Positions 1-64,000 of a stretch of 64,000 nucleotides of DNA are shown here, in pieces; position 1 is the first letter of the stretch; each line of letters starts with the position of its first letter. The notes beneath the pieces were generated by a model. The model worked only from the letters and a program-made list of their open reading frames with translations. It ran no database searches and had not been told where the DNA came from. The stretch spans positions 124,001 to 188,000 of the forward strand of contig JAFRRT010000033.1 of the NCBI GenBank assembly GCA_017427945.1, given 5' to 3'. The position numbers were made by a program, and so were the translations under genes. The DNA comes from Muribaculaceae bacterium. Lineage in GTDB: Bacteria > Bacteroidota > Bacteroidia > Bacteroidales > Muribaculaceae.

Positions 1-1
1 A

Positions 2-724
2 CCCGACGGCAGTCTGCTCACCACGTGGGACCAGGCTCCCAGCACTTTGCTCGATGTGGGTGGTACCATGCCCAATGCCAATGGTTACATCATCGCCGAT
101 GCCGCAGGACGTGGCACCTGGGTCATGGAGTACCGCAGCAAGAACCAGAACCTGCCGGCCAACCCGTCACTCATCTTTGTGGACAATGACGGCAATATCG
201 TGTTCAATAGCGGACGCGACCTGTCATCGCTCAATGGTTCGCTCATTTCGGCATTCGCCATCAACAATGAGAACAACATGATGGTCATCAACGACGGTGA
301 CGGCGTGCTGCAGTTCTATGACATCACATGGAACGGCAATACTCCCGCGTTGAACTCTAACGGCACCACTTATATTGCTGATGCCCGTACCAACGTCAAC
401 GCCATTTATCAGATGGCATTTGACTGGGGCGGCAACCTCGTTTGCTCTGGTAGCAACATCGGTATCTACTCCATCCCGACCAATGACAACCAGAGCACCA
501 CTCCCGCTAAGGCTGCGTTGACCGTCACAAAGGGAACCAGCTTTATCGTGGGCGATGTGAACTGCGACCAACGCCTCAGCATTGCCGATGTGACTGCACT
601 CATCGACTATCTGCTGGGCAATGAGTCCGAGCCGTTCAACCCCGATGCTGCTGATGTGAACCACGACAACCACACCAGCATCGGCGACGTGACAGCACTC
701 ATTGATCTCCTGCTGGGCAACTGA
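2..724 (+). CDS. C-terminal part of a secreted protein ending in a type I dockerin-like pair (5' end outside the window)
   Basis: The reading frame is open to the left edge, so only the last 240 residues are visible. The last 60 residues hold two dockerin-type calcium-binding repeats, each starting with a D-V-N-x-D loop followed by the helix pattern xxDVTALIDxLLG (first near 545-620, second near 650-721). The part before them is rich in Gly, Asn and aromatic residues and reads like repeated short beta-strands, perhaps a propeller. Type I dockerins bind cohesins in clostridial cellulosomes, but in Bacteroidales such repeats occur on secreted proteins without known cohesin partners, and no cohesin is visible here. 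The function of the missing N-terminal part is unknown. Confidence 0.8.
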   Translation, partial: PDGSLLTTWDQAPSTLLDVGGTMPNANGYIIADAAGRGTWVMEYRSKNQNLPANPSLIFVDNDGNIVFNSGRDLSSLNGSLISAFAINNENNMMVINDGDGVLQFYDITWNGNTPALNSNGTTYIADARTNVNAIYQMAFDWGGNLVCSGSNIGIYSIPTNDNQSTTPAKAALTVTKGTSFIVGDVNCDQRLSIADVTALIDYLLGNESEPFNPDAADVNHDNHTSIGDVTALIDLLLGN

Positions 725-765
725 AAATCAGAGTAATATCAATCGATTATAAACTGAAATTGAAT

Positions 766-1674
766 ATGAAGAAATTATTTATAGCATTTTCGTTCATTGC
801 TGCATTGACAGTAAACGGTCAGATCATGAATGTGACCTCGATTGAGCGACTGAACGTGCCCAGCGAGAATGATAAAATCAATCAAGCGGTAGCCATCAGC
901 CCGCAAGGCGACTACCTGCTGCTCACGACCGACACGAAACAGGGACTGGCGAAATGGGACCTGAACACGGGACAGATGCAGACCATCACCAACGATGAGG
1001 GTACCGGCAGCAACGTGCGCATCAGCGCCGACGGCCAGCAGGTGGTTTACGGACAGGTGTCTTATAAGGACAAGTGCCGCCATGAGGCTGTGAAGTCAGT
1101 TGACCTTGCCAGCGGCAAAACACAGACTTTGGCCAAGCCTTCCCGTGAACTGCATGGTTTTGACGTGCAAGGCACTACGGCAGCGGTAATCACTGGAGGA
1201 CAACTCAAGGCGCATGCCCTCAAGGGCAAGGACAAGACGTTATCCAATCCTGTGCTGTCACACCATCACCTGAAACTGTATGTCACCATGAATGGCGAGG
1301 CCCGACTGTTAGCTCCCAACGGGACCGAAGAGCACTACATCTGGTCATCACTGTCTCCCAACGGCCAGCGCGTGCTCTACTACGTGAGCGGCAAGGGCAC
1401 CTTCGTGTGCGATATCGATGGCAGCCATGTCACCAGCATGGGCAACCTCACGGCTCCCAAGTGGTGGGATGACAACACCATCGTGGGCATGGACGAGATT
1501 GATGACGAGTACTCGATTATCGCATCAAGGATTGTAGCCCGCACCATTGGCGGTGAGCAACAGGTATTGACTGGTGACGATGTCATCGCCACCTATCCCC
1601 TGCCCTCGGGACAAGCCGGGAAAATCGCTTTTTCCACGCCCGACGGCAACATCTACATGATTACCATTGAGTAG
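766..1674 (+). CDS. Secreted beta-propeller-like protein (TolB/WD40-like repeats)
   Basis: A 302-residue protein that starts with a signal peptide (MKKLFIAFSFIAALTVNG, cleaved near residue 18). An in-frame TTG lies two codons upstream, but ATG at 766 gives the normal basic start of the signal. The mature part has repeated strands with motifs such as ISPQGDYLLLTTD, ISADGQQVVYGQ, LSPNGQRVLYYVSG and PDGNIYMITIE, which resemble TolB/PD40-like blades. Such proteins are periplasmic or surface scaffolds, and no catalytic motif is visible. It lies 41 bases after the dockerin protein gene, with no clear promoter between them, so the two may be cotranscribed. A terminator follows at 1699. Confidence 0.7.
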   Translation: MKKLFIAFSFIAALTVNGQIMNVTSIERLNVPSENDKINQAVAISPQGDYLLLTTDTKQGLAKWDLNTGQMQTITNDEGTGSNVRISADGQQVVYGQVSYKDKCRHEAVKSVDLASGKTQTLAKPSRELHGFDVQGTTAAVITGGQLKAHALKGKDKTLSNPVLSHHHLKLYVTMNGEARLLAPNGTEEHYIWSSLSPNGQRVLYYVSGKGTFVCDIDGSHVTSMGNLTAPKWWDDNTIVGMDEIDDEYSIIASRIVARTIGGEQQVLTGDDVIATYPLPSGQAGKIAFSTPDGNIYMITIE

Positions 1675-1698
1675 TTCCCGCCAGCAGCTCTGACACAA

Positions 1699-1738
1699 GA
1701 CACCCCGTCGAAGTTCAACATTCGGCGGGGAGTCTTTT
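1699..1738 (+). terminator. Intrinsic terminator after the propeller-like gene
   Basis: GACaCCCCGtCGAA pairs with TTCGgCGGGGaGTC across an 8-base loop and is followed by a short T run. It separates the first transcription unit from the repeat and promoter region of gldE. Confidence 0.7.
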
Positions 1739-1745
1739 ACTATAC

Positions 1746-1895
1746 CGAAGTTAGGCTGCGCCTCAACAAAAACAAAAAAACTTGTTTTTGCCTTCGGCTT
1801 GCACTATCGCTGACGGCTGTCGAAGATAGGCTGCGCCTCAACAAAAACAAAAAAAATTTGGTTTTGTGTTCGGCTTGCACTATCTTTGCCGCATT
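1746..1895 (+). repeat. Tandem repeat (two ~75 bp copies) carrying the gldE promoter
   Basis: Two copies begin with CGAAG(T/A)TAGGCTGCGCCTC at 1746 and 1821. Each holds CAAAAACAA with an inverted partner (TTGTTTTTG, altered in copy 2), then a TTCGGCTTGCACTATC tail. The downstream copy ends in an intact Bacteroidetes -7 box (TATCTTTG, 1881-1888). The upstream copy has TATCGCTG at the same place (1805-1812), which should be inactive. There is no plausible coding function. Confidence 0.8.
1881..1888 (+). promoter_or_regulatory. -7 box TATCTTTG for gldE
   Basis: Matches the TAnnTTTG consensus of the Bacteroidetes primary sigma factor. Transcription would start near 1892, so any start codon before about 1900 can be excluded for gldE. 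Confidence 0.75.
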
Positions 1896-1917
1896 ATTCA
1901 ACAAAACGAGTTTAATT

Positions 1918-3252
1918 TTGGATCCAGACCCTTTATCGTGCCTTTTATCGGCATTATGCTCAACGAGCTTACACCCACTTGTCACCTTCAATGCACCCAC
2001 ATCGGGCAGCATCATCGCCATCATAGTAGCCATCCTGGGACTTTTCCTGTCAGCCTTTAATTCAGGTAGTGAGATTGCCTATTTCTCATTGCGTCCCGAG
2101 GACATCGACAATATCGAGGACACCCATCGGCGTGAGCGAGTGAAACAGATGCTCGCCATGCCCGAAAAACTGCTTGCCACCATTCTGGTGGGTAATAATC
2201 TGGTTAACATCATGATAGCCATAGTGCTCAACTTTGCGATGAACCAGATTTTCGACATCAAGAGCACGGTCGTCAATTTCATTATTCAGACCGTTATCCT
2301 GACTTTCCTCATCCTGCTCTTTGGCGAAGTCATCCCCAAACTCTATGCCACCAACTTCAATACCAAGTTTGCCGCCATGGCATCGGCACCGCTCAAGTTT
2401 GCGATGAAGTTGTTCTCACCCTTCACTGCATTGCTGGTGCGCAGCACCAATCTGGTCAATAAAGTTGTCCCGGCGCAGACCGAGGAACTCTCTGTTGATG
2501 ACCTCACCCGTGCCCTGGAGGTAAGCGAGGTGAAAGACCCCGATGACAAGGAACTGCTCGAAGGCATCCTCTCCTTTGGCGACAAGACGGTGAGCGACAT
2601 CATGCGTCCCCGCGTCGATGTGGTGGACATCGATCAGGAAGATACCTTTGACGACGTTGTGCGCAAGGTAATTGATACAGGATACTCCCGCATGCCGGTC
2701 TATGAGGAGACGCCCGACAACATCAAGGGCATCCTCTATGCCAAGGACCTGCTGCCTTACATCGGCAACCGCGACAATACCTTCAAGTGGCAGACACTCA
2801 TGCGTCCCGCCTACTTCGTCCCTGAGACACGCATGCTTGATGACCTGCTCGAGGACTTCCGCATGAAGAAGATGCACATGGCGATTATCGTCGACGAGTA
2901 TGGCTGCACTCAGGGTATCGCCACTCTTGAGGATGTGCTTGAGGAAATCGTGGGCGACATCAACGACGAGTATGATACCGAGGAGAAGTTCTACAACCGC
3001 ATCAGCAAGGACACATGGATCTTTGACGGAAAAACGCTCCTGAGCGACTTTGCACGAGTCCTCGACATCGAAGAGGAGGAACTGGGCGAGCATGCCGAAG
3101 AGGCCGAGACCATCGCTGGCCTATTGCTCGACATCAAAGGCGAATTTCTTCAGGAGAAAGAGGTCATTGACCATGGTCGCCTGACCTTTACCGTTGTCAA
3201 GGTCATCAAGCACCGCATCGCCAAGGTCAAAGTCACCTTACACGAAAAGTAA
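1918..3252 (+). CDS. gldE: GldE-like CNNM/CBS-domain membrane protein (HlyC/CorC family)
   Basis: Encodes about 444 residues: an N-terminal CNNM (DUF21) transmembrane domain with four hydrophobic segments (SIIAIIVAILGLFLSAF; the stretch with NLVNIMIAIVLNFAM; the stretch ending FLILLFGEVIPKLYATN), two CBS domains (around VSDIMRPRVDVV and LMRPAYFVPETRML) and a CorC_HlyC C-terminal domain. GldE belongs to the gliding and type IX secretion literature, but its biochemical role is unsettled; the family is linked to divalent cation transport or sensing. I chose TTG at 1918 (product begins xDPDPLSCLL, as in relatives) because the frame upstream runs through the promoter. dtd follows after 78 bases. 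Confidence 0.85.
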   Translation: MDPDPLSCLLSALCSTSLHPLVTFNAPTSGSIIAIIVAILGLFLSAFNSGSEIAYFSLRPEDIDNIEDTHRRERVKQMLAMPEKLLATILVGNNLVNIMIAIVLNFAMNQIFDIKSTVVNFIIQTVILTFLILLFGEVIPKLYATNFNTKFAAMASAPLKFAMKLFSPFTALLVRSTNLVNKVVPAQTEELSVDDLTRALEVSEVKDPDDKELLEGILSFGDKTVSDIMRPRVDVVDIDQEDTFDDVVRKVIDTGYSRMPVYEETPDNIKGILYAKDLLPYIGNRDNTFKWQTLMRPAYFVPETRMLDDLLEDFRMKKMHMAIIVDEYGCTQGIATLEDVLEEIVGDINDEYDTEEKFYNRISKDTWIFDGKTLLSDFARVLDIEEEELGEHAEEAETIAGLLLDIKGEFLQEKEVIDHGRLTFTVVKVIKHRIAKVKVTLHEK

Positions 3253-3330
3253 CATCTACTTAAACGCCCATGTATCAATATCTTGAATGGGCAGGAGGGC
3301 ATTATAATCTAAACAATCATTAACTGACAG

Positions 3331-3783
3331 ATGAGAATCGTGATACAACGCGTGACCCAAGCTCAGGTCACCATCGACGGAGAAGTGCATGGCAAAATCG
3401 GCTCAGGGATGATGATCCTTGTGGGTGTGCGTGAAGGAGATACACTCGACGACATGCGATGGCTGGCGCAAAAGACCGTCAATCTGCGCATCTTTGACGA
3501 TGAGCAGGGTGTGATGAACCGCAGCATCATTGATGTTGGCGGTGAAGTGCTGGCAGTCAGCCAGTTCACCCTCAACGCATCGACCAAGAAAGGCAACCGT
3601 CCCTCCTATATCCATGCCGCAGGCCACGACCTGGCAGTGCCACTTTACGAGGCCTACTGCGACGAATTGGCCCAGTTGCTTGGCAAGCCGACGCAGCGCG
3701 GCGTGTTCGGTGCCGAGATGCAGGTGTCGCTGGTCAATGATGGCCCCGTGACCATCATCATCGACAGCCGCCTCAAGGAATAA
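3331..3783 (+). CDS. dtd: D-aminoacyl-tRNA deacylase
   Basis: A 150-residue protein of the usual DTD length. It cleaves D-amino acids from mischarged tRNA, and glycine from tRNA-Ala, as a cytoplasmic homodimer. The family signatures are present: an N-terminal MRIVIQRVTQAQVTIDG strand pair, the SQFTL motif near residue 77, and the C-terminal cross-subunit motif NDGPVTI near residue 138. It probably shares the gldE transcript. The start at 3331 is the only reasonable one, as the conserved N-terminal strand begins at once. Confidence 0.95.
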   Translation: MRIVIQRVTQAQVTIDGEVHGKIGSGMMILVGVREGDTLDDMRWLAQKTVNLRIFDDEQGVMNRSIIDVGGEVLAVSQFTLNASTKKGNRPSYIHAAGHDLAVPLYEAYCDELAQLLGKPTQRGVFGAEMQVSLVNDGPVTIIIDSRLKE

Positions 3784-3901
3784 TGTTTCATTTACACATT
3801 ATATTATTAAAAGAACCTACAGCCTCAAAAGCCGACTTGGGTAAATTCTCTATATATTTTCAAAAAACTGGGACAAAAACACTTGAAATAGAAAAAATGT
3901 G

Positions 3902-3909
3902 TATCTTTG
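3902..3909 (+). promoter_or_regulatory. -7 box TATCTTTG only 6 bases before a start codon
   Basis: A perfect TAnnTTTG box ending at 3909, with the ATG of the next gene at 3916. A start point about 4 bases downstream of the box would give a 5' leader of 0 to 4 bases. Confidence 0.7.
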
Positions 3910-3915
3910 CAGTGG

Positions 3916-5604
3916 ATGATTAAACGTTTTATACATAATTGGCTCATTTTTATGTTGGTAGCGGCCTGTTTTGCCGGCTGCTCTCATGCGCCCGAGCTTG
4001 ATGCCCGGCTGTGTGAAGCCGACTCGCTGCTCCACAACCAGCATGAACTGGCCTTGATGAAACTGAATGACATCCAGCCTGAGGCACTGACTTCAAAGGA
4101 CGACCAGATATACCACACCCTGCTGCAAATCCAGGCCCGATACAAGTGCTATGAGCCCATCGATGGCGACAGCACCAATATCGACAAGGTCATCAATTAT
4201 TACCGCAGCCACAAGGGTGCGGGCGACAAACTCACACGCGCCTACCTGATGAAAGGCGCCATCATGGAAGAGCTGGAGCTGCCCGACAGCGCGATGCATT
4301 ACTACAAACAGGCCGAATTTGCCGCCCAAGATGATCAATTTAACCTGGGCTACGCCAAGTTACGCATCGCCAAGCTGTACTCCAAGCACCATGCCTATGA
4401 CGGACGCGACATCGAAAAAATTGAGCAGGCCGTGGACTGTTTCAAGCAGAAAAACGATACCATCTATCAAATTATCAGCCTAAAAGAGCTCGGCTCGGCC
4501 TATCGTCCTACCAAAACCGACACTTCTATCGTCATCCTGCAAAAAGCCATTAGCCTTGCCGAGCAGGTCAAAGACACTGCCATGCTGCTGGCCTGCACCA
4601 ATGACCTGGCAGAGTCCTACTACAACAACAGCAAGTACAGGGGCCACAACGAGGATAAAGCCAAGGCTCTCAACCAGATAAAGACCATCAAGGCCCTGAA
4701 GACACCCGCCTTTAACGAGGAGAACTGCTACATCACCTTCGCCAAGGTTTATGCCCTGGTGGGGATGCCCGACTCGGCATTAAAATACATCAATCTCATT
4801 CAATTTGATGATATTGAACGGAATCCTGGCTATCTTGAAGCCAAAGCCGAGATTGCACACGCCCAGGGCGACCTGCAGGACGAATTGCAGCAACGCTACC
4901 AGCAGAAGAAGATATCGGACTCTTTAATGGCTGATGAAGAGAAACTTAACATCATGCACGTTGAAGATTCCTGCGAAAAAATGCACGATGAACAGCTCAT
5001 CAACGAGCGCAACAGGCACAACAATATGCTCGCCGCTATCGTTGGAGCTGTGATTATGTCCTTGATTATCTTTGCTTTATATTTCTACCGCAGGGCACAC
5101 CGCTATGATAATCTCGTGCTCGAGCTCAAGGATCAGTCACGCAACCAGATGACCGACCTCTCAGAGTTGCAGCACAGCATTAACGAGCTGAAAATCAATG
5201 ACGAAAGGCTCAAGATGTTTATCTCGTCCAACATGGGTATGATGCGTGAAATGATTGAGGCATGCTACCACGAGCCCAACAACCGCATTGCCGAGAACAT
5301 GAAACGCATCGTCAAGTTCCAGGACAGCAACAAGGACAACTGGGTAAAGCTGTACGACTACATCGACATGGAGCACAACAACATCATGACACGCACCCGC
5401 CAGAACTACCCCAACCTCGATGATAAGGACTTGTTATTGCTGGCGCTCACCACGATGGGCTTTTCCTATATCCAGACGGCCATCATCATGGGTTACTCCA
5501 ACGCCACCAGTGTGAGTGTACTCAAACAGAGGCTTGCCAAGAAAATGGGACTTGACTGCACCCTCAACGAGTACATCGAGAACAACGGAAACATGAAAAA
5601 TTGA
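3916..5604 (+). CDS. TPR-containing membrane lipoprotein with C-terminal HTH-like domain (Bacteroidetes regulator)
   Basis: A 562-residue protein. The N-terminus has a lipoprotein signal (KR-containing start, lipobox LVAACFAGC). It is followed by TPR-like helical repeats to about residue 370, one transmembrane helix (the stretch with VGAVIMSLIIFALYFYRR), a coiled-coil stretch, and a C-terminal helical region with LALTTMGFSYIQTAIIMGYS and SVSVLKQRLAKKMG, which looks like the LuxR-type helix-turn-helix of this family. These proteins are thought to sense something in the periplasm through the TPRs and act on transcription from the membrane; ligand and targets are unknown. ATG at 3916 is chosen over the TTG at 3907, which lies inside the -7 box. 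Confidence 0.75.
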   Translation: MIKRFIHNWLIFMLVAACFAGCSHAPELDARLCEADSLLHNQHELALMKLNDIQPEALTSKDDQIYHTLLQIQARYKCYEPIDGDSTNIDKVINYYRSHKGAGDKLTRAYLMKGAIMEELELPDSAMHYYKQAEFAAQDDQFNLGYAKLRIAKLYSKHHAYDGRDIEKIEQAVDCFKQKNDTIYQIISLKELGSAYRPTKTDTSIVILQKAISLAEQVKDTAMLLACTNDLAESYYNNSKYRGHNEDKAKALNQIKTIKALKTPAFNEENCYITFAKVYALVGMPDSALKYINLIQFDDIERNPGYLEAKAEIAHAQGDLQDELQQRYQQKKISDSLMADEEKLNIMHVEDSCEKMHDEQLINERNRHNNMLAAIVGAVIMSLIIFALYFYRRAHRYDNLVLELKDQSRNQMTDLSELQHSINELKINDERLKMFISSNMGMMREMIEACYHEPNNRIAENMKRIVKFQDSNKDNWVKLYDYIDMEHNNIMTRTRQNYPNLDDKDLLLLALTTMGFSYIQTAIIMGYSNATSVSVLKQRLAKKMGLDCTLNEYIENNGNMKN

Positions 5605-5750
5605 CCCCAGAGTGTCAAACACCCCCATTTTGGGGCCCAAAAACGAGGCGAAAAAAATTGTATTATAAAAAAAATACTAATTCGCTGAATATCAATAAAA
5701 TAAAATTGGCTTGTATTACGAAAAAATTTGGTCAGTTCAAAAATTGGCTG

Positions 5751-5758
5751 TAATTTTG
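5751..5758 (+). promoter_or_regulatory. -7 box TAATTTTG upstream of the DUF3244 gene
   Basis: The box is preceded by TTTG at 5727-5730 with a 20-base spacer, which is the expected -33/-7 geometry. It lies about 50 bases before the start codon. Confidence 0.7.
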
Positions 5759-5775
5759 CAACGTACAAAAGTAGC

Positions 5776-5783
5776 TATATTTG
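5776..5783 (+). promoter_or_regulatory. Second possible -7 box TATATTTG upstream of the DUF3244 gene
   Basis: A second consensus box 25 bases after the first; its best upstream TTG has a 17-base spacer. The gene may have two start sites, or this box may be accidental. Confidence 0.4.
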
Positions 5784-5804
5784 TAAAATCTAAACATAAC
5801 AACG

Positions 5805-6248
5805 ATGAAACGGCTTTTTATTATTTCAATCATATTATCCATCTGCGGCATTGTCGCGATGGCACAAGATCCGGTTTCAAGTCATCAATCAACAGGTCGT
5901 GACCGTTTAGACGTTTTTACCGATTTAAGGCAACCGACAGTGAACTATGATGACGGAAAGTTATTAATCAGCAATGGCAGTGGCCAATATCACGCTGTAA
6001 TCACGTCACTGACAACACAGTTTGTGGTAATTGACATGACCATTGACGGAGCCGAAGGTGAGATCGACATTGCATATCTGGAGGATGGAAAATACATGCT
6101 TGCCCTGACAGGCAATGCAGGTATCACCTACAGATGGTCGATCGACAAGGGAGGCATCATCCAGATTGATCCCTACGGTTTTGGCATTAGCCCGCTTAGC
6201 GGGACAACCAACCGGGACGGCATCTGGCATAGATTTTACGAATATTAA
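5805..6248 (+). CDS. Small secreted DUF3244-family protein
   Basis: A 147-residue protein with a signal peptide (MKRLFIISIILSICGIVAMA, cleavage before QDP). The mature protein has a short beta-rich region from about residue 50, with the strand patterns common in Bacteroides DUF3244 proteins (GSGQYHAVITS, FVVIDMTIDG, DGKYMLALTGNAGITYRWSI). These small periplasmic or surface proteins have an immunoglobulin-like fold and no known function. It is a single-gene unit between its own promoters and a strong terminator. The family call rests on pattern resemblance. Confidence 0.65.
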   Translation: MKRLFIISIILSICGIVAMAQDPVSSHQSTGRDRLDVFTDLRQPTVNYDDGKLLISNGSGQYHAVITSLTTQFVVIDMTIDGAEGEIDIAYLEDGKYMLALTGNAGITYRWSIDKGGIIQIDPYGFGISPLSGTTNRDGIWHRFYEY

Positions 6249-6330
6249 AAACAGAGAAATGTTTAGATTTTAAATAATTAGTAATCCTTAGATTTAAATC
6301 TGACGAAAACACACAATCATCATCCAAATA

Positions 6331-6366
6331 ACCACCTGTCATCGACCGATGACGGGTGGTTGTTTG
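6331..6366 (+). terminator. Strong intrinsic terminator
   Basis: ACCACCtGTCATCG and CGATGACgGGTGGT form a 14-base stem with a 2-base centre, followed by TGTTTGTT. It ends the DUF3244 unit. Confidence 0.85.
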
Positions 6367-6451
6367 TTGATAGCTACCCGCTAGCCCGCTTTATTATTTG
6401 TTTTTTGGCAAAATTTACATTCCTTGACACGACTATGTGAAAATAAATAGC

Positions 6452-6459
6452 TACTTTTG
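6452..6459 (+). promoter_or_regulatory. -7 box TACTTTTG for pdxJ
   Basis: TAnnTTTG consensus; the leader to the pdxJ start at 6540 would be about 75 bases. Confidence 0.65.
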
Positions 6460-6539
6460 CAACTTGTAGCGTGCCGACAGGCACTGGACAACAAGACAAC
6501 ATTATTACATCATCAAACACAACATAATAAGATATACAC

Positions 6540-7253
6540 ATGATTAATCTGAGTGTAAACGTCAATAAGATAGCCACACTGCGCAATGCCCGCGGCGGCA
6601 ATGTCCCCGATGTGCTGCAAGTGGCTATTGACTGTGAACACTTTGGTGCCAACGGCATCACCGTGCACCCCCGGCCCGACGAGCGGCACATTCGCCGCAG
6701 CGACGTGCTGGCGCTGCGTCCGTTGGTCCGCACCGAATTCAACATAGAGGGCTACCCCAGTGAGCAGTTCATGGAACTGGTGCTGTCGGTCCGCCCCACC
6801 CAGGTGACGCTGGTGCCTGACGCACCCGATGCGCTCACCTCATCGGCCGGATGGGACGTGCAAGCCAATATGGCATTCCTTACTGGCATCGTAGACCGCC
6901 TCAAGGAAGCGGGAATACGCACCAGCATCTTTGTGGGCACCGATATCGACAACATCCATGCCGCAGCCCAAACCGGGGCCGACCGTGTGGAACTCTACAC
7001 CGAGCCTTATGCCAAGGAATTTCCCATCGACCCTGAACGTGCCGTAGCACCCTTTACCGCAGCAGCCATTGCGGCCCACAGCGTGGGCCTGGGCCTGAAT
7101 GCCGGTCATGACCTGAGCCTGAAGAACCTCAGGTACTTCCAGCAGCACGTGCCGCACCTGTCGGAGGTGTCTATCGGCCATGCCCTCATCAGCGATGCCC
7201 TGTATATGGGGCTGGAGGCTACCATCAAGGCCTATCTCGATTGCTTGAAATAA
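6540..7253 (+). CDS. pdxJ: Pyridoxine 5'-phosphate synthase
   Basis: A 237-residue TIM-barrel enzyme that condenses 1-deoxyxylulose 5-phosphate with 3-amino-1-hydroxyacetone phosphate to give pyridoxine 5'-phosphate, the last ring-closing step of the DXP-dependent vitamin B6 pathway. Diagnostic stretches are [17 protein letters not shown] at the N-terminus, [31 protein letters not shown] and the C-terminal [15 protein letters not shown] and [12 protein letters not shown]. It heads the ExbB/ExbD/TonB gene cluster, an order also known from other Bacteroidales. Confidence 0.97.
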
Positions 7254-7304
7254 AAACAGCATTTTCACGTTAATAATAGAAATAACCAAATAAACGAATT
7301 GAAT

Positions 7305-8105
7305 ATGTCAATCCTTAACATGATTCTTGCCCAAGTAACGCCTGCCGACGCAACGGTTCAGCAGGCTGCCGACACCCTGCAACAAGCAGCGGACAGTGCC
7401 GCACAACTCGTTAACGACAGCATTGCCGCCCTTGCTGCCGCCACAGCACCCGTAGCCGAGGCGGCCGAGCCTATTGTCAAGGAACTCTCGGCATGGGAAC
7501 TCATCAAAGCCGGTGGCTGGTGGATTATGATTCCATTGGCACTGCTAGCCATCGTGAGCATCTACATCTTCTTTGAGCGCCTGTTCGCCATCAACCAAGC
7601 GAACCGTCAGGACAGCTCCTTCATGGACCGCATCAAGGAATACATCCACCGCGGCGAGGTGGACCAGGCACTCAAGCTCTGCCAGGACACCAATACCCCC
7701 TACTCCCGCATGATTGAGAAGGGTGTTTCCCGCATCGGTCGTCCCATGAACGATGTGCTTGTTGCCATCGAGAACGTGGGCAACATGGAGGTCGCCAAGC
7801 TCGAGAAGGGATTTAACTGGCTCGCTACCACCGCTGCAGGAGCTCCGATGATCGGTTTCCTGGGTACCGTAATCGGTATGGTACAGGCCTTCTTCCAGCT
7901 CGCCAGTGCTGGCAACAACAGCAACGTGACCATCCTGGCCAGCGGCATCTATCAGGCCCTGGTGACCACCGTCGCCGGTCTTATTGTGGGTATCATTGCC
8001 CTGTTCGCCTACAACTTCCTCACCTCACGCGTCAACAAGGTGATGAGCAAGCTCGAAGGCAAGACGATGGAATTCATGGACCTGCTCAACGAGCCCGCCA
8101 AGTAA
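7305..8105 (+). CDS. exbB: MotA/TolQ/ExbB family proton channel
   Basis: A 266-residue inner-membrane protein that forms the proton channel energising TonB- or TolA-type transducers. Residues 1 to about 60 form an Ala/Gln-rich extension after a hydrophobic start. They are followed by a transmembrane helix (WWIMIPLALLAIVSIYIFFERL), a cytoplasmic segment with CQDTNTPYSRMIEKG, and two helices containing APMIGFLGTVIGMVQAFF and ASGIYQALVTTVAGLIVGI, the family core. ATG at 7305 is preferred over the TTG two codons earlier. It is followed after 24 bases by an ExbD gene and then by a TonB-like gene. Whether the unit serves TonB-dependent uptake or Tol-Pal cannot be told. Confidence 0.9.
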   Translation: MSILNMILAQVTPADATVQQAADTLQQAADSAAQLVNDSIAALAAATAPVAEAAEPIVKELSAWELIKAGGWWIMIPLALLAIVSIYIFFERLFAINQANRQDSSFMDRIKEYIHRGEVDQALKLCQDTNTPYSRMIEKGVSRIGRPMNDVLVAIENVGNMEVAKLEKGFNWLATTAAGAPMIGFLGTVIGMVQAFFQLASAGNNSNVTILASGIYQALVTTVAGLIVGIIALFAYNFLTSRVNKVMSKLEGKTMEFMDLLNEPAK

Positions 8106-8129
8106 CAACCCCATCACCCACAACGTTTT

Positions 8130-8615
8130 ATGGCACTCAAGAGACAACACAAGACACTGTCGATGTTCAGCATGGCATCGATGACCGACGTCATCTTCCT
8201 GCTGCTCATCTTCTTCTTGGTAACTTCGACTTTCGTCTTCCCCTCGGCACTCGAGGTAAACCTGCCCCAGAGCAGTGAGCAGACGGCCATCAAGCCCTCG
8301 ACGCGCATCTATGTGGACAAGAACCTCAACATGTATGCCACACAGACCACCGAGACCGGCGAGAGCGACCTCCTGCCCATCGCACCCGAGCAGCTCGAAG
8401 GCTTCATGCAGGCCCTTAAGGTAGCCAACCCCAACGAGTTTGTAGCCGTCTATGCCGACGAGGAAGTGAACTACGGCAAGATTGTCGAGATTCTCGACAA
8501 GGGCTCTAAGCAGGGCGTGAAAATCGTCCTCGCCACCAAGCCCAGCGAAGCCACCTTCGGACCCATTGCCAGCAGCGAGGAAGACGCCACCCAACCTGTT
8601 GCCACCAACATCTAA
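8130..8615 (+). CDS. exbD: ExbD/TolR family biopolymer transport protein
   Basis: A 161-residue protein with one N-terminal transmembrane helix containing the conserved proton-carrying Asp (MASMTDVIFLLLIFFLVTS, Asp near residue 18) and a periplasmic domain (LEVNLPQSSEQ, IYVDKNLN, VAVYADEEVNYGKIVEILD). It works with the upstream ExbB to pass proton-motive force to the TonB-like product of the next gene. Many Bacteroidetes ExbB operons carry two ExbD genes; here there is one. Confidence 0.92.
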   Translation: MALKRQHKTLSMFSMASMTDVIFLLLIFFLVTSTFVFPSALEVNLPQSSEQTAIKPSTRIYVDKNLNMYATQTTETGESDLLPIAPEQLEGFMQALKVANPNEFVAVYADEEVNYGKIVEILDKGSKQGVKIVLATKPSEATFGPIASSEEDATQPVATNI

Positions 8616-8627
8616 CACTTCACCACG

Positions 8628-9515
8628 ATGGAAGAAAATCGCCGCAAAAATAGCCTTTGGGCCCTGTTGCTCACCTTGTTGATCACGGTGGGCACAATGG
8701 CGTTGCTGCTGCGCTACACCCTGCGCTATGAGCAGGACCCCAACCTGCCCGACCTGACGCAGCTGGCGCAGGACTCCATCTTGTTCGGCGGTGAGTTTGT
8801 GATGCTGGGAAACACCTTGGACAACCTGCAAGGTGACTTGATGGAACAGCCCAGCGACCAAAGCGCTTCGCCTGAACAAGGCGATGAACCCGACATCGAT
8901 GCCGAGGACATGGAAGATGCCGGCGAAGCCAACCAAAAGACCCCGCCCCTGGTGACTCAAAAGACCGAATCCCCGCACAAGGTGAAAGAGCCGCCCAAAG
9001 AGACGGAGCCCAAGAAATCAGGCCCCACCAAGGAGAACGACAAAAAGGTGGAAAAGCCCAAGGCAAAGGACAAACAAACTGATGCCCAAACGACTAAGTC
9101 CAAGAACACCAACGACCAGACCACCGCAGCCAGCAATGCCACCAACAACAGGGTGAAAAACGCCTTTGGCAACGGTAACGGCAACGGTGGTGGACAGCAA
9201 GGTTCGGCAAGCGGTAACTCCAATCAGGGCGTGCTTGCCGGCAAACCCGGCATCAGCGGACTCGTAGGTTATACCCTTGACTACTGGGCAAAACCCGTCC
9301 CCAACAGCAAGTGGTCTGGCCGCGTCACCGTGCGCGTCACCGTTGACCCGCGCGGAAAAGTCACTTCGGCAAAGGCTACCAGCGCCACCGGCGACCTCGC
9401 CTCACATCCCGAGGTGCGCCGTGCCTGTGAGCAAGCAGCACTAAAGTCCAGTTTCTCGGTCCCCAAGAACACCATGACCGAGGGCATCGGTACCGTGACC
9501 TACATCTGGCATTAA
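8628..9515 (+). CDS. TonB/TolA-like energy transducer
   Basis: A 295-residue protein: a short cytoplasmic start, one transmembrane helix (SLWALLLTLLITVGTMALLL), a long low-complexity periplasmic spacer rich in Pro, Lys, Glu, Asp and Thr (about residues 70-175), then a Gly/Asn-rich stretch and a C-terminal TonB-like domain (GRVTVRVTVDPRGKVTSAKA, CEQAALKSSFSVPKN, GIGTVTYIWH). It should span the periplasm and pass energy from ExbB/ExbD to outer-membrane partners. Its start is 12 bases after the exbD stop. The Lys-rich spacer is as much TolA-like as TonB-like, so I leave the symbol empty. Confidence 0.85.
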   Translation: MEENRRKNSLWALLLTLLITVGTMALLLRYTLRYEQDPNLPDLTQLAQDSILFGGEFVMLGNTLDNLQGDLMEQPSDQSASPEQGDEPDIDAEDMEDAGEANQKTPPLVTQKTESPHKVKEPPKETEPKKSGPTKENDKKVEKPKAKDKQTDAQTTKSKNTNDQTTAASNATNNRVKNAFGNGNGNGGGQQGSASGNSNQGVLAGKPGISGLVGYTLDYWAKPVPNSKWSGRVTVRVTVDPRGKVTSAKATSATGDLASHPEVRRACEQAALKSSFSVPKNTMTEGIGTVTYIWH

Positions 9516-9533
9516 TACGCCACTCACATCAAG

Positions 9534-9567
9534 AACCGCTCCTATTGCCAGATAGGGGCGGTTTATT
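9534..9567 (+). terminator. Intrinsic terminator after the TonB-like gene
   Basis: AACCGCtCCTAT and ATAGGGGCGGTT form a 12-base stem (one G-T pair) followed by TTATT. It separates the transport unit from the sensor kinase unit, which has its own promoter. Confidence 0.8.
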
Positions 9568-9619
9568 GATACATTCGCTTGAATAGCTGAAAAGATTTTG
9601 ACTTTCAAGCAGTTTTTAC

Positions 9620-9627
9620 TACTTTTG
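9620..9627 (+). promoter_or_regulatory. -7 box TACTTTTG for the LytS-like kinase
   Basis: TAnnTTTG consensus about 25 bases before the start codon at 9653. Confidence 0.65.
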
Positions 9628-9652
9628 TTCATTGATTTGGAATTGACTGCAC

Positions 9653-10759
9653 ATGAGTATTTTCAAGAAACAGACCAAACAGGAAACCGTCATCTACACC
9701 ATCGTGTGGATTATCCTTTTCCTGTCGCCCCTGGTGAGTCTGTTCACGAATAATGAACCCAACCAAGACCCTGTTTGGGTAAAGCGTTCATTTATGGACA
9801 CTTATGGCTCGCTCTTGGCCTTTTTCATCGTGTTTCTCATCCACAACCATGTGTTGGCCCCCATCATCGTGAAGCACAAGCGGATAACGCTTTACCTCGT
9901 ATGCTGTGTTGCCCTGGTCACCGTTTTTCAGTTCTCGCAATGTGCCCGCAAACCCGACGGTCGACCCATGACCACGCTGAACATGGAGGAGATGCCACCA
10001 CCGCCACCACCGCCTAACGGTCCGCCTCCCATTGACAGGCATGACCTCTCGATGTTTGCCATAGCGATTCTGATGATTGGAGCCAACTTGGGCATGAAGT
10101 ACTACTTCCAAAGTGAGGAGGAGAAGAAGCATTTGGCAAAGCTCAAGGAGCAGAGCTTGAAGCAGGAATTGGATTACCTGCGCTACCAGGTGAACCCCCA
10201 CTTCATCATGAACACGCTCAACAACATCCATGCCCTGGTAGATATTGACCCCGAGCAAGCCAAGGACAGCATCGTTGACATGTCAAGGATGATGCGCTAC
10301 CTGCTATATGAGAGTGACAAGCAATATGTCTCACTCAACAACGCCATCACTTACCTCAAGAGACATCTTAACCTGATGAAACTGCGATACTCCGACCAAG
10401 TTAAAGTTGATCTTAATGTGCCTGAGGATTGTCCCGAGAGCGTCGTGTTGGCACCACTGGTGTTTGTCCCCTTTGTGGAAAATGCCTTTAAGCACGGTGT
10501 CGCCTACAACAAGCCTTCGACCATCAACATCGACATTGAGAGAAAAGACGGGAGGCTCCTGTTCCACTGCTGCAATACCAAGAGCGGTGTCAAGCACGAA
10601 TATGGCGGCGTGGGGCTCAACAATGTAACCAAACGCCTAGAGCTCATTTATGGTGAAGACTATTCGCTCGACATTACCGACGGCGAGGAAACATACGATG
10701 TGTTGCTCAATCTGCCTGAGCGTCACCCTAAAGACTTCACTTCAACCCCTAACTCTTAA
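9653..10759 (+). CDS. LytS/YpdA-type sensor histidine kinase
   Basis: A 368-residue membrane kinase. Four hydrophobic segments (about residues 14-32, 50-70, 78-95 and 132-150) are followed by a coiled linker and the His_kinase domain, with phosphoacceptor His183 in YQVNPHFIMNTLNNIH, and an ATPase domain with the N-box VENAFKHG and a GGVGLNNVTKRL motif. It lacks a PAS or long periplasmic sensor; the loop before the last helix carries a run of Pro residues (MEEMPPPPPPPNGPPP, residues 111-126). It should phosphorylate the LytTR regulator whose gene starts 18 bases downstream. The signal is unknown. Confidence 0.9.
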   Translation: MSIFKKQTKQETVIYTIVWIILFLSPLVSLFTNNEPNQDPVWVKRSFMDTYGSLLAFFIVFLIHNHVLAPIIVKHKRITLYLVCCVALVTVFQFSQCARKPDGRPMTTLNMEEMPPPPPPPNGPPPIDRHDLSMFAIAILMIGANLGMKYYFQSEEEKKHLAKLKEQSLKQELDYLRYQVNPHFIMNTLNNIHALVDIDPEQAKDSIVDMSRMMRYLLYESDKQYVSLNNAITYLKRHLNLMKLRYSDQVKVDLNVPEDCPESVVLAPLVFVPFVENAFKHGVAYNKPSTINIDIERKDGRLLFHCCNTKSGVKHEYGGVGLNNVTKRLELIYGEDYSLDITDGEETYDVLLNLPERHPKDFTSTPNS

Positions 10760-10777
10760 CTTTTAACCCTTAGCCAA

Positions 10778-11521
10778 ATGATTAAGTGTATTGCTATTGA
10801 CGATGAACCGCTGGCGCTCAAGAAGTTGGAGACTTATATCAAAAAAATCCCCTACCTTGACCTAGTGGCATCGTGCCATAACGCCATCGAAGCAAAACAA
10901 GTCGTCGATACCCAACTGGTCGAAGCCATCTTCCTGGATATCAACATGCCCGACTTGAACGGCATTGACTTTGCCAAGTCGGTGGAGCAGGGCCACAGCA
11001 AGGGTCCCGTGATGGTTTTCACCACCGCCTACAGCGAGTATGCCATCGAGGGTTACAAGGCCAACGCCGTGGGCTATCTGCTCAAGCCCTACAGTTTCGA
11101 TGAATTCGAGGCCGCTGCTCAGAAAGTGAAGGACATCTGTGAGATAAGGCAGCAGGCAATGACCGACGTGACGACCCAGAGCGATGAAGATGGTATCATC
11201 TTTGTCAAGAGCGATTACAAGATAGTGCGCATCGGTATCGAGAACATCAACTACATCGAGGCGATGAGCGAGTACCTGCGCATCTATTGCGATGACCGCC
11301 CCAAGCCCGTTGTCGTGCTGCTGAGCATGAAGAAAATCGAGGAGAGCCTGCCCGAGAATACGTTCATGCGCATTCACCGCTCGTTTATCATCAACCTCAA
11401 GAAAATCAGCGAGGTAAAGAAAAACCATGTTGTGCTTGAGGGCGACGTATCGCTGCCCATTGGCGACAACTACAAGGAAGCTTTCATGAACTACCTCAGC
11501 AGCAAGATCCTGTCAAAGTAA
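10778..11521 (+). CDS. LytTR-family response regulator
   Basis: A 247-residue regulator: a receiver domain with acidic pocket DDE (residues 8-10), phosphoacceptor Asp54 in IFLDINMP, the conserved Thr in FTTAYSEYA and Lys in LLKPYSFDEF, then a C-terminal LytTR DNA-binding domain (IENINYIEAMSEYLRIYCDD, FMRIHRSFIINLKKI, LPIGDNYKEAF). It is the partner of the LytS-like kinase directly upstream. Its target promoters are unknown. A 68-residue frame across the repeat downstream is not a gene. Confidence 0.93.
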   Translation: MIKCIAIDDEPLALKKLETYIKKIPYLDLVASCHNAIEAKQVVDTQLVEAIFLDINMPDLNGIDFAKSVEQGHSKGPVMVFTTAYSEYAIEGYKANAVGYLLKPYSFDEFEAAAQKVKDICEIRQQAMTDVTTQSDEDGIIFVKSDYKIVRIGIENINYIEAMSEYLRIYCDDRPKPVVVLLSMKKIEESLPENTFMRIHRSFIINLKKISEVKKNHVVLEGDVSLPIGDNYKEAFMNYLSSKILSK

Positions 11522-11621
11522 AAGGTACTTTTCATTATAGCCCTTTGGTGGCCTATTTTCGGCTTCAGGAGGTTATTTTCATGGCCTGCTGTTGCCGGTA
11601 AATCTTTTTTGCGACTCTGCC

Positions 11622-11789
11622 ACCTCCGAAGTTACTGACACTCGGAAAAGCAAAGAAAAATTTATTTTCCTTTGGCTTTTCTCTCGTTTAATCGTAACGT
11701 TGGCTACCTCCGAAGTTACTGACACTCGGAAAAGCAAAGAAAAATTTATTTTCCTTTGGCTTTTCTCTCGTTTAATCGTAACTTTGCAC
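11622..11789 (+). repeat. Tandem 84 bp direct repeat carrying the pheT promoter
   Basis: Two 84-base copies at 11622-11705 and 11706-11789 agree exactly over about the first 77 bases. Each contains an imperfect inverted repeat (AAAAGCAAAGAAAA with TTTTCCTTTGGCTTTT) followed by CTCGTTTAATCGTAAC. Copy 2 ends in the consensus box TAACTTTG (11779-11786). Copy 1 has TAACGTTG (11695-11702). The architecture matches the repeat at 1746-1895. Confidence 0.9.
11779..11786 (+). promoter_or_regulatory. -7 box TAACTTTG for pheT
   Basis: Consensus box at the end of the second repeat copy, giving a leader of about 35 bases to the pheT start. Confidence 0.75.
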
Positions 11790-11823
11790 GTTTTTTAGGC
11801 GATTATAATTCTTATTCTACGTT

Positions 11824-14289
11824 ATGAATATATCCTATAAATGGCTCAAACGCTATATTGACACCGACCTGACGCCTGAGAAGGTGGCCGAGGCGCTGAC
11901 CTCGCTGGGTCTGGAAGTGGGTGCTGTGGAACAAGTGGAAACCATCAAGGGCGGATTGCGCGGACTGGTTGTTGGACAGGTAGTTACCTGCATCGACCAT
12001 CCGAACAGCGACCACCTGCACATCACCACCGTCAATTTGGGCGACGGCAATGACCCCGTGCAAATCGTATGCGGTGCGCCGAACGTGGCTGCCGGACAAA
12101 AGGTCATTGTTGCCACCCTGGGCACGAAACTCTATGACGGAGACCAGGAGTTTACCATCAAGCGCAGCAAGATGCGCGGCGAGGAATCCTTAGGTATGAT
12201 CTGTGCCGAGGATGAAATCGGTGTCGGGACCAGCCATGACGGCATCATCGTCCTGCCCGAGGACGCTGTTGTGGGCACTCCTGCCGCCGAATACTACGGC
12301 ATCGAGAATGACTACCTCATCGAGGTGGACCTGACTCCCAACCGCATTGACGGTGGTTCACACTACGGTGTGGCACGCGACCTTGCCGCATGGATGAAGC
12401 GCCACGGCATGGACGGCAACCTGCACCGCCCCAGCGTGGACAACTTCGCCAGTGACCGTCAGGATGGCGGCATCCCCGTCACCGTCGAGAATGCCGAGGC
12501 CTGCCCCCGCTATGCCGGCCTGACCGTGCGCGGCGTGAAGGTTCAGGAGAGTCCCAAGTGGCTCAAGGACCTGCTGCTTGCCGTTGGCCAGCGTCCCATC
12601 AATAACATTGTCGATATCACCAACTACATCCTGCTGGGCACCGGACAACCCATGCACTGCTTTGACCTGAGCAAGGTAAAAGGAGACCGCATCGTGGTAC
12701 GCACTGCCCCTGCAGGCACCAAGTTTGTCACTCTGGACGGCGTGGAGCGCACACTCACCGACCGCGACCTGATGATTTGCAACGGCGAGGAGCCGATGTG
12801 TATCGGTGGCGTGTTTGGCGGTCTGGATTCGGGTGTGACCGAGTCCACCACCGACGTGTTCCTGGAGTCGGCCTACTTCCATCCCACATGGATTCGCAAG
12901 ACGGCAAGGCGCTTTGCGCTGAACACCGATGCCTCCTTCCGCTTCGAGCGCGGCATCGACCCCAACGAGGTCATCTATAACCTCAAGCTGGCTGCCATGC
13001 TCGTGAAGGAAATCGCAGGTGGCGAAATCTGCGGCGACATCGTTGACGTCAAGGCCCACGACTTCCCCGGCTTCCCCGTCGAGCTGCTCTATGACTATGT
13101 GACTGGCCTTATCGGTAAGGACATTCCGCATGAAGAAATCCGTAACATCGTCAAGAGCCTGGAGATGGAAATCACCTACGAGGATGAGGAGAAGATGAAT
13201 CTCGTTGTTCCCACCTACCGCGTTGACGTGCGTCGTCCGTGCGATGTGGTGGAAGACATCCTGCGCGTGTATGGATACAACAATATTGAGATGACCAGTT
13301 CAGTCCACAGCAGCTTGTCGAATAAGACCGACGTGGACTTCGCCGACGACCTTCAGGAGACCGTCAGCAACCAGCTCTCCAGCATCGGTTATCACGAGAT
13401 TATGAACAACTCGCTCACCGTCGGCGCCTACTATGAGGGCTTGACCACCTATCCCGCCGACCGCTGCGTGCGCATCATGAACCCGCTGAGCGGTGACCTG
13501 AACGTTATGCGTCAAACCTTGCTGTTCGGTGGCTTGGAAAGCATCGCCCGCAACATCAACCACAAGAACCCCAACCTGCGCCTGTATGAGTTCGGTAACG
13601 TCTATTCTCACGATGCCAGCATCAGCCAGGAAGAGAAAGCGCTCGCACCCTACAGCGAGAGCACGCAGATGGGCATGTGGATGACCGGCAACAACCACGA
13701 CGAGTCGTGGGCCGACAAGGTGAGGGCACTCAACGTCTATGACCTCAAGTCTGACCTCGAGAACGTGTTCACCAATATGGGCATCGACCTGAAAGACCTC
13801 GTCATCGAGCAATGCGAGGACGAGACCGTCAACCCTGCCCTGCGTTACTGCAACCGCGGCGGCAAGACCATCGCAGTGATGGGTGTCGTTGATGAAGCCT
13901 TGGCCAAGAAGTTTGATGTGGACCAGACCGTCTTCTATGCACAGATCAACTGGAACCTCGCCTGCAAAGTGGCAAGGAAGAAAGACATCAAGTATAGCGA
14001 CCTGCCCAAGACCCTGCCCCTGAGACGCGACCTGGCACTGCTGGTTGACCGCAAGGTGACCTACGACGACATTCGTCGCGTGGTCGAGGGTAGTGAGAAG
14101 AAGCTGTTGAAGTCGATGACCCTGTTCGACGTCTATGAGAGCAACAAGCTGGAGGCAGGCAAGAAGTCCTACGCCATCAGCATGATACTCCAGGACAACG
14201 AAAAGACGCTCAACGACAAGCAGATTGATGCCATCATGAACAAGATTATCAAGAACTTGGAGACCCAGCTGGGCGCCAAACTCAGATAA
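11824..14289 (+). CDS. pheT: Phenylalanyl-tRNA synthetase beta subunit
   Basis: An 821-residue protein of full length for bacterial PheT. Domains in order: the N-terminal region (MNISYKWLKRYIDTDLTPE), a tRNA-binding/EMAP-like OB fold (GLVVGQVVTCIDHPNSDHLH), the B3/B4 editing domain (RPINNIVDITNYILLGTGQP), B5 (VVPTYRVDVRRPCDVVEDI), the catalytic-like core (NPLSGDLNVMRQTLLFGGL) and the C-terminal ferredoxin-fold anticodon-binding domain (LPLRRDLALLVDRKVTYDDI). It pairs with PheS, which is not in this window, to charge tRNA-Phe and edit Tyr-tRNA-Phe. It is driven by the promoter in the tandem repeat, and the YebC-family gene follows after 76 bases. Confidence 0.98.
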   Translation: MNISYKWLKRYIDTDLTPEKVAEALTSLGLEVGAVEQVETIKGGLRGLVVGQVVTCIDHPNSDHLHITTVNLGDGNDPVQIVCGAPNVAAGQKVIVATLGTKLYDGDQEFTIKRSKMRGEESLGMICAEDEIGVGTSHDGIIVLPEDAVVGTPAAEYYGIENDYLIEVDLTPNRIDGGSHYGVARDLAAWMKRHGMDGNLHRPSVDNFASDRQDGGIPVTVENAEACPRYAGLTVRGVKVQESPKWLKDLLLAVGQRPINNIVDITNYILLGTGQPMHCFDLSKVKGDRIVVRTAPAGTKFVTLDGVERTLTDRDLMICNGEEPMCIGGVFGGLDSGVTESTTDVFLESAYFHPTWIRKTARRFALNTDASFRFERGIDPNEVIYNLKLAAMLVKEIAGGEICGDIVDVKAHDFPGFPVELLYDYVTGLIGKDIPHEEIRNIVKSLEMEITYEDEEKMNLVVPTYRVDVRRPCDVVEDILRVYGYNNIEMTSSVHSSLSNKTDVDFADDLQETVSNQLSSIGYHEIMNNSLTVGAYYEGLTTYPADRCVRIMNPLSGDLNVMRQTLLFGGLESIARNINHKNPNLRLYEFGNVYSHDASISQEEKALAPYSESTQMGMWMTGNNHDESWADKVRALNVYDLKSDLENVFTNMGIDLKDLVIEQCEDETVNPALRYCNRGGKTIAVMGVVDEALAKKFDVDQTVFYAQINWNLACKVARKKDIKYSDLPKTLPLRRDLALLVDRKVTYDDIRRVVEGSEKKLLKSMTLFDVYESNKLEAGKKSYAISMILQDNEKTLNDKQIDAIMNKIIKNLETQLGAKLR

Positions 14290-14365
14290 GCTATCAGCAA
14301 TCGGCTTTTAGCAATCAACCCAAAACTAAGGATTAGAAACCAGAAACTTAAAACTTTATAAAACA

Positions 14366-15100
14366 ATGGGAAGAGCTTTTGAATACCGCAAAGCAAGAAA
14401 GATGAAACGCTGGGGCAGCATGTCCCGCACGTTTACCAGAATCGGCAAGGAAATCACCATCGCCGTCAAGGCCGGTGGTCCCGACCCCGAAGGCAACTCA
14501 CGTCTGCGTGCTCTCATCGCTAACGCCAAGACAGCAAACATGCCCAAGGAGAACATTGAGCGTGCCATCAAGCGTGCCAGCGAGAAAGACGCCGGCGATT
14601 ACAAGGAGGTGATTTACGAGGGATTCGGCCCTCACGGCATCGCAGTGCTTGTCGAGACAGCTACCGACAACACTACACGCACTGTTGCCAATCTGCGCAA
14701 CTATTTCAACAAGAAAGGCGGCTCGCTGGGTAACTCTGGCAGCGTGGCCTTCATGTTCAGCCACAAGTGCTACTTCCATGTGGCACCCAAGGCCGATGTT
14801 GACCCCGACGAACTTGAGTTGGAACTCATCGACTGCGGAGCTGAGGAATTTGCCATCGACGAGGAAGAAATGCTCGTTTCGGGCGACTTCGCTTCCAACG
14901 GCGACATCATGAAGTACCTCGAGGACAACGGCTTTGAGATCAAGAGCAGTGAGTTCGTCTATGAGCCCGCCGACTACAAAGATCTCAACGACGCCGAGCG
15001 CGCCGATGTCGAGGCACTCATCGAGGTGCTCGAGGAGGATGACGACGTACAGAACGTCTTCACCACCATGGCCGAGGCCGAAGGCTCCGACGACGAGTAA
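14366..15100 (+). CDS. YebC/PmpR-family protein
   Basis: A 244-residue protein that begins MGRAFEYRKARKMKRWGSMS, the family's N-terminal signature, followed by FTRIGKEITIAVKAGGPDPE, NARLR-like SRLRALIANAKTANMPKENI and EVIYEGFGPHGIAVLVE. YebC proteins were annotated as DNA-binding regulators, and recent work ties some of them to ribosomes and relief of stalling at proline-rich stretches. The role here is not fixed by sequence. The C-terminus is very acidic (EVLEEDDDVQNVF, EGSDDE). It is probably cotranscribed with pheT and ends before a strong hairpin terminator. Confidence 0.93.
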   Translation: MGRAFEYRKARKMKRWGSMSRTFTRIGKEITIAVKAGGPDPEGNSRLRALIANAKTANMPKENIERAIKRASEKDAGDYKEVIYEGFGPHGIAVLVETATDNTTRTVANLRNYFNKKGGSLGNSGSVAFMFSHKCYFHVAPKADVDPDELELELIDCGAEEFAIDEEEMLVSGDFASNGDIMKYLEDNGFEIKSSEFVYEPADYKDLNDAERADVEALIEVLEEDDDVQNVFTTMAEAEGSDDE

Positions 15101-15132
15101 CCCTCCCCCAACCTAAAAGACATAAGATCTTT

Positions 15133-15172
15133 CAAGAATGTCCGCTAAATGTTTAGCGGACATTCTTGTTAT
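15133..15172 (+). terminator. Perfect 17 bp hairpin terminator
   Basis: CAAGAATGTCCGCTAAA and TTTAGCGGACATTCTTG are exact complements around a 2-base centre, followed by TTAT. It closes the pheT-yebC unit. Confidence 0.85.
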
Positions 15173-15219
15173 AGAGCAAAGTATTCAACGGTAAAGAGGA
15201 ATAATTTAAAAAAATGTAG

Positions 15220-15227
15220 TATCTTTG
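15220..15227 (+). promoter_or_regulatory. -7 box TATCTTTG for the acyl-CoA synthetase gene
   Basis: Consensus box; the leader to the start at 15303 would be about 72 bases. Confidence 0.7.
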
Positions 15228-15302
15228 TGATTTAGTTGATTTGTTTCGCTCGCGATAACGAGCTTCCTGTAGATAACATATAACATTAAATACGAGATAT
15301 TT

Positions 15303-16922
15303 ATGAAACACTATCTGAAGAAACTGGAGGAAACCGTCCACGAACAATGGACGCGTAAGGCCCTGTGTGACTACAATGGCGACTCCTTTACTTATGCTCA
15401 ATTGGCTACCAACATAGAGCGGTTCCGCATCTTCTTCGAGACTGCCGGAATCAAAAAGGGCGACAAAATCGCCATCTGTGCACGCAATTCTGCCCGATGG
15501 GCGATGACGTTCTGGGGAGTCAATGCCAATGAATGTGTGGCCGTACCGCTGTTGGCCGACTTTCACCCCGACAATGTCTCCAACCTCACGAACCATTCAG
15601 ACAGTGTTGTGCTCTTTGTTGACGACGACATCTGGGCAAAAATGAATCCCGATGATGTGCCCAATCTCAAGGCTGCCATCAATGTCAAGGACGGCAATAT
15701 GCTGTGGAACAAGGACAAAGCCGTGGCTGACGCCTGGGAAAACCGCAAGAGTGCTTTCAAGAAACGTTATCCTGACGGCATGTGGCCCGAGCAGGTGTCA
15801 TATCCCACCGACAACATGGACGACCTGGCGATTATCAATTACACGTCAGGAACCACGGGCAACCCCAAGGGCGTGATGCTCACCTATGGTGCCATGTCAG
15901 ATACCGACGACTTTGCCAACACACAGTTCCCGAACCAACCGGGCGAAACCATTGTCTCGATGCTGCCGTTGGCACACATGTATGGCCTGGCCATCGAGTT
16001 CATCCACCCCAATGTCGATGGTGTGACGGTGTATTTCCTTGGCAAAACCCCATCGCCCACAACGCTACTCAAAGCGATGCAGGACATCAAGCCCTATATG
16101 GTAGTCACGGTGCCCTTAGTGATGGAGAAAATCTATGCCAACGCCATCAAGCCTGCATTGGAGAAAGCAAAATCGTTTTTGGCTGTTCCTGGCTTGAACC
16201 AACTGATTTACCGTAAAGCCCGTAACAAAGTCATTGAGGCTTTCGGTGGCGCTGTACGCTGCTTTATCATGGGTGGCGCAGCACTCAATCCCGAGGCTGA
16301 ACGTTGCTTCAGGAAGATACACCTGCCTTATACCGTGGGTTATGGCATGACCGAAGCCTGCCCGCTGCTGGGATATGAGTGGTGGACCAGATTCGTGCCC
16401 GGTTCTTGCGGCAAACCCGTCCATGAACTCCGTATTGACTCGGATGACCCGCAACACATACCCGGCGAAATCCAAGCCCGTGGCCGCAACCTGACTATAG
16501 GTTATTACAAGAACCCCGAAGCCACTGCGGCGGCGTTTACCGAAGACGGATGGTTCCGCACCGGTGACCTGGGTGTGATGGACGAGAAGCGTAACATCTT
16601 CATTCGTGGCCGCATCAAATCGATGATACTGAATTCCTCAGGCCAAAACATCTATCCCGAAGAGGTAGAGTTTGTCCTCAACAACTGCCAGTATGTGGAA
16701 GAATGTCTTGTCGTGGACCGTGACGGCAAGATTGTGGCACTCGTTTATCCCGAGTACCCCGAAGGCATGACAGAGGAGGCAAAGGCCGCCATCCCAGGTC
16801 AAATCCGTGATGAAGCCAACAAATCCCTACCCGCTTATAGCAAGATATCAAAAGTGGAAATGATGGCAGAGCCCTTCGAAAAAACCCCGAAGATGAGCAT
16901 CAAACGCTTCCTGTATCGCTAA
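15303..16922 (+). CDS. AMP-binding acyl-CoA synthetase (long-chain fatty acid ligase type)
   Basis: A 539-residue adenylate-forming enzyme. The P-loop-like motif NYTSGTTGNPKGVML (about residue 180), the core GYGMTEACPLLGYEWW (about 340), the hinge-preceding GWFRTGDLG (about 418) and the C-terminal RFLYR after a conserved Lys (KMSIKRF) are all present. It activates a carboxylic acid with ATP and transfers it to CoA, probably a fatty acid by overall resemblance to long-chain acyl-CoA synthetases. Substrate length cannot be told. It is a single-gene unit with its own promoter and terminator. Confidence 0.88.
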   Translation: MKHYLKKLEETVHEQWTRKALCDYNGDSFTYAQLATNIERFRIFFETAGIKKGDKIAICARNSARWAMTFWGVNANECVAVPLLADFHPDNVSNLTNHSDSVVLFVDDDIWAKMNPDDVPNLKAAINVKDGNMLWNKDKAVADAWENRKSAFKKRYPDGMWPEQVSYPTDNMDDLAIINYTSGTTGNPKGVMLTYGAMSDTDDFANTQFPNQPGETIVSMLPLAHMYGLAIEFIHPNVDGVTVYFLGKTPSPTTLLKAMQDIKPYMVVTVPLVMEKIYANAIKPALEKAKSFLAVPGLNQLIYRKARNKVIEAFGGAVRCFIMGGAALNPEAERCFRKIHLPYTVGYGMTEACPLLGYEWWTRFVPGSCGKPVHELRIDSDDPQHIPGEIQARGRNLTIGYYKNPEATAAAFTEDGWFRTGDLGVMDEKRNIFIRGRIKSMILNSSGQNIYPEEVEFVLNNCQYVEECLVVDRDGKIVALVYPEYPEGMTEEAKAAIPGQIRDEANKSLPAYSKISKVEMMAEPFEKTPKMSIKRFLYR

Positions 16923-16946
16923 TAACTGACAAATCGATAAAGCAGA

Positions 16947-16981
16947 GCGGGTGGGGTTTTGCCTCACCCGCCTTTATTTTT
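16947..16981 (+). terminator. Terminator after the acyl-CoA synthetase gene
   Basis: GCGGGTGgGG pairs with CCtCACCCGC around TTTTG and is followed by CTTTATTTTT. Confidence 0.85.
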
Positions 16982-17051
16982 CCCATTTCCCTATAATAGC
17001 GAATTGATGATTTGGCAGATGATACGCAATTTCAGACCTTTATTTCAAAGT

Positions 17052-17084
17052 TTCAGGCGGCTCCCGGGGTGGGAGTCGCCTGAA
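17052..17084. terminator. Hairpin between convergent genes
   Basis: TTCAGGCGgCTCCC and GGGAGtCGCCTGAA pair over 14 bases around GGGGT. It lies between the acyl-CoA synthetase gene (plus) and the 1506-residue surface protein gene (minus), beyond the stop of the latter. It can serve as its terminator, although the T run is poor. Confidence 0.55.
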
Positions 17085-17129
17085 GCATTATTGGTGTCCC
17101 CTATCGCAGGGAACAGTGGAATTCACGTT

Positions 17130-20100
17130 TTACCTCAGCACCTTGACGGTCGAACGGCTGCCGTCGGTGTAGCGGGTCTCAACGATGTTGACGCCCTCGA
17201 ACGGCTTGTCGCTCTCAACACCCATCAAGTTGTAGAAGCGTACACTCTCAACGGTCTTGCCGCTAACCACCTCGTTCACCTCGGTAACGTTGCCGTCCGA
17301 AGTCGTCCCGGCATTAAGCGGGTAAACGATATAGGCGGGAGTGGACTCAATTCCTTCAGTGTAGGGATTAATGCGACTGGGTGCGCCACTGGCAGGAGTA
17401 GCGTTATAAGCGGGATTCTTGCGTACAATCGCGTTGAAGCCATAAAGAACAGCGGGGTTGGTTGCAGATGAAGCAGCAAAGCAATCTGATACAGTCCTTT
17501 CGGCAGTTACTCCCTTGTCTTCACAAAGCGACATATTGGCCTTGAAACTGCCGTGGAACCTGAGGCCGTTAACCAAGTCACCCTCGCGCTCGGGAGCCAC
17601 AAAGACATCGCCGCTACCCGTATAGTAAGCCCAAACGACTTTGCAGAACTCTTGAGGCTTGGCATCCATCATGAAGTAGCTGCCTCCAGCCAGCTCATCA
17701 GTGCGATGACTCTGAGCGCCATCAGCGTCAAGGTTCTCCTGCAGGAAGTTTGCCGTGCAGTAATAGTTGGGCACATAGGTCGAGGTTGTCCCAGAAGATG
17801 TCTCAACAACGGGCTCGCCAGTCATTAAGATGGTCGGGTTCAAATCATCTTTATAGGTACCACTTACCGTACCTGCAGCCAGAATCTTGTTCTCAAATCT
17901 TAACTTCAACTCATCGAGCGTAGACTGGTAGTCAGCATGCGGTTTCCCGGTTACACTGCTCGGAATCAGAATCTCAATCCAGTTGCTCTGGTCATAGTCC
18001 TTCTGCGCAACCGTGTTAACTACGGTACCATTCTGGTTCTCAAATGCAATCAGATACTCATCCATGCCATCAGTGGGATAGCGCTTGTTGGCGTACATCT
18101 CATCGTCCTTGGCAAAGATGGCAAACTTGCCGTAGTTCTCGTCCCAGGTCACCTTGGCAGCCTGCAGCTGGTCAGAGATGGTATAATCGTGATCCTTTTC
18201 ACCAGTCGTTACCAAGTCTGCAAGAGTCAAGCTAGGCGTCTCCTCAACGCCCTGGACATAGAGGACTGCTTCGGTGCCAGCTTCATTGTTGTACCAACGG
18301 AAAGGATCATCATTAATATTTACACCTGTGTTAAAGCGCAGGTCATAGGAACCCTCCTGCACGAAGTAGCCATAGGTCTCACTGCCATAAATGGTCAATG
18401 AGTTGGCCGTCTGGGTATACCTCGTGCTCTTGTTGTCATGGGTCAGATAACCGTAATTAACATTGTATAATGTGTAGTCACCAGCGGTTCCACCCAGGGT
18501 GAATACGGTTGTCGAAGTGCCGGCAATGTTAATGTTGTCACCACTCCAAGCGACAGACTCAGCCAAGCCTTCTCCATGGAGCGCCAAAGGCTTAGGATCG
18601 CCATCCTCATAGACGATGATGTACTTGTTGCCAGCCACGAGCTGGTTGGTGCTGGTCACACGGGTGAAGAGGGTCTCGCTCAGGGAGACGTGGTGGTAGG
18701 TGGCAGTGGCGGTAGCACTGGTCTCACCACCACAAACGGCATAGGCCTGAACGCTGGGGTTCTCGGTCGCGCTATTGGTCACGGTGAAGCTGCCGTTATA
18801 GACCTCAAAGTCGCTCATCTCGTTAGTCTTGTAGTAGATGACAGCGTCCTCGTTGTTGGCCGTGATGGTACCGTTCATGCTGTTTTCACTGAAGGTGGCA
18901 CCATTGGCGGGCGAGATGGTCACGGTCAGCGGCACCTTGTAACCAGTCACAATAATGCTGGCGGTAGCCTCTCCATTGACCAGATTGATGGTGATCACTT
19001 CAGGGCTATCCTCGGTTGCCGTGCCATTGTAGGTCACACTCAAGGTGGTGCCCGACAAGGTAACGTTAAAGTTGCTGGCATTGCCATCAACGCTACTGAT
19101 GCTCGTCGTGCCGGTCACGTTAGTCTCGGTAACCGTCACTGTTTCGCTAGCCGATGTTTCACCAGCGGGAATTACCAAGTCAAGCGTCGACTGAACCGAG
19201 ATGCTGGGGGCTGCGCTGCGCTTGTAAATGTACGGCAAGTTCTGGACTGTTGAATTTGAAGCATAGCATGCGAAGATGGGGCTGCCATTATTGGGGTTAT
19301 AACGCATGTGATTGCGTGTATTACTGCCCTGGAAGATAATGGTTGCCGCGCCATCACTGGCAAGTGATATGGTTGCTTTTGCATTATCATCGGCGGTTGC
19401 CTCGGTCTTCAATTGGTTACCACTACTGCTTGCCGCATAGATGTAACCCTGGTTATCACCGTTGACGGTATGGAAGTACCAGTCATCAGTGGCAGCCTCA
19501 AGTTTGAAGATCTGAGTGGCATCGGTAGCAGTCACCTGCAGAGCATTCGACACCGTTACAGCGGTGCCAGGACGGTTGCTAGAGGCTTGCGTCGTACTCA
19601 TAGCATCTGCCGAGCCTGCTGAACCGCTGCTCACAAAGATGATTTCATCACCAGCTTTTAGGTTTGCGATATCCTTAACGAGCGTGAAGTCACCGGTCAG
19701 GACAACCTCCTTGGTGATGGTGAAGGTGCGGTTGTTGGCATTGATGGTGACGGTGTAGGTGCCGGCCTCGGGGAACCAGATGGGACGATACTTGACAGGA
19801 TTAGTCGGGTTGGTATCAATAGCGCCAGGCTGCTCGTTGTAACCATATTGCCAATCTGCTCCATTGTCCATCACAGCGCCAAAGAAGAGTCGGTTGTTGT
19901 CGTTATCCCAGGTATAGGTGAGGCCCGATGCCCTACCAAAGAGGATGTGGCTGTTGGCAGGGATATCGCTGAGCGTGGCCGTGTAGGTGCTGTCGCCATT
20001 ATTGGTCATCGCAATGGCCGGATTGGCCTGGAAATTCCAAGGGCTAACAGCATTGTCGCAGTAGATGTACAGGTTGGGCTCATACTTGACCGTGATTGTT

Positions 20101-21650
20101 TTGCTGGCGCCCTCGGTGGCTGCTGTAATCACGTCGGAAGCAATGAGGTCACGGCCAGTGTAAGTAACAGCAATAGTGCCGTCCACCGAACCATTATTCT
20201 GTTCGAATCCAACCCACGTGGAGGGAATAATGTTCGTCTCAGAAGAGAGGACAATGCTGAAGTCGTTATTCTGATGCGACACACCCAAGTTAAAGCCAGA
20301 AATGATGTTGCGGGCTTCTACATCGACTGTGTTGGCCGTGCCACTGTCATCGATAGTCAACGAGGTAGGGGTAAACGTAACGGTGGGATCAGAGGAAACG
20401 ACCTCCTCGGCCCAAATGGGATAAAATTGATAGGTTGTATTGTTTGATGTTTGATAAATTCCGACAAAGCCACGGACATTGTAAGTTTTATCTACAGTGA
20501 AGGTCGGCAAACCGGTTACATCAAACTGTTTGCGCAAGACGAAGTTAACGCCGCTCAAGCTAATGGTTTTACCGTCATTACTAACACTCGAAACCGTCAG
20601 ATTGTTCATCGTGGCGTACATGTTGAGGGGGGTGTCACCATTGATTGTGGACAACGCCACGGGCTCAACAGCCGTACCAGAGTTCGTGGAGTTGAAGGTG
20701 CTAGCGACGGGATTATTAAACTCGGGAAGGCCATTATAGACTATATTGCTGGCCTTCCAATCCGGATCAAGGATATCTCCATTGGAATAAGTGCCATCCA
20801 CAGTTCCATAAACCAACCCCCAGTCACTATCATCTTTAATGTAAAGATATTTGTTATCTTCGCTCTGATAAACCACAGTGGCTGAGCCAGCAAAGATGAA
20901 CTGACCAGTTTGAGTCAAAGCCTCAGCGATATCGGCAACACCTGTGACTTTGGTGAAAGTGGCCGAAGCAACACTACTGGATACGTCATTTTTTACAGCA
21001 ATTGCCTTGACGGTCGTCGTCGCATTGATGGTAAAGGAGCCAGAATAGAGCGTCGATGATGTGGTGGGATCGTTACCATCGGTGGTGTAATAGATGGCAT
21101 CGGCATCATCATGAGTTATCGTCACCTGTTTCGAGGTCGTGAACTCACCGCCATTGGGCGTGATCGTCGGAGCAGCTACCGTCGTGCCTCCAGCATCAAA
21201 GGTTACTGCGATATATCTAATGCCAATTGAGTTCGTTGTTGTATTAACAGTAAAACTAACTGAACCGCTTAGATTTTGTATATCATAAGTTAATTGAGCT
21301 CCCTCAGTTTGATTGGATGAGACGTTCTTGCTGACAGAATTCCCACCAACACTAACAGAAATAGAACCAGCACCACTTTTTGTAGTAGAATATCCAATGA
21401 GAACTCTACTAATGTTATTGTAGGTTATTGGCGAGGTTACTGTGATTGGTGACAATGCTGCTGTAACCTGTACACCTATTGGATTTGTATTGGAGTTATA
21501 CGCACGGCCATCTTTAGTGCCCGACCAGCTTACACCTTCGGTGGTTGTGCCCCATGACTTGGAATTAAAATAATACCAAGTTGTTGTCTCTGCCCAGCCG
21601 ACGGAGAAGGCGAGCAGGGCCGTTAATAAAAAGGTTAGAATTTTTTTCAT
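17130..21650 (-). CDS. Large multidomain surface protein with chitobiase-like domains and a type IX secretion tail
   Basis: A 1506-residue protein. A signal peptide (MKKILTFLLTALLAFSVGWA) is followed by a beta-sandwich region and a chitobiase/hexosaminidase C-terminal-like domain (FTTSKQVTITHDDADAIYYT, near residues 165-230). Next come an OB-fold-like region (residues about 235-420, with ALTQTGQFIFAGSATVVY), a region resembling SusE or starch-binding modules (SHILFGRASGLTYTWDNDNN), several repeated strands, and a second chitobiase-like domain (about 900-985). The end is a type A sorting domain (VESVRFYNLMGVESDKPFEG through TVKVLR). No catalytic domain is recognisable, so it is probably an adhesin or carbohydrate-binding protein. 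It is transcribed alone, from a promoter about 280 bases upstream. Confidence 0.8.
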   Translation of the reverse strand: MKKILTFLLTALLAFSVGWAETTTWYYFNSKSWGTTTEGVSWSGTKDGRAYNSNTNPIGVQVTAALSPITVTSPITYNNISRVLIGYSTTKSGAGSISVSVGGNSVSKNVSSNQTEGAQLTYDIQNLSGSVSFTVNTTTNSIGIRYIAVTFDAGGTTVAAPTITPNGGEFTTSKQVTITHDDADAIYYTTDGNDPTTSSTLYSGSFTINATTTVKAIAVKNDVSSSVASATFTKVTGVADIAEALTQTGQFIFAGSATVVYQSEDNKYLYIKDDSDWGLVYGTVDGTYSNGDILDPDWKASNIVYNGLPEFNNPVASTFNSTNSGTAVEPVALSTINGDTPLNMYATMNNLTVSSVSNDGKTISLSGVNFVLRKQFDVTGLPTFTVDKTYNVRGFVGIYQTSNNTTYQFYPIWAEEVVSSDPTVTFTPTSLTIDDSGTANTVDVEARNIISGFNLGVSHQNNDFSIVLSSETNIIPSTWVGFEQNNGSVDGTIAVTYTGRDLIASDVITAATEGASKTITVKYEPNLYIYCDNAVSPWNFQANPAIAMTNNGDSTYTATLSDIPANSHILFGRASGLTYTWDNDNNRLFFGAVMDNGADWQYGYNEQPGAIDTNPTNPVKYRPIWFPEAGTYTVTINANNRTFTITKEVVLTGDFTLVKDIANLKAGDEIIFVSSGSAGSADAMSTTQASSNRPGTAVTVSNALQVTATDATQIFKLEAATDDWYFHTVNGDNQGYIYAASSSGNQLKTEATADDNAKATISLASDGAATIIFQGSNTRNHMRYNPNNGSPIFACYASNSTVQNLPYIYKRSAAPSISVQSTLDLVIPAGETSASETVTVTETNVTGTTSISSVDGNASNFNVTLSGTTLSVTYNGTATEDSPEVITINLVNGEATASIIVTGYKVPLTVTISPANGATFSENSMNGTITANNEDAVIYYKTNEMSDFEVYNGSFTVTNSATENPSVQAYAVCGGETSATATATYHHVSLSETLFTRVTSTNQLVAGNKYIIVYEDGDPKPLALHGEGLAESVAWSGDNINIAGTSTTVFTLGGTAGDYTLYNVNYGYLTHDNKSTRYTQTANSLTIYGSETYGYFVQEGSYDLRFNTGVNINDDPFRWYNNEAGTEAVLYVQGVEETPSLTLADLVTTGEKDHDYTISDQLQAAKVTWDENYGKFAIFAKDDEMYANKRYPTDGMDEYLIAFENQNGTVVNTVAQKDYDQSNWIEILIPSSVTGKPHADYQSTLDELKLRFENKILAAGTVSGTYKDDLNPTILMTGEPVVETSSGTTSTYVPNYYCTANFLQENLDADGAQSHRTDELAGGSYFMMDAKPQEFCKVVWAYYTGSGDVFVAPEREGDLVNGLRFHGSFKANMSLCEDKGVTAERTVSDCFAASSATNPAVLYGFNAIVRKNPAYNATPASGAPSRINPYTEGIESTPAYIVYPLNAGTTSDGNVTEVNEVVSGKTVESVRFYNLMGVESDKPFEGVNIVETRYTDGSRSTVKVLR

Positions 21651-21929
21651 AATACTTGATAATTAAATGATTATAAATTGTTTTCTCGTTTTTGCCCTTT
21701 ACGTCAGGGGTTCGTTTTACAGTTCCTCACACGCCAGCGTTGACGCCACCAGGAGGAAGGGAAAAGGATAGACATTAACAAAAAAAGGTCCCCGAAGCCT
21801 TATAGGTCATGCGGCGACATGCGTCCGACAACCGTAAGACAATGGTTTCCATCTCTTTTGATTCATTGTTTATGTCTTAGTTCCACAGTAATCCCCGCAT
21901 GACGGGGAATAACTCCAATAATGTGCCGA
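21651..21929 (-). promoter_or_regulatory. Long 5' leader of the large surface protein gene
   Basis: About 270 bases lie between the -7 box and the start codon, with no reading frame of note. On the transcript strand there is a small hairpin close to the 5' end (TCCCCG/CGGGGA, 21892-21908) and, further down, a GC-rich stretch (about 21787-21840) ending in seven T residues at 21781-21787. I recognise no known riboswitch family. The leader may be regulatory or may only be long. Confidence 0.4.
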
Positions 21930-21937
21930 CAAAGGTA
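21930..21937 (-). promoter_or_regulatory. -7 box TACCTTTG for the large surface protein gene
   Basis: Reads CAAAGGTA on the plus strand. A TTG (-33 like) lies 20 bases upstream on the minus strand (CAA at 21958-21960), which is good geometry. Confidence 0.7.
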
Positions 21938-22173
21938 AGCATTAACATTGAAGTGCGCAATAATCCTTTCAGATTTTTTTGATTTATAAGCCACTATTTT
22001 CGGTGAACGAAACATTTTGTTCCGCCTCCGCCCCCATTTATTCAACAAAGTAGCCTAAATGAAAAATCTTAACAACTACCGTTTTTTTCAACCACAAGCT
22101 ACACTATAAAATTGATTTGAAAAATGGTTAAATCTGAAGTAGTGCTCAAAAAAATCTTATCTTTTTTGGTGAT

Positions 22174-22902
22174 TCAACTATTGGTGCCGAGGTAGGTGGG
22201 CCTGTCGAGGTTGCGGTAGGCGATGGCTTCCATGATGTGGTGGGTGAGAACGTCGGCGCAGCCTTCGAGGTCGGCAATCGTGCGGGCGACTTTTAGGATG
22301 CGGTCGTAGGCTCTCGCGCTCATGTTCATGCGTTCCATGGCGTCTTTCAGTTTTTCGAGGCCGGCGGCGTCGGGCTCGGCGTATTTGTGGAGCAGTGACG
22401 GGGTCATTTGGGCGTTGCAGTAGATGCCTGGTTCGTCTTTGAAGCGGCGCTCTTGCAGGGCACGGGCGGCGATGACTCGCTGGCGGATGGCGGCGCTGGG
22501 TTCGCCTGGGGCCTTTGATGACATCTGGTCGAAGTCGACGGGCTGGACCTCGATTTGCAGGTCGATGCGGTCCAGTAGTGGGCCTGAAATCTTGCTCATG
22601 TAGTGGCTGCGCTGGTACTCGTTACAGACACATTTTTTCTTGGGATGGCCGTAGTAACCGCAGGGGCATGGATTCATACTTGCCACGAGCATAAACGAGG
22701 CGGGATACTCGGTCGAATACTTGGCACGGGAGATGGTTATTACCCTGTCCTCCAACGGTTGCCGCATCACTTCTAACACACTGCGATTGAATTCCGGAAG
22801 CTCATCCAAGCGGAAGAAATGGTACCATTTCCACGCCTCTATCAACAGCACAAACGCCACAAAAACAAGCACCATATTTACCATGAAAGTATTCACAACC
22901 AC
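22174..22902 (-). pseudogene. 5'-truncated second copy of comM
   Basis: The last 210 or so residues are nearly identical (about ten differences) to residues 305-512 of the complete ComM encoded at 25143-26687. They keep the Cys-rich CPCGYYGHPKKKCVC segment and the C-terminal Mg-chelatase domain. The Walker A motif and the whole N-terminal lon-like domain are missing. The first 31 codons of the open frame (hydrophobic, ending KWYHFFR) have no counterpart in ComM and are probably a chance extension. Without Walker A it cannot be an ATPase. The differences from the complete copy are largely synonymous, so the copy probably came from a related lineage or diverged under selection before truncation. 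Confidence 0.85.
22190..22808 (+). repeat. Direct repeat copy A (3' part of comM)
   Basis: 619 bases align without gaps to 25156-25774, always at an offset of 2966. I counted 12 mismatches in the 120 bases from 22201. Homology stops abruptly inside the Walker B codons. Confidence 0.9.
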
Positions 22903-22986
22903 AAAGGTAATACAACAAAATCAAATTACTTGGGGCATAGGAATGGAAAAAAGCAAGCAAATTACTCCAATTTGTGAAATAATGCC

Positions 22987-22994
22987 TATATTTG
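22987..22994 (+). promoter_or_regulatory. Possible -7 box TATATTTG in front of the two small genes
   Basis: TAnnTTTG match about 50 bases before the TTG of the first small frame. The spacing of the nearest upstream TTTG (12 bases) is not ideal. Confidence 0.45.
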
Positions 22995-23042
22995 CAGTCG
23001 GATTGCCGGTCAATCCAAGACATTTTGAATTGAAGAAGCGTT

Positions 23043-23252
23043 TTGCTTTTACTTGTTATAGAAAACGTAGGAACTTTTCTTGAAGATGCAAGAAAGCAAG
23101 CGGTTCTCACGCTATGCGTGGGCTGCTATTTCCTCATCTTTATCTTCGGGTTTCCTACGACCTTCTATAGAAGTGTGGCAATTCAGTTCACGCTTTTTAT
23201 TATTATTTTATACCTGAATGGGCTGGTCAGGCATCCGATTATTGCACAATGA
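23043..23252 (+). CDS. Putative small membrane protein, 69 residues
   Basis: I do not recognise this protein. The frame opens with TTG, the only usable start, after a stop at 23031. It encodes a short polar region followed by two hydrophobic segments (about residues 20-36, TLCVGCYFLIFIFGF, and 44-59, SVAIQFTLFIIILYLNG) and ends RHPIIAQ. The stop codon overlaps the ATG of the next gene in an ATGA arrangement, which suggests translational coupling. The unusual start leaves doubt that it is translated; it could also be the remnant of a longer gene cut at the island edge. Confidence 0.4.
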   Translation: MLLLVIENVGTFLEDARKQAVLTLCVGCYFLIFIFGFPTTFYRSVAIQFTLFIIILYLNGLVRHPIIAQ

Positions 23253-23497
23253 TTAGATATGAATTAACATCAGAGATGAAATCTGGCATTAAGAATGTCA
23301 AAAACTACGATCTCTCAATGATTGACTTTGCTCATGAACATGGAATTATAATGATTAAAGACTTTTCTGATATTCCAATCGAGAAAAGGCCTATTCCATT
23401 TAATGATACCTATCTTATTGTATTTCAAGATGGAACATACGCTTTCTTTACATGTGCAGAGGAAGCTCTAAACAAGTTCATACAAGAGCTTTTATAG
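23249..23497 (+). CDS. Small cytoplasmic protein of unknown function, 82 residues
   Basis: I do not recognise the family. It begins MIRYELTSEMKSGIKN, has no signal or membrane segment, and alternates helix-like and strand-like stretches (DFAHEHGIIMIKDFSDI, NDTYLIVFQDGTYAFF, EEALNKFIQELL). Its ATG overlaps the stop of the upstream small membrane protein frame by four bases. AT-rich codon use marks it as part of the acquired segment. Pairing of a small membrane protein with a small soluble one is seen in immunity and toxin-antitoxin loci, but nothing in the sequence proves such a role. Confidence 0.55.
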   Translation: MIRYELTSEMKSGIKNVKNYDLSMIDFAHEHGIIMIKDFSDIPIEKRPIPFNDTYLIVFQDGTYAFFTCAEEALNKFIQELL

Positions 23498-23540
23498 TAT
23501 TATTAATACTTTGTAATGTTTATCAAAATAAGTTACTATT

Positions 23541-25064
23541 ATGACAAATATTAAACGTAATGGATTAATTATCCTTTTTGTATTGATTGGGACAATAATA
23601 GGCCAGGCCCAAAGCAGATTGTATGCAGATGTTAACGAAGATGGGGAAGTTAATATCGCTGATGTTAATGCCGTTATTGATGTTATACTTGGAAATTCGT
23701 CACCAGCTTCTTCGGGAATACAGTCGTTTACAGTAAAAGGTATTTCTTTCAAAATGATTTTAGTTGAAGGTGGAACTTTTACCTTAGGAACAGATTCCGT
23801 AGGTCCATCTGTGGCTCATCAAGTTAGGTTGTCTGACTATTATATTGGTCAAACAGAAGTTACTCAAGCTTTATGGGTCGCTGTCATGGGTACGAATCCA
23901 AGTGAGTTTACAGGAAATCTAAATAAGCCTGTTGAGAATGTATCTCGAGATGATTGCATGATCTTTATTCAAAAGCTAAACGAGATTACAGGTAAGAATT
24001 TTAATCTCCCGACAGAGGCTCAATGGGAATATGCTGCGTGTGGAGGTTCATTGAGCCAAGGTTACAAGTATTCCGGAAGTAATGATGTTGAGGATGTTGC
24101 TTGGTATAATGAGAATTCAGGAAGAATTACTCATGTTGTTGCTCAAAAAGCTCCTAATGAGTTAGGCTTATATGATATGAGTGGAAATGTTTGGGAATGG
24201 TGTAGGGATTGGTATGGCAGTTATAGCCCTGAAATGCAAGCAAACCCAACAGGTCCTTTGTCTGGCACTAAGCGTGTTTACAGAGGAGGGAGTTGTACCT
24301 CTGGATCTGGAGCCTGTCGAGCGAGGTTGCGTAATTCCTCTTCATCAAATACTAAAGTCGGTTTGCGTCTAGCATTATTGCCTGGTGAAACAATTATAGC
24401 AAATGGAGTTTCATTTACAATGATTCCAGTTGAAGGTGGAACTTTTGATATGGGGGCAGCCGATGATGATGTTGAAGCAAATGAAAATGAAAAACCTCAA
24501 CATCAAGTTACGCTGTCAGATTTTAGTATTGGTTTGACAGAAGTGTCGCAAGCTTTATGGGAAGCTGTTATGGATAACAATCCTAGTCAAAATAAAGCAC
24601 CTATCTATGCTGTTGAAGGTCCATCTTGGAGTGATTGCCAAGAGTTTATTCATAGATTAAATGTTATGACAGGCAAACAATTCAGGCTACCTACAGAGGC
24701 AGAATGGGAGTTTGCTGCTCGTGGAGGAAACTTGAGTTTGGGATATAAGTTTGCTGGAAGTAACAATATCAATGATGTGAATGAAAAATCACACCTTATG
24801 GGTGTTGGATCTATGATTCCTAATGAACTGGGGCTTTATAATATGAGTGGTTCAGTAGGCGAAAGGTGCCAAGATTGGTATGGAGATTACACTACAAATG
24901 AACAAATAAACCCAACAGGCCCCGTATCAGGCCCAGGAAGAGTAGTACGAGGAGGTTTGCGTCTTTATAATAACACTATAGATATTAGAATAAATTGTGT
25001 ATCTTACCGTGACTATTTACCTGATGAAGGATGTCATCCAATTGGTTTGCGTTTGGCTCTTTAA
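23541..25064 (+). CDS. Secreted protein with a half dockerin and two SUMF1 (formylglycine-enzyme-like) domains
   Basis: A 507-residue protein: signal peptide (residues 1-24), a single dockerin-like repeat (ADVNEDGEVNIADVNAVIDV, residues 29-48), then two tandem SUMF1/FGE-sulfatase domains (about 66-285 and 288-507). Each opens with the pattern F(K/T)MI-VEGGTF and carries EVTQALW or EVSQALW, LPTEAQWEYAA or LPTEAEWEFAA, and NELGLYxMSG. The first domain keeps the NVWEWCRDWYG and RVYRGGS core. The second has SVGERCQDWYG and RGGLRLYNN, which suggests loss of the conserved site. Most SUMF1 proteins of this type in Bacteroidales are not proven sulfatase activators; carbohydrate or peptide binding is as likely. 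A near-consensus box (ATACTTTG, 23506-23513) precedes it. Confidence 0.85.
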   Translation: MTNIKRNGLIILFVLIGTIIGQAQSRLYADVNEDGEVNIADVNAVIDVILGNSSPASSGIQSFTVKGISFKMILVEGGTFTLGTDSVGPSVAHQVRLSDYYIGQTEVTQALWVAVMGTNPSEFTGNLNKPVENVSRDDCMIFIQKLNEITGKNFNLPTEAQWEYAACGGSLSQGYKYSGSNDVEDVAWYNENSGRITHVVAQKAPNELGLYDMSGNVWEWCRDWYGSYSPEMQANPTGPLSGTKRVYRGGSCTSGSGACRARLRNSSSSNTKVGLRLALLPGETIIANGVSFTMIPVEGGTFDMGAADDDVEANENEKPQHQVTLSDFSIGLTEVSQALWEAVMDNNPSQNKAPIYAVEGPSWSDCQEFIHRLNVMTGKQFRLPTEAEWEFAARGGNLSLGYKFAGSNNINDVNEKSHLMGVGSMIPNELGLYNMSGSVGERCQDWYGDYTTNEQINPTGPVSGPGRVVRGGLRLYNNTIDIRINCVSYRDYLPDEGCHPIGLRLAL

Positions 25065-25086
25065 GGTGAATAAGGTTTTTTGCTGG

Positions 25087-25138
25087 ATAAGAAGTGCTCG
25101 TAGAGCTGATTGAGACCTGCTCTACAGGCATTTCTTAT
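25087..25138. terminator. Long two-stage hairpin between convergent genes
   Basis: The outer arms ATAAGAAGTGC and GCATTTCTTAT (10 of 11 pair) enclose the inner arms GTAGAGC and GCTCTAC around a 12-base loop. It sits between the SUMF1 gene and comM, at the right edge of the AT-rich segment. A bidirectional terminator is the simplest reading. Confidence 0.6.
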
Positions 25139-25142
25139 ATCA

Positions 25143-26687
25143 TCATAAACTACCCAGGTAAGTGGGGCGGTCGAGGTTGCGGTAGGCGATGGCTTCCATG
25201 ATGTGGTGGTCGAGGACGTCGGCGGTGCCTTCGAGGTCGGCGATGGTGCGGGCGACCTTGAGGATGCGGTCGTAGGCCCTCGCGCTCATGTTCATGCGTT
25301 CCATGGCGTCGCGTAACTTTTCTAATCCGGCGGCGTTGGGCTCGGCGTATTTGTGGAGCAGGGATGGTGTCATCTGGGCGTTGCAGTGGATGCCGGGTTC
25401 GTCCTTGAAGCGGCGCTCTTGCAGGGCGCGAGCGGCGATGACGCGCTGACGGATAGCGGCGCTGGGTTCGCCGGGGGCTTTTGATGACATCTGGTCGAAA
25501 TCGACGGGCTGAACTTCGATCTGCAGGTCGATGCGATCCAACAGCGGTCCGGAAATCTTGCTCATATAATGTGTGCGCTGATACTCGTTGCAGACGCATT
25601 TCTTCTTGGGATGGCCGTAATAGCCGCAGGGGCAGGGATTCATCGACGCCACAAGCATAAACGACGCGGGATACTCGGTACTGTATTTCGCCCTCGAAAT
25701 CGAGATAATCCTGTCCTCCAACGGCTGCCGCATCACCTCCAGCACATTTCTCGAAAATTCAGGTAGCTCATCCAGAAAGAGGACCCCATTGTGCGCCAGG
25801 CTGATTTCGCCCGGCATGGGGAAACTGCCGCCGCCCACAAGGGCGACAGGCGAAATGGTGTGGTGAGGACTGCGGAAGGGGCGTACGGTCATTAACGTGG
25901 TGCCTCGCGGCAGTTTTCCCGCAACGCTATGGATTTTGGTCGTTTCAAGGGCCTCACTCAGCGTGAGCGGCGGCATGATGGAGGGTAAGCGCTTGGCCAT
26001 CATCGACTTACCCGAACCAGGACTACCTACCAACAGGATGTTATGCCCACCGGCGCATGCCACCTCAAAAGCGCGCTTCACATTCTCTTGGCCTTTCACC
26101 TCAGCGAAATCGTAGGGGAATACGCCCTGCGCCTTAGCAAACTCGGCACGAGTATCCACGATTGTCGGCTCAAGGTCGATGGTTCCATTCAGATAGTCCA
26201 CCACCTGCGAAAGGTTGTCAGCCGGCAAAATCTTCAGATTATTGACCACAGCTGCTTCCATCGCATTGTCACGCGGCAGGATAAAGCTGTCAAGGTGCAA
26301 TTCGCGGGCAAGGATAGCCATGGGCAAAGCGCCCTTAATGGGCCGTAACGTACCATCGAGCGACAGTTCTCCCATAAGCAAGCAACGGTCCAAGCGTTCG
26401 GTGTTGACTTTCTCATCACCAGCAAGGATGCCGATGGCCAACGGCAGGTCATAGGCAGAGCCCTCCTTTTTGATGTCGGCAGGCGTCATGTTCACCATCA
26501 CCTTTTTGCCAGGGAAGTCATAGCCCGCCTGCTGAATGGCGCAGCGCACACGCTCGGCACTCTCCTTGACTGCCGTGTCGGGCAGGCCGATGACCATGAA
26601 TCCCACGCCCCAGTCGACCGTCACTTCCACCTCGACCTTGATGGCATCGATGCCCTGGACTGCCGCTCCTATCGTTCTTGCTAACAT
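25143..26687 (-). CDS. comM: YifB/ComM-family Mg-chelatase-like AAA+ ATPase
   Basis: A 514-residue protein of full family length. An N-terminal lon-protease-like (ChlI) domain (residues 1-170) is followed by the AAA+ Mg-chelatase domain with Walker A GSPGSGKSM (221-229) and Walker B LFLDE (303-307), four Cys in PCPCGYYGHPKKKCVC (352-366), and the C-terminal Mg_chelatase_C domain. ComM is a hexameric helicase that promotes branch migration during natural transformation in Proteobacteria; in Bacteroidetes the role is inferred. It lies 44 bases after cstA and is probably cotranscribed with it. Its 3' 619 bases are duplicated at 22190-22808. Confidence 0.93.
   Translation of the reverse strand: MLARTIGAAVQGIDAIKVEVEVTVDWGVGFMVIGLPDTAVKESAERVRCAIQQAGYDFPGKKVMVNMTPADIKKEGSAYDLPLAIGILAGDEKVNTERLDRCLLMGELSLDGTLRPIKGALPMAILARELHLDSFILPRDNAMEAAVVNNLKILPADNLSQVVDYLNGTIDLEPTIVDTRAEFAKAQGVFPYDFAEVKGQENVKRAFEVACAGGHNILLVGSPGSGKSMMAKRLPSIMPPLTLSEALETTKIHSVAGKLPRGTTLMTVRPFRSPHHTISPVALVGGGSFPMPGEISLAHNGVLFLDELPEFSRNVLEVMRQPLEDRIISISRAKYSTEYPASFMLVASMNPCPCGYYGHPKKKCVCNEYQRTHYMSKISGPLLDRIDLQIEVQPVDFDQMSSKAPGEPSAAIRQRVIAARALQERRFKDEPGIHCNAQMTPSLLHKYAEPNAAGLEKLRDAMERMNMSARAYDRILKVARTIADLEGTADVLDHHIMEAIAYRNLDRPTYLGSL
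25156..25774 (+). repeat. Direct repeat copy B (within complete comM)
   Basis: Partner of the repeat at 22190-22808, gap-free at offset 2966. It covers the comM 3' part from Walker B to a few codons before the stop. Confidence 0.9.
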
Positions 26688-26731
26688 GTCTTAATATCCT
26701 TTATCTCACGTCAATAGGGTAACCGATGAAA

Positions 26732-28297
26732 TCACTCACGGGTGAGGCGGGCAGTTGAGCGTTCTTTCTTGAGCCACGACGAGAACCACACGATAGCGAT
26801 CACAATGACTGCTAATGCTACCCAAGGTGTGAATTTCTCCTGTCCAATCGCCTGGGGAGAGGCGACGAGGAACGAAGTACAAACCACCGTCATAAAGATG
26901 GCGGGAATCAAAGTGATGATGTATGCCTTGCGTTCGCGTGCCAGATAGACCGTAATCATCCACAGGGTGAATACCGACAACGCCTGGTTGGACCAGCCAA
27001 AGTACTGCCACAACACGTTAAAGCCGTCAGGGTTCTCCATCTGCCAAATGAGCAACAGCAGCGAAGCCACAAACAAGGGCACACTGATCATCAGGCGGCG
27101 AACCATACTTTTCTGCTCAAAATGCAACGACTCGGCAATGATGAGTCTTGCACTGCGGAATGCCGTGTCGCCACTGGTGATAGGCGCTGCCACAACACCC
27201 AAGATTGCCAGTGTACCTCCCACAATGCCCAGCCAGCCGCTGCACACGATGTTAACAACCTGAGGCGCAGTAAAATACTGTATGAGCGTCTTCCCGTCGG
27301 CAAGTTCCACCTGTGCCATAAACTCGGTGACCTTCTCGGGGCTGACAACCTCTTTCCAACCACCATAATAGAAGAAATAGGATGAGACAGTGGCCCAGAT
27401 AAGCGCCACCAGACCCTCGGTAATCATCGCGCCATAGAACACAGGCCTTGCGAGGCGTTCACTCTTGAGGCAACGCGCCATCAAAGGGCTCTGTGTAGCA
27501 TGGAAGCCGCTGATGGCTCCACAGGCGATGGTGATGAACAGGCAGGGGAACAGCGGATTTTTCTGCATAAAGGCCACAACACCTATCACATCCTTACCGT
27601 TAACCGCCTGAGACTGCCGCCATGAGTCCATCGCACCCATATCCCACAGCTCAGGAAGATGCGGCATCTTCACGAACAGCCCTACCAGCAGACCGGCAGC
27701 CATCACAAGCAGTGCGATGGCGAACAAAGGATAAATCCTGCCAATAATCTTGTCAATGGGCAGCAACGTCGCTACCACATAGTATGCAAAGATGACCACA
27801 ATCCACAGGAGAGATTGTGACATAATCGACTCTTTGGGGAACATACCGCCGAGGATGAGGGCCGGGCTATAAACAAACACGGCACCCACCATCATCAACA
27901 GCAGCACAGTGAACACAAGCATCACGTTGCGAGCTCCGCCGCCCAGATATTTGCCGATGAGCGTCGGCAGGTTGGCGCCGTCATTGCGCAACGAGAGCAT
28001 GCCGCTCATGAAATCGTGTACCGCTCCGGCAAAGATGCAGCCCAGCACGATCCACAGATAGGACGCAGGGCCGAACCACATGCCCATGATGGCACCGAAG
28101 ATGGGCCCTGTTCCCGCGATGTTCAGGAACTGGATCATAAACACTTTCCACGTGGGCAAAGCCACATAGTCCACACCGTCGGCAAGGCGCAGGGCCGGTG
28201 TCTCACGGTCGTCGGGGCGCATCACGCGCTCCATCACTGCACCGTACACCAGATAGCCCAAGATGAGAGCCAAAAGGCTTATAATGAATGTTACCAT
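26732..28297 (-). CDS. cstA: Carbon starvation protein CstA-like transporter
   Basis: A 521-residue polytopic inner-membrane protein with about 13 hydrophobic segments. The CstA signature region is at the N-terminus (TWKVFMIQFLNIAGTGPIFG, FAGAVHDFMSGMLSLRNDG), followed by GAISGFHATQSPLMARCLKS, also typical. CstA proteins import peptides or pyruvate; the substrate in Bacteroidales is not established. The protein is shorter than E. coli CstA, as usual in this phylum. It has its own promoter and is followed by comM. Confidence 0.92.
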   Translation of the reverse strand: MVTFIISLLALILGYLVYGAVMERVMRPDDRETPALRLADGVDYVALPTWKVFMIQFLNIAGTGPIFGAIMGMWFGPASYLWIVLGCIFAGAVHDFMSGMLSLRNDGANLPTLIGKYLGGGARNVMLVFTVLLLMMVGAVFVYSPALILGGMFPKESIMSQSLLWIVVIFAYYVVATLLPIDKIIGRIYPLFAIALLVMAAGLLVGLFVKMPHLPELWDMGAMDSWRQSQAVNGKDVIGVVAFMQKNPLFPCLFITIACGAISGFHATQSPLMARCLKSERLARPVFYGAMITEGLVALIWATVSSYFFYYGGWKEVVSPEKVTEFMAQVELADGKTLIQYFTAPQVVNIVCSGWLGIVGGTLAILGVVAAPITSGDTAFRSARLIIAESLHFEQKSMVRRLMISVPLFVASLLLLIWQMENPDGFNVLWQYFGWSNQALSVFTLWMITVYLARERKAYIITLIPAIFMTVVCTSFLVASPQAIGQEKFTPWVALAVIVIAIVWFSSWLKKERSTARLTRE

Positions 28298-28331
28298 ATT
28301 ATTGAGGTTGAATGAATAAGCTAAAGCAAGG

Positions 28332-28339
28332 CAAAATTA
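28332..28339 (-). promoter_or_regulatory. -7 box TAATTTTG for cstA
   Basis: Reads CAAAATTA on the plus strand, about 35 bases upstream of the cstA start. Confidence 0.65.
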
Positions 28340-28390
28340 CAACTATTTCTTAAAACTACCGCAAACAGCACTCAATAAAACTATGACATG

Positions 28391-28423
28391 ACAAAGGCAG
28401 GACTTCTTAGGTCCTGCCTTTGT
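28391..28423 (-). terminator. Intrinsic terminator of the OmpP1/FadL gene
   Basis: ACAAAGGCAGGAC and GTCCTGCCTTTGT are a perfect 13-base stem around a 7-base loop. It lies between the end of the porin gene (28490) and the cstA promoter. Confidence 0.75.
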
Positions 28424-28489
28424 GAGTCTTAGCTATGATGTTGTCTTACTGACGTGTTCTCCTGTCATGGGGACTTTCCCCCATCGGCA

Positions 28490-29803
28490 TCAGAACTTGT
28501 AATCGATACCGATACCTAATGAACGGTTGGTGCGACTATAGGTGTTGGTGCCTTCCATCGAACCATAAACAACCTTCTTGTTATAGTCCGAGTAGATGGT
28601 CCAAAAGCAGCCGGCGTTAATGCGCATGTGTTCGTTGACGTTGATAGCGCCACCAACGCCTACCGAATAGCTATCGCATGAGAATGACATATCGCTCTGG
28701 AAGTCATCGCTTTTACCCTCGGTCAGGCCGTAATCGGTGCGCTGACCACCGCAGCTCACGGTGAACATATCGTTGATGTCCCACTCCACACCGGCGAGGA
28801 TTTCGTTAGTACCACGATCGAGGAACTGTTGGCGGTCATTCGACAACTTTGCATGCTTGTCGTCATAGAAGTGATACTCCACCTGAGCACGCACACGGGG
28901 GCTGAAGGAGTAACCGGCAGCCACGCTCAATAATGAGGGAACATCGGCGCGCGACTTCATGCCGTCGCCAAAACCAGCTGCTGCCAGAGCGCCACTGGGG
29001 TCAACGAGATGCTTGGTCTTGTTGGTAGCGGTGATTTTGGTACGGAACTCATAGTGTGCAGCCAGGGTAAGATTGTTCAAACGGTAATCCAGACCGATGA
29101 TGGGGTTGAAGCCCCAACCTCTCTGGTCGCAGTCAAGCTCCATATTGATCAAATCCTGATTTCCTGCAGGGGTTGCCATCGTTGCCAGCACGAAACCCTT
29201 GTAGTTGGAGAGCAGACGATTCACGCGCAGGCCAGCCGAAGCACTGAAATGGTCATTAATGCGATAAGCAGCATTGACCTGGAGACCAACAACATACTGC
29301 GTACCCTTGACATCACTGTCGATGGTGTACATGTCGGGGGTTATCTGACCACCTGTCTGCTGCATGATGCCCAGCATCACGGGGATATTGAACATCGACA
29401 CACCGTCGGTGAAGTGAGCCTTGCCGCCACCACCTACAAAGCCGCCGAAGAGCGAGAATGCCCAACGGTTGTTGTTGTAAGCTGCATACAGGTCGGGGAT
29501 AAAGGGTGCATTGACCGTACCCTTATGCTCAATCATGTGGTCAGGGGTCGGATTTATCGGGAACAGACTCTTGATGTCGCGGGACTGCTTGGCGTACTGC
29601 CAATTGAATGACAACTGCCAGCCCTCGTGGCCCCAAACCAGACCGGCAGGGTTGGTGTAAGCACCATCGATTTCAAGCGATGCGCCACGAGCCATCATAC
29701 GGTTAAACGTGATGTGATGATTGGTGTTGGTCATCAGACCACCCGCCATAGCGGCAATGCTGACAGAAACAAGAGAGAGTAGTAATGTTGAAATTCTTTT
29801 CAT
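28490..29803 (-). CDS. OmpP1/FadL-family outer membrane beta-barrel protein
   Basis: A 437-residue protein with a signal peptide (cleaved near AMAGG, about residue 20) and alternating amphipathic strands throughout, ending in RSLGIGIDYKF with a C-terminal Phe as expected for barrel assembly. The N-terminus shows the family theme of an Asn/Ala-rich region with FNRMMARGASLEIDGAYTNP and AGLVWGHEGWQLSFN. The family transports hydrophobic substrates such as long-chain fatty acids; the substrate here is not known. It is a single-gene unit, divergent from the LOG-family gene. Confidence 0.85.
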   Translation of the reverse strand: MKRISTLLLSLVSVSIAAMAGGLMTNTNHHITFNRMMARGASLEIDGAYTNPAGLVWGHEGWQLSFNWQYAKQSRDIKSLFPINPTPDHMIEHKGTVNAPFIPDLYAAYNNNRWAFSLFGGFVGGGGKAHFTDGVSMFNIPVMLGIMQQTGGQITPDMYTIDSDVKGTQYVVGLQVNAAYRINDHFSASAGLRVNRLLSNYKGFVLATMATPAGNQDLINMELDCDQRGWGFNPIIGLDYRLNNLTLAAHYEFRTKITATNKTKHLVDPSGALAAAGFGDGMKSRADVPSLLSVAAGYSFSPRVRAQVEYHFYDDKHAKLSNDRQQFLDRGTNEILAGVEWDINDMFTVSCGGQRTDYGLTEGKSDDFQSDMSFSCDSYSVGVGGAINVNEHMRINAGCFWTIYSDYNKKVVYGSMEGTNTYSRTNRSLGIGIDYKF

Positions 29804-29857
29804 TGCTATACCTAATTAATAAATAATACAAACCTGAATCGTGGAGATTTCTTGGGA

Positions 29858-29865
29858 CAAAATTA
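29858..29865 (-). promoter_or_regulatory. -7 box TAATTTTG for the OmpP1/FadL gene
   Basis: CAAAATTA on the plus strand, about 55 bases before the start codon; divergent from the promoter at 29994. Confidence 0.65.
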
Positions 29866-29993
29866 CTACCGCGGCACAAAACAGTGTGCAAAAAGTCATA
29901 AAAAATGGCGTTTTTGCCGCATTTCGCCACATTGTAACATTTTTTAACACTCCAAAACTGTTAAAAACGCAGGAAAACAAGCCGAATTATTGG

Positions 29994-30001
29994 TAATTTT
30001 G
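29994..30001 (+). promoter_or_regulatory. -7 box TAATTTTG for the LOG-family gene
   Basis: Consensus box about 31 bases before the start at 30033. Confidence 0.65.
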
Positions 30002-30032
30002 TCATTCATGAATTTAACCTGAAGGCCAAAAG

Positions 30033-31001
30033 ATGATTACAGCCACCGGATATGAAGAGCTCAAGGATGTGGTGTCCTATTTGGAGCAGATGCCCTTCGA
30101 CGTGACACGCAAGTCGTTGTACACCGCCGCTGAACTCTATGAAGGTTTCAATCCCGACAAAAAGAACAGCTACAACACTTGCTTTGACAGTAAGGTCTAT
30201 CAGCACTACTCATCACTTGGGCAACACGCCCGCAATGTGAAAGAACTGCTGGCGCGCACCTTGCACGACCACTGCATCCATGCGGCTCTCGCCCGCTTCT
30301 TCAAGGAGCATGACCACCGCCGCTGCGTGGGCGTCTTGGGAGGACATGCCTTGCTCAGGACTGACAAGATGTTCCGCGAAATCGCACATCTGAGCAGGCG
30401 ACTCACCCAGGAAGGGTTTATCATGTTGAGTGGAGGAGGGCCGGGAGCGATGGAGGCGACCCATCTGGGGGCTTGGATGGCAGGACAAACCCAAAAGAAG
30501 CTGGATGATGCCCTCAAGATGCTGGAGTCCGCACCCTCATTCAAAGATGCCGGGTGGCTGTCCACGGCATTCCGCGTCGTCGAAAAATATCCGCAGAAGA
30601 AATATGTCAGCTTGGGTATTCCCACATGGCTCTACGGACACGAACCCTCCACGCCGTTTGCCACGCACATCGCAAAATTCTTCGAGAACAGCATCCGCGA
30701 GGACAACATCCTCACCTTGGCCTTCGGTGGCACCATCTATGCGCCAGGCAGTGCAGGCACCCTGCAGGAAGTTTTCCAGGAGGCGGTGCAGAACCACTAC
30801 CTTTCCTTCGGCTTTGCCAGTCCCATGATTTTCCTGGGCAAACACTTCTGGACCGAAGAGATACCCGTTTATCCCCTTGTCGAACAACTCTTGGAAGCCG
30901 GCAAATACAAGAACCTGCTCCTCACACTCACCGACGACATCAACCAAGTCGTCACCATCCTCAAGCAATTCAACCAGCAACAACCCCAACCCGAGTTATA
31001 A
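30033..31001 (+). CDS. LOG-family (lysine decarboxylase-like) nucleotide-binding protein
   Basis: A 322-residue Rossmann-fold protein. The first glycine motif is intact (MLSGGGPGAMEATHLGAW, near residue 132). The second, usually PGGxGTxxE, reads APGSAGTLQEVFQ (near residue 235), so one Gly is replaced by Ser and another by Ala. LOG proteins release nucleobases from nucleoside monophosphates (cytokinin-type or PpnN-type activity). The altered motif leaves open whether this one is active. It is a single-gene unit ending in a terminator shared with pyrH. Confidence 0.78.
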   Translation: MITATGYEELKDVVSYLEQMPFDVTRKSLYTAAELYEGFNPDKKNSYNTCFDSKVYQHYSSLGQHARNVKELLARTLHDHCIHAALARFFKEHDHRRCVGVLGGHALLRTDKMFREIAHLSRRLTQEGFIMLSGGGPGAMEATHLGAWMAGQTQKKLDDALKMLESAPSFKDAGWLSTAFRVVEKYPQKKYVSLGIPTWLYGHEPSTPFATHIAKFFENSIREDNILTLAFGGTIYAPGSAGTLQEVFQEAVQNHYLSFGFASPMIFLGKHFWTEEIPVYPLVEQLLEAGKYKNLLLTLTDDINQVVTILKQFNQQQPQPEL

Positions 31002-31022
31002 GTTGGCTATAAGGAATAGGAA

Positions 31023-31056
31023 ATGCGCCAGTTGGCAGAGTTGCCAGCTGGCGCAT
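31023..31056. terminator. Bidirectional terminator between the LOG gene and pyrH
   Basis: ATGCGCCAGtTGGCA and TGCCAgCTGGCGCAT pair over 15 bases around GAGT, between convergent genes. Confidence 0.75.
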
Positions 31057-31079
31057 GATATACGATAGATGATTGTTCC

Positions 31080-31796
31080 TTACTCGAGGGTGACAACGGT
31101 GCCGATGGGCTCGCCGGACATCACCTTGAGGAGGTTGCCGTAGACGTCCATGTTGAAGACGTGGATGGGCAGTTTGTTGTCGCGGGCCATCACGGTGGCG
31201 GTCATGTCCATGACCTTGAGACCACGGTTGTAGATTTCGTCGTAAGTGATTCGATCAAACTTGGTAGCAGTGGGATCCTTCTCTGGGTCGGCAGTGTAGA
31301 TGCCGTCCACGCGGGTACCCTTGAGCATTACGTCGGCCTCGACCTCGATGGCACGCAGAGTGCTGCCAGTGTCGGTGGTAAAGAAGGGACTACCTGTACC
31401 GCAGGAACAGATGGCGACCTTGCCGGCCTGCATGGCGTCGATGGCGCGCCACTTGCTGTAAGGTTCACCAATGGGGAACATACCGATGGCAGTAAAGACC
31501 TGGGCAGGCTGTCCGATGCTTTCGAGGGCCGACGAAAGTGCCAGCGCGTTGATGACCGTGGCGAGCATACCCATCTGGTCGCCCTTGACGCGGTCGAATC
31601 CCTGGGCAGCACCTTTCAGGCCGCGGAAGATGTTTCCGCCGCCCACAACGATGGCCACCTGGACACCGGCGTCCACGATTTCCTTGATTTGGGTAGCATA
31701 GTCGGCGACACGCTGTGCGTCGATGCCTGTACCCTGCTCACCTGCCAGCGACTCGCCGCTGAGCTTGAGCAATATGCGATGATAAATCGGTTTCAT
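31080..31796 (-). CDS. pyrH: UMP kinase
   Basis: A 238-residue amino-acid-kinase-fold enzyme that phosphorylates UMP to UDP with ATP; it is hexameric in bacteria. Visible signatures: YHRILLKLSGESLAGEQG at the N-terminus, VAIVVGGGNIFRG (phosphate-binding loop), GDQMGMLATVINALAL, CGTGSPFFTTDTGSTLRA and the C-terminal MARDNKLPIHVFNMD. It lies downstream of a TPR protein gene but behind a terminator, so it should have its own promoter; I could not identify one with confidence in 31797-31816. Confidence 0.97.
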   Translation of the reverse strand: MKPIYHRILLKLSGESLAGEQGTGIDAQRVADYATQIKEIVDAGVQVAIVVGGGNIFRGLKGAAQGFDRVKGDQMGMLATVINALALSSALESIGQPAQVFTAIGMFPIGEPYSKWRAIDAMQAGKVAICSCGTGSPFFTTDTGSTLRAIEVEADVMLKGTRVDGIYTADPEKDPTATKFDRITYDEIYNRGLKVMDMTATVMARDNKLPIHVFNMDVYGNLLKVMSGEPIGTVVTLE

Positions 31797-31810
31797 AGCT
31801 TTCCTATATT

Positions 31811-31851
31811 AAAAAAGAGGCTGGCACAAAAACTCAGTTTTGACCAACCTC
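31811..31851 (-). terminator. Terminator of the TPR membrane protein gene
   Basis: GAGGcTGG and CCAaCCTC with inner AAAACT and AGTTTT arms form a bulged stem. On the minus strand it is followed by a run of six T (plus-strand A run at 31811-31816). Confidence 0.7.
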
Positions 31852-31875
31852 TCATTATTAAATCAACATGAAATT

Positions 31876-32556
31876 TTATTTACCAGCCAATGCGTTAGCA
31901 CGCTCCAGATACTTGTCGGCATTAAAGCCCATCTGACGAGTATACTCGTAATAGTTGTTCTTAATGTTCTGGTAGATAGCGGCCTCCTCGGCATACTTCT
32001 TCTGCTCATGCAGAACGGTAGCCTTCTTGATCATAAAGGCAGGCACATACATTTCATTGTTACCGGCAAGACTGATGGCCTTATCATAGGCGCTCAAAGC
32101 CTTATCCAGCTTCTTGAGGTTCACATAGCAGTCACCCAGCAGAGACTGGCTGGCGGGACCGATGAGGTTACCTGCGGGAGAGAAGTCCTCGAGATGCTTA
32201 ACGGCCTTCTCATATTCTCCTTTCTCGTACAGCAGGATAGCTGCATTGAGGTGAGCGCGCTCGGCGGTCTTGTTGCCGTAAGCCGAGGCAACTTTCTCAT
32301 AATCTTTCAATGCCTGGTCCTGGTCGCCCATCAGCAATTCCAAGTCGGCGGTGCCGATTTCGTTCTTTGCCTTCTCCAAGTTCGGGTTGCGGATGCCATA
32401 GATGTAAGCGATGGCGAGCAAAGCAAGAACAGCGATAGCGATCATTGCCCAGTTGATGTACTTCTTGTTGTCTTCAATGCGTTGTGCCGCACTCGTCAGA
32501 GATTCATTCACCTCTTCGAGGGTTGTGCGAGCACTCTGGTTTTGTTTTTTTGCCAT
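31876..32556 (-). CDS. Membrane-anchored TPR protein
   Basis: A 226-residue protein with a polar N-terminus, one transmembrane helix (residues about 35-55, WAMIAIAVLALLAIAYIYGI) and four or five TPR-like units in the periplasmic part (AERAHLNAAILLYEKGEYEK, AGNLIGPASQSLLGDCYVNL, KALSAYDKAISLAGNN, FMIKKATVLHEQKKYAEEAA). The topology recalls YfgM-like proteins that help envelope protein folding, but no partner gene is next to it. It has its own promoter and terminator. Confidence 0.75.
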   Translation of the reverse strand: MAKKQNQSARTTLEEVNESLTSAAQRIEDNKKYINWAMIAIAVLALLAIAYIYGIRNPNLEKAKNEIGTADLELLMGDQDQALKDYEKVASAYGNKTAERAHLNAAILLYEKGEYEKAVKHLEDFSPAGNLIGPASQSLLGDCYVNLKKLDKALSAYDKAISLAGNNEMYVPAFMIKKATVLHEQKKYAEEAAIYQNIKNNYYEYTRQMGFNADKYLERANALAGK

Positions 32557-32599
32557 TTTTATTGCGTTAATTTAATGATTTCTACATTTTTTGCGGCTG

Positions 32600-32607
32600 C
32601 AAAAGTA
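32600..32607 (-). promoter_or_regulatory. -7 box TACTTTTG for the TPR membrane protein gene
   Basis: CAAAAGTA on the plus strand, about 44 bases upstream of the start. Confidence 0.65.
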
Positions 32608-32755
32608 ATAGATATTCTTAACATATAAAAACAAAACCGCAAGATTTTTTGATTTTTGGCGTTTTTGAACCTCTTAGATGAGGTTTTAAAGATGCATTCA
32701 GCACAAAAAGTGAAGAGCTAGCGGTCTATTTTTTGGTTGTTTAATGACAAAGTAT

Positions 32756-32763
32756 TACCTTTG
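32756..32763 (+). promoter_or_regulatory. -7 box TACCTTTG for the zinc-ribbon gene
   Basis: Consensus box about 28 bases before the start at 32792. Confidence 0.65.
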
Positions 32764-32791
32764 TCCCGCAATATAGAGCAAATTAGAGTTT

Positions 32792-33397
32792 ATGGAACTG
32801 CAGTGCCCTCAATGCGGAAAATGGATGGAAGTGTCCCAAGAAGAACTTGTGATACACGACAGCCAGCTCGTGTGTCCCCAGTGTCTTGCCGTGTGCCGTT
32901 ATGAGAACGGGACCCTTGTGGCACGCATCGACTCTGAGACCATGTCGCGACACACCGCCTCGGTGGGCACTACCAGCCGCGACAACATCAAGTATTGTTC
33001 CAGCTGCGGCAAACAACTGCCCGGCGGCATCAGCTTCTGCCCTTACTGCGGCTCAAAAATCAATCATCCCGATGCCACGGGATCTGTCGTTGACGTTCAG
33101 CCCAAACAGGTTGTGCAAGAGCCAAGGGTAGAGAAGGTCGAAAAGGTGGAAGAACAGCCTCAGGAGAAAAAGAAGAAAGCCGTCGAAAAAACACCGCGAT
33201 ACAGCCAATCATCCCATGTTGAGGATAAGCTGCGACGCATCAACCGCCAATACACCAACAAGAGCATCCACCTGCATCAAAACGGCACTATGCCCAGTAA
33301 AACGATGAAAGTTATCGCTTATACCATTATCGCTTTGCTGCTCATTCTGCTCGTGTACATCATCATTGCCGGCCTAAGTATAGAGCCAGCGATGTAG
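32792..33397 (+). CDS. Membrane-anchored protein with two zinc-ribbon motifs
   Basis: A 201-residue protein. Residues 1-35 contain a first Cys4 cluster (LQCPQCGKW with LVCPQCLAVC) like the MJ0042 type. Residues about 68-90 carry a second ribbon (YCSSCGKQLPGGISFCPYCG). A Lys/Glu/Val-rich linker follows, and the C-terminus has one transmembrane helix (VIAYTIIALLLILLVYIIIAG). The ribbons should face the cytoplasm. Function unknown; such proteins are common next to envelope genes in Bacteroidales. It stands alone, with a divergent TPR gene upstream. Confidence 0.75.
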   Translation: MELQCPQCGKWMEVSQEELVIHDSQLVCPQCLAVCRYENGTLVARIDSETMSRHTASVGTTSRDNIKYCSSCGKQLPGGISFCPYCGSKINHPDATGSVVDVQPKQVVQEPRVEKVEKVEEQPQEKKKKAVEKTPRYSQSSHVEDKLRRINRQYTNKSIHLHQNGTMPSKTMKVIAYTIIALLLILLVYIIIAGLSIEPAM

Positions 33398-33442
33398 CCC
33401 TACATATTTTCACGAACTGATACATCTTCCGTTATTGCCATA

Positions 33443-35401
33443 TCATTGATGAGGCAACAGGCGGTTCTCGTTCATGCGGGACATATACTGCTGTATAACA
33501 GCCTTGAGGAACTGTTCCATTTCCTGTTGCTCAGGTAATTGGCCCACGAGGTTCTCCTTTAATAATTGATCGGTCTTGAAGCGATAGACGGCGGTTGTCT
33601 TCTCCCCGTCGAATTGGAGCATCAGGTCTCCTTTGACCAGCTGATAGATGCCGGCATTGTAGCTGAAGGCCCACGTCTGGACTGGTGAGGCCGAAATCAG
33701 GTCATCGCCGAAGGCCAGATAGGGCTTATCATATCCCAAAAGATGCAGCAAAGTGGGCGTGATGTCGGTCTGCTGGGCGATGACATCATGGCGTACATCA
33801 GGAGCAATACTGCCATCAGGAGCAAAAAAGATGATGGGGATGGAATAAAGGCCTAAATCGGTCTTGTAAACATCATGGGAATTCTGGTTGGTGTGGTCGG
33901 CCACAAGCACGAAAACGGTGTTTTTGTACCACGGCTGGCGGCTGGCGCGCTCGAAGAAACGGCGCAGCGCCATGTCGGTGTAACGCACGCATTTGTGGAT
34001 AGGTTGGCCGCCCTCGTCCTTGAGCGAGTCACGGTACTGCTCGGGCACATCGTAGGGGTGATGGGACGAGGCCGTGAATATAGTAGCCAGGAAAGGCTGG
34101 CGCATCTCATCGATATTGTCGAGTGTGAACTGCAGGAAAGGCTCGTCCCAAATCGCCCACTTGCCGTCCCAATCGTCCATACCGCCATACTTGGAAGACT
34201 TGCAATACTCGTCAAGGCCGAAGTAATGCTGGTAGCCGATGCTGTGGGCATAGGCGCTGAAGCCCATCGTGATGTTGTGTCCGCCATGGAAAAATGCGCT
34301 GCTGTAACCCTCTCGTCCCAATATCGACGAAATACCGTCCACATCGTTGAGCGAAGCTGGTGTGAGGAAAAACGGCTCGACCATCATGGGCAGTCCCGAC
34401 AGAATCGAGGGCATGGCATCCATGCTGATTCGCCCGTTGGCATAACTGTACTCAAAGGTCAAAGATTTAGCTACCAAGCTGTCCACAAAAGGCATATACC
34501 CTTTGTAGTTACCCCCCTCAAGAGTCGGATTCAATGAGCCGATATACTCTTTGCCCATGCTCTCTACAATGAGAATGACCACATTCTTGCTAGGATGGCT
34601 CATGGCGTCCACCATGGGATGGGCATGCACAGGACTGTAGGTAGCCTCCATCTGTTCCTGCGTCATGTAGTCGGGCGTGACAAAGACTTTCTTGCCGATG
34701 CTGCGAATCATCGAAAACGGCGTATTGAGCACTACCGATGCCTCAACAGGACGGTTGACAAACTCGTTAGCGTTACTGATGGTCATGGGACGCGTGCCGG
34801 CAGTGACACTGCCACGGATGCCCACTATTGCTAACGGTATCATCACCAATAAAGCGACAGCCTGGGAAATATAATATTGAAAGCCAAAACGATAGACATC
34901 CAAACGGGGCTTGGTATAACAACGCCACAAGATGGCAACAAGAGCGATAAACGCCAGCACCAGGTACCAATGACGGATGAATTCTGTCAAGAAAATGGAC
35001 GGAAGGTTACCCTCGTTGGCAAATTCGCTGAACACCGACACTGTTGAGCGACGGCCCGTGTATTGAAAATAGACAGCATCCATCAGATTCATCGCCAAGG
35101 CCACAGCATTGGTAACGACAAAAAGCCACTTCAACGCCTTGTGAAAACCAGGTCGCTCCTTGAGATGGAACGGCAAAAGCATCAACACCAAATAGAGACT
35201 ATTGACATAGAGCAGCGCAGACGTGTCAAACACCAACGACCCGTGCAACATGCTCTTGAACAACGGCCAAGACATGTAAGGAGCGAAGGTCGACCAGTTC
35301 TCAGCAAAGAACGCTACCCGTGACAACATCCACACAAGATAGGCCACCAGTATATTCAGCAGTGCAGCCCCAATATTGCTATGGATCAATCTTTTATACA
35401 T
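33443..35401 (-). CDS. LtaS-like sulfatase-fold phosphoglycerol/phosphoethanolamine transferase
   Basis: A 652-residue protein: five N-terminal transmembrane helices (to about residue 195), then a large periplasmic sulfatase-fold domain. Metal-site motifs are present: NVVILIVESMGKEYIG, the putative nucleophile region NGRISMDAMPSILSGLP, FFHGGHNITMGF, and VFVLVADHTNQN. The family moves phosphoglycerol or similar head groups from lipids onto envelope polymers or glycans. Bacteroidales have no lipoteichoic acid, so the acceptor is unknown. The start codon overlaps the stop of the GH3 gene by 8 bases, implying coupled translation. Confidence 0.85.
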   Translation of the reverse strand: MYKRLIHSNIGAALLNILVAYLVWMLSRVAFFAENWSTFAPYMSWPLFKSMLHGSLVFDTSALLYVNSLYLVLMLLPFHLKERPGFHKALKWLFVVTNAVALAMNLMDAVYFQYTGRRSTVSVFSEFANEGNLPSIFLTEFIRHWYLVLAFIALVAILWRCYTKPRLDVYRFGFQYYISQAVALLVMIPLAIVGIRGSVTAGTRPMTISNANEFVNRPVEASVVLNTPFSMIRSIGKKVFVTPDYMTQEQMEATYSPVHAHPMVDAMSHPSKNVVILIVESMGKEYIGSLNPTLEGGNYKGYMPFVDSLVAKSLTFEYSYANGRISMDAMPSILSGLPMMVEPFFLTPASLNDVDGISSILGREGYSSAFFHGGHNITMGFSAYAHSIGYQHYFGLDEYCKSSKYGGMDDWDGKWAIWDEPFLQFTLDNIDEMRQPFLATIFTASSHHPYDVPEQYRDSLKDEGGQPIHKCVRYTDMALRRFFERASRQPWYKNTVFVLVADHTNQNSHDVYKTDLGLYSIPIIFFAPDGSIAPDVRHDVIAQQTDITPTLLHLLGYDKPYLAFGDDLISASPVQTWAFSYNAGIYQLVKGDLMLQFDGEKTTAVYRFKTDQLLKENLVGQLPEQQEMEQFLKAVIQQYMSRMNENRLLPHQ

Positions 35402-36929
35402 GATTATTCCCTGACGGAGATATCATAGCAAGCATCTGGTCTATGACGGTGCGATTGTTGTTCAAGCGGGGCACCTTGCGCTGGCCACCCAATTTGCCAG
35501 TCGAGGCAAGCCACCGGTCAAACAGACCAGAAGGTGCAATTACAAGTGACGGTGCAACCAGGAAGATATCACCCGAGCGTTTAGCGTCATAGTCACTGTT
35601 CACTTCGCGCAGATGCTGGTCGAGCAGCTGCATGAATCTTTGCACGTCGGCAGGTTTGCGGGCAAATTCAATGAGCCACTGGTGATGGCCGCTTTGGCCA
35701 CTGATGGAATAGACTGGGGCTGCAGTGTAGTTGAGCACTTCGGCACCCGTCTCTTGAGATGCCATGGCAATGGCATGGTCGGCATTATGCACCATCAATT
35801 CCTCGCCGAATGCATTAATAAAGCTGCGGGTGCGGCCCGCAATGGTGATTTTCACGGGGTTAAGTTGCTCAATGGTCACCGTGTCACCCAAACGATAACG
35901 CCACAGGCCGTTGGCGGCAGTGATAATAAGCTCGTAAGTGCGACCCGCCTCGATTTCCCAAACGGGATAGACCTCGGGCGTCTCGCTGTTGATCTCCTCG
36001 ACAGGCAGGAACTCGTAGAACACACCCGCATCAAGCAGTAAGAGCATAGCCTCGCTGTCCCAGTCGCTCTGCACGGCAAAGAAGCCTTCACTCGCATTAT
36101 AGGTATCCAGGAAGTGCATTTTGGTCATGTCACAGATTTCCTCATACTGTTGACGGTAAGGCCCAAAAGCGATGCCGCCATGGAAGAACACCTCCAAATT
36201 GGGCCATACCTCATGGATGCACAACTTGCCGGTCTTGTCAAGCACCTGCTTGAGAACTGTGAGGAACCATGACGGAACACCGCTCAGGTTGGTCACGTTT
36301 TGCCCAATGCTCTCCTCAACCAATAAGGGCAATTTCTCAGTCCAGTCTTCCATGAGCGCCACACGCAGATTGGGGATGCGCATCAAGTTAGCAAGCGGAT
36401 TCATGTTCTCGATGAGGTTAGCACTCAGATCCCCCACCCTCACCCCACGCGGCAACTTCAGGTTGTTGGCGAAACTGCCGCCCAAGATGAAAGCCTTGCC
36501 CGAAAAGATACGGCTTTCTGGGTTCAAGTTCAGATAATGTGACACCACATCACTGCTTCCCTGATAGTGGTTCCATGTGAAGGACTCGCGTGTCACGGGG
36601 ATATACTTGCTGCGGCCGTCGCTTGTGCCCGACGATTGGGCGAAGTTCATGCACCGACCGGGCCACAGCTCGTCCTTGGCACCATTGACCATGCGCATAA
36701 TCTGGGGGCGAAGGTCCTCATAGGAATATAAGGGCAATGTCGAGGCAAATTGACGATAGGTCCTGATGGACGAGAAGTCATATTTGCGCCCAATACGTGT
36801 CAGTGACGCCTTTTCTATGAGCCGCACCAACTCACCCTGCTGAACAGCGTCGGCATGGTCAATATAGCGCGCATGTTCTTGCATGCGCCCCATGAAATGG
36901 CTGCGGAACAATGGTGTGAAGTTTATCAT
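35394..36929 (-). CDS. GH3-family (auxin-responsive-promoter-like) acyl-adenylating enzyme
   Basis: A 511-residue member of the GH3 branch of the ANL superfamily. The ATP-binding motif NFAQSSGTSDGRSKYIPVT is near residue 97, FLDTYNASEGFFAVQ near 275 and the hinge region NGLWRYRLGDTV near 345. Plant GH3 enzymes conjugate amino acids to carboxylates; bacterial substrates are largely unknown. It forms a two-gene unit with the LtaS-like gene, whose ATG lies inside its last codons, so the two products may act on the same envelope or lipid substrate. That link is inference. Confidence 0.85.
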   Translation of the reverse strand: MINFTPLFRSHFMGRMQEHARYIDHADAVQQGELVRLIEKASLTRIGRKYDFSSIRTYRQFASTLPLYSYEDLRPQIMRMVNGAKDELWPGRCMNFAQSSGTSDGRSKYIPVTRESFTWNHYQGSSDVVSHYLNLNPESRIFSGKAFILGGSFANNLKLPRGVRVGDLSANLIENMNPLANLMRIPNLRVALMEDWTEKLPLLVEESIGQNVTNLSGVPSWFLTVLKQVLDKTGKLCIHEVWPNLEVFFHGGIAFGPYRQQYEEICDMTKMHFLDTYNASEGFFAVQSDWDSEAMLLLLDAGVFYEFLPVEEINSETPEVYPVWEIEAGRTYELIITAANGLWRYRLGDTVTIEQLNPVKITIAGRTRSFINAFGEELMVHNADHAIAMASQETGAEVLNYTAAPVYSISGQSGHHQWLIEFARKPADVQRFMQLLDQHLREVNSDYDAKRSGDIFLVAPSLVIAPSGLFDRWLASTGKLGGQRKVPRLNNNRTVIDQMLAMISPSGNNHV

Positions 36930-36934
36930 AAGCG

Positions 36935-36942
36935 CAAAAATA
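36935..36942 (-). promoter_or_regulatory. -7 box TATTTTTG for the GH3/LtaS-like operon
   Basis: CAAAAATA on the plus strand, starting only 6 bases upstream of the start codon at 36929, so this transcript would also be almost leaderless if the box is used. Confidence 0.5.
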
Positions 36943-37150
36943 CAAATAAACCTCGAAACGTGAGAAACAAGTAACTAAAAATCGTAGAAAAGAGCCTGTT
37001 CATCTATAATTATTACCTCCTCGCCCACACCTTCAGTCATTACATGCCCTATGTTGCCTTGATGGCATAAAATATGCAGTTTAATGGGCAAGTTAGTCGA
37101 TTATTTATGAATATTTGTCTAAAATATTTGCAGCTATTCACCAATATCGC

Positions 37151-37158
37151 TAATTTTG
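37151..37158 (+). promoter_or_regulatory. -7 box TAATTTTG for the 216-residue secreted protein gene
   Basis: Consensus box about 40 bases before the start at 37198. The 190 bases before it hold no frame or structure of note. Confidence 0.65.
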
Positions 37159-37197
37159 GGGCAACAAACATACATTAACGTTTAAAAGCTTACAACT

Positions 37198-37848
37198 ATG
37201 AAACGGTTTATTTTAACAATGGTGGCAATGATCACTCTCGGAACCGCCGCCAACGCGATCAGTTACAAGTCGGCGCGCAACGAGGCCTTCTTCCTAACTG
37301 ACAAGATGGCCTACGAACTGGGACTGAGTGACGACCAGTACAACGCCGTGTTTGAAATTAACATGGACTACATCATGTGCATCAGCGTATATGATGACCT
37401 GTTTGGAACCTATTGGACGAGGCGAAACAACGAGTTAAGGTATGTGCTCACTCCTGCTCAGTACAACCTCTATATTACGTTGGAGTACTTCTATCGCCCC
37501 ATCTCGTGGAACAACAAGAAGTTTGTTTTCACTATCTACAATCGCTATCCCAAGGACCGCTTCTATCGTGCAGCTCCTCCCGGATATCAGGTTTACAAGG
37601 GCTCTAACCGCTACTTCGACCACAGTGCTTACAACGGACGCGCCTTTGGCGCTCCCGACAGCAAGTCGCAGCCCAAGCCCGGCGGTTCGGTAAGCAAGAG
37701 CCAGCCTGGAAGCAATAGCCATCCCAGCGTAAGAGAACCTGGCGTAATTCAGCCCGGCGGCAATAAACAACCCGGCGGACCCATGACCAAGAAACAGGCC
37801 GTCAACGCCGGCAAGCAGCGCATGAATGACGTCAATCGCCGCCACTAA
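37198..37848 (+). CDS. Secreted protein of unknown function, 216 residues
   Basis: Family not recognised. A signal peptide (MKRFILTMVAMITLGTAANA) is followed by an all-helical-looking core (LTDKMAYELGLSDDQYNAVF, residues about 32-110) with many Tyr and Asn residues, and from about 145 a low-complexity tail of Gln, Pro, Gly, Ser and Lys (SQPKPGGSVSKSQPGSNSHP). The LTDKMAYEL...LTPAQYNLY pattern recalls small periplasmic Spy/CpxP-like or Bacteroides DUF proteins with LTxxQ motifs, but this is only a resemblance. It is a single-gene unit with its own promoter and terminator. Confidence 0.6.
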   Translation: MKRFILTMVAMITLGTAANAISYKSARNEAFFLTDKMAYELGLSDDQYNAVFEINMDYIMCISVYDDLFGTYWTRRNNELRYVLTPAQYNLYITLEYFYRPISWNNKKFVFTIYNRYPKDRFYRAAPPGYQVYKGSNRYFDHSAYNGRAFGAPDSKSQPKPGGSVSKSQPGSNSHPSVREPGVIQPGGNKQPGGPMTKKQAVNAGKQRMNDVNRRH

Positions 37849-37884
37849 TATCAAGGCGTGACCGACGTCACAGAGATAGAACAA

Positions 37885-37928
37885 GTCAGGAGGAACCTGC
37901 CACAAGGCGTTCCTCCTGACCTGTTTTT
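37885..37928 (+). terminator. Strong intrinsic terminator
   Basis: GTCAGGAGGAAC and GTTCCTCCTGAC form a perfect 12-base stem, with further pairing inside (GCC/GGC), followed by CTGTTTTT. Confidence 0.88.
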
Positions 37929-37946
37929 GGTATGTTATCTACACGA

Positions 37947-38558
37947 TTACTTTTTGAGCTCAAAGCCCACCATCACGTCCTCGTAGTTGTCGAGAAGCGT
38001 TGATACCGCCTTGATGGCAGAACTGTCACTGAAACGGCCCGCCAGCGACAGCAGCTTCAAAAACTTGTCGGCCTCAAAAGTGAGATGAAGTTTTTTCTTG
38101 CCATCACGCCTGAGGTTGGCGTTCAATGGCACACCATGCCACTTGAAAGAGATTTTCTGTTGGCTCGGGTTGTAGTTGTAAGTTCCTTTCATGCTCGCCC
38201 CGAACATCTTGATGCTGCATGTGCCGTCCTCATTGAAGGAAAACTCAGGACGTGCTTTGTCAAGCCCGATTTTCTTGAAGGCATTCTTCAGTTTCTTCTT
38301 CAGCTTACTTTTGGCAATGGGCTTAGCAACACCCGCAAGCAGGTTCTTGCCACTCACGCCCACACTGGGACAGTTATACTTCCACTCTCCTTTGATGGTC
38401 GAATTAATCTGCCATGTTTCATGAGCAATGTCAGCATCGGTTATGGTAAACACTTCATCGGGATTCAAATCCCTGCCATGTCCCGTTGTGGCATTACGGC
38501 TCGATGAACAAGACGCCAATAGCAGCGCAACAAATAAAAAAGACAGTATCCGTTTCAT
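37947..38558 (-). CDS. DUF4923-family lipoprotein
   Basis: A 203-residue protein starting at the ATG of MKRILSFLFVALLLASCSSS (lipobox LLASC, Cys17). An upstream in-frame start would lie 5' of the transcript start implied by the -7 box at 38578. The mature part has a GEWKYNCPSVGVSGKNLLAG segment, a basic KSKLKKKLKNAFKK stretch and C-terminal strands (FSFNEDGTCSIKMFG, GTYNYNPSQQKISFKWHGVP), the pattern of DUF4923. The function is unknown; it should be an outer- or inner-membrane lipoprotein facing the periplasm. Confidence 0.75.
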   Translation of the reverse strand: MKRILSFLFVALLLASCSSSRNATTGHGRDLNPDEVFTITDADIAHETWQINSTIKGEWKYNCPSVGVSGKNLLAGVAKPIAKSKLKKKLKNAFKKIGLDKARPEFSFNEDGTCSIKMFGASMKGTYNYNPSQQKISFKWHGVPLNANLRRDGKKKLHLTFEADKFLKLLSLAGRFSDSSAIKAVSTLLDNYEDVMVGFELKK

Positions 38559-38577
38559 AGTTTCCTTGTTTTTGGGG

Positions 38578-38585
38578 CAAAGATA
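38578..38585 (-). promoter_or_regulatory. -7 box TATCTTTG for the DUF4923 gene
   Basis: CAAAGATA on the plus strand, about 20 bases upstream of the start at 38558. Confidence 0.7.
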
Positions 38586-38639
38586 AGGAAAAACTACAAA
38601 AATACGCACCGAATAGCCCTCAAAATGAAAAAAACATAT

Positions 38640-38647
38640 TAATTTTG
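38640..38647 (+). promoter_or_regulatory. -7 box TAATTTTG for the glycosyltransferase gene
   Basis: Consensus box about 80 bases before the start at 38729; divergent from the DUF4923 promoter. Confidence 0.65.
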
Positions 38648-38728
38648 CAGTTTGTCAGTATCATGAGAATACTGGCGATGAACAGTAACAACATAATAAA
38701 CGACGTTAATCATTAATACAGATAAATC

Positions 38729-39871
38729 ATGGTAGTAGGTTACGGAGGCCGAAAAATCGTCATGACGAATAGCGATACATCCTATTACGGACGTATCCTC
38801 ATCAGAGCACTTTCGACCAATTATCCCAACAACTATTATATCATCTATTCGCCCAAAAACATCGAGAGTAACAAGCGATTAACTGCTTTGTTCAACGATG
38901 CAGCCGTCCGTGTGAAATTTCCGCGCAACTATATCCACAATAAAATCAGATGGTATCGGAACAACGGTATTGTCAGGTCGGCCAAAGCCCATGGTGTGAA
39001 TACTTTCCACGGCATCGATGACGGTATCGCATCTGGCTTTATGGGAAGCAACTTCCCCACGGTATTCACCATGACCGACCCCTTATTTAAGACATCAGGA
39101 TGGGCGGACCGTATGCTCATGCAACGCCGTGCACGCAAAGCCTGCAAAATCGCCAAACGAGTGATTGCCTTGAATGAAACAGACCGCCAACTTATCATCG
39201 ATCATTATCATGTGAACCCTGATAACGTCGAGGTTGTTTATCCTTGCTTCTTCGATGGCTGTGATGAGTCAGTGCCCGAAAATATGCATGAAATCCTGAG
39301 ATCAAAGTACCATCTTCCTGAACGTTTTGTGCTCTATAAGGGACGACTGAGCAACGACGACAACCTTAAGGAGGCAATGCAGCTGATCCATGAACTGCGC
39401 AACCGCAAGATTTCGGTGGTCCTGCTGGGTTACCGCACCCCCTATTTTGATAAGGTTATCAAGGAACAGGCTCATGACCTGCACATCTTCCACCGCTTCA
39501 AACAGGTTGATAAGATTCACCATGCCGACCTCACTGCCGTGGTCAAGATGGCTCAAGCCGTCATTATCCCTAATACCGAACGTATCAGAGACAACTACAA
39601 GCTCATCAATGCCCAACGCAGCGGCGGTCTGGTTATCTGCAAGGATTCACCTCGCGCCCGTGAGTACGGAGGCGACGGTGCCATCTACTATGATAATTTT
39701 ATGGACGGTGCCGATAAACTAAGCGATGTACTCGAAGATGCCGAAAAGAAAGAGGCCTTACTGAAAGCCGCAAGAGCGAACAGCGAGAGATTCACAAGCA
39801 AGATTCTTGCAGATCATATGATCCACATCTATCGCTCGGTTCTCACCCACCGACGGCTATATCAGAAGTAA
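38729..39871 (+). CDS. GT-B glycosyltransferase (family 4-like)
   Basis: A 380-residue protein with a two-Rossmann GT-B layout. The N-terminal half has FHGIDDGIASGFM and FPTVFTMTDPLF; the C-terminal half has the GT4 pattern FVLYKGRLSNDDNLKEAMQL, a KISVVLLGYRTPYFD strand, VVKMAQAVIIPNTERIRDNY and a closing AREYGGDGAIYYDN motif. It probably transfers a sugar from a nucleotide sugar onto a lipid or surface glycan in the cytoplasm; donor and acceptor are unknown. It is a single gene, not in a visible polysaccharide cluster. Confidence 0.8.
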   Translation: MVVGYGGRKIVMTNSDTSYYGRILIRALSTNYPNNYYIIYSPKNIESNKRLTALFNDAAVRVKFPRNYIHNKIRWYRNNGIVRSAKAHGVNTFHGIDDGIASGFMGSNFPTVFTMTDPLFKTSGWADRMLMQRRARKACKIAKRVIALNETDRQLIIDHYHVNPDNVEVVYPCFFDGCDESVPENMHEILRSKYHLPERFVLYKGRLSNDDNLKEAMQLIHELRNRKISVVLLGYRTPYFDKVIKEQAHDLHIFHRFKQVDKIHHADLTAVVKMAQAVIIPNTERIRDNYKLINAQRSGGLVICKDSPRAREYGGDGAIYYDNFMDGADKLSDVLEDAEKKEALLKAARANSERFTSKILADHMIHIYRSVLTHRRLYQK

Positions 39872-39907
39872 AAAAGCATCAAGACATCTGGGAAAACCTA
39901 TTCATCC

Positions 39908-39936
39908 AAGACGCCTTCTCCAAGGCGTCTTATCTT
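39908..39936. terminator. Terminator between the glycosyltransferase gene and nadK
   Basis: AAGACGCCTT and AAGGCGTCTT pair perfectly around CTCC and are followed on the plus strand by ATCTTTT. It overlaps the last bases of nadK, so it serves the plus-strand gene. Confidence 0.75.
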
Positions 39937-40793
39937 TTGTCCGTACCCCAAAGCAGCTTCTGCCTCAGTGTATTGGCAAAATTGTTGCTCTGCCGTTGCA
40001 CGACACGGGCACAATATGGTGCACGGCATATGGTCAACGATGACCCTGCAGGACACAGCGTCACTTCTCCATCGATACTCACCTCATAGTACTCAGCCCG
40101 GGAAAAAGTGCGCACCACCACTTCACTGTCATCTCTCACGACAAGCGGACGCATGGTCAACGAATGAGGAGAGATAGGAGACAATACAAGGCATGACGTG
40201 GTCGGTTCAAGAATTGGCCCCCCGACACTCATGTTATATGCAGTGGAACCGGTTGGTGTGCTTACGATAAGTCCATCACCACGATAGGTGGTAAGTTCAC
40301 ACCCTTGCAACCTGGTTTCCATATCGAGCATTGATGACGTCTCATGACGCAGGATAGCCACCTCGTTCAGCGCCCACGGATGGGAGATGTCCACTGCATC
40401 ACACTGCACCTGCAACATGGTACGCTCCTCGATGCGGTAATTGCCTGCCAGCACATCATCGATTATATCATTACTCTCATCAAGATTTCCTGCAGTCAGG
40501 TATCCCAAGTGACCCAAGTTGATTCCCAATATGGGTAGTCCGTGGGGCGAAACCCACATGACGGTAGTTAAGAACGTACCATCTCCACCCAGCGATAATG
40601 CCATATCGACATCAGGGATATCTGAAGCCACAAATGACTGAAAATTCACTTCAATGCCACTTCTCAGATAGCGCAGAAAATCCTGCTCAACAGCAACTTC
40701 CAGCCCGTGGGCATGCAAAGAGTCCAGCAATGACGCCACTCGCTTGACATCGCCTTTCTGATAGGTGTTTCCGAAGATGACTATTCGTTTCAT
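39930..40793 (-). CDS. nadK: NAD kinase
   Basis: A 287-residue enzyme that phosphorylates NAD to NADP. The GGDGTFL catalytic motif (LSLGGDGTFLTTVMW, about residue 70), the LGINLGHLGYLTAGN loop and GDGLIVSTPTGSTAYNMSVGGP (about residue 173) are all present. It is the last gene of the DUF3098-uppP-truB-queA-glycosyltransferase-nadK operon, 27 bases after the preceding gene. Confidence 0.97.
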   Translation of the reverse strand: MKRIVIFGNTYQKGDVKRVASLLDSLHAHGLEVAVEQDFLRYLRSGIEVNFQSFVASDIPDVDMALSLGGDGTFLTTVMWVSPHGLPILGINLGHLGYLTAGNLDESNDIIDDVLAGNYRIEERTMLQVQCDAVDISHPWALNEVAILRHETSSMLDMETRLQGCELTTYRGDGLIVSTPTGSTAYNMSVGGPILEPTTSCLVLSPISPHSLTMRPLVVRDDSEVVVRTFSRAEYYEVSIDGEVTLCPAGSSLTICRAPYCARVVQRQSNNFANTLRQKLLWGTDKR

Positions 40794-40820
40794 TGCGGTA
40801 AGTATTTGAAATCATTGATG

Positions 40821-41978
40821 TTATTCCGGAATAACATCATGGATATCCTCGTCAGGAGGAGCAATGTCCACAACTGGTTCTTTATGGAGCAACGTCCGAT
40901 ACAAATCAGTCATTTTCTTATAAAATGTCGGGTAATCAAGGCTTTCCTCAAAGTCACGTTTGGCCTGTTCTCCCATTTTTGTACGCAGTGCCGGGTCATT
41001 AAGCAGCAGGTTGATGGCATCGGCAAGCCCACGCTCATCGCCAGAGGGAACAAGCACACCATTCACTCCGTCATGGACATATTCAGGCTGTGCCCCGTTG
41101 TTGCTGCAGATGTGCGCTTTGCCAGCCATCATGTATTCCAGATTGGAGATACCCAATGCTTCAGGCTTCACTGAGGGCAGAATACCGAAATCGGCCTGCC
41201 GCAGATACTCCAGAATGTTATCCCTGAACCCCAACAACGACACATTGTGAACCAGTCCGTTGGCAACAATTTCGCCCTTGATGCGGGCCTTGTATTTGGG
41301 CTGTCCCTCTCCAATGATGACGAGATGGTATTTGCTCTTGTCAACATGAGCCAGTGCCCCAATCAGCACATCAAGACCCTTTTCTTCCGCCAGCTTGCCA
41401 TGGTACATAATAAGTGCCTGATGATTGTCTATGCCCAATTGCTGACGCAGGTCGGGGACTAATGTACCCAACTTGCTGTCGCACACGCTGTCGCGCAAAA
41501 CCACCATGCGTTCCGAATAAGATTTCTTTGCTTTCCCTGCAAAGGCGTCGCGAGCCATCTCGGAGGAGAACACAAAACAGTCAATTGATTTGTACAACTT
41601 GGTGTACATATAATTACGCTTTGGCTGATATACGCCATGCACGCTCACCACTACACGCGTGTCGTGGTTCTCGCTAATGCGGCGTGCCATCACCGCCATG
41701 AAAGCATCCTTGAAGCTATGGACATGAATGATGTTTTGCCCCTTGCGCAACAAGCGGGCAAAACGCACCGGACTGTCAATGTCAGTCACTCCCTTCAGCG
41801 GCAGGATAGAAACAGGAATCTCAAGACGGCGGAACTGTTTAAGCACGTTAGGGTGCTTGCGGCATACCACCTCGGCATAAAACTCAGGGTCGTGTCTCAA
41901 CAATGACACCAAGTCATAAGCATACTGTTCGGCACCCGTCCAGCGCTTATTGGAAACTATATGGAAAACGTTAATCAT
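40821..41978 (-). CDS. GT-B glycosyltransferase (family 4-like)
   Basis: A 385-residue protein starting at MINVFHIVSNKRWTGAEQYA; the 34 codons further upstream have no family similarity. The GAEQYAYDL loop and the C-terminal donor site (LIMYHGKLAEEKGLDVLIGA, YHLVIIGEGQPKYK, FGILPSVKPEALGISNLEYM with the EALG...E motif) are typical of GT4 retaining transferases. The acceptor is unknown. It follows queA after 61 bases. Confidence 0.85.
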   Translation of the reverse strand: MINVFHIVSNKRWTGAEQYAYDLVSLLRHDPEFYAEVVCRKHPNVLKQFRRLEIPVSILPLKGVTDIDSPVRFARLLRKGQNIIHVHSFKDAFMAVMARRISENHDTRVVVSVHGVYQPKRNYMYTKLYKSIDCFVFSSEMARDAFAGKAKKSYSERMVVLRDSVCDSKLGTLVPDLRQQLGIDNHQALIMYHGKLAEEKGLDVLIGALAHVDKSKYHLVIIGEGQPKYKARIKGEIVANGLVHNVSLLGFRDNILEYLRQADFGILPSVKPEALGISNLEYMMAGKAHICSNNGAQPEYVHDGVNGVLVPSGDERGLADAINLLLNDPALRTKMGEQAKRDFEESLDYPTFYKKMTDLYRTLLHKEPVVDIAPPDEDIHDVIPE

Positions 41979-42039
41979 TTTTCCTTTGTGCCACCCTTGC
42001 CGTGACACACCGCTATAGATAAATGAGTAATTCTTTTTA

Positions 42040-43095
42040 TCAGTCGTTGAGAATGAGCATAGCATCACCATAAGCGCCAAAGCGGTACTTCTCCTCGATA
42101 GCTACACGGTAGGCGTCCATCGTCTGCTCATAACCGCCAAATGCGGCCTGAGCCATCAACATGATGGAATAGGGCATGTGGAAATTGGTTACCATGGCAT
42201 CACATGTGGTGCACTCATAGGGAGGAAATAAGAACTTGTTACTCCAGCCGCCATAGGGCTTGATATGACCATTCATGCCGACACAAGTCTCAAAGGCACG
42301 CAGCACCGATGTACCGATGGCGCACACCCTGTGACCGTTGTCACGCACCTCATTCACATGGTCGGCGAGGGCAAAGCTCACGTCCATCTCCTCGCTGTCC
42401 ATGCGATGCTTGCTCAGATCTTCTACATCAATGTCACGGTAACTGCCCAGGCTGATGTGCATTGTAAGAAATTCGCGGTCAATGTCGCGGATTTCCATAC
42501 GGCGCAACAACTCGCGTGAGAAGTGAAGACCGGCTGCGGGAGCTACTACAGCACCCTCCTTGCTTGCGAAAATGGTCTGATAACGTTCGGCGTCCTCGGG
42601 CTCAGCATCACGCTGGATGTAGAAAGGCAGCGGCGTGTTTCCTAAGTTATAAAGGTCCTGCTTGAACTGGTCATGGTCACCGTCATAAAGGAAACGCAGT
42701 GTACGGCCACGAGAGGTGGTATTGTCTATCACCTCAGCCACCATCGAATCATCAAGGCCAAAGTACAATTTGTTGCCGATGCGAATTTTTCTGGCAGGTT
42801 CCACCAGCACGTCCCACAGTTTGTTGTTGGGATTGAGCTCACGCAACAAGAAGACCTCGATGCGGGCTCCAGTCTTCTCCTTGTTGCCGATCAGCTTAGC
42901 GGGAAACACCTGTGTGTCGTTGAAGACGAACAAATCGCCTGCATTGAAGTATTCAAGAATCTCCTTAAACACTCGATGCTCGATTTTGTTGCTCTTCTTG
43001 TGCAGCACCATCAAGCGTGACTCGTCACGCACGGGACATGGATGCGAGGCAATCAGTTCCTCGGGCATCCGGGTATCAAATTCCGAAAGTTTCAT
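42040..43095 (-). CDS. queA: S-adenosylmethionine:tRNA ribosyltransferase-isomerase
   Basis: A 351-residue enzyme that transfers the ribose of SAM to 7-aminomethyl-7-deazaguanine in tRNA to give epoxyqueuosine. Family features: MKLSEFDTRMPEELIASHP, DLFVFNDTQVFPAKLIGNK, the core VVAPAAGLHFSRELLRRM and the C-terminal NFHMPYSIMLMAQAAFGGYE. It sits after truB, forming a tRNA-modification pair. Confidence 0.97.
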   Translation of the reverse strand: MKLSEFDTRMPEELIASHPCPVRDESRLMVLHKKSNKIEHRVFKEILEYFNAGDLFVFNDTQVFPAKLIGNKEKTGARIEVFLLRELNPNNKLWDVLVEPARKIRIGNKLYFGLDDSMVAEVIDNTTSRGRTLRFLYDGDHDQFKQDLYNLGNTPLPFYIQRDAEPEDAERYQTIFASKEGAVVAPAAGLHFSRELLRRMEIRDIDREFLTMHISLGSYRDIDVEDLSKHRMDSEEMDVSFALADHVNEVRDNGHRVCAIGTSVLRAFETCVGMNGHIKPYGGWSNKFLFPPYECTTCDAMVTNFHMPYSIMLMAQAAFGGYEQTMDAYRVAIEEKYRFGAYGDAMLILND

Positions 43096-43162
43096 ATCTT
43101 ATCAATTGTTATTTATTTGTTCTCTATCAGTTGTTTATAAATAAAAAGCCAATGCCTCAATA

Positions 43163-44014
43163 TTAATCAATCTGCGACCGTCTCTTGGGCTCTGCAGTGC
43201 ACTTTTTAACCTGCTTGCGAGCCTGGCGTTCAGCCTTTTGGCGGGCGGCGCGTTCGCGGTTCTCGATGCGCTCACGTTCCAGGCGCTCGGCGGCGGCTTG
43301 CTCGGGCGAGACATATTCCTCGTTATCGAGTTTCTCGACCAATTCCTCCAGAGTGAGACACTTATCGATAGTAATGTCTCCTACACGGGTGCGGCGCAGG
43401 GCTATCAAATGGGCTCCGCTGTCCAGGGCCACACCGATGTCACGTGCCAAGGCGCGGATATAGGTACCCTTGCTGCACACCACCCTGATCTGCAGTGTCG
43501 GTTCTGCGGGTAAGCCACATTGCAATACCTCAATCTCATCAATGACAAGGGTTTTCGGGCGGATTTCCACATCCTGTCCCTTGCGCGCCAACTTATAAGC
43601 GGGCTTGCCGTCGATTTTGCAGGCCGAGAACGAAGGCGGCACCTGCTCGATACTTCCCGTAAACTGCTCTTGCAGCACACGGTCGATGAGGGCGCAGTCG
43701 ATGTGCTGCCAGTCATAGGTGGCATCCACTTCGGTCTCCAAGTCAAAACTTGGCGTGGTTGCACCTAACCTCAAGTCAGCGATATATTCCTTGACACCTG
43801 CCTGCAACTCGTCGATGCGCTTGGTGGCATGACCTGTGCACAGCAGCAGCACACCGGTAGCCAGCGGATCAAGGGTGCCGGCATGGCCCACCTTGACCTG
43901 TCGCGTACCCAAATGGGTCCGCAACACGGCGCGCACTTTTTTAACCGCAGCGAACGAGGTCATCCTCAGCGGTTTGTCAATGCAAAATATTTCACCTTCT
44001 ATCGGATTAAGCAT
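43163..44014 (-). CDS. truB: tRNA pseudouridine(55) synthase
   Basis: A 283-residue enzyme making pseudouridine 55 in the T loop. The catalytic Asp lies in GHAGTLDPLATGVLLLCTG (about residue 50), and KVGHAG, YIADLRLGATTPSFDLETEV and GTYIRALARDIG are typical. The C-terminal 40 residues are an extra Arg/Glu/Lys-rich tail (AAERLERERIENRERAARQK and on) not needed for catalysis, perhaps aiding RNA binding. It lies 42 bases downstream of uppP. Confidence 0.96.
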   Translation of the reverse strand: MLNPIEGEIFCIDKPLRMTSFAAVKKVRAVLRTHLGTRQVKVGHAGTLDPLATGVLLLCTGHATKRIDELQAGVKEYIADLRLGATTPSFDLETEVDATYDWQHIDCALIDRVLQEQFTGSIEQVPPSFSACKIDGKPAYKLARKGQDVEIRPKTLVIDEIEVLQCGLPAEPTLQIRVVCSKGTYIRALARDIGVALDSGAHLIALRRTRVGDITIDKCLTLEELVEKLDNEEYVSPEQAAAERLERERIENRERAARQKAERQARKQVKKCTAEPKRRSQID

Positions 44015-44056
44015 TTGCTTTTAGACTTTAGTCACTAGTTCATTCCTTACTCCTGA

Positions 44057-44872
44057 CTAAAATGCAGGGGCGGGCATCAGCTGCGACAAGGCAATGGCTA
44101 CAAGGCCGGCAACAATACAATAAACACCGAACCACACCAGTTTGCCTTTCTTAACGATACTGATCATCCATTTGCAGGCCAAGCAACCAGCAAGGAATGC
44201 GGCAATAAAGCCAACAACCAACGGCAACGTGTCGATGCCGCCGAAAGCTTCCTCGCCCTTAACCAATTTGACCACATCAAGCAACGCCTCACCCAAAATG
44301 GGCGGAATGACCATCAGGAACGAGAACTGCGCCAACGACTCCTTCTTGTTGCCAAGCAGCAGACCAGTGGCAATGGTACTACCCGAACGCGACAGGCCGG
44401 GCATCACGGCACACGCCTGGGCAATGCCAATGACCAAGGCGTCCTTCCAGGAAATCTTTTCTTTTTGGCGCGGCTTGGCATAGTAGGAGAAGATGAGCAG
44501 GGCGGCGGTCACCAGCAGCATAATACCCACGATGAGCAATCCGCTACCAAAGACCTCCTCCACCTTGTCCTTGAAAAAGAAGCCCACAATGCCAATGGGA
44601 ATCATCGACACCAGGATATTGAGGAAATACTTGGTCTCATCGTTCATCTTGAACTTGAAAAGACCTTTCAATATCCAGTCTATCTCGCTCCACAAGATTA
44701 CAAAAGTGCTGAGCACCGTTGCCACATGGACAAGCACAGTGAACGTCAGGTTGTCGGCACCATCAATGCCGAACAGATAGCTGCCGATAGCAAGATGGCC
44801 GCTGCTGCTCACTGGCAGATACTCGGTCAGACCCTGGACAATGCCCAGAATCAACGCTTCAAGCCAACTCAT
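44057..44872 (-). CDS. uppP: Undecaprenyl-diphosphatase
   Basis: A 271-residue polytopic membrane protein of the BacA/UppP family. It dephosphorylates undecaprenyl diphosphate so the lipid carrier can be reused in peptidoglycan and polysaccharide synthesis. Diagnostic motifs are [18 protein letters not shown] (residues 10-27) and [18 protein letters not shown] (about 158-175). It begins 5 bases after the DUF3098 gene. Confidence 0.97.
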
Positions 44873-44877
44873 GACTT

Positions 44878-45171
44878 TTACTCTTTATCTTCTTGTTGGT
44901 TGTTGTCTTTCTTGCGGTAGATGATGGCGAATGCCATGAGCACAAAGCCCAGGAACGCGATGATGGGGCCGGTAGTTACGCGGCTACTCTCAAACACATT
45001 CTTGTTGAAAGTATCGCCCACATTGGCATCTCCCGTCATCAGCCAAAAGCCGATGATGATGAGCAGCAGGCAAATCGCCATAAGAATAAAATTGATTTTT
45101 GTCAACGGATAGGTCACCCTGGCCTTATCCTTTTTCTCCACTTGATTTTTCTTTTCTTGTTGTTTAGCCAT
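44878..45171 (-). CDS. DUF3098-family small membrane protein
   Basis: A 97-residue protein with a Lys-rich N-terminus, two transmembrane helices ([20 protein letters not shown] and [20 protein letters not shown]) and a polar Lys/Asp/Gln tail. The family is found in Bacteroidetes, typically between ftsX and uppP. ftsX is not adjacent here, as the operon starts with this gene and its own promoter. Function unknown; position suggests cell-wall work. Confidence 0.82.
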
Positions 45172-45242
45172 ATTCAGTTTTTACAATTAACAGTTTCCAG
45201 ACTTTAACCCATATAGCAAAAGCCTATAAACCCAATTTGCTG

Positions 45243-45250
45243 CAAAAATA
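45243..45250 (-). promoter_or_regulatory. -7 box TATTTTTG for the DUF3098-to-nadK operon
   Basis: CAAAAATA on the plus strand with CAA (TTG, -33 like) at 45271-45273, a spacer of 20. The leader is about 70 bases. Confidence 0.7.
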
Positions 45251-45407
45251 CAACATCAAAGAGCCTTTGTCAATACTTTTAACCCATTTTTGCAATCCCA
45301 GCTCTTTTTTTCAATATATTATCAAGGCCCAAAAGAGCACAAATTCCAGTCATACTGTAATCCGTGAAATCCACAGACAAAGAAAAGAGAGTACTATTTT
45401 TAAATCA

Positions 45408-46520
45408 CTATTCTTCGAAGGCTTGGACGATGAGTTTCAGGTTGTCAATAATGTTGATGTGCTGGGGGCATTGCGCCTCGCACTGACCGCACTCAAGGCA
45501 CTCGTTGGCCTTGCCGTGGTTCTTGGAAACCAGGTCATAATAAAGTTTAGAGTTGCTCCTTTGATCAGGGAACTGCTGCAGGATATTGTAAATGTTGAAG
45601 TACTCGGGGATGGCAATACCCTGCGGGCAACCCTCGCTGCAGTAATGACATGCGGTACAATGGATGGCAATGGAGTCGCGGATGACTTGAGTAGCCTGAG
45701 CGATGATAGCCTGTTCGTTATCGTTGAGGGGCTGAAAATCATGCATGTAAGACGTGTTGTCCTCCATCTGCTCGATGTTGCTCATGCCGCTCAGCACCAT
45801 CATCACATTGGGCAACGATGCACAGTAACGGATGGCCCATGAGGCGACACTGGCATTGGGGTTGTAGTCCTTGAACAGACGTTCCACTTCCCCAGGCACA
45901 CGAGCCAAAGAACCGCCCTTGACAGGCTCCATAACTATGACAGGCTTGCCGTATTTCTCGCACAATTCATAACATACCCGTGATTCAATGGCAGGGCTGT
46001 CCCAATCGAGATAGTTGATTTGCAATTGGACAAACTCGGCTTCGGGATGGCGCTCAAGGATTTCGGCCAGCAGCGTCGAGTCGTCATGGAACGAGAAACC
46101 GATATGACGGATTTTGCCCTCGGCCTTTTTACGAGCGATAAATCCCCAACCGTCCATGCGATCCATTACCTCAACTCGCTCACGGTTAAGGGCATGCAGC
46201 CAGTAATAGTCGAAGTATTCCACGCCGCAGCGCTCCAACTGTTCGTTAAAGATACGCTCCAGATCACCTTCTTCGTTAATGGCCCAAACGGGCAATTTGC
46301 TGGTCACGGTGAAAGCCTCGCGCGGATAACGCTTGACAACGGCCTCACGCAACGCCTCCTCACTCTTGCCGCCATGATAGGGATAGGCGGTATCAAAATA
46401 GGTAAAGCCACGCTCAATGAACATGTCGGCCATCTCCTTAAACTTCTCAATGTCGATGCTCGTCTGGTCATCAGGGTTGATGAGTGGCAGACGCATGAGT
46501 CCAAATCCAAGTTTTTTCAT
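45408..46520 (-). CDS. Aldo/keto reductase with C-terminal 2x[4Fe-4S] ferredoxin domain
   Basis: A 370-residue cytoplasmic protein. An aldo/keto reductase barrel (FGLMRLPLIN, YFDTAYPYHGGKSEEALREA with the catalytic Tyr, FDYYWLHALNRE) is followed by Cys motifs CTACHYCSEGCPQGI (about residue 288) and CLECGQCEAQCPQHI (about 344). Such proteins are widespread in anaerobes; substrate and electron donor are unknown. It is the last gene of the rnr operon. A Tat-exported relative is encoded at 59986-61437. Confidence 0.88.
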   Translation of the reverse strand: MKKLGFGLMRLPLINPDDQTSIDIEKFKEMADMFIERGFTYFDTAYPYHGGKSEEALREAVVKRYPREAFTVTSKLPVWAINEEGDLERIFNEQLERCGVEYFDYYWLHALNRERVEVMDRMDGWGFIARKKAEGKIRHIGFSFHDDSTLLAEILERHPEAEFVQLQINYLDWDSPAIESRVCYELCEKYGKPVIVMEPVKGGSLARVPGEVERLFKDYNPNASVASWAIRYCASLPNVMMVLSGMSNIEQMEDNTSYMHDFQPLNDNEQAIIAQATQVIRDSIAIHCTACHYCSEGCPQGIAIPEYFNIYNILQQFPDQRSNSKLYYDLVSKNHGKANECLECGQCEAQCPQHINIIDNLKLIVQAFEE

Positions 46521-46539
46521 ATATACTGTACAACTTAGG

Positions 46540-47559
46540 TTACTTGATTTTCAATTGGGTAAAGCGTTTCACGCCGTGCAGATAATGGGCAGTGATGATG
46601 TTGACACGTTCCTCGTGCAACTGTTTCAGGAGGTTGACCGTAGGTTGCGACGTGTAATTCTTCCTCATCTTCCGGAAGTCACGATGCGCTCGGACGATAG
46701 CCCAAGCATCGCGGAAATGGAATTTGCCGAGCGCCATGCCAAATGCCAGCGTATCCATCAGACGTCGGATGAAAAGCAGCCGTTTGCCATCGCTTTGAGG
46801 CACATTCTTGTGAAGCAGCAGCAGGTTGTTACGAAAATTGAGGTAGGTCTTCTTGGGATTACCCTGGGGCAGACTACCGCCACCATAATGATAGACATGG
46901 CTCGACGGCACCATCATTAAGTCGTTGCCTGCCAATCGGATGCGCCAGCACAAGTCAATTTCCTCCATGTGGGCAAAGAAGTCACTGTCCAACCCTCCAA
47001 CGTCCTGATAAAGGCGGCTGCGCACCATCAGACAGGCTCCCGTTGCCCAAAAGACGCTCTTGGGACCATCGTCATACTGGCCATGGTCGTTCTCGACATA
47101 CTCAAAGATGCGTCCACGACAATAGGGATAGCCGTGACAATCTATGTAACCGCCGGCAGCCCCGGCATACTCAAACATCTCTTTGCCATCATCACGGTCT
47201 TGCAACAGTTTGGGCATCTCAGCACCCACCTCGGGATGGGTCTCCATGTAGTCAAGCAGCGGGTTAAGCCAACCATGGGGCGTGCGCACGTCGCTGTTGA
47301 GCAGCACGGTATAAGGATACATGGTATCCTCGATGGCGCGGTTATACCCTCCAGCAAACCCGTAATTCTTGTCAAACTGCAGCACCTTGACATCGGGGAA
47401 CTCCTCGTGCAACACCTGCAAGCTGTCATCGGTACTGCCGTTATCGGCAACGATGACATCGGCGATGGCGGCATCGGTGCCCGCAATCACTGTGGGCAGA
47501 TAGCGTTGCAGCAACTTGGCGCCATTCCAGTTCAATATGATGACAGCAACTTGTTTCAT
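46540..47559 (-). CDS. Family 2 glycosyltransferase
   Basis: A 339-residue GT-A enzyme. The nucleotide-sugar site appears as VAVIILNWNGAKLL with VIVADNGSTDDSLQV, the DxD-like motif in YTVLLNSDVRTPHGWL, and ATGACLMVRSRLYQDVGGLD with MEEIDLCWRIRLAG. It resembles rhamnosyltransferase-type GT2 proteins. It lies 17 bases after mtaB in an operon with rnr and an aldo/keto reductase gene, an odd set of neighbours with no visible polysaccharide cluster. Confidence 0.87.
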   Translation of the reverse strand: MKQVAVIILNWNGAKLLQRYLPTVIAGTDAAIADVIVADNGSTDDSLQVLHEEFPDVKVLQFDKNYGFAGGYNRAIEDTMYPYTVLLNSDVRTPHGWLNPLLDYMETHPEVGAEMPKLLQDRDDGKEMFEYAGAAGGYIDCHGYPYCRGRIFEYVENDHGQYDDGPKSVFWATGACLMVRSRLYQDVGGLDSDFFAHMEEIDLCWRIRLAGNDLMMVPSSHVYHYGGGSLPQGNPKKTYLNFRNNLLLLHKNVPQSDGKRLLFIRRLMDTLAFGMALGKFHFRDAWAIVRAHRDFRKMRKNYTSQPTVNLLKQLHEERVNIITAHYLHGVKRFTQLKIK

Positions 47560-47576
47560 TTTCAGTTTTTTAGTTT

Positions 47577-48884
47577 CTATTCGACAACTTCGGCATCAAC
47601 GCTCAAATCATCATTGAGGGTAAGAAGTTTCACATTCACGATATGGTTGGCGAGTGACATGTCGGGATCCACGTTCACACGAATGTAGTTATCGGTGAAT
47701 CCGTGCATCAAACCCTTGCCGCGACCGTGCTCAAGCAACACCGGACGAACCGTACCCAGGAAGCGGCGGGTAAAGTCGGCTTGCTTGCTGTCGCTTAGGA
47801 CAATCATGCGTGCAGCGCGCTCCTGCTTGTCCTGCTGGGTAACGATATAGGGGATGTTCAGGGCCTTGGTCCCGGGACGCTCACTGTAAGGAAAGACATG
47901 CAAGTGCTGTACGTCAAGCCCAGCGATGAAATTGTAACTGTCCTCAAACAACTCGGGCGTCTCACCACGAGTACCTACCATCACGTCCACCCCAATGAAG
48001 CAGTCGGGCATCAGTTCACGGCACCGCCCTACCCTGTCGGCAAACAACTGGCGGTCATAGTGGCGATGCATCAGTTTAAGAACTGGGTCACTACCGCTCT
48101 GCAAAGGGATATGGAAATGAGGCATGAAAGCCCTGGACTGAGCGCAACAGTCGATGATATCGTCAGTGAGCAGGTCGGGTTCAATGGATGAGATACGGTA
48201 GCGTTCAATGCCCTTGATATCGTCAAGCGATTTGAGCAAGTCGAGAAAATGCTCGCCTGTGTTCTTACCGAAGTCACCGATGTTCACCCCCGTGATGACT
48301 ATTTCCTTTCCTCCTTCGGCAGCCACTTCACGTGCCTGGGCAGTGAGTTGGGCGATGGTGCCGCTGCGGCTGCGGCCACGTGCAGCGGGGATGGTGCAAT
48401 AGGTGCACCAGTAGTCACAGCCATCTTGTACCTTGAGCCAATAGCGGGTGCGGTCACCACGGTCGCAAGAGGGCGAAAAACGGCGGATGTCCTTTGCGGG
48501 TGTCACCTGCAACTGTCGCTGGCGGTCCTCAAACCATTGGAGCACATAGCTGGCTATGTCGGGCTTCTGCTCGCTGCCCAAGACAATGTCCACGCCATCA
48601 ATTTGAGCAATCTCCTCGCCTTTGAGCTGGGCATAACACCCAGTCACAACCATCAGGGCATCAGGGTATTGACGGATGAGGTGGCGAATGTGCTGACGGC
48701 ACTTGCTGTCGGCAAGAGCAGTCACACTGCAAGTGTTCACCACGCACACATCGGGCACGCCGCCTCGCTCGACAGGCAAGATGCCATGTTCGGCGAGCAG
48801 CGACTGCATCGTTGCCGTTTCTGAGAAGTTGAGTTTGCAACCCAGCGTCTCAAGCTTTACCCGATGTTCTGCATGAGCGGTCAT
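47577..48884 (-). CDS. mtaB: tRNA t6A37 methylthiotransferase
   Basis: A 435-residue radical-SAM enzyme of the MiaB family, MtaB branch, that converts t6A37 to ms2t6A in ANN-decoding tRNAs. The N-terminal UPF0004 domain has TLGCKLNFSETA, VNTCSVT and VVTGCYAQ, whose Cys residues bind one cluster; the radical-SAM motif is CDYWCTYCTIP (about residue 152); a TRAM domain ends the protein. Its ATG overlaps the rnr stop by four bases. Confidence 0.93.
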   Translation of the reverse strand: MTAHAEHRVKLETLGCKLNFSETATMQSLLAEHGILPVERGGVPDVCVVNTCSVTALADSKCRQHIRHLIRQYPDALMVVTGCYAQLKGEEIAQIDGVDIVLGSEQKPDIASYVLQWFEDRQRQLQVTPAKDIRRFSPSCDRGDRTRYWLKVQDGCDYWCTYCTIPAARGRSRSGTIAQLTAQAREVAAEGGKEIVITGVNIGDFGKNTGEHFLDLLKSLDDIKGIERYRISSIEPDLLTDDIIDCCAQSRAFMPHFHIPLQSGSDPVLKLMHRHYDRQLFADRVGRCRELMPDCFIGVDVMVGTRGETPELFEDSYNFIAGLDVQHLHVFPYSERPGTKALNIPYIVTQQDKQERAARMIVLSDSKQADFTRRFLGTVRPVLLEHGRGKGLMHGFTDNYIRVNVDPDMSLANHIVNVKLLTLNDDLSVDAEVVE

Positions 48885-51274
48885 CGACGACGAGGCTTGC
48901 CAGAGCGTTTGGGTTTACCAGATTTGCCGGGCCTGCCCACATGGCCTTCCCTGTACTGGCGGCGAGTGCTATTGCCACGATTGCCACGCTGCTGGCGGCG
49001 CGAAGCGCTGGCGCCCTCATATTGCATGCGCTGACGCTCGTCACGCGAAATCTTTCCACCCATGCTGCGGCTGTTCTGCTCGGTGATAGGCTCCTTGTCG
49101 ATGCGATGAGTGCCGGCAGGATTCTCCTTGTCAACGATGACAAAGTCGAGTTGCTTCTTGATGAGGTCGGCACGCGCCACCTGGATGGTGATAGGATCAC
49201 CCAAGCGATATATACGGTTGCTGCGACGACCACGGATACAGTAGTTCTTCTCATCAAACTCATAGAAATCGTCGTCAAGGCCACGGATACCCACCAGACC
49301 CTCGCAATGGGTCTCGTCGAGTTCCACATACAAACCCCACTCGGTCACGCCCGAAATATGGCCCGTGAACACACCTCCCAGTCGCTGTCCCATGTACTCG
49401 ACTTCCTTGTACTTGATAGAGGCGCGCTCGGCATTGGCAGCAAGCTGCTCCTGTGCGCTCATGTGCTTACACTGGTCCTCCAGTTTGGTGGGATCAACGC
49501 TCTTGCCACCTGCGGCATACTGGTCCAGCAGGCGGTGAACCGTCAAGTCGGGGTAACGGCGGATGGGTGAAGTGAAGTGGGTATAGTAGTCAAATGCCAG
49601 GCCATAGTGCCCGATGTTGGTCGCGCTATAGATAGCCTTTGCCATCGAACGGATGGCAAGGATGGAAAGCATCTCCTCCTCGGGTTTACCTTTGGCCTTC
49701 TCCAGCATTTTATTGATGGACTTGTTGATGTCACGGCCTGAGCCCTTGGTGCGCACCTTGTAGCCGAAGTGGGCAGCGATGTCGGCAAAGTTCTGCAACT
49801 TGTCAAGGTCGGGCTGGTCATGAACACGATAAACAAAAGCCTTGGCTGTCTTGTTCTTAGGCACCTTGCCAATATGCTCGGCTACCTTGCAGTTGGCCAG
49901 CAGCATGAACTCCTCGATGAGTTTGTTGGCATCCTGTGCCACATGTACATGCACACCTGTCGGCTTGCCCTCTTCATCGATGTCGAACTTGATTTCCTCG
50001 CGGTTGAATGACACCGAGCCACCCTCCTCAAAACGACGGCGACGCAACTGCTTGGCCATCTCGTTAAGCACGGCGAGTTCTTCGGCAAGGTCACCCTTGC
50101 CCGTTTCCAGAATATGCTGTGCCTCCTCATAAGAGAAGCGCCTGTCGCTGCGGGTCACCGTATGGCAGATTTTGTATTTCTTCACCTTAGCCTCGGCATC
50201 CATCTCCAGGATCACCGAGTGGGTGAGTTTGTCCTCATCGGGGCGAAGTGAGCAGATGAAGTTGCACAATTTCTCGGGCAACATGGGCACCGTGCGGTCC
50301 ACCAGATAGACCGACGTGGCGCGCTCATAAGCCTCCTTGTCGATGATGGAGCCGGGCGTTACATAATGGCTCACATCGGCGATGTGAACGCCAACCTCCC
50401 AGTTGCCGTTCTTCAACTTCTGGATTGATAAGGCATCGTCATAGTCTTTGGCATCGGCAGGGTCGATGGTGAATGTAGTAACACCGCGCATGTCAACACG
50501 CTTGGCGACCTCTTCGGGTGTGATGCCCGGTTCCAGCAGTTCGGCGGCCTCGGTGACGTTCTCGGGGTATTTGTATGGCAAGCCGAATTCAGCGAGAATG
50601 GCATGAATCTCGGCATTGTTCTCGCCCGCCATACCCAGCACGTCAACCACCTCGCCGATGGGACTGTTGGCATCCTCGGGCCACTCTACAATCTTCACGA
50701 CCGCCTTGTCGCCGGTTCTGCCACCAGCCAGTTTATCCAGCGGAATGAAGATGTCGGTTGCCAGGAACTTGCTGTCGGTCGATAGCTGGGCAAAATACTT
50801 CATCACTTGCAGGGTGCCGACAAACACCTGTTCTTTGCGTTCCAGGATTTTCACCACTTCGGCCTCGGGCTCCATGCCGTGGCGCGCCGCGCTGATGTGT
50901 ACCAGCACACGGTCACCGTTCAGGGCATGCATAGAGTTACGCTCGGCTACCATGATGGGCATGCCGTCATCACTGGCGGTATCCACACTGTTCTTGCCGT
51001 TGCTGCGGCGAATGAAGATACCCTCGGCCACCGACGAGCGGTTAGCAGCCTTGTAGCTTCCCGCAGCCACCTGAACCAGAAAGCCATCAACAGCCAATTG
51101 CTCCAGAATCTCTACGATGAGGGTACGGCGTTTGGGCGTATTGGCGCCTACAGCGGCCGACACCTGCTTGTAATTAAAGGGTGCCTCACCCTGCTCATTG
51201 AAGAAATTGATGACCCTATCATGATATTCACGACGTTCCTGCTTCAACGATTGTAATCCGCTTTTTCTTGCCAT
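48881..51274 (-). CDS. rnr: Ribonuclease R
   Basis: A 797-residue 3'-5' exoribonuclease with the RNB family order: an N-terminal winged-helix-like region, two cold-shock-like domains, the RNB catalytic core (TFTIDPADAKDYDDALSIQK with the metal-binding Asp set, about residue 280; DRTVPMLPEKLCNFICSLRP), an S1 domain (GVFTGHISGVTEWGLYVELD, about 660) and a basic tail rich in Arg and Gly. It degrades structured RNA. It is the first gene of a four-gene operon, with mtaB starting in its last codons. Confidence 0.95.
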   Translation of the reverse strand: MARKSGLQSLKQERREYHDRVINFFNEQGEAPFNYKQVSAAVGANTPKRRTLIVEILEQLAVDGFLVQVAAGSYKAANRSSVAEGIFIRRSNGKNSVDTASDDGMPIMVAERNSMHALNGDRVLVHISAARHGMEPEAEVVKILERKEQVFVGTLQVMKYFAQLSTDSKFLATDIFIPLDKLAGGRTGDKAVVKIVEWPEDANSPIGEVVDVLGMAGENNAEIHAILAEFGLPYKYPENVTEAAELLEPGITPEEVAKRVDMRGVTTFTIDPADAKDYDDALSIQKLKNGNWEVGVHIADVSHYVTPGSIIDKEAYERATSVYLVDRTVPMLPEKLCNFICSLRPDEDKLTHSVILEMDAEAKVKKYKICHTVTRSDRRFSYEEAQHILETGKGDLAEELAVLNEMAKQLRRRRFEEGGSVSFNREEIKFDIDEEGKPTGVHVHVAQDANKLIEEFMLLANCKVAEHIGKVPKNKTAKAFVYRVHDQPDLDKLQNFADIAAHFGYKVRTKGSGRDINKSINKMLEKAKGKPEEEMLSILAIRSMAKAIYSATNIGHYGLAFDYYTHFTSPIRRYPDLTVHRLLDQYAAGGKSVDPTKLEDQCKHMSAQEQLAANAERASIKYKEVEYMGQRLGGVFTGHISGVTEWGLYVELDETHCEGLVGIRGLDDDFYEFDEKNYCIRGRRSNRIYRLGDPITIQVARADLIKKQLDFVIVDKENPAGTHRIDKEPITEQNSRSMGGKISRDERQRMQYEGASASRRQQRGNRGNSTRRQYREGHVGRPGKSGKPKRSGKPRRR

Positions 51275-51316
51275 ATTGTTTCGATGTTTTGTCTTTTTGA
51301 ATTGTTGATAATCCTA

Positions 51317-51324
51317 CAAAGATA
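51317..51324 (-). promoter_or_regulatory. -7 box TATCTTTG for the rnr operon
   Basis: CAAAGATA on the plus strand, about 43 bases upstream of the rnr start. Confidence 0.7.
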
Positions 51325-51518
51325 ATGACTTTTGCTGACATCAATAACCACAAGACGGCACTTTTCGCATTTTTTATGGAAAATGCACTTTCTTGGCACC
51401 AATAACTACAACAAAGCCTTTCAGGTATCCAATTGCCACAAGGCCCGACATTTACAAATATTCACACAAAATTTACAAGTTTTTGCGTTTTTCCCGTGCG
51501 GGTAACCAAAGTTTTACT

Positions 51519-51526
51519 TAACTTTG
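51519..51526 (+). promoter_or_regulatory. -7 box TAACTTTG for the GH25 lysozyme pair
   Basis: Consensus box; the start codon of the first lysozyme is 244 bases further on, so the leader is unusually long. Confidence 0.7.
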
Positions 51527-51602
51527 CGGCCAATTTTTAAGGTACTGTTTTGTAGTGGTTGAAGTTTTAAGTCGCATTATTATCGAGGGCTTGGATACAC
51601 GC

Positions 51603-51638
51603 CTTTCGGGTCGCGGTACACAAACCGTGACACGAAAG
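51603..51638 (+). promoter_or_regulatory. Strong hairpin in the long leader of the lysozyme genes
   Basis: CTTTCG-g-GTCGCGGT pairs with ACCGTGAC-a-CGAAAG (14 pairs, one G-T, one G/A mismatch) around ACACAA. No T run follows, so it is not a normal terminator. The rest of the leader (51527-51769) holds no convincing frame. Confidence 0.6.
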
Positions 51639-51769
51639 TCGTAATTGCCAGGCACTGTAAAATGCACTGAACGCCTTCTGGAAGAAGTAATCCCATATCC
51701 TTTTCAACCACATCAAAACTGTCCCTTATCCTCTCCATATAATAACATGAATACCAAAAGATTACAACT

Positions 51770-53266
51770 ATGTACAAGAATATCATCAACTTTACGATAG
51801 CAGCCGTCATCATGCTACTTCCGCTAACGGGTATGGCAGCGCCGCAAACCACTGATATCAAAAAACCCACACGCGAGAGAGTCAAAGAAAAAGACGACAA
51901 GAAAAACGCCAACGACAAAAAGTCGACCAACGATAAGAAGGAGTCCAACGACAAAAAGGCCAACAACGACAAGAAGGAAGGCACCAAGGACAACAAAACG
52001 CCAACCACCGTCAAGAAAGAGGCTACTCCCGCCGAGAAGCCAGGCGACACCAAGCCCGCTGACGCAAATCAGAATGTCCAGAAAACCGTTGTTGATACCG
52101 CCAACAAAAATGCCGCTCCTCCAAAGCCTAAGAAGGTCCCGATGTACCCTGACAAGGTGCAATTTGACGGCATCGACATTTCAAAACACCAGGGCGAAAT
52201 TGACTGGGCTGAACTCAAGAAACAGTCTAAGATACAATACGTTTACATCCGTGCTACCGTTGGTAGCAACGTGATCGACAACAAGTACAAAGAGAACTTC
52301 CGCAACGCACGCAAGCATGGCTTCAAGGCGGGTAGCTACCACTATTTCACCAACCTGTCGAGCGCAACTGCACAGTTCGAGAATTTCATCAAGACAGTTG
52401 ACCGCAACAGCCAAGACCTCCTGCCCATCATCGATGTGGAGGAAATCAACCGCTGGAGCAAGCAGCAATTGCGTGACAGCGTAATGGTATTCGCCCGACT
52501 CGTGGAAGATTACTTCGGCTGCAAACCGCTTATCTATACCAACGAAAAGTTCTTTACGACCAATTTGGGTCGAGCCTTTGCAGAGTATCCCCTCTTTATT
52601 GCCAAATACAGCACGACTGCGCCCAACATCGGTTATAATTGGGTACTGTGGCAATTCTCGGATTGCGGACAATTCAAAAGCAGTGTCAAGGGAAATCATG
52701 GCGAAGTGGACCTGAGCCGTTTCAATAAGGGCCGCTCTATCAACGACATCCTGTATGTTCCCAGCAAACACAAACCCAAGAAGGTCAGCGCAATGGATGC
52801 CGTGGAGCAAAAAGAAAAACCCGCGACCGTGAAAATGACGGAGCAGAAACCAAAAGAGGCTCCCAAGACCACGAAACGTCAACAGGATGACAAAAAGCAA
52901 GCCGAGAAAGAAAAAAAACTCAAAGAACGCAACCAAAAGGCGGCCGATGAATTAGCCAAGAAGAAAGCCGAAGAGCAAAGGAAGGCTAAGGAAAAAGAAG
53001 AGCAGAGGAAAAAAGCCGAACAGCAGAAAAAGGCTCGTGAAGATGCCGCAAAAAAAGCTGAAGCCGAAAAACAAAGAAAGAAAGCCGAGGCCAAGCAGGC
53101 CCGACAAGATAAAGCCAAGCGTGATGCAGCCAGCAAGAGCAACAAGCCGGCAAGCCTGATGCAGTCATCAGCATCAAAACTTTCACAGTCACAACGCAAC
53201 GACAGCATCCGCAACGCTAAACTCAAGGGCCAGAAAATCAACAAGAGCACGCCCGATAATGACTAA
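51770..53266 (+). CDS. Secreted GH25 lysozyme with charged low-complexity arms
   Basis: A 498-residue protein: signal peptide (residues 1-24), a Lys/Asp/Asn-rich region with repeated NDKK units (about 45-70), a GH25 muramidase domain (about 128-325), and a C-terminal half that is almost all Lys, Glu, Ala, Gln and Arg (about 350-470), likely a long helix. Catalytic residues fit the family: Asp136 in FDGIDISKHQG and Asp222/Glu224 in LLPIIDVEE. GH25 enzymes cleave the MurNAc-GlcNAc bond of peptidoglycan. The basic arms may hold it to the wall or surface. The next gene, overlapping by 8 bases, encodes a second GH25 enzyme. Confidence 0.88.
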   Translation: MYKNIINFTIAAVIMLLPLTGMAAPQTTDIKKPTRERVKEKDDKKNANDKKSTNDKKESNDKKANNDKKEGTKDNKTPTTVKKEATPAEKPGDTKPADANQNVQKTVVDTANKNAAPPKPKKVPMYPDKVQFDGIDISKHQGEIDWAELKKQSKIQYVYIRATVGSNVIDNKYKENFRNARKHGFKAGSYHYFTNLSSATAQFENFIKTVDRNSQDLLPIIDVEEINRWSKQQLRDSVMVFARLVEDYFGCKPLIYTNEKFFTTNLGRAFAEYPLFIAKYSTTAPNIGYNWVLWQFSDCGQFKSSVKGNHGEVDLSRFNKGRSINDILYVPSKHKPKKVSAMDAVEQKEKPATVKMTEQKPKEAPKTTKRQQDDKKQAEKEKKLKERNQKAADELAKKKAEEQRKAKEKEEQRKKAEQQKKAREDAAKKAEAEKQRKKAEAKQARQDKAKRDAASKSNKPASLMQSSASKLSQSQRNDSIRNAKLKGQKINKSTPDND

Positions 53267-54002
53267 TTCGGCACATAACCGACATACAGGGCCATTGCTT
53301 GCTACTTTAATGCTGGTAATGGCCTTGTTGTGTGCCTGCAACAATACCGACAAGAAAAAAGTCGCCAATCATGAGGTACCCCCTCGCAACGAACAGGCGA
53401 AATATGACGGTATCGACATCTCAAGCCACCAGGGTTTCATCGATTGGGCCAAGGTGAGCAGCGACAAGGACATTCGTTTTGTATACGTCAAGGCCTCGGA
53501 AGGGGCTACCTACCGTTCCCCGCATTACGCCCATAACATCACCCAAGCACGCCGTTACGGTCTGCTGGTGGGAAGCTACCACTACATCACATCTACCTCG
53601 ACTATCGACGAGCAGTTCGAGAACTTCTCCAAGTTCGCCTTGCCTGCCATTCAAGACCTCATACCCATGCTTGACGTGGAAGTGCGCGGCAACTGGTCGC
53701 GCAGCCAGCTCATCGACAGCGTGGACAAGTTCTGCCAACTTATCAAGGGCTACTATGGCGTACAGCCCATGATTTACAGCACCATGGGCTTCTACAACAA
53801 AAATCTCGCGCCCCATTTCAACAACTATCACCTCTACATCGGGCGCTATTCATCCACCGAGCCCGAGATTAACTGGGAGGGAAAGCACACCATTTGGCAA
53901 TACAGCGAGACGGGCATCATTCCCGGCATTGACGCCTATGTTGACCTGTGCCGCTACAGCCCTGACGGCTGGCTGGATGAAATCCTGTTGCCCCACAACT
54001 GA
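53259..54002 (+). CDS. GH25 lysozyme lipoprotein
   Basis: A 247-residue protein with a lipoprotein signal (LMLVMALLCAC, acylated Cys27 or Cys25) followed directly by a GH25 domain: Asp53 in YDGIDISSHQG and Asp139/Glu141 in IPMLDVEVRG. It lacks the charged arms of its neighbour. The two domains are clearly related (GIDISxHQGxIDWA, GSYHY, QFENF), so a tandem duplication is likely. Its ATG lies within the last codons of the upstream gene. Confidence 0.9.
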   Translation: MTNSAHNRHTGPLLATLMLVMALLCACNNTDKKKVANHEVPPRNEQAKYDGIDISSHQGFIDWAKVSSDKDIRFVYVKASEGATYRSPHYAHNITQARRYGLLVGSYHYITSTSTIDEQFENFSKFALPAIQDLIPMLDVEVRGNWSRSQLIDSVDKFCQLIKGYYGVQPMIYSTMGFYNKNLAPHFNNYHLYIGRYSSTEPEINWEGKHTIWQYSETGIIPGIDAYVDLCRYSPDGWLDEILLPHN

Positions 54003-54062
54003 TACCCCTACCCTTTCACGCTTTTTAACAATCTTTTTGGTGAGCGGTTTGAAATATCGTTG

Positions 54063-54070
54063 TAACTTTG
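54063..54070 (+). promoter_or_regulatory. -7 box TAACTTTG for the nucleoside phosphorylase gene
   Basis: Consensus box. An ATG at 54068 overlaps it and cannot be the start, which places translation at 54119. Confidence 0.7.
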
Positions 54071-54118
54071 AATTTTCATTCAACAACAAATTATGGATCA
54101 TATAAAAATCTCGACAAT

Positions 54119-55000
54119 ATGAATACAAATCAGATTCCCGCTTCAGAATTTATTATCAATGATGATGGTTCAGCGTTTCACATCCATGTGAAGCCTGAGC
54201 ACTTGACCGATAACATCATTGTGTGTGGTGACCCTGGCCGCGTGACGATGATAGCGGCACGTTTTGACACTCAGGAATGGGAAACTTCGAGCCGTGAGTT
54301 CCATGCCATAGGCGGCACTTACCACGGTAAACCCATCATGGCGCTTTCTCACGGTATCGGCCCCGATAACATCGACATCGTGATGACCGAGCTGGACGGA
54401 CTGGCAAACATTGACTTCGAGACCCGTACCCCCAAGGCCGAACACCGCACCCTTAACATCGTGCGCATCGGCACCTCGGGTGGTTTGCAGCCCTATGTTC
54501 CCGTAGGCACCCCCGTCATCGCCTCTAAAGCCATCGGCTTTGACGGTGTCATCAATTATTATGCCGACCGTAACAAGGTGGTTGACCTTGACTTTGAGAA
54601 TAAATTTTGCGACTTCGTGAAGTGGAATAAACTGTTCGCCAGACCTTACGTCGTGGATGCCGATCCATGGCTGGTCGAGAAAATCGGACGTGACGACATG
54701 GTTCGCGGATACACCATCTCGGCAGTGGGATTCTATGGTCCCCAGGGCAGGCGCGTACGTTTGGACCTGATGGAACCCGAATTGAACGCCCGCATCGAGA
54801 AGTTTGAGTACAACGGCGGCCACATCACCAATTATGAGATGGAAAGCAGTGCTCTGCAAGGTATGGCAGCCCTGTTGGGCCATCGCGCCATGACCGTATG
54901 CTCCATCATCGCCAACCGCGTGGCAACCGATGTGAACCCCAACTACAAGACAGCTGTCGAAGACCTCGTGTCAACAGTCCTCGACCGCTTAACGGAATAA
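54119..55000 (+). CDS. Nucleoside phosphorylase (uridine phosphorylase-like)
   Basis: A 293-residue PNP/UDP-family enzyme that splits nucleosides with phosphate to a free base and ribose 1-phosphate. Signatures: IIVCGDPGRVTMIAARFD, ALSHGIGPDNIDIVMTELDG, VRIGTSGGLQPYVPVGTPVI and GGHITNYEMESSALQGMAAL (the ribose-binding Glu in MESS). The NYEMESS segment and overall length favour uridine phosphorylase, but purine use is not excluded. Confidence 0.9.
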   Translation: MNTNQIPASEFIINDDGSAFHIHVKPEHLTDNIIVCGDPGRVTMIAARFDTQEWETSSREFHAIGGTYHGKPIMALSHGIGPDNIDIVMTELDGLANIDFETRTPKAEHRTLNIVRIGTSGGLQPYVPVGTPVIASKAIGFDGVINYYADRNKVVDLDFENKFCDFVKWNKLFARPYVVDADPWLVEKIGRDDMVRGYTISAVGFYGPQGRRVRLDLMEPELNARIEKFEYNGGHITNYEMESSALQGMAALLGHRAMTVCSIIANRVATDVNPNYKTAVEDLVSTVLDRLTE

Positions 55001-55034
55001 TATCAGAACAGATAGATTTTTCAGAAGTCGTTTG

Positions 55035-55071
55035 AGCCTTGCGCTGTCATCAGTTGCAAGGCTCTTTTTTT
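55035..55071 (+). terminator. Terminator after the nucleoside phosphorylase gene
   Basis: AGCCTTGC and GCAAGGCT are perfect complements, followed by C and seven T. Confidence 0.88.
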
Positions 55072-55194
55072 ATATGCTTGATGATATTCAGTTGATAACA
55101 AAAAGAAAAAAAAACTTAAAATAGAATCATGATATAATATTATGCGATAAGGTTGCGTTATGAATGTGTAAGAATTTTAAACGACGGTTTGCCT

Positions 55195-55353
55195 ATGCAT
55201 AAAACTACTACTTCTATTAAAATCGAGGAAGACGTTATTACCACAGTGAAAGGACCCAAGCAGTCCACCATTGAACTGATCAAGCAGTTCGCAAGAGCCT
55301 ATCAGTATAACGTCGAGTTGCCGAGAGGACTGGAATCGATGATTTTGAATTAA
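55195..55353 (+). CDS. Small protein of unknown function, 52 residues
   Basis: Starts MHKTTTSIKIEEDVITTVKG and ends in YNVELPRGLESMILN; a longer reading from 55153 is less likely because no consensus promoter precedes it. The sequence suggests a strand followed by a helix (TIELIKQFARAYQYN). No family is recognised. It lies between two strong terminators, so it should be its own transcript; the region 55080-55150 is AT-rich but has no perfect -7 box. Confidence 0.5.
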   Translation: MHKTTTSIKIEEDVITTVKGPKQSTIELIKQFARAYQYNVELPRGLESMILN

Positions 55354-55380
55354 AGACATCATCCCCTCTCCAAGGTATCA

Positions 55381-55417
55381 GAAAGCCTCACCGCGCATCG
55401 CGGGAGGCTTTCTTGCG
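55381..55417 (+). terminator. Terminator after the 52-residue gene
   Basis: GAAAGCCTCaCCGCG and CGCGGgAGGCTTTC form a long stem with one A opposite G, followed by TTGCG. Its presence right after the small frame supports that frame being transcribed. Confidence 0.8.
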
Positions 55418-55488
55418 TTTGACAGGAGTTTTTTGATGCTTCAACGGCATGGGTGTTGCTCATGTCACGATAAAATTGTATATTTGCA

Positions 55489-55496
55489 CCCGATAA
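55489..55496 (+). promoter_or_regulatory. -7 box TATATTTG for cdsA
   Basis: Consensus box ending 10 bases before the start codon; a short leader of about 7 bases. Confidence 0.65.
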
Positions 55497-55506
55497 ACTG
55501 ACATTC

Positions 55507-56355
55507 ATGAAGAATTTGATCAAACGCATCCTGTCGGGTGCCATCTACATAGCGCTGATTGTGGCGGCCATCCTGTTGCTGGATAACTCTCCGGTGATGT
55601 ATCTGCTGGTGTTCTCACTGCTCATTGTGGTAGCCATTGGTGAAATGATTACGATGGCCAAAGAAGATGAGCACCAGTCGTGGCTTGTCAACATCATCGA
55701 CATGATAGGAGGCGTTGGTGTGTTTGTGGCATTCTACCTGCACTATGAGGGAGAGACCATGCAGTCAAGAGCCCTGTGGCTGCTGCCCATCGCCGTCTAT
55801 CTGCTGTTGCGCACCATTATTCAGCTCTACCGTCCCAGCATGAATGCGGTGCACAGCCTTGAACGCTCATTTTTCTCACTGGGATATATCGCTTTGCCCA
55901 TTGCACTGCTCAACTGCATTATGAGCATCACTGCCCCCCGATTGCTGCTGGGCATGTTCATGTTTATCTGGCTCTATGATACCGGAGCTTTTTGCGTGGG
56001 GATGTTGCTGGGTCGTCACCGACTGTTCGAGCGCATCTCGCCCAAGAAATCATGGGAAGGCGGCATAGGTGGTGTGGCGGCATGCATTGCCGGAGCCTAC
56101 ATCACCCACAACTGGTTTGACGAGTTTTTCCAGGTTCCTGAATTGACTATCTGGGTAATTCTGAGCGTTGTGGTAGCAGTGTTTGCTACCTTCGGTGACC
56201 TGGTTGAGTCACTTATCAAGCGTTCGGTAGGCGTCAAGGATTCAGGCCACATATTACCTGGTCACGGCGGCATTCTGGACCGCATCGACAGCCTCCTGCT
56301 GGTGGCTCCTGCCGTCCTCATCTATCTGCTGCTTATCGTTCCCAACATTCAGTAA
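55507..56355 (+). CDS. cdsA: Phosphatidate cytidylyltransferase
   Basis: A 282-residue polytopic membrane enzyme that makes CDP-diacylglycerol from phosphatidate and CTP, the branch point of phospholipid synthesis. About seven hydrophobic segments, then the family signature near the C-terminus (FATFGDLVESLIKRSVGVKD followed by GHGGILDRIDSLL, residues about 222-260) with the conserved Asp residues. It is followed after 10 bases by the MltF-like gene, so both are in one operon. Confidence 0.96.
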   Translation: MKNLIKRILSGAIYIALIVAAILLLDNSPVMYLLVFSLLIVVAIGEMITMAKEDEHQSWLVNIIDMIGGVGVFVAFYLHYEGETMQSRALWLLPIAVYLLLRTIIQLYRPSMNAVHSLERSFFSLGYIALPIALLNCIMSITAPRLLLGMFMFIWLYDTGAFCVGMLLGRHRLFERISPKKSWEGGIGGVAACIAGAYITHNWFDEFFQVPELTIWVILSVVVAVFATFGDLVESLIKRSVGVKDSGHILPGHGGILDRIDSLLLVAPAVLIYLLLIVPNIQ

Positions 56356-56365
56356 TCCATCCATC

Positions 56366-57745
56366 ATGCGAGGTATTACCCCTTCATTGCTATTCCTGTG
56401 GCTGATGCTGTCGATGCTGTCTTGTGGAGGAAACCGTGACAAGACCGCGCCACAGCACCATCTGCCCGATACGCTCACTGTGGGGACCCTCTACAGCCCC
56501 ACCGGATTCTTTATTCTCAAGGGCGATACCATGGGTTACGATTATGACCGCATCTGTGACTTTGCCAAATCACATGACATCGCTTTGCGTTTCAAGGTGG
56601 CACGCAGCATGGACGACCTGATAAAGATGCTCAAAAAACACAGTGTCGATGTCCTGGCCTGCGAAATCCCTGTGACGGCTGAATACAAGTCCCGTGTACT
56701 GCACTGCGGTGCAGTCAACGAGACATATCAGGTGCTCGTGCAACACAGCGGCACCAGCATGATATATGACGTCACACAACTCATCGGGTGCGACGTGTAT
56801 GTCGAAAAAGGCTCCAAGTATGAGTCCCGTCTGCGCAACCTCGACAACGAAGTGGGCGGCGGCATCCTCATCCACACCGTCGAGGGAGAGAAAGCTTTAC
56901 CCACCGAACTGATTCAGAGTGTATCGAAGCGTAAAATCCCGTTTACCATCGTGGACAGTGACATCGCCCGGATGAACCTGCTCTACTATGACAGCATCAA
57001 CATCCAGCTCAGGGTAGGATTTGCACAGCACTCCTCATGGGCGGTGTCAAAACGCGATAAGTGGCTGGCCGACAGCATTAACGCGTGGGCTGCAAGCAGC
57101 AATGCCAAGGAGTACTCCAAGCAGATGCTCAAACACTACTTCGAGATGAACCGCGGCCCCAAACCCGATTCGGTCAAGGTAGATACCCCTGCGGTAACGC
57201 CTCCCGGCGGCATCTCGCCCTACGACCACGTGTTGAAGCAGTATGCCAACGAGATTGGATGGGACTGGAGACTGTTGGCGGCCATCGCCTTCTCGGAGTC
57301 GGGCTTTGACCCGAACGCGACCTCGTGGATGGGTGCACGCGGACTCATGCAGGTAATGCCCAAGACAGCACGCTCTTTTGGCGTGAACGAAAACGACTTG
57401 AGCAATCCCGAAGTGAGCATCCGTGTGGCCTCCAAGATTCTCAAGGAATTGGACGGCATCATGAGGGGACGCACCGGTCCCCAAGATCGCATCAAGTTTG
57501 TCCTCGCTGCCTATAATGCCGGCTCAGGCCATGTGACCGACGCCATCGCCCTGGCACGCAAGTATGAACTCGATCCACGGGTGTGGGACGAAAACGTGGA
57601 GCAAGCGATGTTATGGAAAATGGACCCTGAATACTATAACGACTCGGTATGCTCCAATGGTTACTGTCGCGGCACTGAGCCGGTTGACTATGTTGTCAAG
57701 GTGCTCAACTGCTACGAGAACTACAAGAAGAACCACAAACGATAA
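56366..57745 (+). CDS. MltF-like membrane-bound lytic transglycosylase
   Basis: A 459-residue lipoprotein (lipobox LSMLSC, Cys20). Residues about 35-262 form a solute-binding-protein-type (MltF regulatory) domain (TLTVGTLYSPTGFFILKGDT, VDVLACEIPVTAEYKSRVLH). Residues about 285-450 form the SLT transglycosylase domain, with catalytic Glu311 in AIAFSESGFDPNATS, then MGARGLMQVMPKTARSFG and LAAYNAGSGHV. It cleaves peptidoglycan strands non-hydrolytically to anhydromuropeptides, with the SBP part probably sensing muropeptides. It shares an operon with cdsA. Confidence 0.92.
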   Translation: MRGITPSLLFLWLMLSMLSCGGNRDKTAPQHHLPDTLTVGTLYSPTGFFILKGDTMGYDYDRICDFAKSHDIALRFKVARSMDDLIKMLKKHSVDVLACEIPVTAEYKSRVLHCGAVNETYQVLVQHSGTSMIYDVTQLIGCDVYVEKGSKYESRLRNLDNEVGGGILIHTVEGEKALPTELIQSVSKRKIPFTIVDSDIARMNLLYYDSINIQLRVGFAQHSSWAVSKRDKWLADSINAWAASSNAKEYSKQMLKHYFEMNRGPKPDSVKVDTPAVTPPGGISPYDHVLKQYANEIGWDWRLLAAIAFSESGFDPNATSWMGARGLMQVMPKTARSFGVNENDLSNPEVSIRVASKILKELDGIMRGRTGPQDRIKFVLAAYNAGSGHVTDAIALARKYELDPRVWDENVEQAMLWKMDPEYYNDSVCSNGYCRGTEPVDYVVKVLNCYENYKKNHKR

Positions 57746-57827
57746 AAAACAACTGTCTTTTATACTAAAGACACATCATTTTAAGTTTAATATTCAAGTA
57801 TTTATAAAAACGGCAAAAGTAATTGTT

Positions 57828-58379
57828 ATGAAAAAGAAAAGCTTAATCATTGTCACTCTGGTGGCATTATCGGCATCAATGATGATGCAGTCATGTATCG
57901 GTAGTTTCGCACTGTTCAATAAAGTGAAAGCATGGAACGACCATGTGGGAGACAAGTTCGTGAACGAGTTGGTCTTCGTTGCCATGTGGATTCTGCCCGT
58001 TTATGAATTGAGTTTTGCAGCCGACCTGTTCATCCTCAACACCATTGAGTTCTGGTCGGGCACCAACCCCGCATTGGCCGAGACCAAGGTCATTGACGGT
58101 AAGGACGCTCAATACCTGGTTGCAAAGAACGAGGCTGGTTACACCATCACCAATATGACCACCAAGCAGGTCACCCGCTTCAACTTCAATGCCCAGGATA
58201 ACTCCTGGTCGCTCGTGAACAACGGAAAAGAGGTGAAACTGTTCTCGTTTGTTGACGACACCCATATCAATATCATCACCCGTGACGGCAGCTACACCCA
58301 AGTGGAACTGTCACAACCCGGTGTAGTAGCCTATCAGGAATTGGTCGGCATCGGAGAAGAGGTCTTTGCCATGCGGTGA
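57828..58379 (+). CDS. DUF3332-family lipoprotein-like protein
   Basis: A 183-residue protein starting at MKKKSLIIVTLVALSASMMM with Cys23 in MMQSCIGSFALFNKV; the frame continues upstream but overlaps the end of the MltF-like gene. The N-terminal region SCIGSFALFNKVKAWNDHVG followed by a hydrophobic stretch (NELVFVAMWILPVYELSFAA) is typical of DUF3332. The C-terminal part is beta-rich. Function unknown. Confidence 0.8.
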   Translation: MKKKSLIIVTLVALSASMMMQSCIGSFALFNKVKAWNDHVGDKFVNELVFVAMWILPVYELSFAADLFILNTIEFWSGTNPALAETKVIDGKDAQYLVAKNEAGYTITNMTTKQVTRFNFNAQDNSWSLVNNGKEVKLFSFVDDTHINIITRDGSYTQVELSQPGVVAYQELVGIGEEVFAMR

Positions 58380-58434
58380 CAGGCTGCTTGTGGCAACGAC
58401 CGCCCTACCCTATTGACAGATTAAAACTGGATCC

Positions 58435-59286
58435 ATGAAATACTTTATCGCAGACGCTTTCACCGATCACCTTTTCGGTGGAAACCCCGCTGGCGTCGTG
58501 CTGTTAGGACAGGATGCCCCATTCCCCAGCGATCAGCTGATGCAGCACATCGCCGCCGAGTTGAGATACTCTGAAACGGTTTTTGTTCAACAGAACGGAC
58601 CTGCCGAATTCACCGTACGCTACTTCACGCCTTGCAGCGAAGTGGACCTGTGCGGTCACGGCACTATCGCAACTTTCGGGATATTGAGGAAAGAAGGTAT
58701 CGTCGCCGACGGCACCGTGTGCTGCAACCACACGCGAGCCGGAGACCTTGAAGTTGTCATTGGTGAGCAGGTGATGATGCAGATGGCTGAGCCAAAGGTA
58801 ATTGTGCCGATGCTCGATATCGAATACCTGCACAATATCATGGCAGGCATGAACATGATAGAATGGTCTGACCTACCCGTTGAGGTCATATCGACCGGTC
58901 TGCCCGACATCATCATGCCGGTGGCTAACGTTCAATCACTCAACGCGCTCAAGCCCGACATGGATGCGCTTGCCGAGTTGAGCAGGGAACTGAATGTGCT
59001 GGGGGTTCATGCTTTTGCTCTCGGCGACGACGGCTATACGGCCCACGTACGCAATTTCGCACCGTTGTACGGTGTTCCTGAAGAATCGGCGACTGGCACC
59101 GCTAACGCCGCCCTGACCTATTACCTGTATCGCCGCAACATCATTAAGCATGACGAAAAATGCCTTTATATGCAAGGAGAAGCTATGCAACGGCCATCGG
59201 TTGTCGCTGTTGTCCTGAAGAAGAACGGTATTGCCTTCGTTGGCGGACAATGTGCCGTTGTCGCCACAGGAGAATTCCTTGTGTGA
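58435..59286 (+). CDS. PhzF-family isomerase/epimerase
   Basis: A 283-residue protein with the duplicated diaminopimelate-epimerase-like fold. The N-terminal DAFTDHLFGGNPAGVVLLGQ with the Glu in LRYSETVFVQ, FTPCSEVDLCGHGTIATFGI and the C-terminal GVPEESATGTANAALTYYLY are the PhzF motifs. The family catalyses isomerisation or epimerisation of small molecules; outside phenazine producers the substrate is unknown, and no phenazine genes are near. Confidence 0.92.
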   Translation: MKYFIADAFTDHLFGGNPAGVVLLGQDAPFPSDQLMQHIAAELRYSETVFVQQNGPAEFTVRYFTPCSEVDLCGHGTIATFGILRKEGIVADGTVCCNHTRAGDLEVVIGEQVMMQMAEPKVIVPMLDIEYLHNIMAGMNMIEWSDLPVEVISTGLPDIIMPVANVQSLNALKPDMDALAELSRELNVLGVHAFALGDDGYTAHVRNFAPLYGVPEESATGTANAALTYYLYRRNIIKHDEKCLYMQGEAMQRPSVVAVVLKKNGIAFVGGQCAVVATGEFLV

Positions 59287-59330
59287 CAACCCGTTTTTTT
59301 GCTGAACAAGAACAGTTTAGACAAAAACAA

Positions 59331-59367
59331 TATGCTTGGGGAGAGTTACTTCTCCTCAAGCATAATT
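59331..59367. terminator. Bidirectional terminator between the PhzF gene and the CvpA-like gene
   Basis: TATGCTTGgGGAGA and TCTCCtCAAGCATA pair over 14 bases around GTTACT, followed by ATTTTA; the convergent genes end on either side. Confidence 0.8.
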
Positions 59368-59384
59368 TTATGATTGACAATATT

Positions 59385-59963
59385 TTACATTGACGATTCC
59401 GGCAGAGAGATGTTGTCGACGGGAACCGGTTCTATCATGTCTCGATACAACTTTAGTGAGTCGCTGGGCATGGCTTCGCACCCCAATACAACGGGCATCA
59501 GGTCAAGGGTGAACTCATAAGGCTTATTGTCCATCATGTGCTGCGTGCCAAAAGTGTCCAGGTCGGGATTGATGGCATACAACAGATTCAATGCAAGACT
59601 CAACACAAAGGCATACTTGAACATGAACAGCAGCGAGCCACCCAACTTATCGATAAAACCCAGATGCACAGCCTTTAACGTCCCCTTGAACAAACGCATC
59701 ACCAGCCTGATGACCACCATGATAATGAGGAACATGAAAGCCAAAGAGACCGTCTTGACAGTAATTGCCGACAACGGCCATTCTGCCGCACTGGGAACAA
59801 CCGACAGGAACAAATCCTTAGCCAGGTCACCGCACTTATAACAAAGCACAATGGCGATGATCCACGAAATAACAGATGAGAGTTGCCCAATGAGACCTTT
59901 GCGGTAACCCAGCACAATGCCTCCCAGTACTATCAGAATGATGATTGCATCAACCAGTGTCAT
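59385..59963 (-). CDS. CvpA-family membrane protein
   Basis: A 192-residue protein. I chose MTLVDAIIILIVLGGIVLGY (59963) because longer versions would run into the upstream reductase gene, which ends at 59986. Four hydrophobic segments are visible (about residues 3-22, 30-47, 68-90 and 109-130) with the family pattern GYRKGLIGQLSSVISWIIAI. CvpA proteins are needed for colicin V production and bile or acid tolerance in Enterobacteria; the mechanism is unknown. It is the last gene of the operon with the two iron-sulfur proteins. Confidence 0.82.
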   Translation of the reverse strand: MTLVDAIIILIVLGGIVLGYRKGLIGQLSSVISWIIAIVLCYKCGDLAKDLFLSVVPSAAEWPLSAITVKTVSLAFMFLIIMVVIRLVMRLFKGTLKAVHLGFIDKLGGSLLFMFKYAFVLSLALNLLYAINPDLDTFGTQHMMDNKPYEFTLDLMPVVLGCEAMPSDSLKLYRDMIEPVPVDNISLPESSM

Positions 59964-59985
59964 AACCATCTGTTTTTCAATATAC

Positions 59986-61437
59986 TTATGCCTCCAAACC
60001 GCGGTCAATGTTTCGTTTCAGGGCCTCGACATAGTTGTTGATGCGCTGCATCTCACGAGGAATCTGGATACGCTGTGGACAATGGCTCACACACTGGCCA
60101 CACCCGATGCAATGGTCGGCCTGACGCAGTTTGGGAACACTGCGGTCATAGCCGATGAGGAACGCCTTGCGAGCGCGTGCATAGTCGGGATCGTTGCGGT
60201 CACGCGTGAGGTTGCCCTCGGCAATGCACTTATTATAGTGAGTGAGCACACCGGGAATATCGATGCCATAGGGGCACGGCATGCAATACTTGCAGTCGTT
60301 GCAGGGAATTGTGTTATAGCCCACAATCTCCTCGGCAACGCCATAGAGGAACTCTTTCTCCTCGTCATTCAGTTCCTCCAGCGGGCAATAGGTGCACAGG
60401 TTCTCCTTGAGGTGCTCCATATAGGTCATGCCGCTCAGCACGGTGAGCACGCGGGGGAATGAACCGACATAGCGGAAAGCCCATGAAGCAATGGTGCGCT
60501 GGGGGTCACGGGCCATGATTTTGCGTGCCAGCGGCTTTGGCAGCGAGGCAAGACGCCCACCCAGCAGCGGCTCCATGATGACTGCGGGGATGTTGCGTTT
60601 GTCGAGTTCGGCATACAGGTATTCGGCATTGGTATTCTCGGGCTCAAATTCCTTGGCATGCTTCCAGTCCAGATAGTTCATCTCAATCTGCACAAAGTCC
60701 CATTTGTACTTGTCATGGTTGGCCAGCAGATGGTCAAACACGGCGATGTCGCCATGATAAGAGAAACCCAAGTTGCGGATGACGCCTTTCTCGCGCTGCT
60801 CCAACAGATAATCCAGGATACCATTGTCGATGTAACGGCTCTCAAAAACCTCCATCGCTGTCATCTCATTGAAACTACCACCGACAGAATGCAGCAGCAG
60901 ATAGTCGATATAGTCCACCTGCAGTTCCTTGAGGGAGTTCTGGAACATCTCGATGCTTGCAGCCCGTGACCATGTGTCAGGAGTGAAGTTGGACAGCTTG
61001 GTAGCAATAAAAAACTCATCACGTTTGTGACGGCTCAGGGCGATGCCGGTGGCGCGCTCACTAAGCCCCATGCAGTAAGCGGGCGACGTGTCAAAGTAGT
61101 TCACGCCATGCTCGATGGCATAATCAACCTGCTTGTTAATCATGTCCTGGTCCATCTTGTCATCGTTGCTACGACCGAAAGGCGTGCCGTTGGTAGCGGG
61201 TAATCGCATCATGCCGTAACCCAAAATGGAGACCTTCTCCTTGGTCTTGGGATTCTCACGATAGGTCATCTTTCCCACAGGAGGTTCCTGCTGGGGACCT
61301 TTCTTGTCATCACCAGTAGCACAGCTCACGATGGCAGGGACGGCGGCAGTTGCTGTTCCCAGTCCCAAAGCCTTGAGGAAAGTGCGACGGCTCAAGGTCT
61401 TGCCAACCTTATTCTCATTATGCTTATCGTTATTCAT
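59986..61437 (-). CDS. Tat-exported aldo/keto reductase with C-terminal [4Fe-4S] ferredoxin domain
   Basis: A 483-residue protein. The N-terminus carries a twin-arginine signal (LSRRTFLKALGLGTAT, Arg17-Arg18) that ends in AIVSCATG, where Cys39 may make it a lipoprotein. An aldo/keto reductase barrel follows (GYGMMRLP, YFDTSPAYCMGLSERATG, YIDYLLLHSVGG), then CNDCKYCMPCPYGIDIPG (about residue 385) and CIGCGQCVSHCPQRI (about 450), two ferredoxin-like cluster sites. Aldo/keto reductases usually use cytoplasmic NAD(P)H; outside the membrane, electrons must come another way. The polyferredoxin encoded 24 bases upstream is the obvious candidate. Confidence 0.88.
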   Translation of the reverse strand: MNNDKHNENKVGKTLSRRTFLKALGLGTATAAVPAIVSCATGDDKKGPQQEPPVGKMTYRENPKTKEKVSILGYGMMRLPATNGTPFGRSNDDKMDQDMINKQVDYAIEHGVNYFDTSPAYCMGLSERATGIALSRHKRDEFFIATKLSNFTPDTWSRAASIEMFQNSLKELQVDYIDYLLLHSVGGSFNEMTAMEVFESRYIDNGILDYLLEQREKGVIRNLGFSYHGDIAVFDHLLANHDKYKWDFVQIEMNYLDWKHAKEFEPENTNAEYLYAELDKRNIPAVIMEPLLGGRLASLPKPLARKIMARDPQRTIASWAFRYVGSFPRVLTVLSGMTYMEHLKENLCTYCPLEELNDEEKEFLYGVAEEIVGYNTIPCNDCKYCMPCPYGIDIPGVLTHYNKCIAEGNLTRDRNDPDYARARKAFLIGYDRSVPKLRQADHCIGCGQCVSHCPQRIQIPREMQRINNYVEALKRNIDRGLEA

Positions 61438-61461
61438 AATCGTCTGATTTTCTTAAGGTTG

Positions 61462-62943
61462 TTATATCTCTTTATGCATCTCATGGCCCTCGACAAAGAT
61501 GGCACTGTATGGCCTTGAGGGACAAACATACTCACATGTGCCGCATCCGATGCACATGGCGATATTCACGGCGGGAACCATCGGCGAGGTATCATCTTCA
61601 GAGTTGCTGGGAACCATCATGATGGCACCAACTGGGCAATGGCGAGCACAGTTTCCGCACGACACGCCATCGGTGGTTATCAAGCAGTTTTCTTTAACCC
61701 AAACGGCATGTCCTATCATCGTCGAGGACTTCTGTGCCACGGTGATGGGTTTAATCGCGCCTGTGGGGCACACGGTGGAGCACTCCACACACTCGGGGCG
61801 GCAAGCACCGCGCTCAAAGCTCATTTCGGGCTGCATCAGGCGCTGCGGGTCGCTCGAGGGACGCAACACGCCATTGGGACACTTGGCGACACACAGCTGG
61901 CAAGCAGTGCAATGCTGTGCAAAGTGCTTGGCACTTACCGAGCCTGGAGGCGTGATGGGCGTCGTGCGCTTGGCGGGCACCTTATCCTCAATGACAGCGA
62001 GGCCTCCATCCACCTTCTTGGCGGCCTGAGCCAGTGCGACATCGGCACCTACAATTGCAGTTCCTACAAGGAAGGCGCGACGGGCATCATCTGGTTTTTC
62101 GGCAGGTTGTATAGGCTGCACTGCAGCCTTGGGATGGCCATAGTGCAATGCATCAAACTTACACTTTTCCAAGCAGTTACCACAGGCCACACAACGTGTA
62201 TAGTCCACCTTGTGCGTGGTAAAGTCGATGCAGGACGCCTTGCAGTTCTTGGTACACATGCTGCAGGACTTACACTTGTCGGCATCAAAATACACCTTAA
62301 GCCATGAGAAACGCGCCAACTGCGCCAAGATAGTACCCACGGGGCAGATGGTATTGCAGTAGGTTCGTCCGCCTCGCCATGCCAACACAACGATGATAAT
62401 AAACGTTGCCAAAGCAATCAGGAAGGTGGGCAGACTCTTAATCCACACATCGACACCATAGAAAGCGTAGCTGTCAACTCGTTCGGCAATGGCAGCAAGC
62501 AGGTTATTACCCCACTGATACACAGGCAGTAACAAGTTTGCTACCATGCGGCCGTAGCTGCTGTAGGGCGCCAATAATGCTACCAGCGAGTGGATGCCGG
62601 CTATGAAGGCTATGATGAACAACGCCAACACACCGTAGCGCAACCATCGCTTCTCGGGGCTTGCCGTGAAGCGGTTTTTCTTGCGCTTGCCATGAATCCA
62701 TGAGACGATGTCCTGGAAGATGCCCAACGGACAGATGACCGAGCAATATATGCGCCCAAAGATAAGAGTCAGCAGCACCAGAGCCACGATGACCACTACA
62801 TTGAGCGCCAACAATGCCGGCAGGAACTGGATGCGGGCCGTCCACCCCAGGAAGTGGTGCAATGTGCCGCTCACATCAAGAAACAGCAGCGTCACCATGA
62901 CCATCATGAGTGCCGCCAGCGTTATGCGGATTTTCCTTAACAT
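61462..62943 (-). CDS. NapH/NapG-like membrane polyferredoxin fusion
   Basis: A 493-residue protein starting at MLRKIRITLA (62943); upstream codons lie before the likely transcript start. Residues 1-205 are a NapH/NosR-type membrane domain with four hydrophobic segments and two C-x3-CP motifs (CSVICPLG, 67-74; CNTICPVG, 196-203). Then come CKSCSMCTKNC and CVACGNCLEKC (224-261), an internal twin-Arg hydrophobic stretch (ARRAFLVGTAIVGADVALA, 288-305), and four more Cys clusters (345-355, 381-392, 420-436, 464-474). This looks like NapH fused to a NapG-like ferredoxin. It should pass electrons from quinol through the membrane, here probably to the aldo/keto reductase. Confidence 0.87.
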   Translation of the reverse strand: MLRKIRITLAALMMVMVTLLFLDVSGTLHHFLGWTARIQFLPALLALNVVVIVALVLLTLIFGRIYCSVICPLGIFQDIVSWIHGKRKKNRFTASPEKRWLRYGVLALFIIAFIAGIHSLVALLAPYSSYGRMVANLLLPVYQWGNNLLAAIAERVDSYAFYGVDVWIKSLPTFLIALATFIIIVVLAWRGGRTYCNTICPVGTILAQLARFSWLKVYFDADKCKSCSMCTKNCKASCIDFTTHKVDYTRCVACGNCLEKCKFDALHYGHPKAAVQPIQPAEKPDDARRAFLVGTAIVGADVALAQAAKKVDGGLAVIEDKVPAKRTTPITPPGSVSAKHFAQHCTACQLCVAKCPNGVLRPSSDPQRLMQPEMSFERGACRPECVECSTVCPTGAIKPITVAQKSSTMIGHAVWVKENCLITTDGVSCGNCARHCPVGAIMMVPSNSEDDTSPMVPAVNIAMCIGCGTCEYVCPSRPYSAIFVEGHEMHKEI

Positions 62944-62990
62944 AATGAAATGATTTTGGCCGAAAAGTGAATGAAAAATAGTTGACTGTG

Positions 62991-62998
62991 CAAAATTA
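62991..62998 (-). promoter_or_regulatory. -7 box TAATTTTG for the polyferredoxin operon
   Basis: CAAAATTA on the plus strand, 48 bases before the start codon at 62943. Confidence 0.7.
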
Positions 62999-63160
62999 AT
63001 AAAAAACAAGCATTTTACAACAATGCGCTCTTTTTAAATCATTCTTTTTAGGCCTGTTAAGTCAGAAAACCACCGATAATCATAAAAGGTAAATGAAAGA
63101 GCTATACCGCTCTCCCCCACCCTTTTATCTGCCTTTTTGAATGTATCAACATTCCCATAA

Positions 63161-63194
63161 AAACCAAGGAGTGCAGGCATGGCCCACACTCCTT
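63161..63194 (-). terminator. Terminator of the SPFH gene
   Basis: AAGGAGTG and CACTCCTT with inner GGC/GCC pairing; on the minus strand it is followed by GGTTTTTAT. Confidence 0.8.
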
Positions 63195-63226
63195 AGATTT
63201 ATTGAAAAAACTATTATATCTCTACC

Positions 63227-64000
63227 CTACTCTTTTGGAGCATCGTTGTTACCGAAGAGTTCCTTGATTCCGCCGATGGAGCCTAAAAGATTAGTGGCCT
63301 CATAAGGCAGGTAAACGGTCTTGGTCTTATCGCCGCTTGCCACGGTATCGAGCATCTGAATATACTTCTGGGCAAGCAGGTAGTTGGCCGGGTTGGTGCT
63401 CTGCCCTACTGCCTGGGTGATCTTGTCGATAGCGATAGCCTCGGCCTCGGCCTTACGAATGCGAGCCTGAGCTTCACCTTCGGCCCTGAGGATTTCGGTC
63501 TGCTTGTCGGCCTCAGCCTGGTTGATCTTTGCGGTCTTCTGACCTTCGGACTGCAAGATAGCGGCCTGCTTTTGACCTTCACTGGTAAGAATAGTAGCAC
63601 GTTTGTTACGCTCGGCCTGCATCTGCTTCTCCATAGCCTGGAGAACGGTTTGAGGCGGCTGAATGTCCTGTAACTCAACGCGATTTACCTTGATACCCCA
63701 CTTGTTGGTTGCATCATCAAGGACAGCACGCAACTTGGAGTTGATGGTGTCACGCGAGGTAAGAGTCTGGTCCAGCTCAAGTTCACCAATGATGTTACGT
63801 AACGTCGTCTGCGAGAGCTTCTCGATAGCGTTAGGCAGATTATTGATCTCATACACAGCCTTGAACGGGTCCATAATCTGGAAATAAAGCAAGGCATTGA
63901 TTTGAGTCATAACGTTATCCTTGGTGATCACATTCTGCTTGTCGAAGTCATATACCTGTTCACGCAGGTCGATGACATTGGTCGTGCGGTAGCGTCCGTG
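63227..64000 (-). CDS. SPFH/band-7 membrane protein (stomatin-like; 5' end outside the window)
   Basis: The frame is open to the right edge; 257 C-terminal residues are visible. The band-7 core (YRTTNVIDLREQVYDFDKQN, VITKDNVMTQINALLYFQIM, LRNIIGELELDQTLTSRDTI) is followed by a long Ala/Glu/Gln/Lys coiled-coil (about residues 140-215, with AERNKRATILTSEGQKQAAI) and a conserved tail (YIQMLDTVASGDKTKTVYLP). Such proteins form large membrane rings that organise lipid domains or proteases. A partner NfeD protein would be expected nearby but is not within the window. Confidence 0.9.
   Translation of the reverse strand, partial: HGRYRTTNVIDLREQVYDFDKQNVITKDNVMTQINALLYFQIMDPFKAVYEINNLPNAIEKLSQTTLRNIIGELELDQTLTSRDTINSKLRAVLDDATNKWGIKVNRVELQDIQPPQTVLQAMEKQMQAERNKRATILTSEGQKQAAILQSEGQKTAKINQAEADKQTEILRAEGEAQARIRKAEAEAIAIDKITQAVGQSTNPANYLLAQKYIQMLDTVASGDKTKTVYLPYEATNLLGSIGGIKELFGNNDAPKE

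Follow-up and report, generated by a model that had tools for sequence, protein, structure and literature searches.

Accessory gene cassettes bordered by comM 3' fragments in a genus of uncultured rumen Bacteroidales

Small cassettes without a recombinase of their own probably accrete at comM in a genus of uncultured rumen Bacteroidales, where each newcomer brings in a 3' end of comM and displaces the one already present. The window, which is the whole stretch of 64,000 nucleotides that was analysed (positions 124,001 to 188,000 of contig JAFRRT010000033.1), likely holds one cassette of this genus-wide, comM-anchored array, with the unit at 22809-25142 and the comM remnant at 22187-22808 as its distal border. 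The features of the locus are as follows, in window coordinates.

25143..26687, minus strand: complete comM, 514 aa; proposed entry port, with its 3' end as the presumed recombination region
22187..22808, minus strand: comM 3' remnant (comM nucleotides 914-1535), open in frame; distal border of the putative cassette
22174..22902, minus strand: 242-aa ORF joining a leader-encoded hydrophobic segment to the in-frame C-terminal part of ComM (Pfam Mg_chelatase, Mg_chelatase_C)
22809..25142, no strand: AT-rich cassette between both comM copies
22793..22910, minus strand: conserved leader (cassette end) spanning the 914 junction and carrying a TACCTTTG/TATCTTTG box
22911..23020, minus strand: outer part of the cassette end, portions of which are about 70-85% like the ends of other cassettes over short stretches
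23043..23252, plus strand: 69-aa ORF that overlaps a repeat present in other genomes of the genus; a doubtful gene that may not be one
23249..23497, plus strand: cargo ORF, 82 aa, without a Pfam match
23541..25064, plus strand: cargo gene, 507 aa, with two FGE-sulfatase (SUMF1-like) stretches and a dockerin-like repeat narrowly below the Pfam cut-off
15303..16922, plus strand: AMP-binding ligase; 24 of 81 loci have relatives of it on the far side of the comM region

The two comM copies of the window lie in direct orientation, 2966 bases apart, and share the 619-base ungapped match described in the original prediction; the right-hand copy, also as predicted, encodes a complete ComM. The left copy begins at comM nucleotide ~914 (codon 305), where it is fused in frame to other sequence, and PMC10293859 names this region Walker B, which agrees with the predicted cut. 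The divergence of the copies had been put at 12 mismatches in 120 bases; it is in fact higher, as 92 of the 619 bases differ (14.9%), 67 of them at third codon positions, and the 204 codons compared contain 63 synonymous and 10 non-synonymous differences. The expected AT-rich cargo was found between the copies as a stretch of 2.3 kb with a GC content of 0.381, compared to 0.575 in comM and 0.506 in the window. A search of the same genome with the comM fragment returned two matches only, both in the window, and an Rfam scan of 21500-27000 revealed no known RNA at an E value of 1.

A model of the leader (R1) matches 22793..22910 and 33 other genomes among the 101 of the genus, and its TACCTTTG/TATCTTTG box resembles the Bacteroidetes -7 promoter element. 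The leader was also considered as a conserved coding sequence; however, by our reading, its copies in two loci (L035 and L040) contain an in-frame TAG, and it was therefore treated as a DNA end or promoter. The window cassette has no long match in other genomes when two candidates per genome are scored, and the shorter matches are to the FGE part, a repeat and the cassette end.

Beyond the window, at least two comM 3' matches are present in 61 of the 101 genomes of the genus, a count that is based on five candidates per genome and takes in split pieces as well as those on other contigs. Truncated comM pieces set apart by accessory genes were found in 56 of 81 mapped loci (75 genomes), all on the comM strand and none on the opposite strand, and a remnant is carried by 32 of the 46 loci that have a complete comM and 4 kb downstream, although these loci were partly chosen for having several matches. 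The mapped pieces number 152, of which 62 are at least 150 nt long, and both numbers also count parts that belong to a few comM genes, complete or cut by a contig end; 60 of the longer pieces are open in frame. Contamination is 6% in one of the genomes (G008), whose comM in locus L058 is truncated by the start of the contig.

The intervals of more than 300 nt in the arrays (n = 100) have a median length of 2.2 kb, and their cargo differs between species. Scanning 98 of 145 cluster representatives and two window ORFs revealed, among the best 25 families, TIR, GmrSD, RhuM, YhcG and DUF4143 domains as well as matches to candidate defence families. Single members among these 100 cargo proteins matched phage families (a tail protein, an Ig structural protein and an anti-repressor). 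Matches were also returned from 52 plasmid records, the best among the matches listed at 68.3%, and from 23 phage records, one at 80-90% identity. Among open-licence PMC papers, no description of comM 3'-remnant arrays in Bacteroidales was recognised.

The truncated pieces begin at preferred positions on comM, namely nucleotides 914, 841, ~1378 and ~1427. With upstream flanks grouped by transitive linking, 33 of the 34 pieces that start at nucleotides 905-917 have one linked family of flanks, and all 12 pieces that start at 838-842 have another flank family in common; the 19 pieces with starts at 1420-1439 display six unrelated flanks. The ~914 and ~841 classes each have their own conserved cassette end.

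The best-resolved cassettes show how the units travel. The cargo of cassette c17-19 is 99.2-99.9% identical among three genomes (G024, G106 and G009b) in which the comM to its left is 88.7-91.6% identical, and the cargo of c26-28 is 99.6-99.9% identical in four genomes with a left comM at 73-77% (three alignable pairs); beyond the right remnant the sequence is unrelated in both comparisons, except in G109 and G011. Because cargo at 99.2-99.9% identity adjoins comM at 73-92%, these data indicate that a cassette travels as a unit whose borders lie at the comM 3' end. It should be noted that the RhuM copies and the G033 copies do not exceed comM in similarity.

In the clearest of the few comparisons available, new units adjoin comM. 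Cassette c26-28 lies next to comM in G015 and G008b, and in G011 and G109 another comM fragment lies in between; a RhuM cassette lies between comM and cassette Y in G124, and Y follows comM directly in G117. The sister genomes G036 and G115 have the distal remnant and a gene in common and differ next to comM. G094 and G032 share only the far flank, and G025 and G092 share the flank and one gene. The remnant of G036 is 97% like the comM of its sister and 98% like that of G105, and is therefore no proof of displacement.

Species have also exchanged the 3' part of complete comM. The original prediction that incoming DNA carried a comM 3' end was upheld by foreign 3' tracts in sister pairs and by the disagreement of the comM 5' and 3' trees. 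With regard to the suggested check for mosaic identity along the gene, the G025 and G092 genes differ at 35 sites in nucleotides 1-905 compared to 76 in 906-1545, and the G036/G115 pair has a change point at nucleotide ~786, upstream of the 914 site. In clade-A comM, identity at four-fold sites is 0.46-0.64 in the 5' half and climbs to 0.86-1.0 in nucleotides 1423-1530, with no comparable rise in three control genes; this rise is partly a rise in GC, and the analysis covered 14 of 17 clade-B genes, with 17 of 20 other-family loci in the related GC comparison. Between species, complete comM genes and pieces often show 92-98% identity and are mixed across the tree. For 15 long fragments with a complete comM of their own genome, 10 are as close or closer to the comM of another species (one tie), and five are closest to their own.

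Recombinases were searched for in the arrays and elsewhere in the genomes. A serine-recombinase profile had no match in 81 loci, and a tyrosine-recombinase profile, narrow in that it was built from 12 XerC/D-like proteins, had one. The Pfam family PF07508 is present in 9 of the 101 genus genomes, each time on a contig other than that of comM and with no comM within 1.5 kb. Among the matches listed (26 genomes, 16 of the genus), a tyrosine integrase on a comM contig was found in G014, ~16 kb upstream of comM, and that of G000, also among the matches listed, is ~113 kb from comM. Serine-recombinase elements like that of phage contig L116 were tried as a candidate, and no homologue was found in the arrays. 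Neither a circle nor an excised form of the cassette was seen.

A sequence of events can be proposed from these arrangements. A cassette would arrive as a circle that holds its cargo together with a comM 3' end, and would be inserted by a single reciprocal crossover within the 3' part of the resident comM; the incoming copy would complete comM, and the old 3' end would come to lie downstream as a remnant and decay with time. Insertion could then be repeated, because comM stays intact. Since no recombinase was found in the arrays, it would have to act in trans, either as an unlinked site-specific recombinase or as RecA, and the former is preferred because the borders recur at preferred sites. 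The circular single crossover of the original prediction is partly supported and fits the closely examined cassettes, both borders of which lie near the comM 3' end; however, it was put forward as a single event in a system that is recurrent genus-wide, and the preferred start positions and conserved cassette ends are not predicted by plain homologous recombination. Moreover, in c26-28 the tail of the left comM appears specific to the recipient as far as the stop codon, and a simple single crossover would not give this. A linear double crossover was weakened as the main model, since the block jumps lay at the comM end and the comM part was at background identity. We tentatively propose, as a possibility short of an even chance, an integron-like system without a resident integrase, in which the comM 3' half would be the docking site and comM fragments the cassette sites, a trans-acting recombinase would re-complete comM, and small cassettes of defence-type and other accessory genes would pass between Bacteroidales species.

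Plain RecA-dependent homologous recombination, with the comM 3' pieces as homology arms in linear or circular donor DNA and no dedicated recombinase, would explain the cross-species identity of 92-98% mixed on the tree, the 3'-ward rise at four-fold sites, the G036/G115 change point, the arrays in which no recombinase was found, and some shared blocks that begin within comM (nucleotides ~925 and ~1274). However, the other inner block starts are alignment edges, with comM at background identity and the jump at the comM end, and unrelated cassettes have the same junction points, with the flanks upstream of 914 and 841 conserved though the cargo differs. Preferred starts, two of them behind conserved cassette ends, are not predicted by this explanation, and we regard it as rather unlikely. 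A further step down in probability are decayed integrative elements or prophages that once targeted comM and left cargo and attR-side comM fragments as cassettes that are now immobile. Consistent with such decay, comM 3' fragments are present on five IMG/VR contigs, where they begin at codon ~215 (in two cases), ~281, ~307 or ~343; two of the starts lie at or near the 841 and 914 positions, and a resolvase is present in three of the five records, each time beside the comM fragment. Single cargo proteins match phage families, as described above, and, according to PMC10293859, experiments have shown comM Walker B to be a target of Tn6022 and Tsy. Nevertheless, comM is complete and uninterrupted, and several species with divergent comM carry small cassettes that are 99-99.9% identical and have no detected integrase; these cassettes therefore moved recently in that form.

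It is very improbable that the comM 3' end was duplicated locally in tandem long ago, or that the layout is a misassembly. The direct repeats in one orientation would suit a duplication, as would the five of 15 fragments closest to their own comM and an indel common to the complete gene and the fragment in G121 and G094; however, the other 10 fragments contradict it as a general cause, the cargo varies between species, and many separate assemblies show the layout. Old tandem duplication, which the original prediction had named as a refuting layout, is thus not general, though it may apply to the five fragments closest to their own comM. Misassembly of the window locus in particular is unlikely, because its copies differ by 15% and like layouts occur in many separately assembled MAGs.

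Accretion at comM, the reading favoured here, would make the comM array a place where this genus stores and exchanges accessory genes, and the arrays may keep an ordered record of past acquisitions in which those nearest to comM are the newest. If the recombinase proves to act in trans, the arrays would represent a cassette-integration system of a new type, in which every insertion restores a coding gene and which might serve as a tool for Bacteroidales. ComM itself has a role in the recombination of incoming DNA, which may have a bearing on the arrays.

Integrons are arrays of small cassettes with repeated sites, to which cassettes are added at one end. Addition of small cassettes at one end was also seen at comM in the few comparisons available; unlike in integrons, no integrase was found beside comM (with the narrow profile in the mapped loci and with Pfam in the window), and the window comM end and remnant, the copies that were folded, contain no attC-like hairpin on either strand (z-scores of -0.77 to 0.09). 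SCC elements insert at the 3' end of rlmH, which stays open and intact, stack in tandem and carry ccr recombinases; insertion at the 3' end of a gene left intact and tandem stacking are shared with the comM arrays, and the ccr recombinases are a feature of SCC. Dissimilar from a prophage at comM, the window cassette has no phage structural genes between comM and the fragment by Pfam. According to PMC10293859, Tn6022/AbaR and Tsy insert in comM Walker B and carry transposase or TnsF/YRec genes, and this region corresponds to the 914 junction of the comM remnant; however, these comM-targeting elements in print split the gene, whereas comM is whole here and only the remnant starts at Walker B, and a Pfam scan of the window cassette found no integrase, transfer, transposase or TnsF/YRec genes. 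CIMEs, as the review PMC5704250 describes them, have lost integration and transfer genes, kept att sites and form tandem stacks at the end of a target gene. The flanking repeats of the target gene end are present here as well, with the comM 3' end on the left and a comM piece on the right; unlike CIMEs, the comM intervals are short, genus-wide and in some cases near-identical across species, and no recombinase-bearing partner element was found next to comM. The Dehalococcoides ssrA islands lie in tandem at the tmRNA gene with a 20 bp repeat, 16 islands having an integration module with a serine recombinase, according to PMC3146451. In the comM arrays, by contrast, the gene is protein-coding, the pieces are up to ~700 bp long and the searches found no recombinase. 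Like the arrays, the ssrA islands are tandem downstream of one gene, are bordered by repeats of its 3' end and carry accessory cargo, and some lack an integration module, with a circular intermediate presumed. Among known kinds, the tandem ssrA islands of Dehalococcoides and CIME accretion are the nearest to the comM arrays.

The window, at G000:C28:124001-188000, belongs to a MAG-like assembly of 39 contigs, and in the minus-strand direction cstA precedes a complete comM, 2.3 kb of cargo and then a comM 3' fragment. This bears out the original prediction of AT-rich cargo bracketed by a complete and a 5'-truncated comM, the GC content being 0.381 in the cargo versus 0.575 in comM.

25143-26687, minus strand: complete comM
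Cargo, plus strand: ORF of 507 aa, containing a pair of FGE-sulfatase stretches (Pfam) as well as a dockerin-like repeat slightly below the Pfam cut-off
Cargo, plus strand: ORF of 82 aa, without Pfam match
Cargo, plus strand: doubtful ORF of 69 aa, overlapping a ~190-nt repeat present in other genomes of the genus

No recombinase or transposase was found by Pfam among the ORFs of this cassette. The fragment corresponds to comM nt 914-1535 (counted from the comM start) and differs from the complete gene at 92 of 619 bases; over 204 codons the differences are mostly synonymous (63, with 10 non-synonymous), indicating that the two copies diverged mostly under selection as protein. When the fragment was used as a query against its own genome, two matches were obtained, both at the window locus. 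The repeat (23020-23211, with ends inverted as judged by eye) has copies of ~74-89% identity in many genomes of the genus, one of them within the comM array of genome G077; it has no Rfam match and is possibly a small RNA or MITE-like repeat. At 17130-21650, in the interval that separates the comM remnant from the AMP ligase, lies the gene of a 1506-aa protein whose domains are chitobiase C-terminal and Fn3-associated, and this gene may be an older cassette with a decayed border.

The relatives compared were MAGs, many of them from rumen, whose labels read Muribaculaceae, Prevotellaceae, Porphyromonadaceae or Bacteroidales, and all compared genomes were single representatives, mostly MAGs by record titles. 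The comM 3' half matched 94 of the 101 genomes of the genus, with at least two matches in 61 of the 101. The window and 80 further loci were mapped with a panel of comM genes (81 loci, 75 genomes, one of which, G008, is possibly contaminated), and truncated comM pieces were present in 56 of these loci (53 genomes), a proportion to be read with the choice of loci, which was biased toward multi-copy genomes. None of the 152 pieces (median 124.5 nt) lies on the strand opposite to comM; successive pieces are a median of 2.2 kb and at most 14.9 kb apart (100 intervals above 300 nt), and an AMP-binding ligase stands on the far side of the comM region in 24 of the 81 loci. The cargo is diverse (226 ORFs of at least 90 aa, 97 on the comM strand): Pfam domains in 100 scanned proteins include AAA_14, DUF4143, TIR, GmrSD, RhuM and YhcG, the same proteins matched 210 PADLOC models, which denote candidate families with predicted functions, and a few single proteins matched phage families.

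Left edges of the pieces cluster at few positions, counted without the window's piece, whose mapped edge is 943. Thirty-four pieces start at nt 905-917, and the 245-nt upstream flanks of 33 of them form a single linked family; all 12 starting at nt 838-842 have another flank family in common; the 19 pieces at nt 1420-1439 and the nine at nt 1370-1382 have six and four unrelated upstream flanks, respectively. A model of the leader, the conserved cassette end across the nt 914 junction, matched 34 of the 101 genomes, the window's included. Right edges are most frequent in the 1530s, where comM ends.

Cassettes move between species as units. Across G024, G106 and G009b the c17-19 cargo (2.25 kb) has 99.2-99.9% identity, with left comM copies at 88.7-91.6%; the c26-28 cargo is 99.6-99.9% identical across four genomes, with left comM at 73-77% (three alignable pairs); and the cassette Y cargo of G117 and G124 is 98.1% identical. 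In c17-19 and Y the identity jump coincides with the comM end (40-nt resolution), and in c26-28 it is near the stop codon; sequence downstream of the right remnant is unrelated in the c17-19 and c26-28 comparisons, except for G109 versus G011. No discrimination is possible from the c17-19 cassette of G033 (93%) or from the RhuM cassettes (87-97%), whose similarity roughly equals that of comM. Cassette c26-28 adjoins comM in G015 and G008b, and in G011 and G109 a further comM fragment comes before it; cassette Y directly follows comM in G117 and is separated from it by the RhuM cassette in G124; and the sisters G036 and G115 have a distal remnant, one gene and the far flank in common (92-96%) and differ in the comM-proximal part. 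In those comparisons able to tell, these layouts indicate that new units adjoin comM. G025 and G092 have in common only the far flank and one gene, and G094 and G032 only the far flank.

The mosaic identity along comM for which the original prediction proposed a check was found: the first 840 bases of the gene and its 3' part give conflicting trees. Among 15 fragments with a complete comM of their own, five most resemble that gene, and for 10 the comM of another species is equally close or closer. The comM genes of G025 and G092 show 35 differing sites over nt 1-905 against 76 over nt 906-1545, and those of G036 and G115 have a change point at about nt 786. In clade A, identity at four-fold sites is 0.46-0.64 over the 5' half of comM and increases to 0.86-1.0 at nt 1423-1530; three further genes from the region lack a comparable increase, though the ligase attains 0.71 in its final interval. 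GC at these sites climbs too (clade A, +0.18, 14/14 genes; clade B, +0.17, 12/14; 17 other families, +0.04, 8/17), so the identity rise is partly compositional, and biased gene conversion possibly lies behind that part. At L090/L106, the comM of G121 carries an insertion of ~73 bp at nt ~1195, and in the comM of G094 ~75 bp are deleted at nt ~1018-1094, each with the same change in the neighbouring fragment; fragments of G009, G106 and G113 are interrupted at nt ~1195 by a length similar to the G121 insertion.

RecA recombination accounts for the mosaic comM, but it does not account for junctions common to unrelated cassettes, and we regard it as a less likely source of the arrays. We favor, with some reserve, the accretion of small recombinase-less cassettes at comM via crossover in its 3' part, with a recombinase acting in trans; a circle, an enzyme and a carrier between cells would be its components. 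The incoming cassette would provide a comM 3' end and so re-complete the gene, as suggested by intact comM beside truncated pieces and by the donor tract in G025/G092; for the window the same course is presumed. The G036 remnant, with 97% identity to the sister's comM and 98% to that of G105, is compatible with, but no proof of, displacement of an old comM end.

As to the enzyme, the 81 loci gave no serine-recombinase profile match and one match to a narrow tyrosine-recombinase profile; PF07508 occurs in nine of the 101 genomes, always on contigs other than that of comM. Five IMG/VR contigs (L113-L117) carry 3' fragments of comM whose first codons are ~215 (two), ~281, ~307 and ~343; codon 281 corresponds to nt 841, and codon 307 falls close to nt 914. 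Faure et al. 2023 (PMC10293859) showed a 10-bp region within the Walker B part of comM to be the target of Tn6022 and Tsy. Together these place 914 and 841 at or near sites used by elements. Three of the five contigs have a gene of the resolvase family next to the fragment, and comM may, judging from these phage contigs, commonly serve as an attachment gene.

Outside the genus, 14 of 294 genomes of the order have more than one comM-3' protein match, in a search that differs from the genus count and with some (e.g., G176) being split pieces of one gene. In G261, of another family, seven extra same-strand matches (two weak) are spread along ~78 kb downstream of comM (G261:C6:92897-170955), with smaller versions of this row in G268, G298, G218 and G301; four genomes of other genera from the family to which the window's genus belongs have one match each. 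The comM of G037 (L231, another family) has a GC-rich 3' end (four-fold-site GC, 0.73 vs 0.28) and a 52-bp stretch 90% identical to comM of this genus, which suggests exchange between families.

The window's comM copies lack the foldable sites of integrons, the arrays lack a neighbouring integrase as far as the profiles reach (that for tyrosine recombinases being narrow), and they fall outside AbaR/Tsy because comM is uninterrupted here. The closest architecture is that of the tandem ssrA islands of Dehalococcoides (PMC3146451), followed by CIME accretion (PMC5704250).
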